Below are positions 1 to 64,000 of a stretch of 64,000 nucleotides of DNA, in pieces. The notes beneath the pieces are model-generated. The model had not been told where the DNA came from and did no database searches. It saw only the letters and a program-made list of their open reading frames with translations. Position 1 is the first letter of the stretch. Each line of letters begins with the position of its first letter. This stretch comes from Halomonas elongata DSM 2581. GTDB taxonomy: Bacteria > Pseudomonadota > Gammaproteobacteria > Pseudomonadales > Halomonadaceae. The stretch lies in contig NC_014532.2 of NCBI RefSeq assembly GCF_000196875.2, forward strand, positions 124,001-188,000, read 5' to 3'. Made by a program: the position numbers and the translations under genes.

Positions 1-959
1 TGAGTGACGTCAAGAACCTTCTGGTGCTACCGCGTCTCCGCGTACAAAACGCCAATGCGATTTCCAGTCCAATGACGTGGGGCTTCCCGGCGATGAGTGC
101 TTTTGTGGGTATGATGCATGCACTGGAGCGCAAGTTGGTTGAAGCGGATATCCAGGTATCGCTGGACCGTGTCGGAGTGGTTTGTCATGACACCGAGGCA
201 CAAGCAACTGAGGGCGGCTATACCCGTGCTTTTCACCTCACGCGTAACCCTGTCGATAAAGCGGGTAATACCGCTGCCATTGTCGAGGAAGGTCGAATTC
301 ACTTGGATATCACCCTGATATTCGCGATTGCTGGCAAGGTGGTGGAGGGAGAACGCCAGGATATCGCACATCAGATCAGTGAAATGGTCGCCGGGATGCG
401 CGTGGCTGGTGGAAGCGTAATGCCCAACCGGAGCGTTGCTGCTAACTACCAGAAATCGGCCTGGGTCGCGTTGGATGATGAACCGAGTGAGCGTGAAAAG
501 CAGTTCAAGAAGTTGAAGCGTCGCTGGTTGCCAGGATTTTCCTTGGTGTTACGTGATGACCGCCTTGCCGAGCACACCAGGACCCTTCAAGCCCAGGACG
601 AGAACGCGACGGCGCTGGATGCCTGGCTCGATCTATCGCGCCTCAATCACGAATGCCATGTCGATCCCGAGAGCGAAGAGGTGCGTTGGCAAGTGCGACG
701 CCCCTATCGTGGCTGGCTGGTACCGATGCCAGTGGGGTATGGCGCCATCTCCAAACAATTCGAACCAGGTAGCGTGGAGAATGCGCGCGATACGCAAATC
801 CCGTTCCGCTTCGTGGAAAGCATTTACTCTATTGGGGAGTGGATCAGTCCTCACCGTTTGACTTGCCCCGAAGATATGCTCTGGTATGTCGATAACGACC
901 TCGATGCCGGTCTTTATCGCCTTAACAACGACTATGTCCAGCGCGCGCACCGCGCCTAA
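1..959 (+). CDS. csy2: Type I-F CRISPR Cascade subunit Csy2 (Cas5f), first base outside window
   Basis: Csy2 (Cas5f) is the Cascade subunit that, with Csy1, caps the 5' handle of crRNA in the type I-F surveillance complex. The reading frame is open from the first base. Base 1 is the T of a probable ATG whose A lies just outside the window, giving [15 protein letters not shown] and a protein of about 319 residues, close to the roughly 327 of the Pseudomonas protein. The N-terminal [20 protein letters not shown] stretch is typical of the family. The stop codon overlaps a TAATG at 957-961. csy3 and cas6f follow on the same strand; csy1, cas1 and cas2-3 are expected upstream, outside the window. 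By eye the GC content is lower than in most of the window. Confidence 0.93.
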
Positions 960-976
960 TGACAAGGAGCCCAATA

Positions 977-2008
977 ATGGCTAAGAAAGACGACGCTTTG
1001 AAAACTGCTTCCGTTCTCGCCTTTGAACGTAAACTCGATCCCTCCGATGCATTGCTCTATGCCGGACAATGGTCGCAGCGCGATGCGCTGGAAGACTGGC
1101 AAGCGGTGTCGGTTCGTGAAAAGTCGGTGCGCGGTACGATCTCCAATCGCCTCAAGGCCAAGGAGCAAGACCCGGCGAAGCTCGATGCTGCAATCGAGAA
1201 CCCCAACCTGCAGACCGTCGACGTTGCCACCTTGTCCCATGACGCTGATACGTTGATGGCACGTTTCACGTTGCGGGTGCTTGGCGGCGCGGGTACACCT
1301 TCGGCATGCAATAACGCCGATTACCAAGCCAAGCTGCAACAAGCCGTTGCGGACTATGTGAAAACAGAAGGGTTTAGCGAACTGGCCCGACGTTACGCTC
1401 ACAATCTGGCGAACGGGCGTTTTTTATGGCGTAACCGTGTTGGCGCTGAACAAGTCGAGGTGCGTATTCGTCGTATGGAAAAAGGCCACGTCGACAAAGA
1501 ATGGACATTCGATGCACTGAGTTTGTCACTTCGCGGTTTTGAAAGTGATACGCACACCGCGGAGCTGGCTCAGGATATTGCAGATGCTCTCGCGGGCGAG
1601 CGTCATTTGATACTGGAAGTCATCGCCTTTGCGCATGTCGGTAACGGGCAGGAGGTTTTCCCATCGCAAGAGTTGATCCTGGAGCGAGGGCGGGGCGATA
1701 AAAGCAAGACGCTCTATAGCGTTGACGGCGTGGCCGCTATCCACTCTCAGAAGTTGGGCAATGCCATCCGCACCATCGATACCTGGTATCCGGCGCCGGA
1801 AGATGGAAGCGACCTTGGCCCCATTGCCGTCGAGCCCTATGGCTCCGTGACCACTCAGGGCACTGCCTATCGCCAGCCGAAGCAGAAGGTGGACTTTTAT
1901 TCGCTACTGGATAACTGGATGCTCAAGGACCAAGTGCCAGAAACGGAACAACAGCATTTCGTAATGGCTACGTTGATTCGCGGTGGTGTCTTCGGCGAAG
2001 CGGGGTAA
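977..2008 (+). CDS. csy3: Type I-F CRISPR Cascade backbone subunit Csy3 (Cas7f)
   Basis: Csy3 (Cas7f) forms the helical backbone that coats the crRNA spacer. The segment [17 protein letters not shown] near the N-terminus is the hallmark start of this family, and 343 residues matches the usual length (about 342). An ATG at 959 overlaps the csy2 stop, but the ATG at 977 is preferred: AAGGAG at 964-969 lies 7 bases upstream, and the resulting [16 protein letters not shown] aligns better with known Csy3 starts. The gene sits between csy2 and cas6f, three bases from the latter, so the three are probably one transcript. Confidence 0.95.
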
Positions 2009-2011
2009 GCC

Positions 2012-2581
2012 ATGGACCATTATCTCGATATTCGGCTACGGCCGGACCCGGAGTTTCCGGCATCGATGCTGATGAACGCACTCTATAGCAAGCTCCATCG
2101 GGCACTTTATGATCTAGGGGCCGATGATATCGGCATTAGTCTGCCCGATCACAAAACCGGCGTACGGACACGCACACCGGGTGATCGGTTACGGCTACAT
2201 GCGCGAAAAGAGCGGCTCGAGCAACTGATGGCGCTGTCATGGCTGGCAGGCATGCGCGACCACGTCGAGACTACCGATATTGCGCCCGTGCCGGCAGCGG
2301 CGCGTCATTGTCGTGTTACTCGGAGGCAGTTCAATACAGGCGGCCCAAGCCGGGTCAAGCGCTACGCGCGCCGCCACGACATTAGCGAAGACGAGGCGCG
2401 CCAATGCATGTCGGTACCTGCTAAGCGCAAGATCTCACTGCCGTTTGTGCAGGTGAACAGTCGGTCGAGTGGCCAACGTTTTGCGTTGTTTATCGAACAT
2501 GGTGAACTCCAAGATGCCCCCATGACGGGACACTTCAACCACTATGGCTTGAGCCGTGAAGCAACCGTTCCCTGGTTTTGA
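2012..2581 (+). CDS. cas6f: CRISPR pre-crRNA endoribonuclease Cas6f (Csy4)
   Basis: Cas6f cuts the pre-crRNA 3' of the repeat stem-loop and stays bound to the product. The protein has 189 residues (the Pseudomonas enzyme has about 187). A histidine at residue 29 (SKLHRAL) sits exactly where the catalytic His29 of Csy4 is expected. The C-terminus YGLSREATVPWF matches the conserved family ending. An Arg-rich stretch around residues 100-120 (RRQFNTGGPSRVKRYARR) corresponds to the RNA-binding helix. It is the last cas gene and is followed directly by the leader and array. Confidence 0.95.
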   Translation: MDHYLDIRLRPDPEFPASMLMNALYSKLHRALYDLGADDIGISLPDHKTGVRTRTPGDRLRLHARKERLEQLMALSWLAGMRDHVETTDIAPVPAAARHCRVTRRQFNTGGPSRVKRYARRHDISEDEARQCMSVPAKRKISLPFVQVNSRSSGQRFALFIEHGELQDAPMTGHFNHYGLSREATVPWF

Positions 2582-2710
2582 CCCTTTTTCGGGAGCCTCT
2601 GTTGAGGCCCAGTAAATCAATGAGTTAGCGCCGCTTCCTAGAAAAGGGTGTGGCGCTTTCTTTTCACGAATGCTCTTTAACAATCAGCTGGTTAGCTATG
2701 ATAAGCTCTT
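2582..2710 (+). promoter_or_regulatory. CRISPR leader region
   Basis: This 129-base non-coding stretch between cas6f and the first repeat includes an AT-rich part just before the array (around 2660-2710, including TGCTCTTTAACAATCAG). Its position at the cas-proximal end, next to intact repeats, is what is expected of the leader that carries the array promoter and the Cas1-Cas2 integration site. No -35/-10 pair could be assigned with certainty, and short ORFs that enter this stretch are not credible. Confidence 0.7.
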
Positions 2711-3158
2711 GTTCGCTGCCGCCCAGGCAGCTCAGAAATCCCGGCGGACGGAAAGCTTGGCAGACCAGCGGTTCGCTGCCGCCCAGGCAGCTCAGAAAAA
2801 GGCATAAAGATGAATACATTGAGCTCCCATGTTCGCTGCCGCCCAGGCAGCTCAGAAACAGTGCAGTTGCGAGATCTGTTTGCCATCGTTGTTCGCTGCC
2901 GCCCAGGCAGCTCAGAAAGTAAGCGCCGCATGCTGTGGGCGTCACGCCCTGTTCGCTGCCGCCCAGGCAGCTCAGAAATTGCGTCTCGAAGTCCTCAAAG
3001 CGCGTAGCATGTTCGCTGCCGCCCAGGCAGCTCAGAAAACATTGCAGCCGTGACCATTCTTGCTGTGATCGTTCGCTGCCGCCCAGGCAGCTCAGAAACA
3101 GCCGTCCTGGCTGTAGTCGCTCAGTTGGCAGTTCGCTGCCGCCCAGGCAGCTCACTCC
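2711..3158 (+). CRISPR. Type I-F CRISPR array, 8 repeats and 7 spacers
   Basis: A 28-base repeat recurs every 60 bases at 2711, 2771, 2831, 2891, 2951, 3011, 3071 and 3131, separated by seven 32-base spacers. The repeat begins GTTCGCTGCC and ends GGCAGCTCAGAAA. The CTGCC/GGCAG stem with a five-base loop is the type I-F hairpin cut by Cas6f; the loop here is GCCCA, not the GTATA of the well-studied Pseudomonas repeat. Repeats 1-7 are identical. The eighth keeps its first 24 bases and then diverges (CTCC in place of GAAA), marking the old, leader-distal end. Its TCA at 3152-3154 is the stop codon, on the other strand, of the next gene. No spacer was seen to match another part of the window. Confidence 0.98.
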
Positions 3159-4090
3159 TCCCTAACGTCCTTCAACCGGTCGGGGAAGTTGGTGAAGAGG
3201 CCGTCGACGCCCCAGTCGAGCAGTTGGCGCATCTGGTCTTTTTCGTTGATGGTGTAGACGTGCACCAGCAGGCCGTTGGCGTGGGCCTGGTCGATGAAGT
3301 CGGCGTCGATCACCGGTTGGCCGTCGTAGAGGTAGTTGGGTCCGACGCCGTCGGCGTAGTCGGCGATGGCCTGGAAGTCGGCGTCGGTGATGTCGGCTGG
3401 GCTGGGGGTGACACCGGTCCATTCTTCGAGCGTCTGGCCGTCTTCGCCGGGGGAGTACCAGAGAAGCTGGACGAGCGGGATGTCGGGGTTGAGGTCGTGC
3501 ACTTCCTTCAGGCTGGTCTGGCTGAAGGATTGGATGACCACCGAGCCCGATTGCACCAGGCCTTCGGCCTCGAGCTTGCTGACCAGGGCGTCCTGCAGTT
3601 CGGGGTAGTCCTTGGGCGACTTGGTCTCGATGTAGTAGCGCACGTCCTGGCCGTAGCGGTCGATGACTTCGTCCAGGGTGAGGATCTCGGCGCCGGCGTA
3701 GGCGTCGTCGGCGTGTTCCGGGTGGGCCTCGTTGAACCAGCTACCGGCGTCCAGCGTCTTGAGCTCGTCGAGGCTGCGTTCCTTCACCGGCCCCTGGCCC
3801 TCCGTGGTGCGGTCCAGCGTGGTGTCGTGAATGGCCACCAGTCGCCCATCGGCGCTCATGTGGACGTCCAGCTCGAGGTAGTCGGCGCCCATGGCCAGTG
3901 CCTGGTCGTAGGCGGGCCAGGTATGTTCGGGGGCGTGGCCGCTGGCGCCGCGATGGGCGATGACCTGGAAGCCTTCGAGGTCCTGTCGCTGTTGTTCGAG
4001 CGCATCGGCCTGGGCGGCCAGCGGGGCCATGAGGGTCGCGCCGCCCAGCAGGGCGAGCGTGGACGAAAGCGCGGGACGATGGGAAAACAT
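3152..4090 (-). CDS. Periplasmic glycerophosphodiester phosphodiesterase
   Basis: This enzyme is predicted to hydrolyse glycerophosphodiesters to glycerol 3-phosphate and an alcohol in the periplasm (GlpQ-like). The protein (312 residues) starts with a signal peptide, MFSHRPALSSTLALLGG to about A28. The GDPD catalytic core follows: HRG at residues 46-48, E55, ELDVH near 76-80 and a second His in VAIHD near 91. The C-terminal GVDGLFTNFPD is also typical. The start at 4090 is chosen over 4096 because AAGGA lies 5 bases upstream of it. Its final codon and stop lie in the decayed terminal repeat of the CRISPR array, so transcription runs towards the array from the opposite side. The family is clear; the exact substrate is not. 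Confidence 0.9.
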   Translation of the reverse strand: MFSHRPALSSTLALLGGATLMAPLAAQADALEQQRQDLEGFQVIAHRGASGHAPEHTWPAYDQALAMGADYLELDVHMSADGRLVAIHDTTLDRTTEGQGPVKERSLDELKTLDAGSWFNEAHPEHADDAYAGAEILTLDEVIDRYGQDVRYYIETKSPKDYPELQDALVSKLEAEGLVQSGSVVIQSFSQTSLKEVHDLNPDIPLVQLLWYSPGEDGQTLEEWTGVTPSPADITDADFQAIADYADGVGPNYLYDGQPVIDADFIDQAHANGLLVHVYTINEKDQMRQLLDWGVDGLFTNFPDRLKDVREE

Positions 4091-4216
4091 AGGCATCCTT
4101 TTTGTTGAATGATCGTGCAATAACCTAACCGGGTCATGGGGCTCTCTGCAAATCGGTGCCCCGGTGATCACGGCGTGTTTACATGGGGGCGATGGCCCAG
4201 AGGAGGAGAAAACATC

Positions 4217-4837
4217 ATGTCAGCATCGTCTGCCTATCAGCGGGCGCTCGACGCCCTGGACGCTCTCCACGCGGAGGATCCGCGTCGGGTGGAGGTCGAA
4301 GGGCAGTCCTCGTCCAAGGAGCTTGTGCCGAAGGAACTTATGCCGAAAGAACTATGGCACGCCGGACGCATGAGCGCCTGGTTGGAACGTCTGGAGGCGT
4401 CGCCCGATGAGTTGGTGCGCCTGGCGGTACGCGGCCAGCATCTACAGCGCTGGCAGGTGCCGCGCGACGAGTATCCCGAAGGCCGCGTGGGCTATCTGAC
4501 CTGGCGGCGCGACCAGGGGCAGCGGGCCGGCGAGACCACGGCGAAGCTGATGCGCGAGGCGGGCTTCGACGAGGAGGATGCCGAGCAGGTGGCGCGCATG
4601 ATCCGCAAGCAGGGACTGGGTCGCGATGCCGGTACCCAGGCGGTGGAGGACTGTGCCTGCCTGGTGTTTCTGGAGAATTACTTCGCGGATTTCTCGCGTC
4701 AGGTGGAGCACGATCACTTGATCCGCATCGTGCGCAAGACGTGGGGCAAGATGTCGCCGCAGGCGCGTGAGCTGGCACTGGAGCTGCCGATGAGCGATGA
4801 AGCGAGGGAGATCGTGGAGGCCGCGTTGCGTACCTGA
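4217..4837 (+). CDS. DUF4202 domain-containing protein
   Basis: The 206-residue protein belongs to the DUF4202 family of unknown function. Recognisable family features are the central LQRWQVPRDEYPEGRVGYLTWR segment, the AGFDEEDAEQVARMIRKQGLGRD helix pair, VEDCACLVFLENYFADFS and a C-terminal RKTWGKMSPQARELALELP. It has no signal peptide and is probably cytosolic and mostly helical. The start at 4217 is supported by AGGAGG at 4201-4206; the longer frame from 4136 would lie in the upstream promoter region. It is divergent from the GDPD gene. Its role is not known. Confidence 0.88.
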   Translation: MSASSAYQRALDALDALHAEDPRRVEVEGQSSSKELVPKELMPKELWHAGRMSAWLERLEASPDELVRLAVRGQHLQRWQVPRDEYPEGRVGYLTWRRDQGQRAGETTAKLMREAGFDEEDAEQVARMIRKQGLGRDAGTQAVEDCACLVFLENYFADFSRQVEHDHLIRIVRKTWGKMSPQARELALELPMSDEAREIVEAALRT

Positions 4838-4842
4838 GTGTC

Positions 4843-4895
4843 TTGACAGATTGTCACACCCTGGCCAAGCTTAAAAATGATAATTGTTATCATTT
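4843..4895 (+). promoter_or_regulatory. Promoter with near-consensus Fur box
   Basis: TTGACA at 4843-4848 is a perfect -35 hexamer. Downstream, 4878-4892 reads TGATAATTGTTATCA, which matches the 7-1-7 Fur consensus (TGATAAT-N-ATTATCA) at 13 of 14 defined positions. It sits in a wider 9-3-9 inverted repeat at 4875-4895. The -10 hexamer is unclear. The box lies 53-73 bases before the start of the small gene at 4948, which is therefore predicted to be repressed by Fur when iron is plentiful. Confidence 0.75.
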
Positions 4896-4947
4896 ATGAG
4901 TGCGATTGGAATCAGCCCGAAGAGCGAGCAACGCGAGGGAGAGTGAC

Positions 4948-5226
4948 ATGGCCTATCACATCAAGACAGCGTTTCGCGGTACGAACCCCATCCTGCAGAT
5001 CTGCGATGTCAGTTCGGGCTCGGTACGCATGGCATGGGAGTATCCGAAGGACGACCTGGAGCGTGGCGAAGATCCGGAACTGCTGGCGATGCGCCGGGAG
5101 GAAGCCATCCATGATCTCTTTCGGCGTCTGTTCCTGCTGACCACCGAGCAGTACCTCAAGGGCGAACTCGAGCCCATGCCCGGGCTGGGAGCCTGGCGTC
5201 GTGCGCCCCGCCCCGGTGCGAAGTGA
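4948..5226 (+). CDS. Small hypothetical protein, probably iron-regulated
   Basis: The function of this 92-residue protein is not recognised. It has no signal peptide or membrane segment; it begins MAYHIKTAFRGTNPILQICD and has a charged helical middle (DPELLAMRREEAIHDLFRRLF) and a basic tail. The start at 4948 is chosen because a purine-rich GAGGGAGAG stretch lies just upstream and the 16 extra residues of the longer frame overlap the promoter region. The gene stands alone between its own Fur-box promoter and a strong terminator, so it forms a single-gene transcript. The Fur box suggests a role in iron limitation, but nothing in the protein confirms it. Confidence 0.7.
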   Translation: MAYHIKTAFRGTNPILQICDVSSGSVRMAWEYPKDDLERGEDPELLAMRREEAIHDLFRRLFLLTTEQYLKGELEPMPGLGAWRRAPRPGAK

Positions 5227-5253
5227 TCGTTCGTCGCGGGTCGGCAATGCAGA

Positions 5254-5280
5254 GGCCGCCACTTTCCGAGTGGCGGCCTT
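5254..5280. terminator. Bidirectional rho-independent terminator
   Basis: A perfect 10-bp stem, GGCCGCCACT (5254-5263) and AGTGGCGGCC (5269-5278), closes a TTCCG loop. It lies between the convergent small gene and the symporter gene, so it can end both transcripts. The T tract on the plus side is short (TTCCT). Confidence 0.8.
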
Positions 5281-5298
5281 CCTGCTGATGGAGAAGGC

Positions 5299-6555
5299 TC
5301 AGCGCCAGGACTTGGCGTTGTAGACGTCCTCGTCCAGTTCGCCTTCGCTCTTGCCGACCAGGGTCGTGACCATCAGGTCACCGGCCACGTTCACGCAGGT
5401 ACGCGCCATGTCGAGGATGCGGTCGATGCCGGCGATCACCGCGATGGCCTCCAGCGGCAGGCCGATCTGGGCCATGACGATGGAGAGCATGACCAGGCCT
5501 GCGCCGGGCACGCCGGCGGTGCCGATCGAGGCCAGGGTGCCGGTGAGGATGATCATGCCGTAGTCGGTCATGCTCAGGTCGACGCCCAGCAACTGGGCGA
5601 TGAACACCGCGACCACGCCCTGGTAGATGGCGGTGCCATCCATGTTGATGGTCGCGCCCACCGGCAGTACGAAACCGGCGACGCCTTCCGATACGCCGAG
5701 GTTATTGCGGGCACAGCGCAGCGAGACCGGCAGGGTGCCGGAGGAAGAGGCCGAGGAGTAGGCCACCACCAGGGCATCGAGGATGCCTTGCAGGTAGCGC
5801 AGCGGGTTGAGGCGGCCGAGCAGGGCCAGCAGCCCAGAGTAGACCAGCAGTACGTGCAGCACGCTGGCCAGGTAGGCCACGCCGATCACCTTGGCCAACG
5901 GCAGCAGCACCTCCAGCCCATAGCTGCCTGCCACGTGGGCGATCAGCCCGAAGACGCCGAAGGGCGCGAAGCTCATGACGATATTGGTCAGCTTGACCAT
6001 CGCTTCGGCGAAGCTTTCGAAGACCTTCACCACGGGCTCGCCTTTCTCGCCGATCAGCGTCAGCGAGATACCCAGCCCGATGGCGAAGACGATGATCTGC
6101 AGGATGTTGCCGTTGGCCAGGGCATCGATGGGATTCTGGGGTACCAGGCCGACCAGGATCTCCACCAGGGTGGGCGCTTCCTTGGGTTCGACACTGGAGT
6201 CGAAGGTCATGTCCAGGCCCACGCCGGGCTGGAATATCCAGGACGCCAGCAGGCCGATGGCGATGGCGAAAGCCGTGGTCAGCAGGTAGAGGGCGATGGT
6301 GCGCAGGCCGATGCGCCCCATCTTCTGCGGGTCGCGCATGGCGGTGATACCGACCACCAGGGTCGAGAACACCAGCGGCACGATCAACATCTTGATGGCG
6401 TTGATGAAGATGTCGCCGAGCGGCTTGAAGAGGCTGGCCCGTTCGCCCATCAAGGCGCCGGCCAGAACGCCGAGGACCAGGCCGGCGAGGATCTTCTGCC
6501 ACAGTGGGATGCGCTGCCAGAGATTGGGGCGGGCAGTCGGGTCTTGTTCGGACAA
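5299..6555 (-). CDS. Dicarboxylate/amino acid:cation symporter (DAACS family)
   Basis: This is a sodium- or proton-coupled inner-membrane symporter for glutamate/aspartate or C4-dicarboxylates (SLC1-like fold). The 418-residue protein shows the family signatures in order: the serine-rich hairpin AYSSASSSGTLPVSL, the NMDGTAIYQ motif of TM7, the AGVPGAG hairpin and DRILDMARTCVNVAGD in TM8, which carries the substrate-binding Asp/Arg/Asn residues. The start codon is TTG, with GGAG a few bases upstream. It is a single gene. The Arg in TM8 (MARTCVN) fits an acidic amino acid or dicarboxylate, but GltP, GltT and DctA types cannot be told apart with confidence. Confidence 0.9.
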   Translation of the reverse strand: MSEQDPTARPNLWQRIPLWQKILAGLVLGVLAGALMGERASLFKPLGDIFINAIKMLIVPLVFSTLVVGITAMRDPQKMGRIGLRTIALYLLTTAFAIAIGLLASWIFQPGVGLDMTFDSSVEPKEAPTLVEILVGLVPQNPIDALANGNILQIIVFAIGLGISLTLIGEKGEPVVKVFESFAEAMVKLTNIVMSFAPFGVFGLIAHVAGSYGLEVLLPLAKVIGVAYLASVLHVLLVYSGLLALLGRLNPLRYLQGILDALVVAYSSASSSGTLPVSLRCARNNLGVSEGVAGFVLPVGATINMDGTAIYQGVVAVFIAQLLGVDLSMTDYGMIILTGTLASIGTAGVPGAGLVMLSIVMAQIGLPLEAIAVIAGIDRILDMARTCVNVAGDLMVTTLVGKSEGELDEDVYNAKSWR

Positions 6556-6702
6556 GGGGAGCTCCTTTACTGAAAACGTGCGTTCATGCGATAAATTCGA
6601 ATGCCGGTCGGCGATTCTACCGAAACATTCACGCGGTCGTTTACATAAAGGAGCCGTTCTATTTGGCCTTTGGCGGTGGCTTATTGTCTACGGGATGGAA
6701 AC

Positions 6703-7464
6703 TTACAGCACCTCGCCGAGCAGGTCGTGGAAGGCAGCCCAGGATTTTTCGTCGGCGCGCTGCTGATAGGCGTCGCTGCCGATGACGGTGAAGGCATGGG
6801 GTGCGCCGGAGTAGACCTCGATCTCGTAGGGGGCGCCGGCGGCTTCCAGCTCCTCGGCGAGGGCGGCGACGTCCGACATGCTGATGGAGGTGTCGGCGCC
6901 GCCATGGGCGATCAGGATGGGCGGCGTATCGGCGGAATACGCTTGGCCTTCCGGCGTGTTGAGGCCGCCGTGGAAGGTGGCATAGCCGCGCACGTCCTCG
7001 GCCTGTCCGGAACGGGCCAGTTCCAGCACCACGGCACCGCCGAAGCAGTAGCCCATGACCACGGTCGGCTGGGCGACGCCCTGGCGGCGGGCTTCCTCCA
7101 GGCCGGCCAGCGTCAGACGACGCATGCGCTCGCGGTCGTCGTAGAGTCGCGCGGTCTCGGCCTTCTTGGCATCGGTTTCCACGGGGCGATTGCCCTTGCC
7201 GTAGAGATCGATGGCGAAGGCGTCGTACCCCTCGGCGGCAAGCATGTCGGCGCGCTGGCGCTCGTAGTCGGTCAGGCCGTCCCAGTCGTGGACGATCAGC
7301 ACGGTGCCTCGGGCTTCGTCCGGTGCACTGGCCAGATAGCCGGTGAAGGCTTCGTCGTTCACCTGGTAGTCGATGCGCTGGCCGTCGGTTTCCTCGGCCA
7401 GGGCGGTGTCGGCGAAGCCGGCGAGCAGCAGGCTGCCGAGCGTCAACGTTGCGATGGGTCTCAT
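6703..7464 (-). CDS. Exported dienelactone hydrolase family protein
   Basis: An alpha/beta hydrolase of the dienelactone hydrolase family, 253 residues, with a signal peptide ending near ADTALA (residues 1-23), so it is probably periplasmic. The family triad is visible: nucleophile Cys in GYCFGG, Asp in IAHGGADTSISM and His in GAPHAFTV. The strand motif VLIVHDWDGL and FAIDLYGKG also match. Cytosolic members act in chloroaromatic degradation; exported ones have largely unknown ester or lactone substrates. It stands alone, so the context does not indicate its substrate. Confidence 0.85.
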   Translation of the reverse strand: MRPIATLTLGSLLLAGFADTALAEETDGQRIDYQVNDEAFTGYLASAPDEARGTVLIVHDWDGLTDYERQRADMLAAEGYDAFAIDLYGKGNRPVETDAKKAETARLYDDRERMRRLTLAGLEEARRQGVAQPTVVMGYCFGGAVVLELARSGQAEDVRGYATFHGGLNTPEGQAYSADTPPILIAHGGADTSISMSDVAALAEELEAAGAPYEIEVYSGAPHAFTVIGSDAYQQRADEKSWAAFHDLLGEVL

Positions 7465-7649
7465 CGTCGGGCTCCCTTCTGGCGTGGTGATCGGGAATCG
7501 CGGCTCCCCGGCAGGGAGCGTGGCACTTCAGTATAGGACGACATACCCGTGGGGCGGCGAACGTTGGCAGCTCTGGCTTGTGTTTTGGCGTCTCCCCTTC
7601 CAGATTGTGGAAGTGTGATCCTGTGTAACCAGAAGCGAGACCAACAATC

Positions 7650-8885
7650 ATGAACAAACGCATTCTAGCGATGGCGGTGGCGGCGTCCTCCGTGGCATTT
7701 ACCGGCCTGGCCCAGGCCGAGGTGAAGATCGGTTTTCTCGGTGGCTTCACCGGGGGTATCGAGAGCCTGACGCCGCCGATCTATGACGGTGCCGAGCTGG
7801 CGGTGAAGCAGATCAACGAACAGGGTGGCCTGCTGGATGGCGAGGAGATCGTCATGCCCACCGGGGATACGACCTGCTCCGATGCCTCGGCGGCTTCCAA
7901 CGCGGCCGATCGCATGGTCAACACCGAAGAGGTCACGGCCATCGTCGGGGCCTTGTGTACCGGGGCCACCATTGCCGCGGCCAACAACGCGGCGGTACCC
8001 GGTGGCGTGACCATGGTATCGCCGGCTTCCACGGCACCGGCGGTGACCAATATCGACGACAATGATCTGGTCTTCCGCACGGTGCCCTCCGATGGCTTCC
8101 AGGGCAAGATGCTGGCCAAGCTGCTGCTGGACAAGGGCATCGAGGAGGTCGTGGTCACCTACGTCAACAATGACTATGGCAGCGGTCTGGACAAGGCCTT
8201 CACGACGGCCTTCAAGGAAGGCGGCGGCACGGTGGCGGAGAACCTGCCCCACGAGGACAACCGTTCCGACTATCGCGCCGAACTAGGGCGCCTGTCGTCC
8301 ACCGGCGTGCCCAATCTAGTGGTCCTGGCCTATGCCGATACCTCGGGACAGACGGTGGTGCGTCAGGCTTACGAGAGCGGCATGTTCACCCAGTTCATCG
8401 GGGCCGACGGCATGGTCGGCGACAGCCTGGTCAAGGCCATCGGTGCCGATGTGCTCGACGGCATGATCGCCACGCGGCCGGGTAGCCCGGAGCTGCCGGG
8501 TACCGAGATCTTCAACGAGGACGCCAAGGCTGCCGGGATCGATCCCAGCGCGGTGTTCGCCGCCCAGGCCTATGATGCGGCCTTCCTGCTGGGCCTGGCC
8601 ATCGAGCAGAACGGCAATGCCGAGCGCGCGGGGCTCTCCGAGGCGCTGCGCAGCGTGGCCTCGGCGCCGGGCGAGGTCATCCTGCCCGGCGAGTGGAAGA
8701 AGGCCAAGGAACTGATCGCCGCCGGCACCGAGATCAACTACGAGGGTGCCTCGGGCACTCACGAGTTCGACGAGAACGGCGACGTACCGGGCGTAGTGCT
8801 GGAAATGGTGGTCCAGGACGGCGCCTTCACCAGTCAGGGGTATGTCAGCGAGGAAGGCGAGCCGAGCGAGGACAGCGGCTCCTGA
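7650..8885 (+). CDS. livK: Branched-chain amino-acid ABC transporter substrate-binding protein (LivK-like)
   Basis: This is the periplasmic binding protein of a high-affinity HAAT-family ABC transporter. It has 411 residues with a signal peptide (MNKRILAMAVAASSVAF to about AQA, residue 23), then the type I binding-protein start VKIGFLGGFTGG. Motifs of the family include AVKQINEQGGLLDGEEI and VTAIVGALCTGATIAAANNA. It is followed by a strong terminator and is convergent with the livM end of the transporter operon, instead of lying in it as is usual. An acidic C-terminal tail (EEGEPSEDSGS) fits a halophile. The ligand could be leucine/isoleucine/valine or another small amino acid or amide. Confidence 0.88.
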   Translation: MNKRILAMAVAASSVAFTGLAQAEVKIGFLGGFTGGIESLTPPIYDGAELAVKQINEQGGLLDGEEIVMPTGDTTCSDASAASNAADRMVNTEEVTAIVGALCTGATIAAANNAAVPGGVTMVSPASTAPAVTNIDDNDLVFRTVPSDGFQGKMLAKLLLDKGIEEVVVTYVNNDYGSGLDKAFTTAFKEGGGTVAENLPHEDNRSDYRAELGRLSSTGVPNLVVLAYADTSGQTVVRQAYESGMFTQFIGADGMVGDSLVKAIGADVLDGMIATRPGSPELPGTEIFNEDAKAAGIDPSAVFAAQAYDAAFLLGLAIEQNGNAERAGLSEALRSVASAPGEVILPGEWKKAKELIAAGTEINYEGASGTHEFDENGDVPGVVLEMVVQDGAFTSQGYVSEEGEPSEDSGS

Positions 8886-8933
8886 CGTGCAAGGGCTCGC
8901 TGGCCGAGCCCATCGTTGATGCCTGAAACCTCG

Positions 8934-8964
8934 AGAGCCCCGGTCTCACGACCGGGGCTCTTTT
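8934..8964. terminator. Bidirectional terminator between livK and livM
   Basis: A perfect 12-bp stem, AGAGCCCCGGTC (8934-8945) and GACCGGGGCTCT (8950-8961), closes a TCAC loop and is followed by TTTT on the plus strand (8961-8964). It lies 49 bases after the livK stop and 30 bases after the livM stop on the other strand, so it can end both transcripts. Confidence 0.88.
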
Positions 8965-8993
8965 CGATTTTCCGTCCGTCGTCCTGGCCGGAA

Positions 8994-10313
8994 TCAGCCG
9001 TGGTGGCGCACCTTCTCGGGCAGCATGCCCTTGGGCGCGAAGCGTAGCACCAGGCTGATCAGCAGGCCGATCACGAACACCCTGGCCTGCAGGGCGCGGC
9101 TGTCCAGGTTGGTGGGTGCGTCCCAGCCGAAGGTGGCGCTGCCGATGTCGACGGCCAGTTGCATCAGAAACAGTGCCAGCGGTTCGGACATCAGCCAGAT
9201 GATATAGACCACCACGGCGCCGAAGATGGTGCCAAGGTTGTTGCCCGGTCCACCGAGGATCACCATCACCAGCACCAGGAAGGTATGGTTCAACGGCAGG
9301 TAGCCCTGGGGATCGAAGAGGCTGTTGAAGCTGGCCAGCACGGCGCCGCCGATACCCATCAGGATGCAGCCCAGCACGAAGATCTCCAGGCGGCGCTTGT
9401 TGATGTCCTTGCCCATGGCCGCGGCGGAGACTTCGTTGTCGCGGATGGCGCGGATCATGCGCCCCCAGGGGGCGTTGTAGGCGCGATGCAGCAGGAAGAA
9501 GATGGCCGCGATGATCACCGCGGTAACCGAGAGATACAGCGCCCGGGCCAGGGTGAAGCCCACATCGCCGGGACCGGGTACCGGCCAGGGCAGCGGCGAG
9601 ACCGTGGCGGTGCCGCGCGTCAGCCAGTCGGCGTTCTTGAGAAAGGCCTTGATGATCTCGGCGATGCCGATGGTGGCGATGGCCAGGTAGTCGCTGCGCA
9701 GCCCCAGGCAGACATGGCCGATGAAGTAGCCGACGCCGCCGGCCAGGGCGCCGCCGATGATCCAGCCGAACCACGCCGGCAGGGCCAGGCCGCCGATGAA
9801 GTCGACCCGTGACTCGATCTGGCCGGCCACCTCACGGAAGTTGCTGATCACTGCCATGTAGAGCACCACGCCGAGCACCACGGTGATGAAGGTGCGCAGC
9901 GGCTTGGGCACGCCGATCCGGTCCAGGCGTGACACGGCGACGACCAGCACGATGGCGGCCACCATGTAGAGCAGTGCCAGCCCCAGTTCGCCGGGCAGCT
10001 CGCTGCTCCAGAAGGCTTCGTTGACGGGAATGCTGAAGAACATGGCGCAGAACCCGCCGAGGGCGACGAAGCCCATGACGCCGGCGTTGAACTGCCCGGC
10101 GTAGCCCCACTGGATGGTCAGCCCCAGGGCCAGGATGGCGTAGCAGGCCGCCTCCACCAGCATGCGTGTGCCATAGGCCGAGCCCATGGCGGCATAGACC
10201 ACCAGCACTGCGGCCAGCAGAGCCAGGAAGATGACCGATTCGCGCAGCGGGAAACGACGCGGCGCAGCCACGCTATCGGCGCGTTGTTGGCGCGGAGGAT
10301 GCGACTGGGTCAT
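8994..10313 (-). CDS. livM: Branched-chain amino-acid ABC transporter permease LivM
   Basis: The second inner-membrane permease of the HAAT importer, 439 residues with about 10 membrane segments. The LivM signature is seen in RMLVEAACYAILALGLTIQWGYAGQFNAG and in the EAA-like segment GRMIRAIRDNEVSAAAMGKDI. The start at 10313 is chosen because it overlaps the livH stop by four bases (ATGA), which implies translational coupling; the longer frame to 10439 lies inside livH. It is the last gene of the livGFHM operon. Confidence 0.93.
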   Translation of the reverse strand: MTQSHPPRQQRADSVAAPRRFPLRESVIFLALLAAVLVVYAAMGSAYGTRMLVEAACYAILALGLTIQWGYAGQFNAGVMGFVALGGFCAMFFSIPVNEAFWSSELPGELGLALLYMVAAIVLVVAVSRLDRIGVPKPLRTFITVVLGVVLYMAVISNFREVAGQIESRVDFIGGLALPAWFGWIIGGALAGGVGYFIGHVCLGLRSDYLAIATIGIAEIIKAFLKNADWLTRGTATVSPLPWPVPGPGDVGFTLARALYLSVTAVIIAAIFFLLHRAYNAPWGRMIRAIRDNEVSAAAMGKDINKRRLEIFVLGCILMGIGGAVLASFNSLFDPQGYLPLNHTFLVLVMVILGGPGNNLGTIFGAVVVYIIWLMSEPLALFLMQLAVDIGSATFGWDAPTNLDSRALQARVFVIGLLISLVLRFAPKGMLPEKVRHHG

Positions 10314-11317
10314 GTGATCACCTTGCCCTTGAAGATGCCGGTGGGGCGCCACACCAGGATGGCGACGAGGATGAAGAAGGGCACCACGATCTTGTACTCG
10401 GTGCCGACGAAGGAAAGGTTGCTCGGCAGTGCCAGCCACTCGGGCAGGCTGTCGCGGAAGGGCCTGAGCAACACGCTCCAGTTGAAGACCGCCAGGGACT
10501 CGGCGAAGCCGACCACGAAACCGCCGGCGACGGCGCCGAAGGGATGTCCCACGCCGCCGACGATGGCCGCCGCGAAGATCGGCAACAGCAGGAAGAAGCT
10601 GAGGTCGGGCTTGAAGGTCACGTCCAGCGACAACAGGGTGCCGGCGATGGCGGCCAAGCCGCCGGCGAGCATCCAGGTCACCGCCACGATGGTATTGGTG
10701 TTGATGCCCGAGGCCTGGGCCAGGTCGGGATTGTCGGACATGGCGCGCATGGCCTTGCCCAGTCGCGAGCGGCTGAGGAAGAAATGCAGGGCTACCACGC
10801 AGATGATCGTCAGCACGAACAGGTAGAGCTGAGGTTCGGTGATCACCACCGGCATCCGTACGCCCTCGATGGGAATCGGCAGGCGGAAGATCTCCTTGCG
10901 GTCATCCACATAGAGGCTGGAGCCGCCGGTGCCGGCGAACAGCCGGATCAACCCCTGCAGCATCAGGGTCACGCCCAATGAGGCGATCACCATGACGATG
11001 GGCTTGACCCCATGGGCGCGCAGCGGCCTGTAGAAGGTGCGGTCGATGCCTACCGCCAGTCCCGCGGTCAGCACCATGGCCAGCGGCAGCATGAGTATCG
11101 GCGTGGGTACGCCGATGGCGGCGCCGGCCTGCGGGAAGAGGGTGGTCAGCAGCAGCACCATGAAGGCGCCGAAGGTCATCATGTCGCCATGGGCGAAGTG
11201 GGCAAAGCGCATGATGCTGAAGATCAGCGTCACGCCCACGGCACCCATGGCATAGATCGAGCCGGAAACACTGCCGGCGATCACCACGTTGTTGATGAAG
11301 AAGACGAGTTCGTTCAA
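10310..11317 (-). CDS. livH: Branched-chain amino-acid ABC transporter permease LivH
   Basis: The first permease subunit, 335 residues, hydrophobic throughout. Family motifs are GSIYAMGAVGVTLIFSIMRFAHFAHGDMMTFGAF near the N-terminus and the cytoplasmic loop RSRLGKAMRAMSDNPDLAQASGI that contacts the ATPases. The start is taken as TTG at 11317, giving MNELVFFINN, because GGAGG at 11325-11329 lies 7 bases upstream; the frame to 11410 would overlap livF. It overlaps livM by four bases. Confidence 0.92.
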   Translation of the reverse strand: MNELVFFINNVVIAGSVSGSIYAMGAVGVTLIFSIMRFAHFAHGDMMTFGAFMVLLLTTLFPQAGAAIGVPTPILMLPLAMVLTAGLAVGIDRTFYRPLRAHGVKPIVMVIASLGVTLMLQGLIRLFAGTGGSSLYVDDRKEIFRLPIPIEGVRMPVVITEPQLYLFVLTIICVVALHFFLSRSRLGKAMRAMSDNPDLAQASGINTNTIVAVTWMLAGGLAAIAGTLLSLDVTFKPDLSFFLLLPIFAAAIVGGVGHPFGAVAGGFVVGFAESLAVFNWSVLLRPFRDSLPEWLALPSNLSFVGTEYKIVVPFFILVAILVWRPTGIFKGKVIT

Positions 11318-11357
11318 GGCACAGCCTCCGGATGGTTTCGTCGACGCCGAGCGAGGC

Positions 11358-12062
11358 TCAGCCGCCCAGAAAACTCTTGGCGACGTCCGGGTCGGCCAGC
11401 AGGGCCGCACCGGTGTCGGTGAAACGGTTCTGGCCGGCGGCCAGCACGAAGCCCCTGTCGGCGATGCCGAGCGCCTGCTTGGCGTTCTGTTCGACCATCA
11501 GCACGCCCACGCCGGCGGCGTTGATTTCCTTCACCCGGGCGAAGATCTCGTTCATGTAGCGTGGCGAGAGCCCGGCGGTGGGCTCATCGAGCAGCAGCAG
11601 GTCGGGCTCGGCCATCAGGGCGCGGCCCATGGCGACCATCTGGCGTTGTCCGCCGGATAGTTCGCCGGCCGGCTGGTGGCGCTTGTCGTACAGCGGCGGG
11701 AAGAACTCGTAGATGCGCGCGAGCATGCGCTTGACGTTGTCGGGCTTGAGGTAGGCACCCATCTGCAGGTTTTCCTTCACCGTGAGGCTCGGGAAGATGT
11801 TGTGTTCCTGGGGCACGAAGCCCATGCCGCGCTTCACCAACTGGTTGGGCGGCTGATTCTGGATGGGCTCGCCGTTCAGCAGGATTTCGCCCTGGCTGAC
11901 ATTGAGCAACCCGAAGATGGCCTTGAGCATGGTCGACTTGCCGGCCCCGTTGGGCCCGACGATGACGCCGACCTCGTTGGCCTCGATGGCCATGTCCACC
12001 CCGTTGAGGATGTTCATGCCGCCATAGCCACCGTGCACGTTGCGTGCGTCGAGTAGAGGCAT
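11358..12062 (-). CDS. livF: Branched-chain amino-acid ABC transporter ATP-binding protein LivF
   Basis: ATPase subunit, 234 residues. Walker A is GPNGAGKST, the signature motif is LSGGQRQMV and Walker B is LLLLDEPTAGLSP. LivF-type features are the opening LLDARNVHGGYGGMNILNGV and QEHNIFPSLTVKENLQMGAY. It lies between livG and livH on the same strand. The 40 bases to livH hold that gene's ribosome binding site. Confidence 0.94.
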   Translation of the reverse strand: MPLLDARNVHGGYGGMNILNGVDMAIEANEVGVIVGPNGAGKSTMLKAIFGLLNVSQGEILLNGEPIQNQPPNQLVKRGMGFVPQEHNIFPSLTVKENLQMGAYLKPDNVKRMLARIYEFFPPLYDKRHQPAGELSGGQRQMVAMGRALMAEPDLLLLDEPTAGLSPRYMNEIFARVKEINAAGVGVLMVEQNAKQALGIADRGFVLAAGQNRFTDTGAALLADPDVAKSFLGG

Positions 12063-12084
12063 AGTGAAGGATCTCTGCGTTGTC

Positions 12085-12104
12085 GGGTACGTCGCGGCGT
12101 ACCC
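12085..12104 (-). other. Intra-operon hairpin between livG and livF
   Basis: GGGTACG (12085-12091) and CGTACCC (12098-12104) form a perfect 7-bp stem with a 6-base loop in the 86-base gap between livG and livF. No T run follows, so it is more likely a processing or stability element than a terminator. Its role is unproven. Confidence 0.4.
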
Positions 12105-12148
12105 CTGCTGTTGTTATCCGCGTTATTCGCTCTGAGCGTGGCTGGCCC

Positions 12149-12919
12149 TCAGGCCACATCGGCACCGAAGTAGGCCTCGATCACCCGCTTGTCGTTGCGT
12201 ATCTCCTCGATACTGCCCTCCATCATCACGCTGCCCTGGGCAAGCACGATCACCGGGTCGCACAGCCGCGCGATCATGTCCATGTCATGCTCGATGACCA
12301 GGAAGGTATAGCCCATCTCGCGATTGAGGCGCTCGATGTTGCGCATCAGGTCGCCGAGCAGGGTACGGTTGACCCCGGCGGCGATCTCGTCGAGCAGCAC
12401 GATGCGCGCATCGGTCATCATGGTGCGGCCGAGTTCGAGAAGCTTCTTCTGGCCGCCGGAGAGGTTGCCGGCCAGCTCGTTGCGCACATGGTGCAGGCCG
12501 ATGAAGTCGATGACCTCCAGGGCCCGTCGGCAGACCTCGGCCTCCTCGCGGCCCACGGCACGGGGCTTGAGCCAGGTGCTGAACAGGTGTTCGCCGGATT
12601 GGCGGGGCGGCACCATCATCAGGTTTTCCAGCGCCGTCATGTTGGCGAACTCATGGGCGATCTGGAAGGTTCGCAGCAAGCCCTTGTGGAAAAGTTCGTT
12701 GGCGGGGCGGTTGGTGATGTCCTCGCCGTCGAGCCATACCTGGCCGCTGTCCAGCGGCAGGGCGCCGGCAATGATGTTGAACAGGGTCGACTTGCCGGCC
12801 CCGTTGGGGCCGATCAGGCCGGTGACCGAGCCCTGCGCGACCTGGATCGAGCAGTCGTCGATGACCTGCAGGCCTCCGAAGGCCTTGCGAACATGCTGTA
12901 CGTCGATGATGGCAGACAT
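12149..12919 (-). CDS. livG: Branched-chain amino-acid ABC transporter ATP-binding protein LivG
   Basis: The other ATPase of the HAAT importer, 256 residues. Walker A is GPNGAGKST, the signature is LSGGQKKLLELGRTMM and Walker B runs RIVLLDEIAAGVN. LivG features are GLLRTFQIAHEFANMTALENLMM and the long C-terminal regulatory part ending VIEAYFGADVA. The Walker B and D-loop area reads DEIAAGV in place of the common DEPAAGL. The start at 12919 (MSAIIDVQHV) is taken over 12982 because homology begins there. It is the first gene of livGFHM. Confidence 0.93.
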   Translation of the reverse strand: MSAIIDVQHVRKAFGGLQVIDDCSIQVAQGSVTGLIGPNGAGKSTLFNIIAGALPLDSGQVWLDGEDITNRPANELFHKGLLRTFQIAHEFANMTALENLMMVPPRQSGEHLFSTWLKPRAVGREEAEVCRRALEVIDFIGLHHVRNELAGNLSGGQKKLLELGRTMMTDARIVLLDEIAAGVNRTLLGDLMRNIERLNREMGYTFLVIEHDMDMIARLCDPVIVLAQGSVMMEGSIEEIRNDKRVIEAYFGADVA

Positions 12920-12989
12920 GGTGGTTCCGTCGATGTTGTTCGTTGTTGTCAGCCGAGGGACACAACCGAGTGCCCCCGTCACGTTGCCC

Positions 12990-14435
12990 TCAGGGGTTCT
13001 GATGGCTCTCTGCCAGGAAGATGCGACTGGCGGCGAAAACCCCCACGATCACCACTGCGCCGATCAGCGGGAGCAGGTAACCGTCCAGCTGCGGGATGGC
13101 CTGCAGGAACACGAAGGCCACCGCCGCCGGGGAGACGAAACGTACCAGGAAGCGCCAGGTTTGAAACCAGCCCTCGCTGGTGCGCAACTCCTTCATGACT
13201 TCGCCGTGTGTCAGCGCCCAGCCGGCGAACAGCGAGATCATCAGCCCGCCCAGGGGCATGAAGATATGGGTCAGCAGTTCCAGCAGGCCGAAGGCGCTGA
13301 GCCCCAGTAATTCGTGGAAGGGGCTGTGCTCGGCCCAGACATTGAAGCTGAACACGCTGAGCAGACCCAGTGCCCAGCTGGTGATGACCATGGCGGCCAC
13401 CGCCTGGGCGCGGTTGAGGTCGAAGCGTTCCACCAGAAAGGCGGCGACCGGCTCGATCATCGAGATCGCCGAGCTGATGGCCGCACCCAGCACCAGAATG
13501 AAGAAGGCGCCACCCACCAGTGAACCGCCGGGCATCTCGGCGAAGGCCAGCGGCAGGGTGACGAACATCAAGCCCGGACCCTCGTCCGGCGCCAGATCGG
13601 CGCCGAAGACCAGCGCGAAGATCGCCAGCCCGGCGATCAGTGCCACTGCGGTGTCGATCACGACGATGGCCAGGGCGGTACGGCTCAGCGAAGCCTCGCC
13701 GGGCATGTAGGCACCGTAGGCCATGATCGCGCCCATGCCGAGACTCAGGGTGAAGAAGGACTGGCCCATGGCGGCCAGCCAGCCTGCGACGCTGAGATCG
13801 CTGAGCTGGAAGGTAAACAGGAAACGTGCGGCTGCATTCATGTCACCCTGCATGGCGCTGTAGGCCAGGATGACCAGCAGGATCGCGAGCAGGGCGGGCA
13901 TCAGCACGCGCAGGCCGTTCTCGATGCCACGATGGATGCCGAGCCCGACGATCAGGCCAGAGGCGGCGATGAACAGCGTATGGTAGAGCGTCAGCAGGGC
14001 GGGCGAGGCGAGCAGGGCGTCGAAGCCGCTGGCGATGGTGGCGGCATCAGCGCCGGCCAGCGAGCCGGTGATCATGCGCCAGGTATAGTGCAGGGCCCAG
14101 CCGGCGATCACCGAGTAGAAGCTGAGAATGATGAACGCTGAGGCGGCGCCCAGCCAGCCGATCGATTCCCAGGCTCGTGAGGTGCCGTGGGTACGGCTCA
14201 GAAAGCGCATGCCCATGATCGGGCTGCGGCGGCTGCTGCGGCCAAGCAGGATTTCGGCGATCAGGATCGGGACGCCGACCGCGAAGAGCGTCACGGCGTA
14301 GATCAGCAGAAAGGCACCACCGCCGTTCTCGCCGGCCAGATAGGGAAAGCGCCAGAGATTGCCGAGCCCTACCGCCGAACCCACCGCGGCCAGCAGGAAG
14401 GTTCCCTTGTGCGTCCAGATGTTGTTTGTGCTCAT
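12990..14435 (-). CDS. Sodium-dependent NSS-family transporter
   Basis: A neurotransmitter:sodium symporter (SNF/NSS, LeuT fold), 481 residues, for an amino acid or amine. TM1 carries the sodium and substrate site GSAVGLGNLWRFPYLAGENGGGAF, which is near-invariant in the family. Eleven to twelve membrane segments can be counted, and SAISMIEPVAAFLVE matches TM8. The start at 14435 (MSTNNIWTHKGTFLL) is used because the motif normally begins about 10 residues later. It lies 70 bases upstream of livG on the same strand, but a shared transcript is uncertain. The substrate cannot be read from sequence. Confidence 0.9.
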   Translation of the reverse strand: MSTNNIWTHKGTFLLAAVGSAVGLGNLWRFPYLAGENGGGAFLLIYAVTLFAVGVPILIAEILLGRSSRRSPIMGMRFLSRTHGTSRAWESIGWLGAASAFIILSFYSVIAGWALHYTWRMITGSLAGADAATIASGFDALLASPALLTLYHTLFIAASGLIVGLGIHRGIENGLRVLMPALLAILLVILAYSAMQGDMNAAARFLFTFQLSDLSVAGWLAAMGQSFFTLSLGMGAIMAYGAYMPGEASLSRTALAIVVIDTAVALIAGLAIFALVFGADLAPDEGPGLMFVTLPLAFAEMPGGSLVGGAFFILVLGAAISSAISMIEPVAAFLVERFDLNRAQAVAAMVITSWALGLLSVFSFNVWAEHSPFHELLGLSAFGLLELLTHIFMPLGGLMISLFAGWALTHGEVMKELRTSEGWFQTWRFLVRFVSPAAVAFVFLQAIPQLDGYLLPLIGAVVIVGVFAASRIFLAESHQNP

Positions 14436-14585
14436 CAAGGCCCCGCGGTTGCCCGGGGCGGGAAGCATTCCGCCCCGGGGTTGCCAGCCGAATCGTCTTC
14501 AACTGTGCGACACCGGGGCAGTGCTTGGCTAGTGGGCGAGCGTTTAGGTGTCGTTGGTGGCGGTGGATGGTAACCGCGCACGGAA

Positions 14586-14906
14586 TCAGTCCTGCTCCTC
14601 CTCGTCCTCGTGAGGATGGTTCGGCTCCATGGCGCGATCGGTGTCGGCAAGGCGTACGGTGTCGCCCAACTCGAGGTCGCCGACGCTTTGCTGGCGGCGA
14701 CCATTGTCCGGTGCGATCAATGCCACCACGTCACCGATGCTGGTGTCCTCGACGCGTGCTTCGACCCGCACGCGCACCGTGGTGCCCCGATACAGGCCAG
14801 TGATGATGCTGCCGACGTGCGGCTCAGGTGTGTCGTCGGGATGGTCGGCATAGAAGCGCAGAACGCCGTTGGCGCCGGGGTCGTCCCAGTCGATGTGCTT
14901 ATGCAT
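14586..14906 (-). CDS. Acidic hypothetical protein
   Basis: This 106-residue protein is not recognised. It is rich in Asp and Glu, ends in EDEEEQD and has no signal peptide or membrane segment. Its middle (LYRGTTVRVRVEARVEDTSIGDVVALI) looks like a small beta-strand domain. It is preferred over the frame on the other strand at 14610-14924 because the acidic composition fits a halophile cytosolic protein and because it has a normal ATG start. No strong ribosome binding site is visible. It stands alone upstream of the NSS transporter on the same strand. Confidence 0.55.
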   Translation of the reverse strand: MHKHIDWDDPGANGVLRFYADHPDDTPEPHVGSIITGLYRGTTVRVRVEARVEDTSIGDVVALIAPDNGRRQQSVGDLELGDTVRLADTDRAMEPNHPHEDEEEQD

Positions 14907-15067
14907 GGTGTGGTCTCGTGCTGAGGGAGTGTTCTCCTAGCCTAGCCGTTGTCGGGCGGGGGGCAAAAGGGCGTGGTTCCGGCCTCGAGACAGAAGTTCT
15001 CGATGGACGTGTCGGCCTGGTCGCCATACGCTGGACGGGAAAGTGACGATCAAGGAAAGGAGTCGAA

Positions 15068-15412
15068 ATGCCGCTGCGAACTCTCACCGCCGCCACCCTG
15101 GCACTCATGTTCACGGGCTTGCTCGCGGGCTGTGCGGGATCGGCGTCGACATCGAATGCCCCGCCCCGGGACGAGGCGCCCAAACCGCCGACCATGAGCC
15201 AGTCGGAGGATGCCTGCGGGGCCCAACGGCTGCAGGACCATGTCGGCGATGCCTACACGGAGGCCCTGGGGGAGCGTCTGGAACAGGAGAGTGGCGCGGC
15301 GACCGTTCGGGTGAAACGGCCGGGGCAGGCCTACACCATGGAATTTCGCGCGGACCGCCTCGATGTGAGCCTGGACGACGCCGGCGTGATCCAGGCCATC
15401 CGTTGCGGATGA
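15068..15412 (+). CDS. I78-family peptidase inhibitor lipoprotein
   Basis: A small envelope protein predicted to inhibit serine proteases. The 114-residue product has a lipoprotein signal with lipobox LAGC (Cys21). A low-complexity linker follows, then the I78 domain: CGAQRLQDHVGDAYTEAL, VRVKRPGQAYTMEFRADRL and the closing DDAGVIQAIRCG. Two domain cysteines could form the usual disulfide. GGAAAG-like purines lie just before the start. It is monocistronic and convergent with bipA. Confidence 0.88.
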   Translation: MPLRTLTAATLALMFTGLLAGCAGSASTSNAPPRDEAPKPPTMSQSEDACGAQRLQDHVGDAYTEALGERLEQESGAATVRVKRPGQAYTMEFRADRLDVSLDDAGVIQAIRCG

Positions 15413-15502
15413 GGACCGGCATCATCGGGCCGATGAGTGAAACGAGCCGGAGGGGAGTCGGGCTCCCCTCCGCTCACATCGGCAATGCCAGGCGTTGCGC
15501 CG

Positions 15503-17329
15503 TTACTTCTTCTTGGCGCGCTTGCGCTCGTTCTCGCTGAGCAGCTTCTTGCGCAGGCGAATGTGGTTGGGAGTGACTTCAACCAGCTCGTCGTCATCGA
15601 GGAACTCGATGGCCTGCTCCAGGGTGAAGCGTATCGGCGGAGTCAGTACCAGGGCTTCGTCGCTGCCCGAGGAGCGCATGTTGTCGAGCTTCTTGGCCTT
15701 GGTGGGGTTGACCACCATGTCTTCGGCGCGGTTGTTGATGCCGACCAGCATGCCTTCGTAGACCTCGGTGCCGTGCTCGATGATCAGCTTGCCGCGATCC
15801 TGCAGGGCGAACAGCGCATAGGCCAGGGCCTTGCCGCTGACCATGGACACCAGCACGCCGTTGCGCCGCTCGACGGAGGCGTCGGGCTTGAGCGGACCAT
15901 AGTGGTCGAAGCGGCTGGTCAGGATGCCGGTGCCTGACGTCAGGGTCAGGAACTGGCCCCGGAAGCCGATCAGGCCGCGCGCGGGGATGATGAAGTCCAG
16001 GCGCACCCGGCCCTTGCCATCGGGGTTCATGTTCTTGAGCTCGCCCTTGCGGTAGCCGAGCTCTTCCATGATGGCGCCCTGGTGCTCCTCCTCGCAGTCG
16101 ATGATGACTTCTTCGTAGGGCTCCTGCGAAACGCCGTCGATCTCGCGGATGATGACCTCGGGGCGACCCACCGCCAGCTCGAAGCCTTCACGGCGCATGC
16201 TCTCGATCAGCACCGAAAGGTGCAGCTCGCCACGACCGGAGACCTTGAACTTCTCGGGGCTGTCGCCCTGCTCGACGCGCAGCGCCACGTTGTGGATCAG
16301 TTCCTGCTCGAGGCGGTCCCGGATGTTGCGGCTGGTGACGAACTTGCCGTCCCTGCCGGCGAAGGGCGAATCATTGACTTGGAAGGTCATGGACACCGTG
16401 GGCTCGTCGACGGTCAGCGCCGGCAGGGCCTCGACGTCGGCCGGGTCGCACAGCGTATCGGAGATGGCCAGGTTCTCGATGCCGGTGATGCAGATGATAT
16501 CGCCGGCGGTGGCCTCTTCGGTCTGTACGCGTTCCAGGCCGAGGTGGGTCATTACCTGGCCGATCTTGCCGCGCCGGGTGTTGCCCTCCTTGGTGACGAT
16601 CGTGACCTGCTGGTTCGGCTTGACGCTGCCGCGGGTGATACGGCCCAGGCCGATGACGCCGACATAGCTGTTGTAGTCCAGCGCCGAGATCTGCATCTGG
16701 AAGGGAGCTTCCAGTTCGACCTTGGGCGGCTCGACGATGTCGACGATGGCCTTGAACATCGGCGTCATGTCATCGGTGAGTTGGTCCGGCTCGGGACCGG
16801 CCACGCCGTTGAGCGCCGAGCAGTAGATGATCGGGAAGTCGAGCTGCTCGTCGCTGGCGCCGAGGTTGTCGAACAAATCGAAGATCTGGTCGATGACCCA
16901 GTCCGGACGCGCGCCCGGGCGGTCGATCTTGTTGACCACCACGATCGGCTTGAGGCCCTGGTCGAAGGCCTTCTGGGTCACGAAGCGGGTCTGCGGCATG
17001 GGGCCATCGACGGCGTCCACCATCAGCAGGACCGAGTCGACCATCGACATCACGCGCTCGACCTCGCCGCCGAAATCGGCGTGTCCGGGCGTGTCGACGA
17101 TGTTGATGTGGTAGTCGCGTTCGTCGGGCCCCTGCCAGCGGATCGCCGTGTTCTTGGCCAGGATGGTGATGCCGCGCTCCTTCTCCTGGTCGTTGGAGTC
17201 CATGATGCGTTCCTGGCCCTCAGCCTTGCGGTCCAGGGTGCCGGACTGCTGGAGGAGCTTGTCGACCAGGGTGGTCTTGCCGTGGTCGACGTGAGCGATG
17301 ATGGCAATGTTGCGAAGATTCTCGATCAC
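15503..17329 (-). CDS. typA: Ribosome-associated translational GTPase BipA/TypA
   Basis: BipA is an EF-G-like GTPase that binds the 70S ribosome and aids large-subunit assembly and stress growth, especially in the cold. The 608-residue protein has the G1 motif AHVDHGKTT, the G2 region [10 protein letters not shown]3 [12 protein letters not shown] and G4 NKIDRPGA, followed by the beta-barrel, domains III and V and the BipA-specific C-terminal domain ([20 protein letters not shown]). The start is taken as GTG at 17329 (giving [13 protein letters not shown], as in E. coli), with AGGA upstream; the frame to 17362 would add non-conserved residues. It is a single gene, divergent from the LysR gene. 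Confidence 0.97.
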
Positions 17330-17527
17330 GACGGGATCCTGCTGGGAAAAGTGGGGCCGCATTATAGGGTCAGGGCCGTGACGCTACCAGCCTTGTGATG
17401 GGAATCCGTTTTTCGAATGCCGTGAAAATGGCTTCGATACGGCGAATAAAAGGCGTGACCACGCCGGTCGTCGCCGATGCGAGTCTTGGGTAAGATTGTT
17501 GATCCTGTCGGTCAGGCGAGCAACGCC

Positions 17528-18412
17528 ATGCTGGATATCAAGTTCTATGTGCTGATCGATGCCATCGCGACGCACGGTACTGTCCATGAGGCGGCTGCGG
17601 CGATCGGCGTGACTCAGCCGGCGGCGACGCATCGTATCCGCGAGATGGAACGTCGGCTGGGTGTGTCCCTGTTCCTGCGGGAGGGGCGCCGTCTGGTGCT
17701 GACGGCATCCGGCGAGCGCCTGGTGGCTGCCGCCAGGGATGTGCTGCCGAAGTTGCGCAATGCGGAAATCGAAGCCTGGCAGCTGGCGCGTCATGGCGAG
17801 CCGCCCATACGCCTGGGTATCGGCCCCTACGATACGCTCTCCCGGATCGTGCCCCATCTCTATGATCACCAGTACGGCGACATCGACCTGGTGAGTCTGC
17901 CGATGCCCGAGATGACCGGCGCCTTGCTGGCCAGGCGGGTCGACATGATTCCCATGATCGAGGTGCCCGTGCAACGGGGCCTCGACTATCGTGAACTGTT
18001 CGAAGAGCCGCTGATGGCAGTGATGCCGCCGTCTCACCCCTATGCCGACAGCGATGCGGTACCACCCGAGGTGTTCGATCGTGAGCGTCATTTCACTTAT
18101 AGCGTGGCGCCGGAAGCAGGGCATGAGTTCGAACACTTCTTTCAGCCCGCCGGCATCTATCCCTCGCACATGGTGCAGGTCGAGTCCGTGAACCTGATTC
18201 TCGACCTGGTGGCGGCCGGCAAGGGGGTGAGCATCCTGTCTCGCTGGGCGGTTCGTGATGCCGCCCGTTCGGGGCGTGTGGTCATGCGCCCCCTGGCCGG
18301 CGAGTTGCCCCGCATTCCCTGGTATCTGGCTTTCGCCGATGAGCCTCGCGTCGCCGAGGTGGCCATTCCTCTGGCGTTGCTGTTGCGCGAGCAATATCGG
18401 CAGACCACGTGA
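17528..18412 (+). CDS. LysR-family transcriptional regulator
   Basis: A 294-residue LysR-type regulator. The N-terminal winged helix-turn-helix is at about residues 5-60 (GTVHEAAAAIGVTQPAATHRIREMERRLGVSLF), followed by the effector-binding domain, ending in a short basic tail. The start at 17528 is used because homology begins at MLDIKFYVL. The gene is codirectional with and 136 bases before the oxygenase, M24 and binding-protein genes, so it probably controls them and senses the compound they handle. AT-rich inverted repeats lie between the regulator and the first enzyme gene. Confidence 0.9.
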   Translation: MLDIKFYVLIDAIATHGTVHEAAAAIGVTQPAATHRIREMERRLGVSLFLREGRRLVLTASGERLVAAARDVLPKLRNAEIEAWQLARHGEPPIRLGIGPYDTLSRIVPHLYDHQYGDIDLVSLPMPEMTGALLARRVDMIPMIEVPVQRGLDYRELFEEPLMAVMPPSHPYADSDAVPPEVFDRERHFTYSVAPEAGHEFEHFFQPAGIYPSHMVQVESVNLILDLVAAGKGVSILSRWAVRDAARSGRVVMRPLAGELPRIPWYLAFADEPRVAEVAIPLALLLREQYRQTT

Positions 18413-18428
18413 GCCACGTTTTCAACTG

Positions 18429-18443
18429 ATTGAATCAATTGAT
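18429..18443 (+). promoter_or_regulatory. Candidate LysR operator (overlapping palindromes)
   Basis: ATTGAATCAAT (18429-18439) and ATCAATTGAT (18434-18443) are overlapping perfect palindromes in an AT-rich patch 106-120 bases before the oxygenase start. Palindromes of this kind with a T-N11-A core are common LysR sites. The assignment is by position only. Confidence 0.4.
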
Positions 18444-18548
18444 AAAAAAGTCATGACATCGGCGACGGAATTCTGATTGGAGTTGGCGAGAGGGCCTGCC
18501 TAGCCTAGGCCGCAGTACTTATCCCGCCACCCAAGAGGAGACGAGTCG

Positions 18549-19445
18549 ATGCCAACTTCTGCCCTTCGCGACGAACGCTCAGCGACCCCCCAAGCGCCTG
18601 GTACCCCTTCCCTGGCGCGGCTGGTCGACCTGCAGCAGTACCCGATCGACCGGCAGGAAAGCGACGCCTATCGTCATGCGGTTGAACAGGTGCGAGCCCA
18701 ACTGCGACAGGACGGCTGCGCACTGTTGTCCCGGTTCATTCGTGACGATGTCGTCGAGACGCTGCGCCAGGAAAGTGAGGCCCTGGCCCCTCTGGCCTAC
18801 TATTCCGACAACAACGTCAATCCGTATGTCACCCAGGACGATCCCAGCTTGCCCGAGGATCACCCGGTGCGTTGCTTCCAGCACTACACCAATGGGTTCG
18901 TGGCCAAGGACCTGATTCCCGAGGACGCCATCGTCAAGACGCTCTATCGCGATCCGGCGTTTCAGCGGTTCATCGCTGACTGTCTCGAGGAACCGGTCAT
19001 CTATGAGTTCGCCGATCCCATCGCCGGCCTGGTAATCAATGTCATGCCTGACGATACCGAGCTGCCCTGGCACTTCGACACCAATGAATTCATCGTCAGC
19101 CTGATGACGCGACGGCCTCATAGCGGCGGGGAGTTCCAGTATGCGCCCAACATCCGCCGCCCCGGCGAGGAGAATTTCGCCGCTGTGCAGCGCATCCTGG
19201 AAGGCGATCACACCGAGGTCGAGTCGCTGACGCTCAATACCGGCGACCTGCAGCTCTTCAAGGGGCGCTATTCGATGCACCGTGTGGCCTCCGCCCAGGG
19301 ACAGCGTTTGTGCACCCTGCTGGGTTACGCCAAGACCCCGAACATGATGGGCAGCCTGGAGCACACCGAAAAGATCTATGGTCGCGTGACCCAGGCCCAC
19401 ATCGACGCTCACAACCAGCATCGCCACGACAATCTCATGGGGTAG
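18549..19445 (+). CDS. Fe(II)/2-oxoglutarate-dependent oxygenase, BesD/HalD-like group
   Basis: A 298-residue non-haem iron oxygenase. The iron triad is readable as H175-F-D177 (WHFDTNEF) and H244 (YSMHRV); an Arg-rich segment follows for 2-oxoglutarate. GGEFQYAPNIRRPGEENF and LNTGDLQLFKGRYSMHRV recall the group that includes the free amino-acid halogenases BesD/HalD. Halogenases lack the Asp, while this protein keeps it, so a hydroxylase or C-N cleaving role is more likely than chlorination. It is not EctD. GAGGAG lies upstream of the start. It is followed at 72 bases by an M24-fold enzyme and then by a betaine-type binding protein, which suggests an amino acid or quaternary amine as substrate. 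Confidence 0.75.
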   Translation: MPTSALRDERSATPQAPGTPSLARLVDLQQYPIDRQESDAYRHAVEQVRAQLRQDGCALLSRFIRDDVVETLRQESEALAPLAYYSDNNVNPYVTQDDPSLPEDHPVRCFQHYTNGFVAKDLIPEDAIVKTLYRDPAFQRFIADCLEEPVIYEFADPIAGLVINVMPDDTELPWHFDTNEFIVSLMTRRPHSGGEFQYAPNIRRPGEENFAAVQRILEGDHTEVESLTLNTGDLQLFKGRYSMHRVASAQGQRLCTLLGYAKTPNMMGSLEHTEKIYGRVTQAHIDAHNQHRHDNLMG

Positions 19446-19517
19446 GCGCGACGAGCCGAGGCTCTCCATGCCTGACCTGTCCGCCTGCCCGCTGACCAAC
19501 GAGAGAGTGCAGTTTTC

Positions 19518-20786
19518 ATGAGCCAGATCGTGGCACTGGCCGACGTCCCTCGAGACGGTCGGTCTTACGTTGACGGTGATTTTCGTCGCCAATCCATCGA
19601 TGACGAGCTGCTGTCGCGGGTCGAGCGCTATCGTCTCGACCGCCTGCGTCAGCAGATGCGCCATCATGAGATGGATGCGCTCATCCTGTTCGACCCGATC
19701 AATATTCGATATGCCTGCGGCGTTCGCAACATGCAGGTCTATTCGCAGCGCAATCCCGCGCGCTATCTCTACGTGGCCGCTGACGGTCCGGTAGTGCTCT
19801 ACGAGTTCAGTGCCTGCATGCACCTGGCGAAGGATGCCCGGCTGCTGGATGAAGTTCATCCGGCGAGGGCCGTCATGCCGCAGTACAGCGGGCCTCGTTG
19901 CCCGCAACACACGGCGGCCTTCGTCGATGACATGCGCTCCCTGTTCGCACGCTCGGCTACGCAGGGCAAACGGCTGGGCATCGAGTCGGCTCCTACCGCG
20001 GCCGTATCCGCCCTTGGCGAGGCGGGATTCGAGCTGATCGATGCCGCCGTCGCCGTGGAAGGCGCCAAGTCCATCAAGAGCCTCGATGAGCTGAGCCTGA
20101 TCCACCGTTCGGTGACACTGACGGAATCCGCCATGGCGCACATGGAAGCGGCCCTGAGGCCGGGCATGTCCGAAAACGAGCTATGGTCCATTTTCAACCA
20201 GCATGTGCTGGCCACGGGGGGCGAATATGCCGAAACCCGGCTGCTGGCCTCGGGGGCACGCACCAATCCCTGGTTCCAGGAGTGTTCCGACAAGATCATC
20301 GCGCCTGGTGAACTCGTGGCCTTCGACACCGACATCGTCGGCTGCTTCGGCTATTACACCGACTTTTCAAGAACCTTCCATGTCCCCGGATGTGGTGGTC
20401 CCACCCAGGAGCAGAAGCGGCTCTATCGGATGGCGGCCGATCAACTGGAAAGCAATATCGCCCTGCTGGCACCCGGCATGAGCTTTCGCGAGTATTCACG
20501 CCGCGCCTGGCCGATTCCCCGGGGATATCGCGAGAACCGCTACCTGGACATCGTCCATGGTTGCGGGATGACCGGTGAATGGCCGCTGATCGCCCATGAC
20601 ATGGATTGGGACGATGTCGGCTACGACGGTGACATCGAACCCGGCATGACCCTGTGCGTGGAAGCCTATATCGGGCATCGCGATGGCCGCGAAGGGGTCA
20701 AGCTGGAGGAACAGGTGTTGATTACCGAACGGGGGATAGATCGTCTGTCGACGTATGGCTATGACGATGAGTTGCTGGGTTCTTGA
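19518..20786 (+). CDS. M24-fold metalloenzyme, DddP-like
   Basis: A 422-residue protein of the peptidase M24 (pita-bread) fold with five predicted metal ligands: D272, D282, H347, E382 and E397. Their spacing (10, 65, 35, 15) matches the ligands I recall for the DMSP lyase DddP (D297, D307, H371, E406, E421) to within one residue. RENRYLDIVHGCGM and LEEQVLITERG are also DddP-like. However, the position of the proposed DddP catalytic Asp377 is Gly353 here, so DMSP lyase activity is doubtful. The M24 fold also includes ectoine hydrolase (DoeA) and creatinase, so cleavage of an osmolyte C-N or C-S bond is plausible. It lies in the LysR, oxygenase and binding-protein cluster. Confidence 0.75.
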   Translation: MSQIVALADVPRDGRSYVDGDFRRQSIDDELLSRVERYRLDRLRQQMRHHEMDALILFDPINIRYACGVRNMQVYSQRNPARYLYVAADGPVVLYEFSACMHLAKDARLLDEVHPARAVMPQYSGPRCPQHTAAFVDDMRSLFARSATQGKRLGIESAPTAAVSALGEAGFELIDAAVAVEGAKSIKSLDELSLIHRSVTLTESAMAHMEAALRPGMSENELWSIFNQHVLATGGEYAETRLLASGARTNPWFQECSDKIIAPGELVAFDTDIVGCFGYYTDFSRTFHVPGCGGPTQEQKRLYRMAADQLESNIALLAPGMSFREYSRRAWPIPRGYRENRYLDIVHGCGMTGEWPLIAHDMDWDDVGYDGDIEPGMTLCVEAYIGHRDGREGVKLEEQVLITERGIDRLSTYGYDDELLGS

Positions 20787-20815
20787 CCCTTTTCCATGAC
20801 AATCTAAGGAGACCC

Positions 20816-21685
20816 ATGAAATCGATTACTTCTCTTCTCGTTGCACTTGGCGCCCTGGGGGTTGCCACTACGGCATCGGCCGACGAGACATTGACCATCG
20901 GCACCAACAACTGGTCGGAGAATATTGCCGTCTCTCACCTATGGCAGCAATTGCTGGAGGAGCGGGGATACCGCGTCGAGCTGACCACGACCGGCAAGAG
21001 CATCATCTTCAGCGCGCTGGCCCAGCGCGATATCGACATATCGCTGGAAGTCTGGCTGCCCAATGGTGATGCCCAATACCTGGAGCCCTATCAGGATCGT
21101 ATCGATGTCCATGACGCCTGGTATCACGGCGCCCAGGACGAGCTGGTGGTGCCGGCCTATCTCTCGGATATCGACACCATGGAAGACCTGAAGGCCAATG
21201 CGTCACGCTTCGAGTACCAGGGAGAGCCGACAATCATGGGCATCGAGTCGGGTTCCGCCATCGCGGGGGAAACGGAAACCGCCATCGAGCGCTACGAGCT
21301 GCCGTTTCGCCAGTTGAATAGCTCGTCACCTGCCATGCTGGCCTCGCTCGAGGAGGCGTATCGCAAGGAAGAACCCATCGCGGTCACGCTCTGGCAGCCG
21401 CATTGGGCCTATGCGCAATATGACCTGAAGGCCATCGAGGATCCCGAGGAGGCCTATGGCGGCGGCGACGACATCAAATGGATGTCCACGGCCGGGTTCG
21501 CCGAAGAGCACCCCGAAATAACGGATGTCCTCGATGGCTGGTACATGAGCCATGGCCAGCTATCGGATTTGATGTTGACCATCGAGGACGTCGGCAGCCC
21601 AGAAGAGGGCGTCCGTCGCTGGATCGCTGACCACCCGGCGCTCATCGAGAAGTGGCTGGGCGATTTCGAGGACGCCGATGCATGA
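20816..21685 (+). CDS. Glycine betaine/choline-type ABC substrate-binding protein (ProX/OpuAC-like)
   Basis: A periplasmic binding protein of the OpuAC/ProX family, 289 residues. The signal peptide MKSITSLLVALGALGVATTASA is followed by LTIGTNNWSENIAVSHLWQQLLEERGY, the usual start of the family. Aromatic residues in the ligand region (SLEVWLPN, TLWQPHWAYAQYDLK) could form the cation-pi box for a quaternary ammonium group. The start at 20816 follows AAGGAG at 20806-20811. No permease or ATPase gene is next to it, so it must use a transporter encoded elsewhere or act as a sensor partner. It probably binds the substrate of the two upstream enzymes. Confidence 0.85.
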   Translation: MKSITSLLVALGALGVATTASADETLTIGTNNWSENIAVSHLWQQLLEERGYRVELTTTGKSIIFSALAQRDIDISLEVWLPNGDAQYLEPYQDRIDVHDAWYHGAQDELVVPAYLSDIDTMEDLKANASRFEYQGEPTIMGIESGSAIAGETETAIERYELPFRQLNSSSPAMLASLEEAYRKEEPIAVTLWQPHWAYAQYDLKAIEDPEEAYGGGDDIKWMSTAGFAEEHPEITDVLDGWYMSHGQLSDLMLTIEDVGSPEEGVRRWIADHPALIEKWLGDFEDADA

Positions 21686-21722
21686 CGCGTCTCGTCCCAT
21701 GGGGGCGTGAGGGCAGCACATT

Positions 21723-21769
21723 TGCACTGTTTTGGTGCTGACTCTTTCATGGCGCTCCATTTTGGTTCA
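21723..21769 (+). promoter_or_regulatory. Two NtrC enhancer sites upstream of glnA
   Basis: Two sequences match the NtrC consensus TGCACCATATTGGTGCA at 13 of 17 positions each: TGCACTGTTTTGGTGCT (21723-21739) and CGCTCCATTTTGGTTCA (21753-21769). Their starts are 30 bases apart, about three helical turns, and they lie about 130-180 bases upstream of the glnA sigma-54 promoter, a normal enhancer layout. Confidence 0.8.
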
Positions 21770-21899
21770 TCGAGAGCTGCCTGTGTCGCATCGATATAGG
21801 GCGGTGAGCAGGCAGGCTTGGCTCGGGAGAACCAGGAAGGAAAATTTTCCTTTGCAAGATCAGGGTGCTATGAAAGCCGGGCATGAGGATGCGCCATTT

Positions 21900-21915
21900 T
21901 GGCACGCTTTCTGCT
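21900..21915 (+). promoter_or_regulatory. Sigma-54 promoter of glnA
   Basis: TGGCACGCTTTCTGCT matches the -24/-12 consensus TGGCACG-N4-TTGCW at all but one defined position, with GG at 21901-21902 and GC at 21913-21914 (10 bases between). It predicts RpoN-dependent, nitrogen-regulated transcription of glnA with a leader of about 130 bases. The 373-base gap from 21686 to 22058 holds this promoter and the NtrC sites, and no gene. Confidence 0.88.
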
Positions 21916-22058
21916 TCACCACTGCAAACGCCATGGTCGCTTCGGCGGTTGTGGGCAGCCAGCTTACGGCGTGCTACAACGTTCGCTACTCGACCAGCAG
22001 TCAAGACGCTTTGAATTCGCTTCAGAGTTAACGAGCCAAGCTCATTGTGGAGGACCTC

Positions 22059-23465
22059 ATGTCTGACAAGACTCTCGCCCTGATTGAAGAACATGATGTG
22101 AAGTGGGTCGATCTGCGCTTCACCGACACCAAAGGCAAGGAACAGCACGTCACCATCCCGGCTCGCGATGTGGACGAAGAGTTCTTCGAGAACGGCCAGA
22201 TGTTCGATGGCTCCTCCATCAATGGCTGGAAGGGGATCAACGAGTCGGACATGATCCTGCGTCCGGAGGACGGCACCGGCTTCCTCGACCCCTTCACCGA
22301 AGATGCCACCCTGGTGCTGCGCTGCGACATCATCGAGCCGGCCACCATGCAGGGCTATGAGCGTGATCCGCGCTCCATCGCCAAGCGTGCCGAGGCGTAT
22401 CTGCAGTCTTCCGGCCTGGGCGACACCGCCTTCTTCGGTCCGGAGCCCGAGTTCTTCGTCTTCGACGAGGTGCACTGGAAGGCCGACGCCGAAGGCGCCA
22501 TGTACAAGATCACCTCCGAAGAGGGTGCCTGGGCCACCGACCGCCACGTCGAAGGCGGCAACCTGGGTCACCGTCCGCGGGTCAAGGGTGGCTACTTCCC
22601 GGTACCGCCGGTGGACAGCTTCCACGACATCCGTGGCGTGATGTGCAGCACCCTGGAGGCCATCGGCCAGACCGTCGAAGTGCATCACCATGAGGTGTCC
22701 AACGCCGGCCAGAACGAGATCGGCGTCAAGTTCAACACCCTGGTGAAGAAGGCCGACGAGCTGCAGGAAATGAAGTACGTGGTGCACAACGTGGCCCACG
22801 CCTACGGCAAGACCGCGACCTTCATGCCCAAGCCGGTGGTCGGTGACAACGGTTCCGGCATGCACGTCCACCAGTCCTTCTGGAAGGACGGCCAGAACCA
22901 GTTCGCCGGTGACGAGTACGCTGGTCTCTCCGAGATGGCTCTGTACTACATCGGCGGCATTATCAAGCATGCCCGTGCCCTGAACGCCTTCACCAACGCG
23001 TCGACCAACTCCTACAAGCGTCTGGTGCCGGGTTTCGAGGCGCCGGTGATGCTGGCCTACAGTGCGCGCAACCGTTCTGCGTCCATCCGTATCCCCTACA
23101 CCGCAAGCCCGAAGGGCAAGCGCATCGAGGCCCGCTTCCCGGACCCGACCGCCAACCCCTACCTGTGCTTCGCGGCGATGCTGATGGCCGGCATCGACGG
23201 CATCAAGAACAAGATCCATCCCGGCGATGCCATGGACAAGAACCTCTATGACCTGCCGCCGGAAGAAGGCAAGGCCATCCCGACCGTGGCCGAGAGCCTC
23301 GATCAGGCGCTGGAAGCGCTGGATGCCGATCGCAGCTTCCTGACCGAGGGCGGCGTCTTCACCGACGAGACGATCGATGCCTACATCGAGCTCAAGTCCG
23401 AGGACATCGAGCGTCTGCGCATGACGACCCACCCGATCGAGTTCGACATGTACTACAGCTGCTGA
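22059..23465 (+). CDS. glnA: Glutamine synthetase type I
   Basis: Glutamine synthetase makes glutamine from glutamate, ammonia and ATP in the cytosol. The 468-residue protein carries the GSI signatures [17 protein letters not shown] near the N-terminus, the ATP-binding [18 protein letters not shown] and the glutamate/ammonia region [10 protein letters not shown]. The adenylylation site Tyr397 (NLYDLPPEE) is at exactly the position known in E. coli, so GlnE control is expected. GGAGG at 22049-22053 fixes the start. It is preceded by NtrC sites and a sigma-54 promoter and ended by a strong terminator. ntrBC follow in the next transcripts. Confidence 0.98.
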
Positions 23466-23500
23466 TCGTCGGCGCTTCGGCGCCGCGTTGCAGCGAGAAG

Positions 23501-23529
23501 GGGCACGCCTGCCGGGCGTGCCCTTTTTT
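23501..23529 (+). terminator. Rho-independent terminator after glnA
   Basis: GGGCACGCC (23501-23509) and GGCGTGCCC (23515-23523) form a perfect 9-bp stem with a TGCCG loop, followed by six T residues (23524-23529). It lies 36 bases after the glnA stop and should separate glnA from the DUF4124 gene. Confidence 0.92.
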
Positions 23530-23672
23530 ATGCACGAGATGTATACGCTGGAGTTTTTCGTGCGAGGGACTGTGCGCGAGACATTGCCCGAAAGCGTGCG
23601 AGGTCGCTGATCTGTCGGGCAGTGCCTAATCTCCAGTTGAAGGGCAGGATGCCCGCTGCCGGGGAAGGGCTC

Positions 23673-24254
23673 ATGGATAGGCCAACAATCGCGATACTGC
23701 TGTGGCTTGTGGTGGTGAATCAGGCCATGGGCGGGCAGGTCCTCTACCGCACCACCGACGCGCGGGGCCATGTGTTCTTCACCGACGATCCCGCGCGTGG
23801 CGGCGAGCCGGTCGAGCTTGCGCCGATCAGTGTGGTGCCGGCGCTGCCGGCCTCGTCAACGGCGACTCGTGCAGCATCGAGCGACGCCGCCGGCGATGCA
23901 CCCTCCCGGACGTATGACGTCTTCACGATCGCCGCACCCGACGATGACACGACCCTGCCCACAGGATTCGCCGGCAAGGTGCGGGTGCGGCTCGAACTGC
24001 GGCCGGCGCTGCGTGAAGGGCACGGGCTGCGTCTGCTGCTCGATGGAGACATCGTGAGGCCCGCGGCGCGCGAGCCGGTCATCGAACTCGTCAATCTGGT
24101 GCGTGGCGAGCACCGCTTGCAGGCGGAACTGCTCGATGAGCGGGGCCGGGTGCTACGCCGCACGCCCGAGGTGACGCTGCATGTGCAGCGGGCCAGCGTG
24201 AACCTGCCGCAGAATCCCAATTGTCCCGCTTCCCGTGGCCAGGACGACCGCTGA
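23673..24254 (+). CDS. Exported DUF4124 domain-containing protein
   Basis: A 193-residue protein with a signal peptide (MDRPTIAILLWLVVVNQAMGG) and an N-terminal DUF4124 domain (QVLYRTTDARGHVFFTDDP), a small periplasmic module of unknown function. An Ala/Ser-rich linker follows, then a C-terminal beta-sandwich-like part (GKVRVRLELRPALREGHGLRLLLDG and REPVIELVNLVRGEHRLQAEL). The start at 23673 is preceded by GGGGAAGGG. DUF4124 genes often sit between glnA and ntrB in gammaproteobacteria, as here, but no functional link to nitrogen control is established. Confidence 0.82.
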   Translation: MDRPTIAILLWLVVVNQAMGGQVLYRTTDARGHVFFTDDPARGGEPVELAPISVVPALPASSTATRAASSDAAGDAPSRTYDVFTIAAPDDDTTLPTGFAGKVRVRLELRPALREGHGLRLLLDGDIVRPAAREPVIELVNLVRGEHRLQAELLDERGRVLRRTPEVTLHVQRASVNLPQNPNCPASRGQDDR

Positions 24255-24282
24255 GGGTGCATCGATCGGCCAGGATCGTGCA

Positions 24283-24312
24283 TGCACCATAGTAGTGCAC
24301 TAGGATGGTGCA
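24283..24312 (+). promoter_or_regulatory. Two overlapping NtrC sites before ntrB
   Basis: TGCACCATAGTAGTGCA (24283-24299) matches the NtrC consensus at 15 of 17 positions, and TGCACTAGGATGGTGCA (24296-24312) at 13 of 17. They share a four-base TGCA, so two dimers could not both use the full sites at once on one face. They lie about 50 bases upstream of the ntrB sigma-54 promoter and imply autoregulation. Confidence 0.8.
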
Positions 24313-24363
24313 CAGTTCCGGTGCCTGTTGCCCGCCAGCGCCCGTATGCCGGTCGTGCCGAAG

Positions 24364-24379
24364 TGGCGCGCTTCTTGCA
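24364..24379 (+). promoter_or_regulatory. Sigma-54 promoter of ntrBC
   Basis: TGGCGCGCTTCTTGCA matches the -24/-12 consensus at all but one defined position, with GG at 24365-24366 and GC at 24377-24378. It lies 48 bases before the ntrB start. With the NtrC sites just upstream, it gives ntrBC its own nitrogen-regulated promoter, separate from glnA. Confidence 0.85.
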
Positions 24380-24426
24380 CCGGACTTCTCCAGTTGGAAA
24401 CTTCTACGTGCATCGCGGGATCGTCC

Positions 24427-25465
24427 ATGTATCAACGTTTGATGGAACACCTCACCACTGCCGTCCTCTTGCTGGATGGCGGGCTGCGATTGCAGTGGAT
24501 GAATCCGGCGGCCGAGGCGCTGCTGGCGCTGAGTCGCTCGCGGGTGACCGGCCAGCCCCTGCCGGAACTGGTCGTGGGCGAGGAAGACATCGGCGAGCTG
24601 CTGGCCAAGGCGAGGGACGAGTTTCATCCCTTCACCCAGCGCGAGGCGCGCCTGACGCTGGTCACCGGCGATGTACTGACCGTGGACTACACCGTCACGC
24701 CGCTTTCCCGGGACGAGCTCTTGCTGGAAGTGGAGCCACGCGACCGCCTGCTGCGCATTTCCCGGGAGGAAGCGCTGCAGACGCGCCAGGAAACCATCAA
24801 GGTGCTGGCGCGCGGCCTCGCCCATGAAGTCAAGAATCCCCTCGGCGGCATTCGCGGTGCGGCCCAGTTGCTGGAACGCGACCTGGAAAGTCCGCAGCTC
24901 ACCGAATTCACCCGGATCATCATCGAAGAGGTCGACCGCCTGCGCGACATGGTGGATGCGATGCTCGGGCCCAATCAGGTCGAGCGCCATGAGCCGCTGA
25001 ACATCCACAAGGTGCTCGAGCGGGTGCGTTCGCTGCTCACCGTCGAGCATCCGAGCGTGACGATCATCCGCGATTACGATCCCAGCCTGCCGGATCTCGT
25101 CGGCGACGAGTCGCAGATGATCCAGGCCATGCTCAACGTGGCGCGCAATGCCGTCGAGGCCATGACGGAATCCGATGTACCGGCCCCCAGCCTGATGCTG
25201 AGAACCCGTGCCCGGCGACAGTTCACCCTGGGCGCCGAACGCCATCGGCTGGTCTGCGAGGTGTCGATCATCGACAACGGTCCGGGCATTCCCGAGCGAC
25301 TGCGCGAAACCCTGTTCTATCCGATGGTCTCGGGGCGTGCCGAGGGCAGTGGGCTGGGCCTGTCCATCGCCCAGTCGATCCTCCATCAGCACCAGGGGCT
25401 GATCGAGTGCGACTCCGCGCCTGGCCACACCGAATTCCGCCTGCTGATACCGCTGGAGAAATCCC

Positions 25466-25473
<8 letters not shown>
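24427..25473 (+). CDS. ntrB: Nitrogen regulation sensor histidine kinase NtrB
   Basis: NtrB phosphorylates and dephosphorylates NtrC in response to the PII protein. The 348-residue protein has an N-terminal PAS domain (TAVLLLDGGLRLQWMNPAAEALLALSRSR), the dimerisation/phosphoacceptor helix with His133 (ARGLAHEVKNPLGGIRGAAQLL) and the ATPase lid with N-box NVARNAVEA and G-boxes IDNGPGIP and GSGLGLSIAQSI. There is no membrane segment, as expected for this cytosolic kinase. The start at 24427 (MYQRLMEHLTTAV) aligns with known NtrB; the extra 33 codons upstream overlap the promoter. It overlaps ntrC by 8 bases. Confidence 0.95.
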
Positions 25474-26872
<1,399 letters not shown>

Positions 26873-26961
26873 GCTACGGGCTGAACCCCCACTCTCATCG
26901 GTGACCCTCTGAGTAGCGGGGGTGGGGTTGCTCGGATCTCGTGGCTCGAAACTCGTGGCTT

Positions 26962-29154
26962 TTAGTCGAGTGCGACCGGGAAGAAGCGGGTTTCGCCGGA
27001 GGCGTCGTCCACGCCGTCGTTATCGGTGACCACATAGGCTTGTCCGGCGGCGTCGAAGGTCAGCCCTTCGACCTTTTCCAGGACATAGCCGCCCGTGTCG
27101 CGCAGCAGCGGTATCAGATCGAGAACGACGTCTTTGCGCACGGTAGGCAGCTCGCCACCCAGCTCGGCGGGCTGGAGCTGGTCGAAGGCGACGCGCGTGA
27201 CCTGCTTGATGTGCGCGGCTTCGCCGACCTGATTGTCGCGCTCGATCAGATAGAGCGCATCGTCCTTGGCGGCGAGATCCGAGAGGCCGACCCAGCCGTC
27301 GCCTTGCGGCCTATCCAGCGGGTAGCGCACGCCGCCCCACTGCTGCGTTGCGGGATCGTAGGCGAGCAGCATGGCGGTATTCTCCGGATCGCCCTGCCAG
27401 GGGCGCTGCAGGGCCACCCAGAGCTTGCCGTCGATCCGTACGATGCCTTCGGCACCATAGCGCGTCTGGCGCTCGAGGACCGATTCGGGCAGCGGGACCT
27501 GTGCCTGGATCGCTCCCTGGCTGTCGACATGCAGCAGGGCGTGGGGAATCTCCTTCTCGGCGTTGCCCTCGTTGGCCAGCCAGAAGCCACCGGCGCCATC
27601 CGGGGCGATCCCTTCGAGATCGAGTCCGGTGGCAGGCTCGCCATCGCGGGTGACCACGCTGGCGGCCGTGATGCGCGCCGGCTGCGAGGCCTTGTCGATG
27701 GTGTAGATCGTCGGTGCATTGGCATAGGCCGAATCGTTGACCGCATACAGGCGGTCGGCGTCTTCGGGGTCGCTGGCCAGGGCGGAAAGCGCACCCCAGC
27801 CGGTGATCGGCTTGCCATCTGCATCGAGCGCGGCGGTGATTTCCGGATAAGCGGCGTCGCCCTCGGCGCGCTGATAGATCATCACGTGGCTGAGTGGCCC
27901 GCCATCCGCTCCGAGATCTTCTTCGTTGGAGGTGGCGAGCAGTTGCCGCCCGGGAATCGCGACCGCGCCTTCCGGGCCGCTGCCGGAGGGCAGAAGCTGC
28001 ACCAGTTCCGGCGCCTCTCCGGTATCGCGGTAGACGCCGACGACCGAGCCGCGCTCCGAGAGCACGAAGATATAGCGCTGACCGTCATAGGTGCCGACTT
28101 CCAGCCCTTCCGGCTCGACGCCCTTCGCGTCGGAGCGTCCTTCCGGATAGTGCCCGGCGGCGGCCACGGCATGCTCGAACGCAGCCCCGGACTCATGGGC
28201 CACGCTGCCATCCGCGTTGAAGATGGTGAAGCCGCGGGAGCCGCCTTCGTAATCGCCTTCATTGGCCGTCACCAGGCGTTCGGTATCCAGCCAGTGGACG
28301 GCATCGGGCTCGCGCTTGATGCCTTGTAGCCGCTCGTCGAACGACAGGCGTCCATCTTCCGCCGTGTCGATGTCGGCGAGATCGACGGTACCCGCGGAGA
28401 AGTCGCTGACTACTCGACCGCTGGCGGCATCGACGATCACGACGTGGTTGTTCTCCTGCAGCGTGACGGCGATCCGGTTGTCGTCGTTGATGTCGACGAA
28501 TTCCGGTTCCGGGTCTGAAGGTGCGATCTCGGCAAGGCCGGTCAGGGCCACCTTGCGGCCGTTGTCGCAATCGGGAACGCCTTGCTCGAGCGGGAAGATC
28601 ATCAGATAGCCGGCCGGCATCTGAGGTATGCGGCCGTCATTGGCATCCTCGTCGCGCTCGTTCTCGATGGCGATGGCGGCCCAGCCGTCGTCGGGCGATA
28701 TGGCGACGGAGTCGGGTTGTCCGCCCAGTTGGCAGGAGCGGATCGGCTGCTGGTCCGCCACGTCGATCGCGCGCAGCTCGCCGCTGGGACTAGTGTAGCT
28801 CTCCGAGGTATTGATTCCCACCAGTGCCACACCGTGCAGGGCCGAGACCGAAGTCGGCTCTCCCTGCATCGCCATGAAGCCTCCCGCTTGTGGCGCGGCC
28901 GGATCGGTGATGTCGATGAAACCGATGCCGCCATGCGGGCTGTCGGAGTAGATCAGGGTATTGCCGTCGGCGCTGGCGGTGATGATCTCCGCCGACGTGA
29001 CGCTGTCGGGGGCGGCACCTTCTTCCAGGTTCTTGGCGACCGAAAAGGAGGCAATGCGGTTGAACGTCTGGGCTGCCAGTGCAGGCTGGCCGAACGCCAG
29101 GACACCGGAGCTCAGCCCCAGCAGACCGGCAAGAGACAATGGCTTGAATGACAT
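26962..29154 (-). CDS. Exported esterase-like phytase-family protein
   Basis: A large secreted or periplasmic protein (730 residues) with a signal peptide, MSFKPLSLAGLLGLSSGVLAF to about ALA. The first half looks like a beta-propeller (repeats such as GGIGFIDITDPAAPQAGGFM and NNHVVIVDAASGRVVSDFS). The C-terminal part, from about residue 450, has the motifs of the esterase-like phytase domain: LSALASDPEDADRLYAVND, GLDLEGIAPDGAGGFWLANEG, RYGAEGIVRIDGKLWVALQ and VEGLTFDAAGQAYVVTDNDG. The start at 29154 is picked because AAGGAAAAGGG lies just before it. Members are thought to release phosphate or hydrolyse esters outside the cell, but this is not well proven. It is monocistronic. Confidence 0.82.
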   Translation of the reverse strand: MSFKPLSLAGLLGLSSGVLAFGQPALAAQTFNRIASFSVAKNLEEGAAPDSVTSAEIITASADGNTLIYSDSPHGGIGFIDITDPAAPQAGGFMAMQGEPTSVSALHGVALVGINTSESYTSPSGELRAIDVADQQPIRSCQLGGQPDSVAISPDDGWAAIAIENERDEDANDGRIPQMPAGYLMIFPLEQGVPDCDNGRKVALTGLAEIAPSDPEPEFVDINDDNRIAVTLQENNHVVIVDAASGRVVSDFSAGTVDLADIDTAEDGRLSFDERLQGIKREPDAVHWLDTERLVTANEGDYEGGSRGFTIFNADGSVAHESGAAFEHAVAAAGHYPEGRSDAKGVEPEGLEVGTYDGQRYIFVLSERGSVVGVYRDTGEAPELVQLLPSGSGPEGAVAIPGRQLLATSNEEDLGADGGPLSHVMIYQRAEGDAAYPEITAALDADGKPITGWGALSALASDPEDADRLYAVNDSAYANAPTIYTIDKASQPARITAASVVTRDGEPATGLDLEGIAPDGAGGFWLANEGNAEKEIPHALLHVDSQGAIQAQVPLPESVLERQTRYGAEGIVRIDGKLWVALQRPWQGDPENTAMLLAYDPATQQWGGVRYPLDRPQGDGWVGLSDLAAKDDALYLIERDNQVGEAAHIKQVTRVAFDQLQPAELGGELPTVRKDVVLDLIPLLRDTGGYVLEKVEGLTFDAAGQAYVVTDNDGVDDASGETRFFPVALD

Positions 29155-29300
29155 CCCTTTTCCTTTTGGCATGACGAATAGCCCAAGGATTGGAACAGAC
29201 GAGCCATGACGGTTGGATGAAGGGAAGAAGACCCGATGCCGTCGACGCGGCACGAGGGCGCCCGCCGGCGAGGCCGGCGCCCTTCGTCATATGCGCCCGA

Positions 29301-31118
29301 TCAGCCGCGTGCGAGCGGTTGGGTGCGCTTCTCGAGCCAGGCCAGGGCGTCGCCCTCGAGCTTGGGCGCGAGGCGCTCACGCACTTCGGCGTGGTAGGCG
29401 TCGAGCCAGTCGATCTCGCTTGCGTCGAGCAGGGAAGGCTCGATGCAGCGGGTGTCGATGGGGCACAGCGTCAGGGTCTCGAAACGCAGGAAGTCGCCGA
29501 ACTCGCTCTCGGCGGCGGGACGGTTGGCCACCAGGTTCTCGATACGAATGCCCCACTTGCCGGGGCGATACACACCGGGCTCGATGGAGGTGATCATGCC
29601 GGGCTGCATGGCGGTATGCGCTGCCACCGGGGCGTGCCAGGCGATGACCTGCGGGCCTTCGTGGACGTTGAGGAAATAGCCCACGCCATGGCCGGTACCG
29701 TGGCCGTAGTCGCGTCCGCTGGTCCACAGCGGTGCGCGGGCGATGGCATCGAGCTGCGCCGAGGGAATGCCGCGCGGGAAGTGCGCCCGGGACAGCGCGA
29801 TGGTGCCCTTGAGCACCAGGGTGTAGTCATCGCGATGCGCGGCGTCGATCTCGCCCACCGGGACCACGCGGGTGATGTCGGTGGTACCGCCCGGATACTG
29901 GCCGCCGGAGTCGATCAGCAGCAGGCCGTTGCCTTCGATGGTGGCATGGGCCTCCGGCGTGGCGTGGTAGTGCGGCAGGGCGCCGTTGGCATTGAAGGCG
30001 GCGATGGTGGAGAAGCTGCGGCTGACGAAGCCCGGGCGTGCCGCGCGGGCGGCGGTCAGCTTGTCGTCGACGGTCAGCTCGGTGACGGTCTCGCCCCGGG
30101 CCAGGGCGTCTTCCAGCCAGGCGAAGAACTCGCAGAGTGCCGCGCCGTCTTCCTCCATGGCGTGGCGAACGTGCTCCAGGTCGCTGTCGCTCTTGCGGCC
30201 CTTGGCCAGGGTGCTGGGCTGGAAGGCCTCGACCAGGGTGGCGCCGTCCGGCAGGGCCTGGCGGGTGCCGAGGGTGAGGCGTGCCGGGTCGACCAGCACG
30301 CGTGACGTCTCGGGCAACTCGGCCAGCCGTGATGCCCAGTCGGCATAGGGCGCGACCTGGATGCCGTCGCCGGCGAGCGATTCGCGCAGGGTGTCGTCGA
30401 GCTTGCCGGGGGCGACGAACAGGGTGGCCGTCTCGCGACCGATCAACAGATGGGCGAGGAAGACCGGATTGAAATCCACATCGTCGCCGCGCAGCTGGGT
30501 CAGCCAGGCGATGTCGTCGAGGGTCGAGATCGGGTGCCAGTCGGCCTCGTGCTCGGCCATGGCCTCGCGCACCCGGGCCAGACGCTCGGCGCGGCTCTCG
30601 TCCAGGTAGGTGCTGTCGTGGGCGTAGAGCGGCGCCTTGGGCAGCGAGGGGCGATCCGGCCAGATGCTGTCGAGCAGGTCCAGATCGCCGCGCAGTCGAA
30701 TGCCGGCCGGCGACAGCGCCTCTTCCAGGCGCCGGGCGCTGGCCAGGGTGACGACATTGGCGTCGAAGCCCAGGGTAGCGCCGGATTCGAGATTTTCGGC
30801 CAGCCATTGCATGGGCGCATCGCCCTGGCCGGGGTGCAGCTTCATCAGCTCGATGCCGCTGCCGGCCAGTTGCTCCTCGGCCTGAACCCAGTAGCGGCTG
30901 TCGACCCAGACGCCGGCGGCATGCCGGGTGACCACCAGGGTGCCCACCGAGCCGTCGAAGCCGGACAGCCAGGCCCGGCCGGCCCAATGCTCCGGCAGGT
31001 ACTCGGAATTGTGCGGATCGGAGGAGGGCAGCCACCAGGCGTCAATGTCGTGCTCGCGCATGGCATCGCGCAGGGCGGCCAGGCGCTCTGCCGGGGAAGT
31101 AGGGGCTTCACGGGACAT
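29301..31118 (-). CDS. Xaa-Pro aminopeptidase (M24B), long three-domain form
   Basis: This is predicted to remove N-terminal residues that precede proline from peptides in the cytosol. The 605-residue protein is of the long XPNPEP1 type: two creatinase-like N-terminal domains (DAWWLPSSDPHNSEYLPEHW and VREAMAEHEADWHPISTLDDIAWLTQLR) and a C-terminal catalytic domain. The metal ligands are in LIDSGGQYPGGTTDITR (two Asp), GHGTGHGVGYFLNVHEGP (His), TSIEPGVY (Glu) and GIRIENL (Glu). Its ribosome binding site (GGAG) lies in the 3' end of the upstream peptide transporter gene; only 3 bases separate the two, so import and hydrolysis of proline-containing peptides are coupled. Confidence 0.93.
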   Translation of the reverse strand: MSREAPTSPAERLAALRDAMREHDIDAWWLPSSDPHNSEYLPEHWAGRAWLSGFDGSVGTLVVTRHAAGVWVDSRYWVQAEEQLAGSGIELMKLHPGQGDAPMQWLAENLESGATLGFDANVVTLASARRLEEALSPAGIRLRGDLDLLDSIWPDRPSLPKAPLYAHDSTYLDESRAERLARVREAMAEHEADWHPISTLDDIAWLTQLRGDDVDFNPVFLAHLLIGRETATLFVAPGKLDDTLRESLAGDGIQVAPYADWASRLAELPETSRVLVDPARLTLGTRQALPDGATLVEAFQPSTLAKGRKSDSDLEHVRHAMEEDGAALCEFFAWLEDALARGETVTELTVDDKLTAARAARPGFVSRSFSTIAAFNANGALPHYHATPEAHATIEGNGLLLIDSGGQYPGGTTDITRVVPVGEIDAAHRDDYTLVLKGTIALSRAHFPRGIPSAQLDAIARAPLWTSGRDYGHGTGHGVGYFLNVHEGPQVIAWHAPVAAHTAMQPGMITSIEPGVYRPGKWGIRIENLVANRPAAESEFGDFLRFETLTLCPIDTRCIEPSLLDASEIDWLDAYHAEVRERLAPKLEGDALAWLEKRTQPLARG

Positions 31119-31121
31119 GGA

Positions 31122-32693
31122 TCAGGCTCCGGTTGAGTGAGTGGGCTGTGTCGGCTCGGCGTTCATTCCACCCTTGAGCATACGCTTGATGAGCGGTGTC
31201 AGCAGCGCCAGGACGAGTGCGCACAGCACCAGGGCGAGGGCCGAGCGGCCGAACAGGTCGGGCAGCTGCTGGAGTTCATCGGCGTTGACGTGACCGCCGA
31301 TCAGGCCGGCCACCAGGTTGCCGAGCGCCAGCGAGGTGAACCACAGGCCCATCAACTGGCCGCGAATACGCATCGGCGCCAGCTCGCTCATGGTCGAGAG
31401 ACCCACCGGGCTCAGGCACATCTCGCCGAGAGTCAGCAGCAGGAGGCTGGCGGTGATCCACAACGGCGAGACCAGAGTGTCGCCGCTGATCACCTGCCGG
31501 GCGGCCAGCATCATCAGGCCGAAGCCGGCGGCGGCGAACAGCAGGCCAAGCGTGAACTTGGCGGCACTGCTCGGTTCCAGGCCACGGCGCCCGAGGGCCG
31601 GCCACAGCCAGCCGAACAGCGGGCCGAGCAGGACGATGAAGATCGCATTGAACGACTGGAACCAGACGGTGGGGATCTCCCAGCCGAACAGCGCGCGGTC
31701 GGTATAGTCGTGGGCGAACAGGTTGTAGGAGGTGGGCTGCTGCTCGAAGGAGGCCCAGAAGAAGGCCGAGGCCACGATCAGCAGGAAGGCCACCACCACG
31801 CGGGCGCGCTCGCGATTGTCGAGGCCGGCGAAACACAGCAGGTAGATGAAGAAGGCCAGCGCACAGACGATGATCACGCTGGTCATGCCCTCGGCGATGG
31901 CGACGGGATCCAGGGTGATCACGCCGGTGGCGACCAGCGCCACGAATAGTGCCGTCAGGGCGGACAGGGCGGCGACGACCCGGCCCACGCCACGCCGACG
32001 CACGGCCGGTGCGTCCCAGCTGGCCTCGCGACCGCGCAGGGTGTCGGAACGGCGCATGGCGGGGATCGCCCACAGGCGGAAGATCAAAAGGGCCGCCAGC
32101 ATGCCGAGCCCGCCGATGCCGAAGCCCCAGTGCCAGCCGTGTTCGCGCATCAGCAGGCCGGTGAACAGCGGTGCGAGTAGCCCGCCGATGTTGATACCCA
32201 TGTAGAAGATCGCGAAACCGCCGTCGCGGCGGGGATCGCCTTCATCATAGAGACCGCCGACCATCACCGTGATGCAGGTCTTGAACAGCCCCGAGCCGAG
32301 CACGATCAGCAGCAGGCCGATGAAGAACATCGTGGCGCCCCATAGAGCGGAGAGGGCGATGGCCAGATGCCCCAGGGCGATCAGGATGGAGCCGTACCAG
32401 ACGGCGCGTCGCTGGCCGAGCCAGTTGTCGGCGAGCCAGCCACCGGGCAGGGCCGAAAGATAGATCGCCCCGGCGTAGATGCCGACGATAGCGGAGGCAT
32501 CGGCGCGACTGAAGCCCAGACCGCCGTCGTAGAGACTCGCCGCCATGAACAGGACCAGCAGCGGACGGATGCCGTAGTAGGAGAAGCGCTCCCACATTTC
32601 GGTGAAGAAGAGTGAGCCCAGGGCCCTGGGGTGACCGAAGAAGCCGTTGTCGCTTCGGGACGCGCTGTCCGGCGTCGGGGATGTCGAATGCAT
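31122..32693 (-). CDS. POT-family proton-coupled di/tripeptide transporter
   Basis: An inner-membrane peptide:proton symporter (POT/PTR2), 523 residues with about 14 membrane segments. The family's ExxER-containing start is seen in LFFTEMWERFSYYGIRPLLVLFM, and the FYMGINIGGLLAPLFTG and AFFWASFEQQPTSYNLFA segments match conserved TM5 and TM7 regions. The start at 32693 (MHSTSPTPDS) is preferred over 32825, whose extra residues are not transporter-like. It is the first gene of a two-gene operon with the Xaa-Pro aminopeptidase. Confidence 0.93.
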   Translation of the reverse strand: MHSTSPTPDSASRSDNGFFGHPRALGSLFFTEMWERFSYYGIRPLLVLFMAASLYDGGLGFSRADASAIVGIYAGAIYLSALPGGWLADNWLGQRRAVWYGSILIALGHLAIALSALWGATMFFIGLLLIVLGSGLFKTCITVMVGGLYDEGDPRRDGGFAIFYMGINIGGLLAPLFTGLLMREHGWHWGFGIGGLGMLAALLIFRLWAIPAMRRSDTLRGREASWDAPAVRRRGVGRVVAALSALTALFVALVATGVITLDPVAIAEGMTSVIIVCALAFFIYLLCFAGLDNRERARVVVAFLLIVASAFFWASFEQQPTSYNLFAHDYTDRALFGWEIPTVWFQSFNAIFIVLLGPLFGWLWPALGRRGLEPSSAAKFTLGLLFAAAGFGLMMLAARQVISGDTLVSPLWITASLLLLTLGEMCLSPVGLSTMSELAPMRIRGQLMGLWFTSLALGNLVAGLIGGHVNADELQQLPDLFGRSALALVLCALVLALLTPLIKRMLKGGMNAEPTQPTHSTGA

Positions 32694-32960
32694 GAAACCG
32701 TGCCTTGTGATGATGTGCGAACCCTTCCCGGGTGCCTGCGGCGAAACGATGATCGGCGATTCGTTGATCGCCGCCTCTGGCGGAGAACGGTGTTCGTTTA
32801 GATAAGGAAACGTCGATGGGCGCACGACATTGATGATTTGTTCTGTCGATGTCGCCGTTGGCAGGGAATTCTATGGCAGATATTTAGCGAGCGAAATGAT
32901 CGGGTGGCAATACGTCAGAAGGTGACGCGATCCTGCAAATCGGGCGGGGAGCATGCTGGA

Positions 32961-32976
32961 TGTTGATTCATCAACA
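32961..32976 (+). promoter_or_regulatory. Perfect inverted repeat upstream of the lyase/CoA-transferase operon
   Basis: TGTTGATTCATCAACA is a perfect 7-2-7 inverted repeat, about 85-100 bases before the lyase start and just upstream of a -10-like TATAGT at 33009-33014. The layout suggests an operator for a dimeric regulator. No regulator gene is adjacent. The gap 32694-33060 (367 bases) holds this site and the divergent promoters, and no credible gene. Confidence 0.5.
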
Positions 32977-33060
32977 AAAGGCGAATGTGAGCCGGCCGGT
33001 CCGATGCCTATAGTGGGAACGTTGTGCCCCCAGAGGGGAATTCGTCGACAGGAGGGCTGC

Positions 33061-34020
33061 ATGTCCGCCACCGCCAGCGCCGAGCACCTGCCACGACGGG
33101 TGACGATTACCGAAGTGGGCCCCCGCGACGGACTGCAGAACGAGCCGGTGGTATTGCGTACCGCCGAGAAGCTCGAGCTGGTCCATGCCCTGCTGAATGC
33201 CGGCGTGACGGCCTTCGAGCTGACGTCCTTCGTCAGCCCCAGGGCGGTACCGGCGCTGGCCGATGCCGACGAGCTGACCGCCGCGTTGCGCGACCGCCGG
33301 GACGTGCATCTTTCTGCACTGGTGCCCAATCCGCGTGGTGCCGAGCGGGCATTGGCGGCCGGCGTCGATGCCGTGGTGCTCTTCGTCTCGGCCTCGGAGA
33401 CGCACAACGCCAAGAACGTCAATCGCTCGGTCGAGGCGTCGCTGGAAGGTTTCGAGGCGGTGGCCAGAACGCTGGAAGGCAGCGGCATCGAGCTGCGCGG
33501 CGCGATCGCCACCAGCTTCGGTTGCCCCTTCGAGGGCGACGTGGCGGTGGGTGATGTCGGGCGTATCGCCCAGCGTTTCGCCTCGCTCGGCGTTCGTCAT
33601 GTCTCGCTCGGCGACACCACCGGCATGGCCACGCCGCCGTTGGTGACCGAGCGCATACGGCATCTGCGCGAGGTCGCGCCGGAGATCGTGCCGACCCTGC
33701 ATTTTCACAATACCCGGGGCATCGGGCTGGCCAATGTCATGCAAGGGCTGGCGCTGGGCGTGGATCGCTACGAAAGCTCCATCGGCGGTCTGGGCGGCTG
33801 CCCCTTCGCGCCCGGCGCCTCGGGCAATATCGCCAGCGAGGACCTGGTCTATCTGCTCGACGAGATGGGCATCGACACCGGCCTCGACCTCGGTGGCATG
33901 ATCGAGGCCGCCAGGGTCGCCACGCGCCTGATGGGGCGCTCCTTGCCGGCCCAGGTTTCCAAGGCCGGACCACGCCTGGCACTCAGTGACTGTGCCGCCG
34001 TTCCCACCGCGAGAGGATGA
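33061..34020 (+). CDS. HMG-CoA-lyase-like enzyme (divergent subgroup)
   Basis: A DRE-TIM metallolyase, 319 residues, that cleaves a 3-hydroxyacyl-CoA. The N-terminal EVGPRDGLQNE and the C-terminal loop GGLGGCPFAPGASGN with Cys247 are those of hydroxymethylglutaryl-CoA lyase. The second metal motif reads HFHNTRG in place of the usual HCHDTYG, which marks a divergent subgroup, so the substrate could be HMG-CoA, citramalyl-CoA or a relative. AGGAGG at 33050-33055 fixes the start. The product would be acetyl-CoA plus acetoacetate or pyruvate. It leads an operon with a class III CoA-transferase and a tripartite tricarboxylate-type transporter. Confidence 0.82.
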   Translation: MSATASAEHLPRRVTITEVGPRDGLQNEPVVLRTAEKLELVHALLNAGVTAFELTSFVSPRAVPALADADELTAALRDRRDVHLSALVPNPRGAERALAAGVDAVVLFVSASETHNAKNVNRSVEASLEGFEAVARTLEGSGIELRGAIATSFGCPFEGDVAVGDVGRIAQRFASLGVRHVSLGDTTGMATPPLVTERIRHLREVAPEIVPTLHFHNTRGIGLANVMQGLALGVDRYESSIGGLGGCPFAPGASGNIASEDLVYLLDEMGIDTGLDLGGMIEAARVATRLMGRSLPAQVSKAGPRLALSDCAAVPTARG

Positions 34021-34022
34021 AG

Positions 34023-35228
34023 ATGTCGGATACGCCGCCCCACGCCGAGGGCGCCCTGCAGGGCATTCGCGTCATCGACCTGACCCGGGTGATCTCCGGG
34101 CCGTTCTGCACCCAGATGCTCGGCGACCACGGGGCCGAAGTGATCAAGATCGAACCGCCCGGTCGCGGCGATATCGTGCGTTCCCAGGGCAACATGGTGA
34201 ACGGCTTCAGCTGGTATTTCGCCCAGTTCAATCGCAACAAGCGCTCGCTGACGCTGGACCTGCGCCAGGAAGAGGGCAGGGCGGTATTGATACGCCTGCT
34301 GGAAGACGCCGACGTGCTGGTGGAAAACTTCCGTCCCGGCGTCATGGGCAAGATGGGCCTCGACGACGCCACGCTGCGTGAACGCTTCCCGCACCTGGTG
34401 GTCGGGCGCATCAACGGCTTCGGCTCCACGGGCCCCTATCGAGACCGACCCGCCTACGATTTCATCGCCCAGGCGATGAGCGGCTTCATGGGCGTCAATG
34501 GTCCGGCCGACGGCGAGCCGATGCGTGCCGCGCCGCCGATCAGCGACATGGTGGCCAGCCAGAACCTGGCGTTCGGCATCAGCGCGGCTCTGGTGCGGCG
34601 CGAACGCACCGGGCAGGGCGACATCGTCGAGACGGCGCTGACCAACGGTCTGATCAGCATGATGGGCTACCTGGCGGCGGAGTACTTCGCCACTGGCGAG
34701 GTGCCCCGGCGCACCGGCAACGATCACCCCATGCTCTATCCTTACGGTCTGTTCCAGGCCAGCGACGGCGAGGTGGCCATCGCGCCCAGCAACGACATCA
34801 TGGTCGAGCGCTTCCTCGGCGCCCTGGACATGCGCTCGCTGCTGGATGACGAACGCTTTGCCGACAACCGACGCCGCATGGCCAACCGCGAGGCGTTGCG
34901 CGAGATCCTGAACCGGGTGATCGAGCGGCACAGCGTGGCGGAATGGATCGCCCACCTCAACGAGGCCGGCGTGCCCTGCGGTCGTGTCCAGAACCTGCGC
35001 GAAACCTTCGAGGATCCCCAGGTCCAGGCCCAGCAGATGGCGCTGGAGCTCGACCAGGGCGAGCATGGCAAGGTGCCCACCACCGGTTTCCCGGTGAAGA
35101 TGAGCGAAGCGCCCGCGGCGCTGCATCATCCCGTGCCGGGGCTTGGCGAGCATAGCGAGGCCATACTCGCCGAGCTGGGGCTGAGCGACGCGGAACTCGC
35201 CGAGTTACGGGACAAGGGCGTCACTTGA
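34023..35228 (+). CDS. Class III (CaiB/BaiF) CoA-transferase
   Basis: This enzyme moves CoA from a donor such as succinyl-CoA to a carboxylic acid. The 401-residue protein has the family opening LQGIRVIDLTRVISGPFCTQMLGDHGAEVIKIE, the NRNKRSLTLDLR segment and the presumed nucleophile Asp146 in PAYDFIAQAMSGFMG. The start at 34023 is preferred over the overlapping ATG at 34017 because GAGAGGA is well spaced only for the former. It follows the lyase with no gap, so it is likely to supply that enzyme's CoA ester, much as SUGCT-type transferases activate hydroxymethylglutarate, glutarate or itaconate. Confidence 0.9.
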   Translation: MSDTPPHAEGALQGIRVIDLTRVISGPFCTQMLGDHGAEVIKIEPPGRGDIVRSQGNMVNGFSWYFAQFNRNKRSLTLDLRQEEGRAVLIRLLEDADVLVENFRPGVMGKMGLDDATLRERFPHLVVGRINGFGSTGPYRDRPAYDFIAQAMSGFMGVNGPADGEPMRAAPPISDMVASQNLAFGISAALVRRERTGQGDIVETALTNGLISMMGYLAAEYFATGEVPRRTGNDHPMLYPYGLFQASDGEVAIAPSNDIMVERFLGALDMRSLLDDERFADNRRRMANREALREILNRVIERHSVAEWIAHLNEAGVPCGRVQNLRETFEDPQVQAQQMALELDQGEHGKVPTTGFPVKMSEAPAALHHPVPGLGEHSEAILAELGLSDAELAELRDKGVT

Positions 35229-35293
35229 TCTCAATGACCATAGGCGCCGGAGCAGCTCGAGTAACGATCGATACAACAAGACGGAGCGACGAT

Positions 35294-36292
35294 ATGCCGA
35301 TTTCGACCCACAAGACGTTACGAAGCCTTGGCGCCTCGGCTGTGCTGGGCCTTGGCCTGGCGATCAGCCTGCCGAGCCAGGCGCTGCCCATCGACGAATG
35401 CATCGCGCCTGCCGATCCCGGGGGCGGCTGGGATTTCACCTGCCGTTCGGTGGGCAAGCTGATGCGCGAACTGGACCTGGTGGATGGCAGTGTCCAGGTC
35501 ACCAACATGCCGGGTGGCGTCGGCGCCGTGGCGTTTTCCAACGTGGCCGGCAAGCGGGCCGACGACAGCAATCTGATAGTGGCCACCAGTACCGTGGGGG
35601 TGACCCAGATTGCCCAGGGGCGTTACCCGGGCGGCGCCGATACCATGCGCTGGCTGGCCATGCTGGGCACCGATGTCGGCGTCATCCTGGTCGATGACGA
35701 AAGCCCCTACGAGACCCTCGATCAGTTGCTCCAGGCTATCGTCGACGATCCTGCCTCGGTGGCCATGGCCGGCTCCAGTGGTGCCGGTGGCTGGGACCAT
35801 ATCCGTGCCCTGCGGCTGGCCAAGGCGGCCGGTCTGCCCGGTGATCGAATCGGCAGCCTGCGCTGGGTGCAGTTCGATGGCGGTGGTCCCGCCGTGACCC
35901 AGATGATGGGCGGTCATGTGGATGCGGTGTCCACCGACCTGGGCGAGATCGCCGGCTTCATCGAGTCCGGCGATGTGCGCGTCCTGGCGGTGCTGGCCGA
36001 GGAACCGTTGCCCGAACCCTTCGAGGAGCTGCCGACGGCGGTTTCCCAGGGCTATGACGTGACCGGCTACAACTGGCGTGGCTTCTATACCGGCGGCGAG
36101 GTGTCGGACGAGGACTACGCTGCCATGGTCGATACCTTGAAGACCCTCTACGAGAGCGACGAGTGGAAGGACGTCGCAGCGCAGAACGGCCTGGTGCCGC
36201 TGTGGCGGGGTGGCAAGGAATTCAACGACTTCGTGCGTGAATCGATCGATGACGTCGAGGCCATTTCCCGGGAGATCGGAGTCATCCAGTGA
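35294..36292 (+). CDS. tctC: Tripartite tricarboxylate-type transporter substrate-binding protein (TctC)
   Basis: The periplasmic binding protein (Bug family) of a TTT transporter, 332 residues. The signal peptide ends near SLPSQA. The mature part starts at IDECIAPADPGGGWDFTC, a variant of the family's APxxPGGxxD ligand loop, and contains QVTNMPGGVGAVAFSNVAGK and AGSSGAGGWDHI. The start at 35294 is preceded by GGAG. It overlaps tctB by four bases (GTGA). The Bug family binds mainly carboxylates, which fits the CoA-transferase upstream. Confidence 0.9.
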   Translation: MPISTHKTLRSLGASAVLGLGLAISLPSQALPIDECIAPADPGGGWDFTCRSVGKLMRELDLVDGSVQVTNMPGGVGAVAFSNVAGKRADDSNLIVATSTVGVTQIAQGRYPGGADTMRWLAMLGTDVGVILVDDESPYETLDQLLQAIVDDPASVAMAGSSGAGGWDHIRALRLAKAAGLPGDRIGSLRWVQFDGGGPAVTQMMGGHVDAVSTDLGEIAGFIESGDVRVLAVLAEEPLPEPFEELPTAVSQGYDVTGYNWRGFYTGGEVSDEDYAAMVDTLKTLYESDEWKDVAAQNGLVPLWRGGKEFNDFVRESIDDVEAISREIGVIQ

Positions 36293-36753
36293 GCGAGGCG
36301 GTGTCGTCCGAACGTGCCGACCTCGGCGACCGCATCGCCGGGGCGGTACTCGCCGTGCTGGCGCTGGGGGCCTGGTGGCATGCAGGCAGCTTCGTCACCG
36401 GCTTCATGCAGCCGGTGGGGCCGGGCGTCTTCCCGCGGCTGGTCAGCGTGCCGCTGGGGCTCCTGGCGCTCTACCTGATCGTTCGCCCCGGCCTCAATCA
36501 TCGCTGGCCGGGGGCGGCGGCGCTGTGTCGCCAGCTCGGTGTACTGCTGTTGCTGGGGGCTTATGCCGCCTTTCTCGAACCCTGGGGCTTCGTGCCTTCG
36601 ACCCTGGTGGCAACCGTGGTGCTGATGCGCCTGTTCGGCGCGCGCTGGCGCCAGGCCCTGCCGTACGGTGTGCTGCTGGGGCTGGCGCTCTACGTGCTGT
36701 TCGAGTTCGCCCTGGGCATCCCCTTGCCCGACATGCCCGGCCTGAGTGTGTAG
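36289..36753 (+). CDS. tctB: TTT transporter small membrane subunit (TctB)
   Basis: The small membrane subunit, 154 residues with four predicted membrane helices (AGAVLAVLALGAWWHAG, VSVPLGLLALYLIV, LGVLLLLGAYAAFLEPWGFV and YGVLLGLALYVLFEFALGI). PVGPGVFPRLV is a TctB hallmark. It starts with GTG, overlapping the tctC stop, and is 9 bases from tctA, so the three are translationally linked. Confidence 0.88.
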   Translation: MSEAVSSERADLGDRIAGAVLAVLALGAWWHAGSFVTGFMQPVGPGVFPRLVSVPLGLLALYLIVRPGLNHRWPGAAALCRQLGVLLLLGAYAAFLEPWGFVPSTLVATVVLMRLFGARWRQALPYGVLLGLALYVLFEFALGIPLPDMPGLSV

Positions 36754-36762
36754 CGTTCCGAT

Positions 36763-38259
36763 ATGGAAATTCTCGATTTTCTCGCCCATGGCTTCGCGGT
36801 GGCGCTGCAACCCGAACACCTGCTGCTGGCGCTGATCGGCTGCACCATCGGTACCCTGATCGGCGCCCTGCCGGGGCTTGGCCCGGTCAACGGCGTGGCG
36901 CTGCTGATTCCGCTGGCCTTCAACTTCGGCCTGGCGCCCACCTCCGCCATGATCCTGCTGGTCAGCGTCTATTATGGCTGCATGTACGGCGGGCGGATCA
37001 GCTCCATCGTGCTCAACATTCCTGGCGACGAGCCGGCGATGATGACGACCCTGGACGGCTATCCGATGGCCCGCGCCGGCCGTGGCGGCGAGGCCCTGGG
37101 GCTCTCCGCCGTGGCATCCTTCGTCGGCGCGACCGTGGCCACCATCGGCCTGACGTTGTTCGCGCCCCTGCTGGTGCAGGTGGCGATCCGCTTCGGCCCC
37201 GCCGAGTACTTCGCGCTGTTCGTGCTGGCCTTCGCCACCATCGGCGGGGTGACCAGCGGCAGCTTCACCAAGAGCTTCATCGCCGCCTGCCTGGGCCTGC
37301 TGCTGGGCACCGTGGGGATCGATCCGGTCTCGAGCGTGGCGCGCTATACCTTCGGCTGGTATGAACTGTACGACGGTATCGATTACATCGTTGCCCTGGT
37401 CGGGCTGTTCGCGGTCTCCGAATGCCTGCTGTTTCTCGAACGCGACCATGACAAGGCCACCGCCTCGCTGCGCATCGGCTCGGCGATTCCGGGCATGCGC
37501 CGTTCGGTCGCGTGCGCCTCGACCATCGGGCGGGGCTCGGTGATCGGTTTCATCTCCGGCGTGCTGCCCGGGGCCGGCGCCTCGCTCGGCAGTTTTCTCT
37601 CCTATGTGCTGGAGAAGCGCTGGTGGGGCGCCAGGGGCAAGTTCGGCGAGGGCGACCCGCGTGGCGTGGCGGCGCCGGAAGCGGGCAACAATGCCGCCGC
37701 CGGCGGCGCCTTGATTCCCATGCTCTCGCTGGGCATTCCCGGCAGCGGTACCACGGCGATCCTGCTGGCGCTGTTGCTGTCGATGAACATCACGCCGGGC
37801 CCGCTGCTCTTCGAGCAACAGTCGGACATGGTCTGGGGGCTGGTGGCGGCACTGTTCATCGGCAACGTCATGCTGCTGGTGTTGAACATCCCGCTGGTGG
37901 GCCTGTTCGCCAAGGTGCTCCAGGCGCCATCCTGGTTCTTGATGCCGATGGTGACGCTGGTGGCGTTCGTCGGTATCTACTCGCTCAACAACAGTCCCTT
38001 CGATCTGTACATGATGCTGGCCTTCGGGGTGCTCGGCTATGTGCTGCGCAAGCTCGATATCCCCACGGTGCCGGTGGTGCTCGGCCTGCTGCTGGGCGGC
38101 CAGATGGAGTTCAACCTGCGGCGTGCCATGTCCATCTCCGGCGGCGAGTGGAGCATCCTGTGGAACAGCGGTATCTCGATCGGCATCTATCTGTTCGCCG
38201 TCACCCTGCTGATGGCCGGGCTGGTTTATGCGCTGTTGATCCGCAAACGGCTGGAATAG
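36763..38259 (+). CDS. tctA: TTT transporter large membrane subunit (TctA)
   Basis: The 12-helix channel subunit of the tripartite tricarboxylate-type transporter, 498 residues. TctA hallmarks are IGTLIGALPGLGPVNGVALLIPL, YGCMYGGRISSIVLNIPGD and GVLPGAGASLGSF, plus GIPGSGTTAILLALLL, which repeats the Pro/Gly-rich hairpin of the first half. Uptake would be driven by the ion gradient. It ends the lyase, CoA-transferase, tctCBA operon. Confidence 0.94.
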   Translation: MEILDFLAHGFAVALQPEHLLLALIGCTIGTLIGALPGLGPVNGVALLIPLAFNFGLAPTSAMILLVSVYYGCMYGGRISSIVLNIPGDEPAMMTTLDGYPMARAGRGGEALGLSAVASFVGATVATIGLTLFAPLLVQVAIRFGPAEYFALFVLAFATIGGVTSGSFTKSFIAACLGLLLGTVGIDPVSSVARYTFGWYELYDGIDYIVALVGLFAVSECLLFLERDHDKATASLRIGSAIPGMRRSVACASTIGRGSVIGFISGVLPGAGASLGSFLSYVLEKRWWGARGKFGEGDPRGVAAPEAGNNAAAGGALIPMLSLGIPGSGTTAILLALLLSMNITPGPLLFEQQSDMVWGLVAALFIGNVMLLVLNIPLVGLFAKVLQAPSWFLMPMVTLVAFVGIYSLNNSPFDLYMMLAFGVLGYVLRKLDIPTVPVVLGLLLGGQMEFNLRRAMSISGGEWSILWNSGISIGIYLFAVTLLMAGLVYALLIRKRLE

Positions 38260-38332
38260 ACGAAAAAGCGCGGCGGATGGCTGGGCGAGTCGGGGTCCCG
38301 GTGCCAGAATGGGAGCCTCAAGGAGGTCGCCC

Positions 38333-39670
38333 ATGACGCAGATGACCTGGGAACGCCTGCTCGATCCGGCCCGCCTGCACGACGAACGCGGCGTGGCACG
38401 GGGCGAGATCGGCCGCAGCCCGTTTCACAAGGACCACGACCGGATCGTCTTCTCCGGTTCCTTTCGCCGCCTGGGACGCAAGACCCAGGTGCATCCCCTG
38501 ACCGACAACGACCATATCCACACCCGCCTGACGCACTCCCTGGAAGTTGGTTGCGTGGGTCGCTCGCTCGGCATGAGCGTCGGCGAGGAGCTGCGTCATC
38601 GCCTGCCGGCTGACATCACGCCGGCGGATCTCGGCGTGATCGTCCAGGCCGCCTGCCTGGGCCACGATATCGGCAACCCGCCCTTCGGGCATGCCGGCGA
38701 ATACGCCATTCGCGACTGGTTCAAGCGTGCCGAGGCCGATGGCAGCGGCCTGCTCGAAGGGCTGTCGGACATGGAACGGGAAGACCTGCTGACCTACGAG
38801 GGCAATGCTCAGGGCTTTCGTATCGTCACCCAGATCGAGTACAACCAGTTCCGCGGTGGCATGCGGCTGACCGGCGCGACCCTGGGCACGCTGCTCAAGT
38901 ATCCCTGGACGGTGGCTCACGGCGGGGCCGCCGGCAAGTTCGGCTGTTATCAGAGCGAGCTGCCCCTGTTGCAGCAGGTGGCCGAACGCCTGGGACTGCT
39001 GCCCCAGGGCGAGAACCGCTGGTGCCGCCACCCGCTGGCCTGGCTGGTGGAGGCCGCCGACGACATCTGTTATGCCCTGCTCGATCTCGAGGACGGCCTG
39101 GAAATGGGCATCCTGCGCTTCGAGGAAGTGGCCGAGGTACTGATCCAGATCGCCGGCGGTGAGCCCCCGGATTACGCCACCATGCAGAGCGAGGGCGTCT
39201 CCCAGCGTCGGCGTATCGCCGCCCTGCGTGGCGCGGCCATGGAGCAGGCGGTCAACGAAGTGGCCAAGGTCTTCGTCCAGCATGAAGGCGAGCTGCTGAA
39301 CGGTACCCTGCGTCATGACCTGCTGGAGCTCTGCCACCCGGATCTGGACTGGGGCGTCAAGTCGGCCAAGGACCTGGCGCGCAAGCGTATCTTCCGCAAC
39401 GAGCGCAAGGCCAAGCTGGAGATCGGTGCCTACACGACGCTTGGCATCCTGCTCGAGGCCTTCATCGGCGCCGCCCACGAGCTGCACCATACCGGCCATT
39501 CCAACTTCAAGCACCAGCGGGTGCTGGCACTGATCGGCGAGAACACGCCCCTGCCGTCATGGACGCTCTACGACAGCTACCGGCGCATGCTCGATTTCAT
39601 CGGCGGCATGACCGATCACTACGCCGTCGATCTGGCCCAGGAGATGGGTGGGCGCCTGCGGGGGGATTGA
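38333..39670 (+). CDS. dgt: dGTP triphosphohydrolase family protein
   Basis: An HD-domain enzyme predicted to remove triphosphate from dGTP or another dNTP, 445 residues. The HD ligands are visible in HIHTRLTHSLEV (H...), CLGHDIGNPPFGHAGE (HD) and VEAADDICYALLDLEDG (D). FSGSFRRLGRKTQVHPL at the N-terminus is characteristic. AGGAGG at 38321-38326 fixes the start. It is a single gene convergent with the ATP-grasp gene, with a 12-base gap. Which dNTP is preferred cannot be read from sequence. Confidence 0.92.
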   Translation: MTQMTWERLLDPARLHDERGVARGEIGRSPFHKDHDRIVFSGSFRRLGRKTQVHPLTDNDHIHTRLTHSLEVGCVGRSLGMSVGEELRHRLPADITPADLGVIVQAACLGHDIGNPPFGHAGEYAIRDWFKRAEADGSGLLEGLSDMEREDLLTYEGNAQGFRIVTQIEYNQFRGGMRLTGATLGTLLKYPWTVAHGGAAGKFGCYQSELPLLQQVAERLGLLPQGENRWCRHPLAWLVEAADDICYALLDLEDGLEMGILRFEEVAEVLIQIAGGEPPDYATMQSEGVSQRRRIAALRGAAMEQAVNEVAKVFVQHEGELLNGTLRHDLLELCHPDLDWGVKSAKDLARKRIFRNERKAKLEIGAYTTLGILLEAFIGAAHELHHTGHSNFKHQRVLALIGENTPLPSWTLYDSYRRMLDFIGGMTDHYAVDLAQEMGGRLRGD

Positions 39671-39682
39671 GTCGACGCGAGT

Positions 39683-40492
39683 TTATGCCGTGAGGCGTAG
39701 CGGCGGCTCGCCATCCGGATCCCGGTCGTCGTCCTGGGCGCCCAGCACGCGCAGGACGGCCGCGCCGATGCGCTTGCTGCTGTCGGCGATGCCCTGATTG
39801 CCGAACAGCCGGTTGAACTCGAGCACATACGGATGACCGTCGACCATGGCGATATCGAAGCCGGCATGGTCGATATCCAGCTCCCGGGCGAGGCGCCGGG
39901 CCAGGTCGATGGCGGCCTCGGGAATGGCCGTGCGCTCGATGCTGCCGCCCTGGCTGACGTTGGCGCGGTAGCCGCCGAGGGGCGTCACCCGCCAGTAGGC
40001 GGCGATCAGCTCACCGCCGACGAGCACGATGCGCAGGTCGCGGTCGATGGGCAGGCGCTGTTGGGCGTAGAGCACCGTCTCCTCGGCGACATGCGCCAGC
40101 AGTTCCTGGCGGGAGGCGATCAGTCGCACGCCCTCGCCCATCGAACTCTTGATGCGCTTGGCGATGAAGGGATAGCCGAAGCGGGCCTCAACCTTTGCCA
40201 GAGAAGCCGGCGAGGTGCCGAGTATCTCGGTGGGTGGCACATGCTCGGGAGCCAGCGCCAGGAAGGCGCGGGTCTGCTCGACCTTGTCATGGCCGAGATG
40301 GTAGCTGGCCGGACTCGGGAAGATGCGCGCGCCGAGGCCATAGAGCAGACTGTTGACCTGCCAGTACTCGGGAAACAACAGCCAGTCGGCCTGGCGGATT
40401 TCCTCGATATGGTCGAACATGCGCTCGGGCTTGATATAGCGCACACCGGGAATTCCCAGGGTGCGAAAAACATCGAATGTGATGAGTTTCAT
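39683..40492 (-). CDS. RimK-like ATP-grasp protein of unknown substrate
   Basis: A 269-residue ATP-grasp enzyme, probably a carboxylate-amine ligase. The ATP-grasp elements are the Gly-rich loop PFIAKRIKSSMGEGVRLI, the substrate-contact segment QQRLPIDRDLRIVLVGGELIAAYWRV and the metal ligands in DIAMVDGHPYVLEFNRLFGNQG (Asp, Glu, Asn). An N-terminal pre-ATP-grasp domain includes DWLLFPEYWQVNSLLYGLG. Its start codon abuts and overlaps the start region of the divergent RNase T2 gene. No neighbour reveals its substrate; glutamylation of a protein or a small peptide is one possibility. Confidence 0.82.
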   Translation of the reverse strand: MKLITFDVFRTLGIPGVRYIKPERMFDHIEEIRQADWLLFPEYWQVNSLLYGLGARIFPSPASYHLGHDKVEQTRAFLALAPEHVPPTEILGTSPASLAKVEARFGYPFIAKRIKSSMGEGVRLIASRQELLAHVAEETVLYAQQRLPIDRDLRIVLVGGELIAAYWRVTPLGGYRANVSQGGSIERTAIPEAAIDLARRLARELDIDHAGFDIAMVDGHPYVLEFNRLFGNQGIADSSKRIGAAVLRVLGAQDDDRDPDGEPPLRLTA

Positions 40493-40499
40493 GGATGCA

Positions 40500-41315
40500 A
40501 TGTCATTAACTCCTGCGAAGCGAGCGGATTATTGTCCGCCGGGGCGGTTCTGGCAAGCGCTTCTGTCGGTCCTTCTGTCGGGAATGCTGCTGCTGGGCGC
40601 TTCGCCGGCCCGGGCCGAGGTGCCGTCGATCGAGGCGCAAGGCTTCGACCACTACACCCTGGCGCTGACCTGGCACCCCGGTTTCTGCGCCAGTCGCTCC
40701 CGGCCACCCCGGGAATGTCGCGATCCGGGGTTGCGGCGTGGCACCGAGGAGGGCTTCGTGCTGCACGGACTCTGGCCCTCGCTGCCACAGCGGTTGCGCG
40801 AGCGCGGCGTCGAGCGCCGGCGCTGGTGGCGTCAGGGCTGTTTCATCGAGCGTCCGCGCCCGGACGGTGGGTTCTGTCGTCATCCTTCCCTCGAATTGTC
40901 CGATGAGCTGACGCGGGAACTGGATGGTGTCATGCCGGGACGCGCCAGTTGCCTGGGGCGCTATCAGTACGCCAAGCACGCGGCCTGTCTGGATGTGACG
41001 GCGGAAGATCTGTTCGACACCTCGGTGGCCCTGGTGGAGGCCGTCAATGCCAGCGCCTTCACCGACTTCCTGGTGATCCATCGCGGCGGCGAGGTGAGGC
41101 GTAACGCCTTGATCGAGGCTTTCGAGGCAGCATTCGGGAAGGGGACGGGCCGGGCTCTGCGGCTGGAGTGCGCGGGGCGCGGCAATCGGCTGCTGACCGA
41201 GGTGCGGATCGGCATCGCGGCTCGGTCGCTGGAGAACTTTCCTGCCGCGGACAGCCTGGTGCGTCTGGATCGCGGCAACTGCGCCACTCGCGTCAGGATT
41301 GCGGCGTTCGATTGA
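40500..41315 (+). CDS. Exported ribonuclease T2 family protein
   Basis: A periplasmic or secreted endoribonuclease, about 271 residues, with a signal peptide (WQALLSVLLSGMLLLGASPARA). The two T2 active-site regions are present: HGLWPS (CAS I) and QYAKHAACLD (CAS II, with Ala where the pattern usually has Gly after the His). LALTWHPGFCA and several cysteines also match. The start is uncertain: ATGs at 40461, 40482, 40491 and 40500 are all in frame and none has a good ribosome binding site. The 3' end overlaps the convergent NERD gene by 23 bases. Confidence 0.85.
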   Translation: MSLTPAKRADYCPPGRFWQALLSVLLSGMLLLGASPARAEVPSIEAQGFDHYTLALTWHPGFCASRSRPPRECRDPGLRRGTEEGFVLHGLWPSLPQRLRERGVERRRWWRQGCFIERPRPDGGFCRHPSLELSDELTRELDGVMPGRASCLGRYQYAKHAACLDVTAEDLFDTSVALVEAVNASAFTDFLVIHRGGEVRRNALIEAFEAAFGKGTGRALRLECAGRGNRLLTEVRIGIAARSLENFPAADSLVRLDRGNCATRVRIAAFD

Positions 41316-42201
41316 GCGCGGTTGTGGCGATACGCTGGCGGAGGGCGCGAATCACGGCATCGTGGGTGGCGGCATCGAGTTCGCCAGGATGCCGCTGCGG
41401 GAGCTGATCCGCCAGATCCTCGCCGCTGACCACCAGCAGGTCGCTGGCCGCGGTTGCATCCTCGATGTGCCAGCCCGGCAGGGCCAGCACACCCTGTACG
41501 GGTACCGCCTGGCCCACCTCGCGTTCCAGCCAGCTCGCCAGCCAGCGTACGGCTCGCCGTGTCTCGCGCAGGGGGCGGCGTTCCTTCCAGCCGGGAAAGC
41601 GCAGCCGCTCGCTTTCCACGACGACGACATTGCGTTCCTCGCCCGAGGGCAGCACGGCCGGTGTGCGGGCGCGCGTCTCGATGGCGAAGACGCCGTGGGG
41701 GGTCACGGCCACGTGATCCAGGGTGTCGTCGCCGGCCCCCGGGACATCATGGAAGACATAGTAGGGATGCGCCTCGGGGCGGATCAGGCGCGCGAGTTCC
41801 TGGCCCACGGCCAGCTCGCAGGCCAGGCCCAGCTTGAGGCGGCGAATGCGCTGGAAATCGCGGATCAGGCGCAGGCAGAAGACCAGCACCAGCAAAGTGG
41901 AAAGGGCGCCGTAAATGCCCCATTCCAGCCAGTTCTGCTGGCGGGCGAATATCATGCGCCCCATGCCGTAGACCAGTGGTACCAGGGTGATGATGGGACC
42001 CAGGGCACCATTGAGAAACAGGCTGGCAAAGGCGCGGTCGAGACGATCGCGCAGTGACTGGCCCGGTTCGCGCAGGCGGTGGGCGTCGAAAGGGGAGCTG
42101 ACCCGGGCATCATGCAGGTTGCGCAGGCCCACCACGATCACCGCGGTCGCCACCAGGGGGAACAGAAAGATCAGTGGAAGTAAATATTCCAGCCAGGCCA
42201 T
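41293..42201 (-). CDS. Membrane-anchored NERD-domain protein
   Basis: A 302-residue protein with membrane helices near residues 5-25, 60-82 and 92-110, followed by a cytosolic NERD (nuclease-related) domain. The domain start is seen in KLGLACELAVGQELARLI and its core in DTLDHVAVTPHGVFAIETRAR, where the usual VIETK reads AIETR, so the catalytic-like Lys is replaced by Arg. The C-terminal region (VQGVLALPGWHI, LLVVSGEDLADQL) completes the fold. The role of NERD proteins is poorly known; DNA processing is proposed. It is convergent with the RNase T2 gene and overlaps its 3' end. Confidence 0.82.
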   Translation of the reverse strand: MAWLEYLLPLIFLFPLVATAVIVVGLRNLHDARVSSPFDAHRLREPGQSLRDRLDRAFASLFLNGALGPIITLVPLVYGMGRMIFARQQNWLEWGIYGALSTLLVLVFCLRLIRDFQRIRRLKLGLACELAVGQELARLIRPEAHPYYVFHDVPGAGDDTLDHVAVTPHGVFAIETRARTPAVLPSGEERNVVVVESERLRFPGWKERRPLRETRRAVRWLASWLEREVGQAVPVQGVLALPGWHIEDATAASDLLVVSGEDLADQLPQRHPGELDAATHDAVIRALRQRIATTALNRTPQS

Positions 42202-42297
42202 CGGGAATCCTTGCCCGTGGGGAAAACTTGATCATTCTAGACAATCTTGCCCCTCCAAGGCCATGCTCGGGGCTTGATGGGCAATCGGGGAGACGGC

Positions 42298-43155
42298 ATG
42301 GCGCACGAGGAAATCGAGGCACTGGCGGCGTTCATGACGCGCACGCCGGGACTGGCGGTACTGACCGGTGCCGGCGTCAGCACGGCCAGTGGCATCCCCG
42401 ACTACCGCGACGATGAAGGTGACTGGAAGCGTTCGCCGCCCATGCAGCATCAGGTATTCATGGACAGCCATGCCGCCCGCCAGCGTTACTGGGCGCGGGC
42501 TCTGGTCGGTTTTCGCGCCCTGCACGAGGCGCGGCCCAACCCGGCGCACCGGGCCCTGGCCGAACTCGAGGCGAGGGGACTCGTGACGGGCGTGATCACC
42601 CAGAATGTCGACGGCCTGCACCGGCGAGCCGGTTCCCGGCGAGTGATCGACCTGCATGGCCGGGCCGATGTGGTGCGTTGCATGGCGTGCGGCGCGCGTC
42701 GCATGCGTCACGACCTGCATGACGAGTTGGGTGAACTCAATCCCGATTGGCTCGAACTGGGCGCCAGTGTCGGCCCGGACGGGGACGCCGACCTGGAGCG
42801 CGATTTCTCCGACTTTCGCGTTCCCTCATGCCAGCGATGCGGCGACGGGATCTGGAAACCGGACGTGGTGTTCTTCGGCGACAGCGTGCCCCGGGACACC
42901 GTGACCGAGGCTTTCTCCCTGCTGGACGAATGCCGGGGCCTGCTGGTGGTGGGATCCTCGCTGATGGTCTATTCCGGGTATCGCTTCGCCCGGCGGGCGG
43001 CCCGCGACAACAAGCCGATGGCCTGTCTCAACCTGGGCCGCACCCGGGCCGACGACCTGTTCGACCTCAAGGTGACCGCCAGCGCCGAAACTGGGCTGAC
43101 GGCGCTGGCCGAGGCGTTGGAGGAAATGGCGCCGCGTCCAGCCGATCAGGCCTGA
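42298..43155 (+). CDS. Sir2-family NAD-dependent protein deacylase
   Basis: A 285-residue sirtuin that removes acyl groups from lysines using NAD. Rossmann and NAD motifs are VLTGAGVSTASGIPDYRDDEG, TQNVDGLHRRAG and VVGSSLMVYSGYRF. The catalytic His is in DLHGRADVVRC. Two CxxC pairs (CMACG and CQRCG) form the zinc site, separated by an acidic insert (GPDGDADLERDFSDF). GGGGAG lies just before the chosen start. It is a compact stand-alone sirtuin with no extra domain, so a CobB-like role is more likely than a phage-defence role. Confidence 0.9.
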   Translation: MAHEEIEALAAFMTRTPGLAVLTGAGVSTASGIPDYRDDEGDWKRSPPMQHQVFMDSHAARQRYWARALVGFRALHEARPNPAHRALAELEARGLVTGVITQNVDGLHRRAGSRRVIDLHGRADVVRCMACGARRMRHDLHDELGELNPDWLELGASVGPDGDADLERDFSDFRVPSCQRCGDGIWKPDVVFFGDSVPRDTVTEAFSLLDECRGLLVVGSSLMVYSGYRFARRAARDNKPMACLNLGRTRADDLFDLKVTASAETGLTALAEALEEMAPRPADQA

Positions 43156-43247
43156 CCCGAAGAGTCGACGGACACCACAGCCCAACCGGTGGCGTCGGCC
43201 AGGATGGCCATGGGTCGTCGAGCGCAGCAATACATCCGTGCTTCCTT

Positions 43248-43390
43248 AGGCATTGTCTGAAAAGTCGGCGAGCGAAGGTTAGACAAGGCGAAAAACTGCG
43301 AAAACGCGGAGTTTACGGGGAGTAAATGAGCATTTTGAGCAGATTTTCAACGTCGTATAACCGAGCGTAGACACTTTTCGGGCAGTGGCT
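43248..43390. repeat. MITE-like intergenic repeat with imperfect terminal inverted repeats
   Basis: The ends AGGCATTGTCTGAAAAGT (43248-43265) and the complement of 43373-43390 (AGCCACTGCCCGAAAAGT) agree at 14 of 18 positions, bounding a 143-base AT-richer element with no plausible gene. The body (for example AGACAAGGCGAAAAACTGCG) resembles intergenic repeats I recall from Halomonas and related genomes. The right end reaches into the stop codon of yciH (43389-43391). No second copy was seen in this window. Confidence 0.65.
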
Positions 43391-43763
43391 AGCCGCCGGC
43401 CAGCTTGACCTTGAACCCCTGCTTCTCCAGCTCCCCCTTGAGCACCTCGCGCTGGTCGCCCTGGATCTCGATCACGCCATCCTTGAGCGCGCCGCCGGTG
43501 CCGCAGCGTTTCTTCAGCGCCTTGGCCAGCGCCTTGAGTTCCTCGGTCTTGAGCGGTACGCCTTCGACCAGGGTCACGCCCTTGCCCTTGCGGCCCTTGG
43601 TCTCGCGGCGCAGACGCACGATGCCGTCCAGCGTCGCCAGGCGTTCTTCCTCGGCCGCCTCGGCGCAGCGGCAATCGTCCAGCGGCTGTCGGCATTCGGG
43701 GCAGGTATCGCCGTGTTCGGTGGAATACACCAGACCGTGTAGCTGGTCCTGAAGGGATGCCAT
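43389..43763 (-). CDS. yciH: SUI1/eIF1-like translation factor YciH
   Basis: A 124-residue eIF1-like protein thought to influence start-codon fidelity on the 30S subunit. The SUI1 domain covers the C-terminal two-thirds: RRETKGRKGKGVTLVEGVPL, LKALAKALKKRCGTGGALKDG and QGFKVKLAGG at the end. A Cys-rich N-terminus (CPECRQPLDDCRC) may bind zinc. The start at 43763 is set by GGAG 7 bases upstream. Its last bases overlap the right end of the MITE-like repeat, yet the C-terminus is of normal form. Confidence 0.92.
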   Translation of the reverse strand: MASLQDQLHGLVYSTEHGDTCPECRQPLDDCRCAEAAEEERLATLDGIVRLRRETKGRKGKGVTLVEGVPLKTEELKALAKALKKRCGTGGALKDGVIEIQGDQREVLKGELEKQGFKVKLAGG

Positions 43764-43863
43764 GTCGGGCTCCTGTTGGGAACGAAACTCACGAATCATG
43801 ATACCAGAGCAGCACTACTCGGCCGGAACCGTCTCCTCGGCGTTCATGCCGTGAGGTGACGGG

Positions 43864-45045
43864 TCAACGGCCGCGGTGTCGTGCCAGAACGCTGGCGTCG
43901 AGGTCGTCGATGCGGTCCACGCCCAGCAGGCCGACCGTGCGGTCGATTTCCCGATGCAGGATGTCCAGGGCGTGCTCGACGCCCGCTTGCCCGCCGGCCG
44001 CCAGCCCGTACAGGGTGGCGCGCCCCAGCCAGACGGCATCGGCGCCCAGCGCCAGTGCCTTGACGACGTCCGTGCCCCGCCGAAAGCCGCTGTCGATGAA
44101 GAGCTGGCAGCGCTTGCCCGCCCGGCTCCTGGCTTCGGGCAGCACATCCATCGGGGAGAGGGCGTGGTCGAGCTGTCGCCCGCCATGGTTGGAGAGCACC
44201 ACGCCGTCGACGCCGATCTCGGCGGCCCGCTCGGCTTCGGCGGGCGCCAGGATGCCCTTGACGATCAACCGGCCCGGCCAGAGGTCGCGCAGCCAGGCGA
44301 TGTCGTCCCAGTTGAGCGTCGGGTCCAGCTGCTGGCCGATGATGGCCGATGCGCCCTGAACGGATTGCTTGCCGGGCGGCAGAAGGTCGCCCAGGTTCTT
44401 GAAGGTCGGCATGCCGTCTGGGACCAGCACGTCGGCGATCCAGCGCGGGCGCGACACGAGATGGAAGAGATTGCGCAGGGTCGGCTGCATGGGCTTGCGG
44501 AAGTTGCGCAGATCCCACTCCCGGTTGCCGTAGATGGCGCTGTCGGTGGTGACCACGAGGGTGCTGTAACCGGCGCTGCGGCAGCGTTCGACCAGTTTTC
44601 GGACGTAGTCGCGATCGCGGTAGAAGTAGATCTGCATCCAGGCATCGAGCCCCTCGAGGGCGGCGATATCTTCCAGCGAGGTCGTGGCGACATTGCTCAG
44701 CACGAAGGGAATACCTTTCCGTGAGGCGGCCGTGGCCAGCTTGATGTCGCCATGTCGGGTCAGCATGCCGTTGTAGCCGGTCGGGCCGATCACCAGGGGC
44801 AAGGCATGGGGCCTGCCCTGCAGGGTGGTGGAAAGGTCCCGGGGACCGACCCGGGTCAATGTTCTGGGCTCGAACAGGTAGTTATCGAAGGCGTCGCGAT
44901 TGTGCCGCAACGTGCGTTCGTCGTCGGCGCCGCCCTGCAGGTATTCATACACGAAGTGCGGGAGCCGGCGCCGGGCTATCCGCTCCAGGTCGGCGATGTT
45001 GAGGGCTCGACGGTAGTCGGTACCGGCATAGGGACGGCGTTTCAC
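43864..45045 (-). CDS. FMN-dependent alpha-hydroxy acid dehydrogenase/oxidase
   Basis: A member of the L-lactate dehydrogenase (LldD), mandelate dehydrogenase and glycolate oxidase family, 393 residues, which oxidises a 2-hydroxy acid to a 2-keto acid. The family opening is RRLPHFVYEYLQGGADDERTLRHN; the catalytic His and substrate Arg lie in SNHGGRQLDHA, and FMN-phosphate binding in DSGFRRGTDVVKALALGADAVWLGR. It is divergent from the GntR gene of the gulonate operon and may share that control region, though no direct link is known. Lactate, mandelate and 2-hydroxyglutarate are all possible substrates. Confidence 0.9.
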   Translation of the reverse strand: MKRRPYAGTDYRRALNIADLERIARRRLPHFVYEYLQGGADDERTLRHNRDAFDNYLFEPRTLTRVGPRDLSTTLQGRPHALPLVIGPTGYNGMLTRHGDIKLATAASRKGIPFVLSNVATTSLEDIAALEGLDAWMQIYFYRDRDYVRKLVERCRSAGYSTLVVTTDSAIYGNREWDLRNFRKPMQPTLRNLFHLVSRPRWIADVLVPDGMPTFKNLGDLLPPGKQSVQGASAIIGQQLDPTLNWDDIAWLRDLWPGRLIVKGILAPAEAERAAEIGVDGVVLSNHGGRQLDHALSPMDVLPEARSRAGKRCQLFIDSGFRRGTDVVKALALGADAVWLGRATLYGLAAGGQAGVEHALDILHREIDRTVGLLGVDRIDDLDASVLARHRGR

Positions 45046-45170
45046 GGGCTTCCTCCGTCGTGGGCGTCATACCAAGGTCTAGGTCGCGAGTCCTTTCGCT
45101 CCTTCCACCATACTACCATACTAGTTATATCAGATAGGCGTCGGCCAGCGTGAGCGCCGACGGAACCGGG

Positions 45171-45917
45171 ATGAAACGCATGAATACGACACTACAAGCG
45201 CTATGGCAGGAAACCCGCGACAGCGATTCGGTTCGTCAGCGCCTTCACGAGGTGCTGCGCCAGTCGATCATTCGCATGGAGCTGGCTCCGGGACAGGCGC
45301 TGTCGGAAAAGGAACTTGCCGAGACCTTTGCGGTGAGCCGCCAACCGGTCCGTGAAGCCTTCATTCGGCTGTCGGAGGCGGGGCTGGTCGAGGTGCGTCC
45401 GCAGCGTGGCACCTTCGTGGTCAAGATCTCTCAGCAGGCGGTGCTCGAGGCTCGCTTCGTTCGCGAGGCGGTGGAAGTGGCCGTGGCGCGCGAGGCCGCG
45501 AATCGCGGATTGGCGCCGCCGGTACTCGCCGAGTTGCGCGAGCTGATCGAGCGGCAGCGTCGTTGCAGCGAGCCGGCCGATCACGACCGTTTCTTCCTGC
45601 TCGACGAGAGCTTCCATCGCACCCTGTCGCTGGGCATCGGCCAGCAGGCGGCCTGGAAGGTGACCGAAGAGGTCAAGGCGCAGCTCGATCGGGTGCGCTA
45701 CCTGAGCGTTCCCGAAAGTACGCCTATCGACAAGCTGATCGAGCAGCACGTGGCCATCGTCGATGCCATCGAATGGCGCGATGCCGACGCCGCGGCGGAG
45801 GCCATGCGTATCCACCAGTCCGAGATACTGCAGTCCCTGCCCGACCTGGTGCGCCGCTTTCCCGAGATGTTCCAGTCCGCCCGAACACCATCGCTCGCCG
45901 AGGAGACCCAGGCATGA
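45171..45917 (+). CDS. GntR-family (FCD) transcriptional regulator
   Basis: A 248-residue regulator with an N-terminal winged helix ([36 protein letters not shown]) and a C-terminal FCD ligand domain whose metal-binding Asp/His residues fall in [23 protein letters not shown] and [11 protein letters not shown] regulators of this group answer to sugar acids. The start is uncertain among 45150 (GTG), 45171 and 45180. The stop overlaps the manD start (ATGA), so it is in the operon it presumably represses. An AT-rich patch at 45110-45135 upstream may hold its operator. Confidence 0.88.
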
Positions 45918-47125
45918 AGATCGAACGGGCCTATACCATCGTCACCGCTCCGGGACGCAACTTCGTCACTCTCAAGATCGTCACCGACGAGGGGACCTAC
46001 GGCATCGGCGATGCCACCCTCAATGGTCGCGAGATGGCGGTGGTGGCCTACCTCGAGGAGCATGTGATTCCGGCCTTGATCGGCCGCGATCCCCAGCGCA
46101 TCGAGGACATCTGGCATTACCTGTATCGGGGTGCCTACTGGCGGCGGGGGCCGGTGACCATGAGCGCCATCGGCGCCGTGGACATGGCGCTGTGGGACAT
46201 CAAGGCCAAGGTCGCCGGCATGCCGCTGTACCAGCTTCTGGGGGGCAAGAGCCGCGAGCGCGTGATGGTCTATGGCCATGCCACCGGCAAGGACATCGAG
46301 GCCTGCCTCGACGAGGTCGCCCGTCATGTCGAGGAAGGCTATCGCGCCGTTCGGGTGCAGGCCGGGGTGCCGGGCATCGCCAGCATCTATGGCGTGGCCA
46401 AGAAGCCCGGCGAGCGCTATGAGCCCGCCGATGCCGAGCTGCCGGCCGAGCATGTCTGGAACACCGCCAAGTACCTCAATCACGCGCCCAAGCTGTTCGC
46501 CGCCGTGCGTGAGCGCTTCGGCGACGACCTGCATGTGCTGCACGACGTCCACCACCGGCTGACGCCCATCGAGGCGGCGCGGCTGGGCAAGGAGGTCGAA
46601 CCCTTCAACCTGTTCTGGCTGGAGGACTGCGTGCCGGCGGAGAACCAGGAGAGCTTCGGGTTGATCCGCCAGCACACCACCACGCCGCTGGCGGTGGGCG
46701 AGGTCTTCAACAGCCTGTACGACGCCAAGGCGCTGATCGAGAACCAGTGGATCGACTATATCCGTGCGCCCCTGACCCACGCCGGTGGCATCACTCACGT
46801 GCGGCGGCTGGCCGACCTGGCCGGGCTCTATCACGTGCGTACCGGCTTCCATGGTCCCACCGACCTGTCGCCGGTATGCCTGGGAGCGGCAATCCACTTC
46901 GATACCTGGGTGCCCAACTTCGGCATTCAGGAGTACATGCCCCACGAGGCGGTGACCGATGAGGTCTTCCCCCACGACTACCGCTTCGAGGACGGCCACT
47001 TCCTGGTCGGCGAGACGCCCGGACACGGCGTCGACATCGACGAGGAAAAGGCCAGGAAATATCCCTATCGCCGTGCCAGCCTGCCGGTCAACCGGCTCGA
47101 GGACGGCACCCTGTGGCACTGGTAA
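45914..47125 (+). CDS. manD: D-mannonate dehydratase family protein (ManD/RspA, enolase superfamily)
   Basis: An enolase-superfamily dehydratase, 403 residues, the usual ManD length. The N-terminal capping domain holds [27 protein letters not shown], and the barrel carries the ManD-specific D211-V-H213 pair (LHDVHH), [10 protein letters not shown] and VGEVFN. These residues match the D210 and H212 of characterised ManD with an offset of one. The reaction is removal of water from D-mannonate to 2-keto-3-deoxygluconate. A second, unrelated mannonate dehydratase (UxuA) ends the same operon, so ManD may be a low-efficiency member, as I recall for the Chromohalobacter protein. Confidence 0.92.
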
Positions 47126-47137
47126 CGAGGTAAGTCG

Positions 47138-48160
47138 ATGCAAGCCTTTCAGGTCAATGCTCCCCAGGACTATCGCCTGGTCGAGACCGAGATCCCCGAC
47201 GCCGCCCCCGGTGAGGTGCTGGTCAGGGTGGCCTTCGCCGGAATCTGCGGCTCGGACATGCACATCATCCATGGCGACAACGCCTTCGTGCGCTTCCCGC
47301 GCATCACCGGCCACGAGTTCGCCGGCCTGGTCGAGGCCGTGGGCGAGGGCGTCGAGGGAGTGGCCATCGGCGATCGGGTATGCGTCGACCCGGTGATCAG
47401 CTGCGGCCGCTGCTATCCCTGCCGCATCGACCGACCCAATGTCTGCACGGCGCTGGAGGTGATCGGCGTACACCGCAACGGCGGCTTCGAGGAACGGGTC
47501 AACGTGCCGGCCGGCAATGTACATCGGCTGCCCGAGGGGCTGGGGCTGGATGCCGCGGCGCTGGTGGAGCCCTACACCATTGCCGCCAATGTCCTCGATC
47601 GCATGCAGCCGCATCCGGGCGATCGCCTGCTGATCCTCGGCGCCGGGGTGATCGGCCTGACCATCCTGCAGGTGGCCCGTGCCCTGGGTATCGAGGATGT
47701 CACCGTCAGCGATGTGATCGACGCTCGCCTGGCCACCGCCAGGGAACTGGGCGCCACCCGGACCTTCAATGGGGCGGAGCAGGACGTCGAGGCCGAGATC
47801 CAGGCGCTGACCGATGGCGAGGGCATGCCGTTGATCGCCGATGCCGCCTGCGTGCCGGCCCTGCTGCCTCAGATGCTGCGCATGGCCTCGCCGGCGGGGC
47901 GCATCGGCCTGCTCGGGTTCACGCCCACGCCCAGCGACCTGTCGCAACTGGAAGTCATCAAGAAGGAGCTGACGCTGGTCGGCTCACGACTCAACAACCG
48001 CAAGTTTCCGGAGGTGATCGAACTGATGGCATCCGGGCGTCTCGATCCGCTGGCGCTGATCAGCCATCGCCTGCCCTTCGACGACATGCCCGGTGCCATC
48101 GAGATGCTCGACCACCACCCCGAAAGGGCCCGCAAGGTGCTGATCCAGATCGGTGCCTGA
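47138..48160 (+). CDS. Zinc-dependent dehydrogenase, probable L-gulonate 5-dehydrogenase (RspB-like)
   Basis: A medium-chain zinc alcohol dehydrogenase, 340 residues. Catalytic zinc ligands are in GICGSDMH (Cys) and TGHEFAG (His/Glu); the structural zinc Cys cluster is DPVISCGRCYPCRIDRPNVC. NAD binding is at LILGAGVIGLTILQVARALG. RspB-type proteins next to ManD oxidise C5 of L-gulonate or L-idonate; with UxuB and UxuA downstream, L-gulonate to D-fructuronate is the best fit. The gene is 12 bases after manD. An L-idonate role cannot be ruled out. Confidence 0.82.
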   Translation: MQAFQVNAPQDYRLVETEIPDAAPGEVLVRVAFAGICGSDMHIIHGDNAFVRFPRITGHEFAGLVEAVGEGVEGVAIGDRVCVDPVISCGRCYPCRIDRPNVCTALEVIGVHRNGGFEERVNVPAGNVHRLPEGLGLDAAALVEPYTIAANVLDRMQPHPGDRLLILGAGVIGLTILQVARALGIEDVTVSDVIDARLATARELGATRTFNGAEQDVEAEIQALTDGEGMPLIADAACVPALLPQMLRMASPAGRIGLLGFTPTPSDLSQLEVIKKELTLVGSRLNNRKFPEVIELMASGRLDPLALISHRLPFDDMPGAIEMLDHHPERARKVLIQIGA

Positions 48161-48229
48161 TGGCCATTCATGCTCGCAATCCGCACACCGACCAACAAAA
48201 CACAACCGCAAGTGCCAGGAGACAACGCC

Positions 48230-49198
48230 ATGATCAAACGACTTTTGACCAGCGCCGTTCTGGGGGCCGCCATCCTCGGCAGCCAGGCCAGCCTTGCCGC
48301 TGACTACACGCTGAAGTTCGGCCACCTGGCCAACGAGGAGCACATCTGGCATCAGGCCGCCGTCAAGTTCAAGGAAGAGGTCGAGGCCAATTCCGACGGG
48401 CAGATCGAAGTCCAGCTGTTTCCCAATGAGCAGCTCGGCGCCGAGATGGATGTCATCAACAGCATCCAGCTGGGTACCGCCGACATGACCATCACCGGCG
48501 AGAGCCTGCAGAACTGGGCGCCCAAGGCGGCGATGATGGCCGTGCCCTATGCCTTCCGCGATTCCGCTCACCTGAAGAAGGCCGTGGAAGGCGAGATCGG
48601 AGACCAGATCGAGGCCCAGATCACCGAGCGTGCCAACCTGGTGCCGCTGGCCTGGTTCGAACGGGGACCGCGCCAGTTGACCAGCAACCGGCCGATCACT
48701 TCGCCCGACGAGCTGGATGGCCTGCGCCTGCGTGTGCCCAATGTGCCGCTGTTCGTCGATACCTGGGAGGCGCTGGGCGCGCGGCCGACCCCGATGGCCT
48801 TCAGCGAGGTCTTCACCTCCCTGCAGCAGAACACCATCGAGGGTCAGGAGAACCCGCTTAGCCTGATCGAGAGTGCCAGCTTCGATGAAGTGCAGGATTA
48901 CGTGAACCTCACCGGTCACGTACGCAGCTGGATCTATGTGGTGATCGGCAAGAACAAGCTGGCAAGCCTGCCGGAGGACCTGCAACAGGTGGTCCGCGAC
49001 GCCGCCCAGGAGATGCAGTCCTACGAGGCCGGGCTGTTCGAGACGGACCAGAAGCGTCTGCGCGAAAGCCTGGAAGAGCGTGGCATGGAGTTCGTCGAGG
49101 TCGACACCGAGGCGTTCGCCGAGAAGGCCCGCCCGGCCGTGCTGGAGTCGCTCAGCGACGAGCAGCGTGAGCTGTACGAGGCTATCCAGGATCTGTGA
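48230..49198 (+). CDS. dctP: TRAP transporter substrate-binding protein DctP
   Basis: The periplasmic binding protein of a TRAP importer, 322 residues. The signal peptide MIKRLLTSAVLGAAILGSQASLA precedes DYTLKFGHLANEEHIWHQAAVKFKEEVEA. The DctP-type carboxylate clamp is expected around RLRVPNVPLFVDTWEALGARPTPM, whose Arg normally pairs with the ligand carboxylate. The start is set by AGGAG at 48217-48221. It sits between sugar-acid enzymes, so the ligand should be L-gulonate, D-mannonate or a related acid. Confidence 0.92.
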   Translation: MIKRLLTSAVLGAAILGSQASLAADYTLKFGHLANEEHIWHQAAVKFKEEVEANSDGQIEVQLFPNEQLGAEMDVINSIQLGTADMTITGESLQNWAPKAAMMAVPYAFRDSAHLKKAVEGEIGDQIEAQITERANLVPLAWFERGPRQLTSNRPITSPDELDGLRLRVPNVPLFVDTWEALGARPTPMAFSEVFTSLQQNTIEGQENPLSLIESASFDEVQDYVNLTGHVRSWIYVVIGKNKLASLPEDLQQVVRDAAQEMQSYEAGLFETDQKRLRESLEERGMEFVEVDTEAFAEKARPAVLESLSDEQRELYEAIQDL

Positions 49199-49273
49199 TG
49201 CCGATTCCGGGTGAGCCCGCTTGGGCTCGCCCGCTCGCCGATGGGTGCCGCCCAGGCATCATGAGGAGGATGT

Positions 49274-49858
49274 ATGGACCCCAACCACAAGGTGGCCGAG
49301 CAGGAGGCGCTCGAGCAGTTGGACCCACTCGCCTCGGTTCCCACCTTTCAGGGCGCCCTGGGGAGGTTGATCGGGTGGGTCGACACCCTGTTCACCGTGC
49401 TGGCCGTCCTGGCGCTGGTGGCTATCGCCGGCACGGTGCTGTTGCAGATCGCGGCGCGTCTCTTCCTGCCGTTCAGCGTCTCCTGGACCGAGGAGCTGTC
49501 GCGCTACCTGTTCATCTACATGGTGGCCCTGTCGGTGGGCGTGGTGCTGCGTCAGCATCGCAACGTCAGCGTGGAGCTCTTCCACCATACGCTGGGGCTC
49601 CGCGCCAGGGCGGTCTTTCAGGTGCTGATCTGCCTGCTGGTTGTCGGCTTCGCCTGGATGGTGCTGCCCCATGCCTGGCAATACGCCATGAACGGCGCCT
49701 GGCAGACGTCCCCGACCCTGAAGGTGCCCATGCTCTACATCTTCTTCTCCACGGTGGTGATGTTCGCGTTGTTGCTGGTCTACGGCGCCATCGGCTTCCT
49801 GGAGGGCCTCGTTGCCATCTTTCGCTCGCCTGAGCGCCCCGACGCGGAGACGCCGTGA
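49274..49858 (+). CDS. dctQ: TRAP transporter small permease DctQ
   Basis: The four-helix small membrane subunit, 194 residues. The family's SWTEELSRYLFIYMVALSVGVVLRQHRNVSVELF motif is present. AGGAGG at 49264-49269 lies just before the start. It overlaps dctM by one to four bases, depending on the dctM start. Confidence 0.92.
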   Translation: MDPNHKVAEQEALEQLDPLASVPTFQGALGRLIGWVDTLFTVLAVLALVAIAGTVLLQIAARLFLPFSVSWTEELSRYLFIYMVALSVGVVLRQHRNVSVELFHHTLGLRARAVFQVLICLLVVGFAWMVLPHAWQYAMNGAWQTSPTLKVPMLYIFFSTVVMFALLLVYGAIGFLEGLVAIFRSPERPDAETP

Positions 49859-51138
49859 TGGAAGTCATCATCCTGTTCAGCACCTTCCTGGTCCTGCTGC
49901 TGATCGGCATGCCCATCGCTTTCTCGTTGGGCATCGCCTCGCTGGCCTATCTGCTGCTGGAAGGCATCTCGCTGACCGTCGTGCCGCAGCGCCTGTATGC
50001 GGGCATCGATACCTTCGTGCTGCTGTGCATTCCCGGCTTCGTGCTGGCCGGCAACCTGATGAACGTCGGCAACATCACCGAGAACATCGTGCGCTTCTCC
50101 AACGCCCTGCTCGGCCATATCCGCGGTGGGCTGGGCCTGGCCAACGTCGGCGGCTCGATGATCTTCGGCGGCATCTCCGGAACCGCCGTGGCGGACTCGG
50201 CCAGCATCGGCTCGGTCATGATCCCCGGCATGGCCCGGTCCGGCTACGACAAGCCGTTCGCCGCGGCGGTCACCGCTGCCTCTTCCACCGTCGGGCCGAT
50301 CATTCCGCCCAGCGTGCCGATGATCATCGCCGGCTCGCTCTCCGGGGTCTCGGTGGGTCGCATGTTCCTGGCCGGCGCCATTCCCGGCCTGCTGCTGGGG
50401 TTGGCGATGATGGTCACGGTGTACATCCTCGCCGTGCGGCGCGGCTATCCCAAGGAGGCCCGCGTACCCTTCCTGCAGCTGTTGCGCGAGGCCAGGACCG
50501 CCTTCTGGGCGCTGCTGATGACCGCCATCATCCTCTACGGCATCATCGGCGGTTTCTTCACGCCCACCGAGGCCTCCATCGTCGCCAGCCTCTATGCGCT
50601 GGTGGTCGGCATGTATGTCTACAAGGGCCTCACCTGGCGCAAGCTGCCGGCTATCCTCACCGATACCGTCTTCACTTCCGCGGCACTGCTGCTGATGGTG
50701 GGACTGGCCAATCTCTTCGGCTGGATCCTGACCAGCGAGCAGATTCCCCAGATGATCGCTGGCCTGATCCTGACGATCAGCGAGAATCCTCTGGTGGTGA
50801 TCCTGATTCTCAACCTGATCCTGCTGTTCGTCGGCACCTTCATGGAGACCATCGCGGCGCTGATCATCCTTTTCCCGGCTCTGCTCGGCGTGGCCACCGG
50901 GGTGGGCATGGACCCGGTGCACTTCGCCGTCATGGCAGTGCTCAACCTGATGATCGGCCTGACCACCCCGCCGGTGGGCGTGTGCCTGTTCGTGGTCTCG
51001 GGGATCGGCAAGCTGCCCATGCTGACCGTGGCCCGGGCCATCCTGCCGTTCCTGTTCTGCAACCTGATGGTGCTGCTGCTGGTGGCCTATGTGCCGTCCA
51101 TCTCGCTGTGGCTGCCCGACCTGATACTCGGCCAATGA
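49858..51138 (+). CDS. dctM: TRAP transporter large permease DctM
   Basis: The 12-helix transport subunit, 426 residues, that couples sugar-acid uptake to a sodium gradient. Hallmarks are the PGFVLAGNLMNVGNI, GGSMIFGGISGTAVADSASIG and STVGPIIPPSVPMII hairpins, and the second-half LTTPPVGVCLFVVSGIG. Either ATG at 49858 or GTG at 49855 may start the protein; the ATG is used here. Confidence 0.94.
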   Translation: MEVIILFSTFLVLLLIGMPIAFSLGIASLAYLLLEGISLTVVPQRLYAGIDTFVLLCIPGFVLAGNLMNVGNITENIVRFSNALLGHIRGGLGLANVGGSMIFGGISGTAVADSASIGSVMIPGMARSGYDKPFAAAVTAASSTVGPIIPPSVPMIIAGSLSGVSVGRMFLAGAIPGLLLGLAMMVTVYILAVRRGYPKEARVPFLQLLREARTAFWALLMTAIILYGIIGGFFTPTEASIVASLYALVVGMYVYKGLTWRKLPAILTDTVFTSAALLLMVGLANLFGWILTSEQIPQMIAGLILTISENPLVVILILNLILLFVGTFMETIAALIILFPALLGVATGVGMDPVHFAVMAVLNLMIGLTTPPVGVCLFVVSGIGKLPMLTVARAILPFLFCNLMVLLLVAYVPSISLWLPDLILGQ

Positions 51139-51169
51139 GGCGGCGATTCCGACCGACAAGGAGATCCTG

Positions 51170-52654
51170 ATGCAAGACGTCACACGGCTGCCGGCGAGTA
51201 CCGGCAGCGGCCGGATCGGTATCGTCCACCTGGGGCTGGGCGCCTTTCACCGCGCCCATCAGGCAGTCTACCTGGAGCGCTATCGCCAGCGCAGCGGTGA
51301 CGATGCCTGGGGCGTGAGCAGCGCCAACCTGCGGGCCAATGTGGCGCTGGTGGATGCCCTGCGCGAGGCGGGCCATCGCTATCACGTGGCCGAGTACGCC
51401 GACAGCGAGCGCGTCACCGCCCGCGAAATCGGCGTGATCGAGGAGACGCACTTCACGGGGCAGGACAAGAGCGCCGGTCGTGACGGGCACTGGGGGCGCG
51501 ATCTCGAGGCCCTGCTCGTGCGGCTGGCCTCGCCCGAGACGCGCCTGGTCACCCTGACGGTGACCGAGAAGGGCTATTTCCTGAGTCCGGCCAGCGGCGA
51601 ACTGCTCGTCGACGACCCGCTGATTGCCGCCGACATCGCCGCCCCTGAGGCGCCACGCACCGCGCCGGGGCTGCTGGTCGAGGCCCTGTACCGGCGCCGC
51701 CATGCCGGCTTGCCGCCGTTCACGGTGCTGAGTTGCGACAACATGCCCGACAACGGCAAGCGCACCCGCGCCGCCGTGATCCAGCTGGCCGCGCGTCGCG
51801 ATGCCGAACTGGCGGCCTGGATCGAGCGCGAGGTGGCCTTTCCGTGCAGCATGGTCGATCGCATCGTGCCGGCGATGACCGGGACAGACTTCGCCCGCCT
51901 GGCCGAGCTGGGCATCGAGGACCCCAACGCCGTGGTCGGCGAGGCCTTCAGCCAGTGGGTGGTCGAGGACGACTTTCCCCAGGGACGGCCGGCCTGGGAG
52001 GCGGACGGTGTGGAGATGGTCGCCGACGTGGCGCCCTTCGAGACCATGAAGCTGCGCATGCTCAACGGCAGCCACTCGCTGCTCGCCTACCTGGGCGCCC
52101 TGGATGGCATCGAGACGGTGGCCGAGGCCGTGAGCCGGGACGACCTGGTGGTCCTGCTGCGCCGCTACATGCTCGACGAGGCCGCGCCCACCCTGGCAAT
52201 GCCCGAGGATACGGATCTTGAGGCTTATGCCGAGCAACTGCTCGAGCGCTTCGCCAACGACAGTCTGCGCCATCGCCTGCAGCAGATCGCCATGGACGGT
52301 TCCCAGAAATTGCCCCAGCGCTGGCTGCACGGTGCCCAGGCGCGGCTGGCGGTCGGCGGTGACATATCCTGTACCGACCTCGGCGTGGCCGCCTGGATCC
52401 GCTATACGGCCGGGGCCGATCTTGCCGGCCGCTCCCACGCCGTGGACGATCCCCTGGCTGAACGACTGGCGGACCTGCATGCGCGTCATGGCGACGATGT
52501 CGCGGCCCTGGTGCCGGCCTTCCTGGCCGTGGAGGATGTTTTCCCGCCCGGGCTTGCGGCCGAGCCGCGTTTCGCCGAGGCCGTCATGGCTGCCTACACC
52601 ACCCTGACGCAACAGGGGCTCGCCGGGGCGCTGGCCGCCCTCGCGCGGGCCTGA
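51170..52654 (+). CDS. uxuB: D-mannonate oxidoreductase (fructuronate reductase) UxuB
   Basis: A long-chain (mannitol) dehydrogenase family enzyme, 494 residues, that interconverts D-fructuronate and D-mannonate with NAD(H). The N-terminal nucleotide site reads GIVHLGLGAFHRAHQAVYLE, and the catalytic centre is the KLRMLNGSHSLLAYLG motif (Lys/Asn/His). It follows dctM by 31 bases and is 15 bases from uxuA. In the pathway it takes the fructuronate made by the upstream dehydrogenase. Confidence 0.93.
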   Translation: MQDVTRLPASTGSGRIGIVHLGLGAFHRAHQAVYLERYRQRSGDDAWGVSSANLRANVALVDALREAGHRYHVAEYADSERVTAREIGVIEETHFTGQDKSAGRDGHWGRDLEALLVRLASPETRLVTLTVTEKGYFLSPASGELLVDDPLIAADIAAPEAPRTAPGLLVEALYRRRHAGLPPFTVLSCDNMPDNGKRTRAAVIQLAARRDAELAAWIEREVAFPCSMVDRIVPAMTGTDFARLAELGIEDPNAVVGEAFSQWVVEDDFPQGRPAWEADGVEMVADVAPFETMKLRMLNGSHSLLAYLGALDGIETVAEAVSRDDLVVLLRRYMLDEAAPTLAMPEDTDLEAYAEQLLERFANDSLRHRLQQIAMDGSQKLPQRWLHGAQARLAVGGDISCTDLGVAAWIRYTAGADLAGRSHAVDDPLAERLADLHARHGDDVAALVPAFLAVEDVFPPGLAAEPRFAEAVMAAYTTLTQQGLAGALAALARA

Positions 52655-52669
52655 CCGAGAGGACCTTGC

Positions 52670-53848
52670 ATGGAACACACCTGGCGCTGGTTCGGCCCCG
52701 CCGACCCCATCACGCTCGACGAGATTCGCCAGACCGGGGCCACCGGCATCGTCACCGCCCTGCACGAGATCCCCAATGGCGAGACCTGGCCGGTCGAGGC
52801 CATTGCCGAACGCCAGCGGATGATCGAGGCGGCCGGCCTGCGCTGGTCGGTGGTGGAGAGCGTGCCGGTGCACGAGTCGATCAAGAAGGGCCTGCCGGAG
52901 CGCGAGCGGTATATCGCCGCCTACCAGCAAACGCTGCGCAATCTGGCGGCCTGTGGCATCGATGTGGTCTGCTACAACTTCATGCCGGTGCTCGACTGGA
53001 CGCGCACCGACCTGGCCTGGCGCCTGCCGGATGGCGGGCTGGCGCTGCGCTTCGATCAGCTTGCCTTCGCCGCCTTCGACCTCTATCTGCTGGCGCGCCC
53101 GGGTGCCGAGGATGAATACAGCGACGCCGAACGGGCCGAGGCCCGGGCCTATCTCGACGGCCTCGATGAAGCCGCCCGCGAGCGGCTGGTGAAGACCGTC
53201 ATCGCCGGGCTGCCCGGTGCCGAGGAACACTACACCCTGGCACGCTTCCGCGAAGTGATCGCCGGCTATGCCGCGATCGATGCCGACGCCCTCCGCGAGC
53301 ACCTCGGCTACTTTCTCGAGGCGATCGTTCCGGTCGCCGAGGAAACGGGTGTGCGCCTGGCCATCCATCCCGACGATCCGCCGCGTCCGATGCTCGGTTT
53401 GCCGCGGGTCGTCTCCGGCCCGGCGGACATCCAGTGGCTGCTCGAGCGCGTGCCGAGCCCGGCCAACGGCCTGACCCTGTGCACCGGCTCCTATGGCGTT
53501 CGCGCCGATCTCGACCTGGTGGAAATGGCCCGTCGCTTCGGGCCGTCGATCCACTTCGCCCATCTGCGCGCGACGCAACGCGACGCGGTGGAACCCAGGA
53601 CCTTCCACGAAGCGCATCATCTCGGCGGGGACCTGGACATGGTCGGGGTCGTCCAGGCGCTGGTCGACGAAGAGCGGCGACGCGAGCGGGATGGCGGCCC
53701 GCGCCTGCCGCTGCGCCCTGATCACGGTCACCATATCCTCGACGACCAGCAGCGCGACACGGCGCCGGGCTATCCGCTCTACGGGCGTCTCAAGGGGTTG
53801 GCGGAGCTGCGTGGCGTGGAACTGGCGGTGCGCCGGTTGACTGCCTGA
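52670..53848 (+). CDS. uxuA: D-mannonate dehydratase UxuA
   Basis: A xylose-isomerase-like TIM-barrel enzyme, 392 residues, that dehydrates D-mannonate to 2-keto-3-deoxygluconate with a divalent metal. UxuA motifs are the opening [30 protein letters not shown], the [16 protein letters not shown] segment, [19 protein letters not shown] (metal His/Asp), and [12 protein letters not shown] near the end. It is unrelated in fold to ManD at the start of the same operon. It ends the operon. Confidence 0.95.
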
Positions 53849-53988
53849 TCATCCAGAACGGATCAATGAAGATGGCCCGTCCAGGGTTCGGCGGTCGCTC
53901 CAGCCCACCAGCAGCGTCGCGGTTATTCCTCGACTGCGAGAAGCGTCGGCTTCCCTCCCGGCAAGAGTCATCGCGCTTCTTGAGTGTC

Positions 53989-54016
53989 ATGCCAGTCAGC
54001 GTTAGCTGACTGGCAT
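53989..54016. terminator. Inverted repeat between convergent genes, possible terminator
   Basis: ATGCCAGTCAGC (53989-54000) and GCTGACTGGCAT (54005-54016) form a perfect 12-bp stem with a GTTA loop between the uxuA and TonB receptor stops. No T run follows on either strand, so it is a weak candidate for a bidirectional terminator. The rest of 53849-54038 holds nothing recognisable. Confidence 0.5.
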
Positions 54017-54038
54017 TGTGCGCTTTGGCGGGATTACA

Positions 54039-56174
54039 TCACCAGCGGTAGCTCACTTTGGCCTTGATTTCGCGGCCCGTATTATAGAAGTTTGCCGTGC
54101 CGGAATTGACCACGTACTGCTTGTCGAGCAGGTTGCTGACATTGATGGCAAGATCGGCATTCCTGGTGAACTGGTAGCCAAAGGATGCATCGAAGAGCGT
54201 TGCCGACTCGCTCTTGGAGGTGTTGGCGGCATCAAAGTCATAGGAATCGACATAGCGGGCACCAAGACCGAAGCTCGCTCCCGTGTCCGGCAGGCTATAA
54301 TGCGTCCACAGCGACGCCGTCTGTTTCGGCGCAGTGGCAAACTTGTTCCCTTCGATTGACGTTCCATCCTGGAGTGTGCCGCGGATCACTTCCTGGTCCA
54401 TATAGGAATAGCCACCGGTCAGGCTCAGGTTGTCGGTCAATTCGGCCTTGGCTTCCAGGTCGAAGCCGCGCACACGGGATTCGCCGATGGTTTCCTGCTC
54501 GATGGTACCGTCACCCTGTACCACCGCGATGCTCACGTTGTCCTTGTTCAGCTCATAAACGGCAGCCGAGAACAGTGCGTCCATACCGAGGGGCGCATAT
54601 TTCATGCCAAGCTCATGCTGCTTGCCGCGCTCGGGTCTGACGCCAATGGTCGGAGGCGCGATCGATTCCACATAGCTGTAATAGGTGGAAACCTCGTCGG
54701 TGATTTTGTAGGTCAGTGCGCCCCGGTACGAGGTCTCCGAGATGTCGTCGGAGGCAGTGGTTCCCGTTATGTCCTTGCTGGAGAGATCCATCGAGTCATT
54801 GCGAACGCCCACGGTGACGATGACATGGTCATAGAAGGACAGGTTCTGCGTCAGGAAAACCGACCGAGTCCTGTTGTCCTGGTCATTGGCGCTATAGGGG
54901 GTAAGGCTGCTCGGGGCACCTTGATATGCGGGGTTCGAGACATCGATCGGAGCTCCCGGCGCGTAAACGGACGTGGTTTTGCTGGAGGAATCACTGTACT
55001 CGATCCCGCCCAGCGTACTGCTGTCGACTGGGCCAACGCTGGTGTCGTATTGCAGGATGGCGTTGCCGATCACTTCCTGAGCTTCTCTATCTCTTCCAAT
55101 ATAGCCACGGTCGACCATCGTGCCGGTTCGTCCCACAGAGTCGGTGATATAGACGTAACCGTAGTCGTCGGTCAGGTCGCTGTAGCGCAGGTTGCCGCGC
55201 AAGGTCAGCCCGTTATCGAAATCATGGGTGAGCATCCCGGTAATACTGCTACGCTCGACATCGTGAAAGTTGTAATCCGGCTCGCCAAAGAAGTTGCTGC
55301 GGTCATATTCCTTGTCGAACGGATAGCCGCCGCTATTGGGCGTGTTATCACGCTTTAGATAGTCGAAGATGACAGTCGCGGTGGTGTATGCCGTCGGTTC
55401 CCAGGTCAGGCCGCCCATGAAGAACTGCTTGTCGTTCTTGGAGTAATCGTATTCGCGGTCGCTGTCCTGAACTTTGCCGGTAAAGCGATAGGCCAGCGTC
55501 CTGTCGGCGTTCAGTGTGTTGCCCACATCGATACCGGCTTCTCTGTGATCGAAGGAGCCATAGCCCAGGTAGCCTTCGCCAAAGCGTTCGAATTTTGGCC
55601 GTTTGCTCACGAAATTGATCGAGCCACCGGGGTCCGCCGGGCCGAACAGGGTGGAGTTGGCGCCACGCAGCACCTCGACGCGTTCGTAGGCATAGGGTTC
55701 CTCACGAACGCCGCGCATCGAGCCGAGTGTCATCCCGTCGCGGTAGGTCGTGGCGTCGAAGCCGCGAATCTTGTAGTAATCGTTGCGGTTGTCGGTACCC
55801 CAGTAGCCGGTGAGAACGCCGGGCGTATATTGCAGGACTTCCTCGGTGTTATCGGCGTCCCGCTGCTCGATTTCCTTTTCGGTGATGACCGACACTGAGG
55901 CAGGCGTGTCGTGGATGCTGGTCGCGACCTTGCCACCCATCCAGAGCTCCCGGGCTACCGTCGTGTTCGCATTGTCGTCCGCTATTGCCTGTGCATTGAC
56001 GATAATGGGGGCGAGTCGATACGTCTCCTGCCCATCGTCATCAACGGTGCTGGCCTCTTGCGCGTTCACGCTCAAGGGAACAACCAGTGTCGTGCCGCAC
56101 AGCAGGGTGATAGTGGACCGCGACCACCGTAACCGAGTGGCGTTGCGTCCGACTGTGCTCTTGCTATCCGTCAT
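54039..56174 (-). CDS. TonB-dependent siderophore receptor
   Basis: An outer-membrane ferric-siderophore receptor, 711 residues. A signal peptide with a long basic start ends near SVNAQ, followed by a TonB-box-like segment (YRLAPIIVNAQ). The plug domain has ATSIHDTPASVSVITEKEIEQR, YYKIRGFDATTYRDGM and ERVEVLRGANSTLFGPADPGGSINFVSKRP. The barrel ends in the aromatic KAKVSYRW. The start at 56174 (MTDSKSTV) is preceded by GGGGA. A Fur box lies upstream and a siderophore-interacting reductase is divergent from it. By eye its GC content is lower than that of its neighbours, which suggests transfer. The ligand is unknown; hydroxamate types are common in this subgroup. Confidence 0.93.
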   Translation of the reverse strand: MTDSKSTVGRNATRLRWSRSTITLLCGTTLVVPLSVNAQEASTVDDDGQETYRLAPIIVNAQAIADDNANTTVARELWMGGKVATSIHDTPASVSVITEKEIEQRDADNTEEVLQYTPGVLTGYWGTDNRNDYYKIRGFDATTYRDGMTLGSMRGVREEPYAYERVEVLRGANSTLFGPADPGGSINFVSKRPKFERFGEGYLGYGSFDHREAGIDVGNTLNADRTLAYRFTGKVQDSDREYDYSKNDKQFFMGGLTWEPTAYTTATVIFDYLKRDNTPNSGGYPFDKEYDRSNFFGEPDYNFHDVERSSITGMLTHDFDNGLTLRGNLRYSDLTDDYGYVYITDSVGRTGTMVDRGYIGRDREAQEVIGNAILQYDTSVGPVDSSTLGGIEYSDSSSKTTSVYAPGAPIDVSNPAYQGAPSSLTPYSANDQDNRTRSVFLTQNLSFYDHVIVTVGVRNDSMDLSSKDITGTTASDDISETSYRGALTYKITDEVSTYYSYVESIAPPTIGVRPERGKQHELGMKYAPLGMDALFSAAVYELNKDNVSIAVVQGDGTIEQETIGESRVRGFDLEAKAELTDNLSLTGGYSYMDQEVIRGTLQDGTSIEGNKFATAPKQTASLWTHYSLPDTGASFGLGARYVDSYDFDAANTSKSESATLFDASFGYQFTRNADLAINVSNLLDKQYVVNSGTANFYNTGREIKAKVSYRW

Positions 56175-56283
56175 GCAGAAGTTCCCCAAGGTGAATGTCC
56201 CCTGGCCGGCGCAGCTCAAGATGTTCTGTTGCCAAGCTTCGAGGCGATCTCTAGGACGTAAGCGAAGAAAATACTAATGACAA

Positions 56284-56298
56284 CGATAATCATGATCA
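56284..56298. promoter_or_regulatory. Fur box between TonB receptor and SIP genes
   Basis: CGATAATCATGATCA matches the 7-1-7 Fur consensus (TGATAAT-N-ATTATCA) at 12 of 14 defined positions and lies in an AT-rich patch 110 bases before the receptor start. It probably represses the receptor, and perhaps the divergent reductase gene, when iron is plentiful. The 325-base gap 56175-56499 holds this site; no further gene is credible there. Confidence 0.75.
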
Positions 56299-56499
56299 TT
56301 TATTATTTCAATCATGTTTGCCCGAGTGGCGACCGTTGCCTGGGCGCACGCTATGCCGAGGTGCTCGTCGCCATGGCGAAGGGAAGAATCTACGCAATCG
56401 GCCCCCTGAAGAGGTGCTGATCGAACGGATGGTGCCACCAGGTCGGCATGGCACGTGCAAACGTGAGCGAAGCCTTTCTTGCGAAGGAGTGACACAGGC

Positions 56500-57504
56500 A
56501 TGAAACGTACAGCGGCGTATCTCTCCTTTTCCGCCGAGCAGGTGCTACCTCTCATTCGGGAGGCGGCGACTACCTGGGAGCTGCCCGTGACCGAGGTGGC
56601 AGGAACACTTCGGGTGACCCTCGAATATGGCGAGATTCGCGTCGCTTCGGAAGGGGCCGGCACGTCTGTTCGGGTTGCGTCAGAGGATGCGGGAAACCTG
56701 CAGATGCTGCGCGATCTTCTCACTGGCCAACTCTCGGCGCATGACCTGAACCCGGTCTGGGAGGGGGGAAGTGCCGGCCGGCAACCAGCGAACCAGTCCA
56801 TCGCACGAGTCGCCGACATCGAGCGCCTTTCCCCCTCCTACAGGCGGGTCACGATCGAGGGGCAGGATTTGGCGCGTTTCGCGGATGGAGGGCTGCATTT
56901 CCGCTTGCTCTTTGGTCCCGATGGCATGGGCTGGCCCGAGACGGATGAAAACGGCGTCACTCAATGGCCCGGCGGGGCGTCGGCATGGCATCGGCCGGTT
57001 TACACGACTCGGGAAATTGTCTGTGATGGAGAGGCTGCACGGCTGAGTTTTGACGTCTTCCTTCATGCCGGAGGCCGTGTGACCGGGTGGACCGAGCAGG
57101 TGAGTCCTGGCGATGAGGTCGCGCTGATGGGCCCCGGCGGCGGTACAGGGCAAAAGACAGCCGAGTGGCAGGCTCTCGTGGGTGATGAAACGGCCTTGCC
57201 TGTCATTGCCAGGATGCTGGCTTCTGCCCCGCAGACAATGCAAGGCGAGGCTGTCATTGTCGTGCCCGATGAGGGGGACATTCAGGGTCTGGCGCATCCA
57301 GAGGGAGTGACTCTGCGCTGGGCGCTACGGTCGAATGGGGAGAGCCCTCTCGAAGCACTTGCCGCTCTCGAGCTGCCCCAGCGCGAGCGTCATGTATTCT
57401 TCGCAGCGGAAAAGACAGAAGCCCAGTCCGCCCGTGCGGCCCTCATCGAGCGAGGTCTCGCCAAGCATGAGTTCCTCGCTGCAACTTATTGGGTGCAAGA
57501 CTGA
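56500..57504 (+). CDS. DUF2218-siderophore-interacting protein (FAD ferric reductase) fusion
   Basis: A 334-residue cytosolic protein with two parts. Residues 1 to about 85 look like a DUF2218 domain (RTAAYLSFSAEQVLPLIREAATTW ... VRVASEDAGNLQMLRDLLTGQLSAHDL). From about residue 100 it is a siderophore-interacting protein of the ViuB type, with FAD binding around HRPVYTTREI and a C-terminal SIP domain ending HEFLAATYWVQD. Such enzymes reduce ferric siderophore to free iron. AAGGAG at 56484-56489 fixes the start. It is divergent from a siderophore receptor across a Fur box. Confidence 0.85.
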   Translation: MKRTAAYLSFSAEQVLPLIREAATTWELPVTEVAGTLRVTLEYGEIRVASEGAGTSVRVASEDAGNLQMLRDLLTGQLSAHDLNPVWEGGSAGRQPANQSIARVADIERLSPSYRRVTIEGQDLARFADGGLHFRLLFGPDGMGWPETDENGVTQWPGGASAWHRPVYTTREIVCDGEAARLSFDVFLHAGGRVTGWTEQVSPGDEVALMGPGGGTGQKTAEWQALVGDETALPVIARMLASAPQTMQGEAVIVVPDEGDIQGLAHPEGVTLRWALRSNGESPLEALAALELPQRERHVFFAAEKTEAQSARAALIERGLAKHEFLAATYWVQD

Positions 57505-57556
57505 CCTTCGGTGTCTTGCCGGGTGGCTTTGTTTGCTGCTCGTCCATGCATTGGTG

Positions 57557-58705
57557 CTATTTTTTCATATAGGCCTGCCATTGGCGGATACCAAAGGTCC
57601 AGGGCGGTAGCCGGTCCGAGCGATCGACGTAGTTGACCAGGGCGCCCAGCGAGGGCGTGGCGATGGTGACGCTGTCCCCGATGTGGTGAGTGAACCCCTG
57701 GCCTGCGCCGTCGCGGTCCTGAATCGGCGAAAACATGGTGCCGAGGAACAGCATGAAGCCGTCTGGATACTGGTGGTGAGCGCCGATGGTCTGCTGGACC
57801 AGCTCCAGCGGGTCGCGACTGATCTGGCGCATGTCGCTGCTGTCGTGGAGTTCGAAATCATCATCCTGGCCCTCGATGTGCAGCGAGACACGGGCCTGTC
57901 GCACGGTATCGAGCGTAAAGGCGTCATCGAACAGGCGAATGAACGGGCCGATGGCGCAGGAGGCATTGTTGTCCTTGGCCTTGCCCAGCAGCAGGGCGCT
58001 GCGTCCCTCGATGTCACGCAAGTTGACGTCGTTGCCGAGGGTGGCGCCCTTCGCGGTGCCCCGGGCGTCGACCACCAGCACGATTTCCGGCTCGGGATTG
58101 TTCCACCGGGATGCCGGGTGCAGGCCGACCCGGCTGCCGAAGCCGACCGCTGACAAGGGCTGGGACTTGGTGAACACCTCGGCGTCGTGACCGATGCCCA
58201 CCTCCATGTACTGCGACCAGGCACCGCGGGCCTGCAACTCCGTCTTGAGTGCCATGGCCTCCTCCGAGCCGGGCACGATCCGGGAGAGATCGCCGCCGAT
58301 CAGCGCCTGCAACTCGCTACGCAGCTCGCTGGCCCGGGCGGGATCGCCGCTGGCCTGTTCCTCGATCACGCGCTCCAGCAGGCTGACGGCGAAAGTCACG
58401 CCACAGGCCTTGATGGCCTGGACGTCGCAAGGGGCGAGCAGGTAGGGCGCCCGTGGCGATGCGTGGCGGGAGTTGTCGAACAACTCCTCGGCCGAGCCAA
58501 GGAGCTCGCCCTCGACCCCGGACACGAACGCCGCCGCATCGTCGCGGTCGAGCAGGTCGGCCATGCAGGCACAGTGCTCGGAGATATCGAAGACCTGGCC
58601 GTGGCGGACGACCACCAGGACGGGGCCTCGTGCGTCGTCACGCCAGGCCCGGCCGACGAGCAGGGCCTGTTGGTCATCATCGGGGAGATAGGAAGAGACG
58701 CTCAC
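57557..58705 (-). CDS. xylX: 2-keto-3-deoxy-D-xylonate dehydratase (XylX-like, FAH family)
   Basis: A fumarylacetoacetate hydrolase-fold dehydratase, 382 residues, predicted to convert 2-keto-3-deoxypentonate to 2-ketoglutarate semialdehyde in the Weimberg pathway. It is strikingly like my recollection of Caulobacter XylX: LLAPCDVQAIKACGVTFAVSLLERVIEE, WSQYMEVGIGHDAEVFTK, RWNNPEPEIVLVVDARG, GNDVNLRDIEGRSALLLGKA and GTMFSPIQDRDGAGQGFTH. The start codon is GTG with GAGG upstream. An operator-like repeat shared with the xylB promoter lies before it. D-xylose or D-arabinose could be the parent sugar. Confidence 0.88.
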   Translation of the reverse strand: MSVSSYLPDDDQQALLVGRAWRDDARGPVLVVVRHGQVFDISEHCACMADLLDRDDAAAFVSGVEGELLGSAEELFDNSRHASPRAPYLLAPCDVQAIKACGVTFAVSLLERVIEEQASGDPARASELRSELQALIGGDLSRIVPGSEEAMALKTELQARGAWSQYMEVGIGHDAEVFTKSQPLSAVGFGSRVGLHPASRWNNPEPEIVLVVDARGTAKGATLGNDVNLRDIEGRSALLLGKAKDNNASCAIGPFIRLFDDAFTLDTVRQARVSLHIEGQDDDFELHDSSDMRQISRDPLELVQQTIGAHHQYPDGFMLFLGTMFSPIQDRDGAGQGFTHHIGDSVTIATPSLGALVNYVDRSDRLPPWTFGIRQWQAYMKK

Positions 58706-58738
58706 GGAGTTACCTCGCTGGCCATGATATGACGCTTG

Positions 58739-58759
58739 TTAGTTTAATCTCTTTACGAT
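58739..58759 (-). promoter_or_regulatory. Candidate ROK operator upstream of xylX
   Basis: The stretch contains TTAGTTTAATCTCTTTAC (58739-58756), which agrees at 16 of 18 bases with the complement of the site before the xylB-like gene (TTAGTTTTATCTATTTAC). It lies 34 bases upstream of the xylX start. The right half-site (ACGAT, expected ACTAA) is less well conserved. It is a likely binding site for the adjacent ROK repressor. Confidence 0.65.
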
Positions 58760-58832
58760 GCTGAATGGCGGGGCGGGAAAGTTCAAGCCGTTTACTGGCT
58801 CGGCGAGTGAGACTTTCGTGGATGTCGGCTCC

Positions 58833-60032
58833 TCAGATGAGATCGCTGGGACCATGGATGACGTGGGCGAGCACCTGGGCGGCAGCACCGCGGGCGGCGA
58901 TGAAGGTGGAGTCGTCGATCACGCGGAGAGGGACTTGCTGGGAGGAGCCCAGGAGCCGGTTCTGGTGGGTCTTGAAATATGACAGGGCCGGATCGAGGAA
59001 GGAGGGGCCCAACTGGACCAGCGATCCCCCCAGCACAAGCTCGGAAGGGTTCTGGGTATGGTGGAGGTTGAGCAACAGGGTTCCCAGTGCCTCGCCTGCA
59101 CGTCGCAGCGTGAGCTGGACGGCTTCTTCGTGCAGCCGCGGCCGCAGGGCCTCGAGAAGATCCTCGTCCTCGGCGACACCCAGGGCGGCGCGGATCGACC
59201 AGCCGCTGACCAGCGTCTCTGCGCAGCCGCGATTGCCGCAGTGACAGTAGAGGCCGCCGGGCTGCAGGACGGTATGACCGATTTCCCCGGCCAGTCCTTG
59301 GAAGCCTCGGGAGAGCAGCGGCTGGTTGCCCTCGATCATGCCGCTGCCGATGCCGGTGCCGGCGCTGACGTAAATCAGGGAATCGGGCACCTGGCCAGTC
59401 CGGAAATAGAACTCCCCGAAGGCCGCCGACTTGGCCTCATTGTCCATCAACCAGGCGCCTTCCAGCTGAGGCAGGTGGGAGCGCAGCAGATCGAGAAAGC
59501 GGATGTCTTTCCATCCCAGGTTCGGTGCCACGCGCAGCAAGGGCGCGTTGGGCGCGACGGGGCCGGGCAGGGCGACGCCGAGACCGAGGAGGTGGTAGCC
59601 GTCGAGTGCCGGGGATTGCTGCAGTGTTTTCAGCAGGCCGGCGAGCAACTCAGCCGTCACCTCGGGCGACGAAGGCGACAACCGCTCGTGGTGACTGGCC
59701 AGTATCCGTCCCGAGAGCGTGCAGGCCACCAGGCGAAGGCCGTGTACGCCGACTTCGGCGCCGAGGATCGCAAAGCGTTGCTCATCGAGATGCAGGGCGC
59801 GGCCGGGGCGTCCCCCGCTGCTCTTCTGCAGTTCCCCCTCGCGTAGCCACCCCTGCTTGAGCAGTGACTGCACGCCGCTACCCACCGTCGCCTTCGTCAA
59901 TTGGGCCTGGGTCGCGATGTCGGCACGCGTCAGGCCGGGAGAGCGGCGAACCAGCTCCAGAATGGCGCTGCGATTGAGCCGTTTGAGGAAGTGGAGATCG
60001 CCTGACCGGTGAGGCTGAAAACTGGTGGGCAT
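58833..60032 (-). CDS. ROK-family transcriptional repressor (XylR-like)
   Basis: A ROK-family regulator, 399 residues. The N-terminal winged helix is at about residues 18-70 (ILELVRRSPGLTRADIATQAQLTKATVGSGVQSLL). The sugar-kinase-like domain follows, with GLGVALPGPV, the ROK zinc motif region GHTVLQPGGLYCHCGNRGCAETL and EIGH-like residues for ligand binding. GGAAA precedes the start. It lies between xylX and the divergent xylB-transporter operon, so it should repress both until the pentose or a derivative binds. Confidence 0.9.
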   Translation of the reverse strand: MPTSFQPHRSGDLHFLKRLNRSAILELVRRSPGLTRADIATQAQLTKATVGSGVQSLLKQGWLREGELQKSSGGRPGRALHLDEQRFAILGAEVGVHGLRLVACTLSGRILASHHERLSPSSPEVTAELLAGLLKTLQQSPALDGYHLLGLGVALPGPVAPNAPLLRVAPNLGWKDIRFLDLLRSHLPQLEGAWLMDNEAKSAAFGEFYFRTGQVPDSLIYVSAGTGIGSGMIEGNQPLLSRGFQGLAGEIGHTVLQPGGLYCHCGNRGCAETLVSGWSIRAALGVAEDEDLLEALRPRLHEEAVQLTLRRAGEALGTLLLNLHHTQNPSELVLGGSLVQLGPSFLDPALSYFKTHQNRLLGSSQQVPLRVIDDSTFIAARGAAAQVLAHVIHGPSDLI

Positions 60033-60285
60033 GGGCGCTTTCCATGGTTTGCCGGCGTTGCGTGAGTCGCCCTGGTTCCTCTGTGGCCAGTGCCATGGGG
60101 CTTCAAGCTCGAACTCGACGAATGGCCTTGGTAATCAAGGTGAACGAATGTCCCCGTCAGTCGATACAGCAACGCCGTTGCCGAATGATGTGTCGGCTAT
60201 CGATTGTATCGGGTTTGGCCGGGTCTTGCTGCACGTCTACCAAAGTCTCATTGAGTCTCGAGTGGCAGGTGACCATTCTGCCTAG

Positions 60286-60306
60286 TTAGTAAATAGATAA
60301 AACTAA
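60286..60306 (+). promoter_or_regulatory. Candidate ROK operator upstream of xylB-like gene
   Basis: This 21-base imperfect palindrome has TTAGT (60286-60290) and ACTAA (60302-60306) as outer half-sites and an AT-rich centre. It ends 11 bases before the xylB-like start, in the region shared with the divergent repressor gene. It matches the xylX operator candidate on the opposite strand. The gap 60033-60317 (285 bases) holds no gene. Confidence 0.68.
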
Positions 60307-60317
60307 GTGGAGCGAAG

Positions 60318-61088
60318 ATGAGTGAGGACGCGGGGCGTTACCCCAGCCTGGAGCAGCGAGTGGTGTTCATCACCGGCGGCGGCAGTGGCATTGGTGCGGG
60401 ACTGACCCGAGCCTTTCATGGCCAAGGCGCTGTGGTTGCCTTTGTCGATATCGATGATGCCGCCAGCCAGGCGCTGGTCGAGGAGTTGAAGGCGGAAACC
60501 GGTAGGGCGCCGCACTATTACCACTGTGATATCCGCGACGTTGCGGCCTTGCAGTCGGTCATCGCCGAGGTAGGCCAGACGTTGGGAGCGATCCGGACAT
60601 TGGTGAACAATGCCGCCAACGATGACCGGCATTCCTGGGACGACATCGATGTCGAGTACTGGGATGAGCGAATGTCGCTCAACTTGCGGCCGATGTTTTT
60701 CGCTGCTCAAGCGGCGGCCCGGCAGATGATCGAGGCGGGTGGCGGCTCGGTCATCAATTTCGGCTCGATCAGCGTGCGCATGGCGCTGGGGGATCTCTCC
60801 TGCTACATGACCGCCAAGGCGGCGGTACACGGCCTGACTCGCAGCCTGGCTCGCGATCTGGGTCCTCACGATATTCGCGTCAATACCCTGGTGCCCGGCT
60901 CAATCATCACCGAACGGCAACTGGAGAAGTGGATCGGTCCCGAAGAAGAGGCCTCGATCCAGGAGCGTCAATCCTTGAAATTCCGGCTGGAAGCCCATCA
61001 TGTCGCACCGGCCGTGCTGTTTCTGGCCAGTACCGACAGCCAGGCGATTTCCGGCCAGGAGCTCGCCGTCGATGGGGGCTGGGGCTGA
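60318..61088 (+). CDS. SDR-family pentose dehydrogenase (D-xylose dehydrogenase-like)
   Basis: A short-chain dehydrogenase, 256 residues, very like Caulobacter D-xylose 1-dehydrogenase XylB as I recall it (YPSLEQRVVFITGGGSGIGAG, NNAANDDRH, YWDERMSLNLR and GGGSVINFGSIS). NAD-binding GGGSGIG is at 20-26; Asp44 at the end of strand 2 favours NAD over NADP. The catalytic Ser is in FGSIS and Tyr/Lys in CYMTAKAA. It would oxidise the sugar to its lactone as step one of the Weimberg route. GGAG lies upstream. The transporter genes follow; xylonate dehydratase and the semialdehyde dehydrogenase are not in view. L-arabinose or D-arabinose are possible substrates. Confidence 0.85.
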   Translation: MSEDAGRYPSLEQRVVFITGGGSGIGAGLTRAFHGQGAVVAFVDIDDAASQALVEELKAETGRAPHYYHCDIRDVAALQSVIAEVGQTLGAIRTLVNNAANDDRHSWDDIDVEYWDERMSLNLRPMFFAAQAAARQMIEAGGGSVINFGSISVRMALGDLSCYMTAKAAVHGLTRSLARDLGPHDIRVNTLVPGSIITERQLEKWIGPEEEASIQERQSLKFRLEAHHVAPAVLFLASTDSQAISGQELAVDGGWG

Positions 61089-61133
61089 TCTCCCATGTAC
61101 CAATACTCCGATAACACAACAAAGGAGAACGTC

Positions 61134-62423
61134 ATGAATGCATTGCGTCAGTTCACAGGAGGACATTCCCGTCGCCGTTGTCTGGTGGCGGCAATCGCCG
61201 CTGTTTCGGCACTGGGCTCCATCGCCGCCGCCGCCGATACCACGGTCCAGGTGCTGCGGGTCGAGGTGAGTGATGCCGAGAAGCAGTACTACGACGAGGT
61301 CGTGGCCGAGTACGAAGCCCAGCACCCGGAGGTCAACGTCGAGTTCGACTACATCGCCAACGAGGCCTACAAGACGCGCCTGCCGACGTTATTACAGTCC
61401 GAACAGCGCCCCGATATCTTCTATAGCTGGGGCGGCGAGGGGCTGCGTGACAAGGTGGAAGCCGGCTTCGTGCGTGATCTGACCGAACCCATGAAGGACG
61501 GCTGGAAGGAACTCTATCCGGAGTCGGCGGTGAGCACCTTTACCCTGGATGGGCGTATTTATGGCGCGCCTCTCTACGCCACGGTGGTGGGCTTCTGGGT
61601 CAACACCGCCCTGACCGAGCAGGCGGGTGTCGACATTGATGAGATAGAGACCTGGCAGGACCTCGAGTCGGCCGTGGTGGCACTGCGTGAGCAGGGCATC
61701 ACGCCAGCGGTGGTCGGTGCCAAGGACGGTTGGCCGATGCATTTCTACTGGGGTTACCTGGCGACCCGTCTGGTGGGTGGTGACGGCATCGAGGCTGCCA
61801 AGGCCGGTGACGATGGTGGCTTTACCAATGAGAGTTTCATCCGTGCCGGCGAAATGCTCCAGGAGTTCGCAGAACTCGAACCCTTCCAATCGGGCTTCAT
61901 GTCGACCACCTACGAGCGCGCCAGTGCCATGTTCGGAGACGGTGAAGCGGCCCTGCACCTGATGGGGGACTGGGACTATATCCCCTCGAAGGAACGCTCG
62001 ATGAGCGGCGAGGGCGTGCCGGATGAGGATCTGGAGTTCATCCGTTTTCCGGATGTCGAGGGAGGCGCCGGGAATGACCATAGCTTCGGTGGCATGAATG
62101 GCTTTGCCGTTACCGAGGGGGCCTCTGACGAAGCGGTCGACTTCCTGCGTTTTCTGCTCAATGAGGAAAATCAGCGCAAGGCGGCGAAGCGCGGCATTTT
62201 CGTGCCGGTGGCCAAAGGTTCTGAAGAAGCGCTCGCAACACCTTATGCCCGCAAGGTGGCTGAAATTCTCGCAGACTCGACGTTTCACCAGGTATTTCTC
62301 GACCAGGCGCTGGGGACCTCCGTTGGCGCGACCGTCAACAATATCAGTACCGATCTGGCCCAGGGAGTGATCACGCCGGAGGAGGCGGTCGATCGGGTCG
62401 CCGAGGCCTGGCAGTTCCGGTAA
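61134..62423 (+). CDS. CUT1-type sugar ABC transporter substrate-binding protein
   Basis: The periplasmic binding protein of a carbohydrate ABC importer, 429 residues, MalE-like fold. The signal peptide MNALRQFTGGHSRRRCLVAAIAAVSALGSIAAAA has a twin-arginine-like RRR stretch, but Sec export is equally likely. Family motifs include YKTRLPTLLQSEQRPDIFYSWGGEGL and RIYGAPLYATVVGFWVNTAL. AAGGAG at 61122-61127 sets the start. It follows the SDR gene by 45 bases. The ligand is probably a pentose oligosaccharide or pentose. Confidence 0.9.
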   Translation: MNALRQFTGGHSRRRCLVAAIAAVSALGSIAAAADTTVQVLRVEVSDAEKQYYDEVVAEYEAQHPEVNVEFDYIANEAYKTRLPTLLQSEQRPDIFYSWGGEGLRDKVEAGFVRDLTEPMKDGWKELYPESAVSTFTLDGRIYGAPLYATVVGFWVNTALTEQAGVDIDEIETWQDLESAVVALREQGITPAVVGAKDGWPMHFYWGYLATRLVGGDGIEAAKAGDDGGFTNESFIRAGEMLQEFAELEPFQSGFMSTTYERASAMFGDGEAALHLMGDWDYIPSKERSMSGEGVPDEDLEFIRFPDVEGGAGNDHSFGGMNGFAVTEGASDEAVDFLRFLLNEENQRKAAKRGIFVPVAKGSEEALATPYARKVAEILADSTFHQVFLDQALGTSVGATVNNISTDLAQGVITPEEAVDRVAEAWQFR

Positions 62424-62506
62424 TCGAAGCTTGTTCGCGTGACCGGTGACAAGTCATCGGCACGCAATTCCCCTTCGCTACCCCCGCTTCGGGATGGATG
62501 TTCAGC

Positions 62507-63442
62507 ATGACAACGATAAATCCCCCCGCCGTGCGTAAACGGGGCACGGCGGATCGCATCAAGAAGAATGTGGTCAGCGGCAAGCTCTCGGCCGTTCTTA
62601 TACTGCTGCCACCGGCATTGATTCTCTTCTCTTTGTTCGTCATTTTGCCGCTGATCGATGCGGCCTTTTACAGCGGCTTCTCGTGGAACGGCTATGGATC
62701 GCCTTCCGACTTCGTCGGTACCCAGAACTACCAGCGGCTGCTCGATCATTCCGTGTTCCATACGGCGTTGTGGAATACCGCCAAGCTGATAATCGTCTCT
62801 CTGGTCATCCAGATGCCGCTCGCCCTGGGCCTGGCGCTGCTGGTATACCGCAAGACACCGACCAATACCTTGTTCCGGCTGGTGTTCTTTCTGCCCTATA
62901 TCCTGGCCGAAGTGGCGGCCGGCCTTATCTGGAGCTTCGTCTTCGACGGCGACTATGGCATTACCGCGTCGATTCTCCAGTCGTTGGATCAGGAATCCGT
63001 CTATGTGCTGGCCGACCGGCAATGGGCCTTTCCGGCGATCATGACGGTCATCGTCTGGAAGTATTTCGGCTTTCACATGATGATCTACATCGCCGCGCTA
63101 CAGAGCGTCCCCGAGGATCTGATCGAGGCGGCCAAGCTGGAAGGGGCCAAGCCGCGCCAGATAGCTCGCCACGTGCAGATTCCGATGATCAAGCACGCCC
63201 TGGTGGTGAGCGGCTTCTTCGCCATCATCGGTTCGCTGCAAATCTTCGACATCATCATTCCGCTGACCAACGGCGGGCCCTCGAATACAACTCACACCAT
63301 CGTGACCTATCTCTATACCTTCGGTCTGTCGCGGCTGAATATCGGCTTCGGTAGCGCCGCCGCCGTGGTGTTGTTCGTGCTGGCCATCGGTATTGCCTTC
63401 TTCTATCAGCGTACTACCGGCAACAAGGAGGGGCAGGCATGA
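62507..63442 (+). CDS. Sugar ABC transporter permease 1 (MalF-like)
   Basis: A CUT1 permease, 311 residues with six predicted membrane helices. The EAA loop reads EDLIEAAKLEGAKPRQIARHVQIPMIK, the contact site for the shared ATPase (MsmK/UgpC type), which is not in view. The start at 62507 is chosen over 62498 for better spacing to a weak purine stretch. It overlaps the next permease by four bases (ATGA). Confidence 0.9.
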   Translation: MTTINPPAVRKRGTADRIKKNVVSGKLSAVLILLPPALILFSLFVILPLIDAAFYSGFSWNGYGSPSDFVGTQNYQRLLDHSVFHTALWNTAKLIIVSLVIQMPLALGLALLVYRKTPTNTLFRLVFFLPYILAEVAAGLIWSFVFDGDYGITASILQSLDQESVYVLADRQWAFPAIMTVIVWKYFGFHMMIYIAALQSVPEDLIEAAKLEGAKPRQIARHVQIPMIKHALVVSGFFAIIGSLQIFDIIIPLTNGGPSNTTHTIVTYLYTFGLSRLNIGFGSAAAVVLFVLAIGIAFFYQRTTGNKEGQA

Positions 63443-64000
63443 ATCGGGCGACGACGACGCGCAATACCCTGCGCGTGATTCTGCTGATCCTGGTGGCCGG
63501 CCTGGTTGTCGGCCCATTGCTGGCTTCTTTCTTCGGTGGTTTCAAGACCAACGCCGAGCTGCGAACCAATCCACTCTGGTTGCCGGATAACTGGAATCCT
63601 GAGCATTACATCAGCATCTTGCTCGATGGAAGTTTCTGGCGCTATCTGGGCAACTCTTTCTTCATTTCCTCGATGACGGTGCTGCTGACGCTGGTCGTGG
63701 GGGCGGCGGCCGCCTATGTGTTTGCGCAGATTCGCTTCCTCGGCTCGAAAATGATCCTTTCCTACCTGCTGCTGGGGCTGATGTTTCCCTTCGCGGCGGC
63801 GATCCTGCCACTGTTCATCAAGGTGCGTGACCTGGGACTGCTCGACAGTTACTGGGCTGTCATCCTGCCGCAGACAGCTTTCGGGTTGTCGTTGGCGATC
63901 CTGCTGTTCAAGGCATTCTTCGATCAGCTACCCCGTGAACTGTTCGAGGCGGCCTACGTGGATGGCTGCAGCTACCTGCGTTTTTTCTGGTCTTTCACCC
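63439..64000 (+). CDS. Sugar ABC transporter permease 2 (MalG-like), cut by window end
   Basis: The reading frame opened by ATG at 63439, overlapping the previous stop, stays open to the end of the window (at least 187 residues). It begins MNRATTTRNTLRVILLILVAGL, has KTNAELRTNPLWLPDNWNPEHY, typical of the periplasmic loop after TM1 in MalG-type permeases, several membrane helices, and the EAA region ELFEAAYVDGCSYLRFFW near the window end. It completes the membrane pair of the importer. Confidence 0.9.
   Translation, partial: MNRATTTRNTLRVILLILVAGLVVGPLLASFFGGFKTNAELRTNPLWLPDNWNPEHYISILLDGSFWRYLGNSFFISSMTVLLTLVVGAAAAYVFAQIRFLGSKMILSYLLLGLMFPFAAAILPLFIKVRDLGLLDSYWAVILPQTAFGLSLAILLFKAFFDQLPRELFEAAYVDGCSYLRFFWSFT

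Follow-up and report, generated by a model that had tools for sequence, protein, structure and literature searches.

An oxygenase–M24 gene pair beside a betaine-type binding protein in Halomonas elongata, a candidate module for quaternary-ammonium catabolism

Closest described systems and the four-gene set

In Halomonas elongata, DoeA is an ectoine hydrolase of the M24 fold that acts in osmolyte catabolism (PMC3187862). For DddP, a second enzyme to which this locus can be compared, PMC4108388 lists the six ligands of a dinuclear metal site together with Tyr366, and describes Asp377 as invariant in DddP lyases and as the proposed, but not proven, catalytic base. On the oxygenase side, HalD/BesD radical halogenases have Gly or Ala in place of the Asp/Glu iron ligand (PMC13244439). 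Glycine betaine catabolism (GbcAB, MttB-type) resembles the present system in that its genes, too, are accompanied by this M24 family and by genes for betaine-type transport, although the oxygenase described below, which is 2-oxoglutarate-dependent, is unrelated to GbcA or MttB.

The window analysed here is a 64-kb stretch of the H. elongata DSM 2581 genome, in which a first-pass annotation had described four codirectional genes for a regulator, an oxygenase (hereafter OXY), an M24 protein (M24) and a binding protein. These genes are real, all four ORFs being intact and their Pfam domains in agreement (Table 1), with HTH_1 and LysR_substrate domains in the regulator. The set is flanked by typA upstream on the opposite strand and by glnA downstream (names by eye), and no permease or ATPase gene adjoins the binding-protein gene in the window. 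Scans of the set gave 0 promoter-like sites, 3 terminator-like sites (not above shuffled sequence) and no match to Rfam RNAs or in a PHROGs comparison. Elsewhere in the window, an ORF resembling aminopeptidase P (29301–31118, minus strand, by eye), another M24-fold gene, is apparently unrelated to the OXY–M24 set.

Table 1. Features of the four-gene set, in window coordinates
Feature	Position	Strand	Basis
LysR-family regulator	17528..18412	+	ATG at 17528, stop ends at 18412; PF00126 62 bits, PF03466 109 bits
OXY, Fe/2-oxoglutarate oxygenase, hydroxylase type (HxD)	18549..19445	+	HalD PF23169 52.3 bits, cut-off 26
OXY His175-Phe176-Asp177 (iron ligands His175 and Asp177)	19071..19079	+	82/82 sequences
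OXY His244, third iron ligand	19278..19280	+	82/82 sequences
M24, DddP-like pita-bread metalloenzyme	19518..20786	+	PF00557 107.5 bits; Creatinase_N + Peptidase_M24
M24 Gly353, at the site of DddP Asp377 (proposed base)	20574..20576	+	alignment with DddP
OpuAC-type substrate-binding protein	20816..21685	+	PF04069 218 bits, cut-off 21.2

OXY has the fold shared by BesD/HalA-like amino-acid halogenases and hydroxylases, and is of the hydroxylase type. It falls within PF23169 together with the halogenases BesD, HalA, HalB and HalD and with a BesD-like lysine hydroxylase, at 12–18% identity to these proteins; of the lysine contacts of BesD, the ones whose counterparts can be located are not conserved. 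Its iron site, which had been reported as intact (H175/D177/H244), is indeed present and invariant in the sequences compared. Since OXY has the hydroxylase Asp where halogenases have Gly, and has it in 82/82 sequences, a halogenase is ruled out and the name 'HalD/BesD family halogenase' is unsafe. Glu153, a candidate for the amine-binding Glu of BesD, proved to lie at a different position when counted from the iron His.

M24 aligns with DddP over residues 32–421 (242 bits, a match of the 33–34% identity class). The first-pass annotation was right that its metal ligands are intact but counted five, whereas there are six (D270, D272, D282, H347, E382 and E397); these and Tyr366, as listed in the DddP source, are kept in the window's M24 and in 60/60 OXY-linked M24 proteins. 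Might M24 then be a lyase of the DddP kind, acting on DMSP (or a betaine) while OXY handles a side product? The alignment and the marine genera among the hosts would fit, but we regard this as very unlikely because the proposed base Asp377 is replaced by Gly in the window and in all 60 OXY-linked M24 proteins of the 80-locus set described below (the pair on plasmid pMPC6-328K does keep Asp), and because the DddP model NF043017 gives 314 bits, about half of its equivalog cut-off of 600. In a tree of 53 M24 rows, the group of 42 that holds the OXY-linked rows is Gly in 42/42, and Asp occurs in 10 of the remaining 11. Gly-type M24 proteins are also found without OXY alongside (L180, L184, L185, L187, L188 and Sinorhizobium meliloti), which, like the Asp of the pMPC6-328K pair, speaks against a clean rule. 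DoeA shares the fold with M24, which nevertheless scores far under the cut-offs of the DoeA models (48.1 bits against 575, and 31.2 against 613). The role of M24 matches no known M24 reaction.

The binding protein resembles OpuAC and choline-binding ChoX, with Trp33, Trp80 and Trp193 or Trp197 at the positions of the OpuAC aromatic cage, and Gly142-Ile143 at the carboxylate loop. It differs in having Asp85 at the position of the carboxylate-binding His230 of OpuAC, and it has Glu35 where ChoX has Asp45; the choline-binding model TIGR03414 gives 112 bits, under its cut-off of 379. These differences may reflect a ligand that carries an additional positive or polar group, but the indication is weak, since Asp occupies the His230 place in a Borrelia protein labelled betaine/proline-binding as well.

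Conservation of the OXY–M24 pair

A scan of genome contigs confirmed 459 OXY relatives, the best 80 of which were used as a locus set (57/80 with more than 4 kb of sequence on both sides). In 60 of these 80 loci M24 directly follows OXY on the same strand (strand agreement 60/60), in ten named genera (Halomonas, Chromohalobacter, Vreelandella, Aidingimonas, Salinicola, Modicisalibacter, Terasakiispira, Castellaniella, Marinomonas and Pseudomonas) and two further MAG lineages. The typA and glnA flanks are retained in 3/80 loci only, and a LysR relative (70–94% identity) lies upstream of OXY in L021–L038 and L045. For unannotated loci, genes were called with a simple script based on ORFs or GC3, which overlooked a number of genes (OXY in L183) and in places called antisense frames.

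In a sample of relatives, OXY occurs in 21/58 genomes, and M24 is downstream of it in 20/20 loci cut with their flanks, all from the same genus (eight listed places gave no locus). Across a phylum sample, OXY was found at 26 places in 23/398 genomes, with M24 adjacent at 9/26; split by score, M24 accompanies 9/13 of the places at about 210 bits or more and 0/13 of the weaker ones. The four stronger places without M24 all belong to one family (f73; L194–L197, four genomes), where OXY stands alone; in L194 and L195 it has the same neighbour genes, and the neighbours look housekeeping in at least two loci. OXY and M24 distances correlate over 35 pairs (r 0.95; highest of 2000 permutations 0.27), a correlation dominated by three subtypes.

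The co-occurrence in relatives on which the first-pass annotation had staked its proposal is therefore what we observe, and this conservation (60/80, 20/20, 9/26) rules out a chance cluster: OXY and M24 are the core of the set and form a widespread two-enzyme module. As for the earlier statement that known osmolyte routes do not use this combination, full-text searches of the open-licence literature (most subscription journals lie outside it) found neither a paper on the gene pair nor a pathway published for the orthologues. The host range also bears on whether the set serves, in the manner of EctD, to produce or adjust a hydroxylated osmolyte when salt stress sets in, rather than serving nutrition. 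A halophilic host and an osmolyte-type binding protein would suit such a role, but the pair is also present in many Pseudomonas and in soil Caballeronia, and we give this explanation very little credence.

The 20/80 OXY loci without M24 (19 actinobacterial, one from a gammaproteobacterial MAG) have another set of partners. A gene of the carnitine-acyltransferase family (PF00755; 548 bits in L080) is present in 19/20 (L079, L080, L082 and L084–L099), that is, in 19/19 readable loci, the twentieth being cut short by the contig edge; OXY has a methyltransferase-like gene as its neighbour in 18/20, all 18 being among these 19. Neither gene occurs in the 60 M24-linked loci (0/60). Related oxygenases fall into two kinds of locus, one with M24 and the other with an acyltransferase, in most cases joined by a methyltransferase-like gene. 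The methyltransferase-like protein has no PDB match; its homologues bear the name class I SAM-dependent methyltransferase, and some sources call them carnitine O-acetyltransferase. These loci possibly encode a bacterial carnitine-like pathway, although a plain carnitine reading is weakened by sequence comparison: the acyltransferases carry Gln in 19/19 where carnitine enzymes have Arg, so a different hydroxylated amine may serve as acceptor.

Subtypes, transport genes and M24 relatives

The same genome holds a second cassette 369 kb away (C1:511660–514864), consisting of OXY, M24 and a binding protein with a divergent LysR gene. Subtype A, the window's type, has its own LysR gene and either a binding protein or a BCCT transporter, the latter in 5/80 loci (L039–L042 and L044; Salinicola endophyticus, Halomonas sp. 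S3-1-1, Halomonas sp. EAR18, Terasakiispira and Marinomonas atlantica). Subtype B comprises the second cassette, Pseudomonas, Marinomonas MED121 and, by best match, Caballeronia, in which the pair is followed by an OpuAC protein, a permease and an ATPase (a full OpuAC-type ABC system). Subtype C is common in Halomonas; among 12 loci read, from the host's family and one other, 7 have a relative of methylmalonate-semialdehyde dehydrogenase (CoA-acylating) after M24 (L102, L106, L108, L110–L112 and L200) and five do not (L104, L105, L107, L199 and L201). Two of these dehydrogenases, scanned against TIGR01722, score 675 and 649 bits (cut-off 448.5).

Overall, an OpuAC-type gene follows M24 in 21/80 loci (about 1.4 kb away in two of them). 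The link to betaine-class transport made by the first-pass annotation is thus upheld by OpuAC, BCCT and the full Caballeronia system alike, and because the transporter type swaps yet is repeatedly betaine-class, it points to a quaternary-amine substrate. Pseudomonas is the main exception, with an MFS transporter and a peptide-type ABC system in place of a betaine transporter, and OpuAC only in P. oryzihabitans (L069).

The peptide-type ABC system would suit an order of events in which M24 acts first, hydrolysing the compound in the form of an amide, ester or dipeptide, and the part set free is then the substrate of OXY. M24 has a hydrolase fold, and hydrolases are found near some loci: an amidase (L043), a nitrilase-like protein (L200, by eye), an M19 protein (L201) and, in S. 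meliloti, an isochorismatase. These vary from locus to locus, however, and by eye against its PDB matches M24 lacks the second catalytic His of M24 peptidases, so that M24 acting first seems distinctly improbable. 'Xaa-Pro peptidase', the automatic name for M24, is also unsafe.

Further neighbours are mentioned for completeness. L198 has a second, unrelated 2OG oxygenase (PF03171; 8808–9860) between M24 and the binding protein, and on the conjugative Pseudomonas plasmid pMPC6-328K (L210) the pair is followed by an FrhB-family gene. Enolase-superfamily genes (second cassette, Pseudomonas, S. meliloti and pMPC6) were rejected as a shared step, being only 24–31% alike, and the three scanned (Halomonas, S. 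meliloti and Pseudomonas) have their best matches in different families, none of them reaching the cut-off. An aldehyde dehydrogenase near the second cassette was also rejected as a shared gene (only 28–31% like that of Pseudomonas).

M24 relatives without OXY, whose neighbourhoods were read for part of the places found, have other companions. An MttB-type protein lies beside M24 in L186, in L205 (by eye) and in S. meliloti (L206 and L211), where a single run of genes (MttB-type, GlxA regulator, M24, isochorismatase and an OsmF-like ABC system) is likely to be a quaternary-amine locus. GbcA/GbcB-like proteins adjoin M24 in L189, L192 and Paraburkholderia L208, accompanied in L189 by a formaldehyde dehydrogenase that scores over its cut-off. 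All GbcA, GbcB, OsmF and trimethylamine-methyltransferase scores near these relatives are under the curated cut-offs, and neither an MttB-type nor a GbcA/GbcB-like neighbour was found in L180, L181, L184, L185 or L202–L204.

Such company raises the prospect that OXY is a 2-oxoglutarate-dependent betaine N-demethylase replacing the Rieske (GbcA-type) or cobalamin (MttB-type) enzymes, with M24 acting on the demethylated compound, the more so as the S. meliloti M24 is of the Gly type. On balance we think this unlikely: M24-less OXY loci combine a methyltransferase-like gene (18/20) with an acyltransferase (19/20), an enzyme that would need a hydroxyl, and hydroxylation of a carbon fits them better.

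A candidate catabolic module

The explanation that we favour, at roughly even chances, is that the set serves to break down a quaternary-ammonium (betaine-class) compound. The first-pass annotation had proposed the same import, hydroxylation and cleavage, a proposal that is partly supported by the present results. We infer the substrate, the order of steps, the bond cleaved and the chemistry of M24 as follows: (i) the OpuAC-type protein, going by its family, would import the compound with membrane subunits encoded elsewhere, (ii) OXY would hydroxylate a carbon of it with 2-oxoglutarate and O2, (iii) M24, which has a dinuclear metal site but no DddP Asp base, would split the hydroxylated product and (iv) the resulting aldehyde or acid would then be oxidised, a step for which subtype C offers a CoA-acylating semialdehyde dehydrogenase as the following gene. 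LysR would control the set.

What argues for such a module is the conserved pairing of OXY with M24 together with the second cassette in the genome, the swapping of transporters, the MttB-type or GbcA/GbcB-like proteins adjoining M24 relatives without OXY, and the dehydrogenase relative of subtype C. Against it stand the transporters of the Pseudomonas loci, Asp85 in the binding protein, the four stronger phylum-sample places at which OXY has no M24, and the want of a known M24 reaction that would explain what M24 does.

Betaines rank among the main sources of carbon and nitrogen in saline, algal and plant settings; near the M24 relatives examined here, the opening reactions encountered are of the Rieske and MttB types. 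It is a tentative and rather doubtful idea that a third chemistry opens quaternary amines, with a BesD-fold 2OG hydroxylase followed by an M24 lyase or hydrolase devoid of Asp377. In its boldest form, trimethyllysine or a similar trimethylammonio amino acid would be the substrate, M24 would release an aldehyde by cleaving what OXY has hydroxylated, and the actinobacterial relatives of OXY would belong to a bacterial carnitine-like pathway; we hold this version, all parts taken together, with equal reserve. If true, the widespread oxygenase–M24 pair would bring an opening chemistry and an M24 reaction that are both new.
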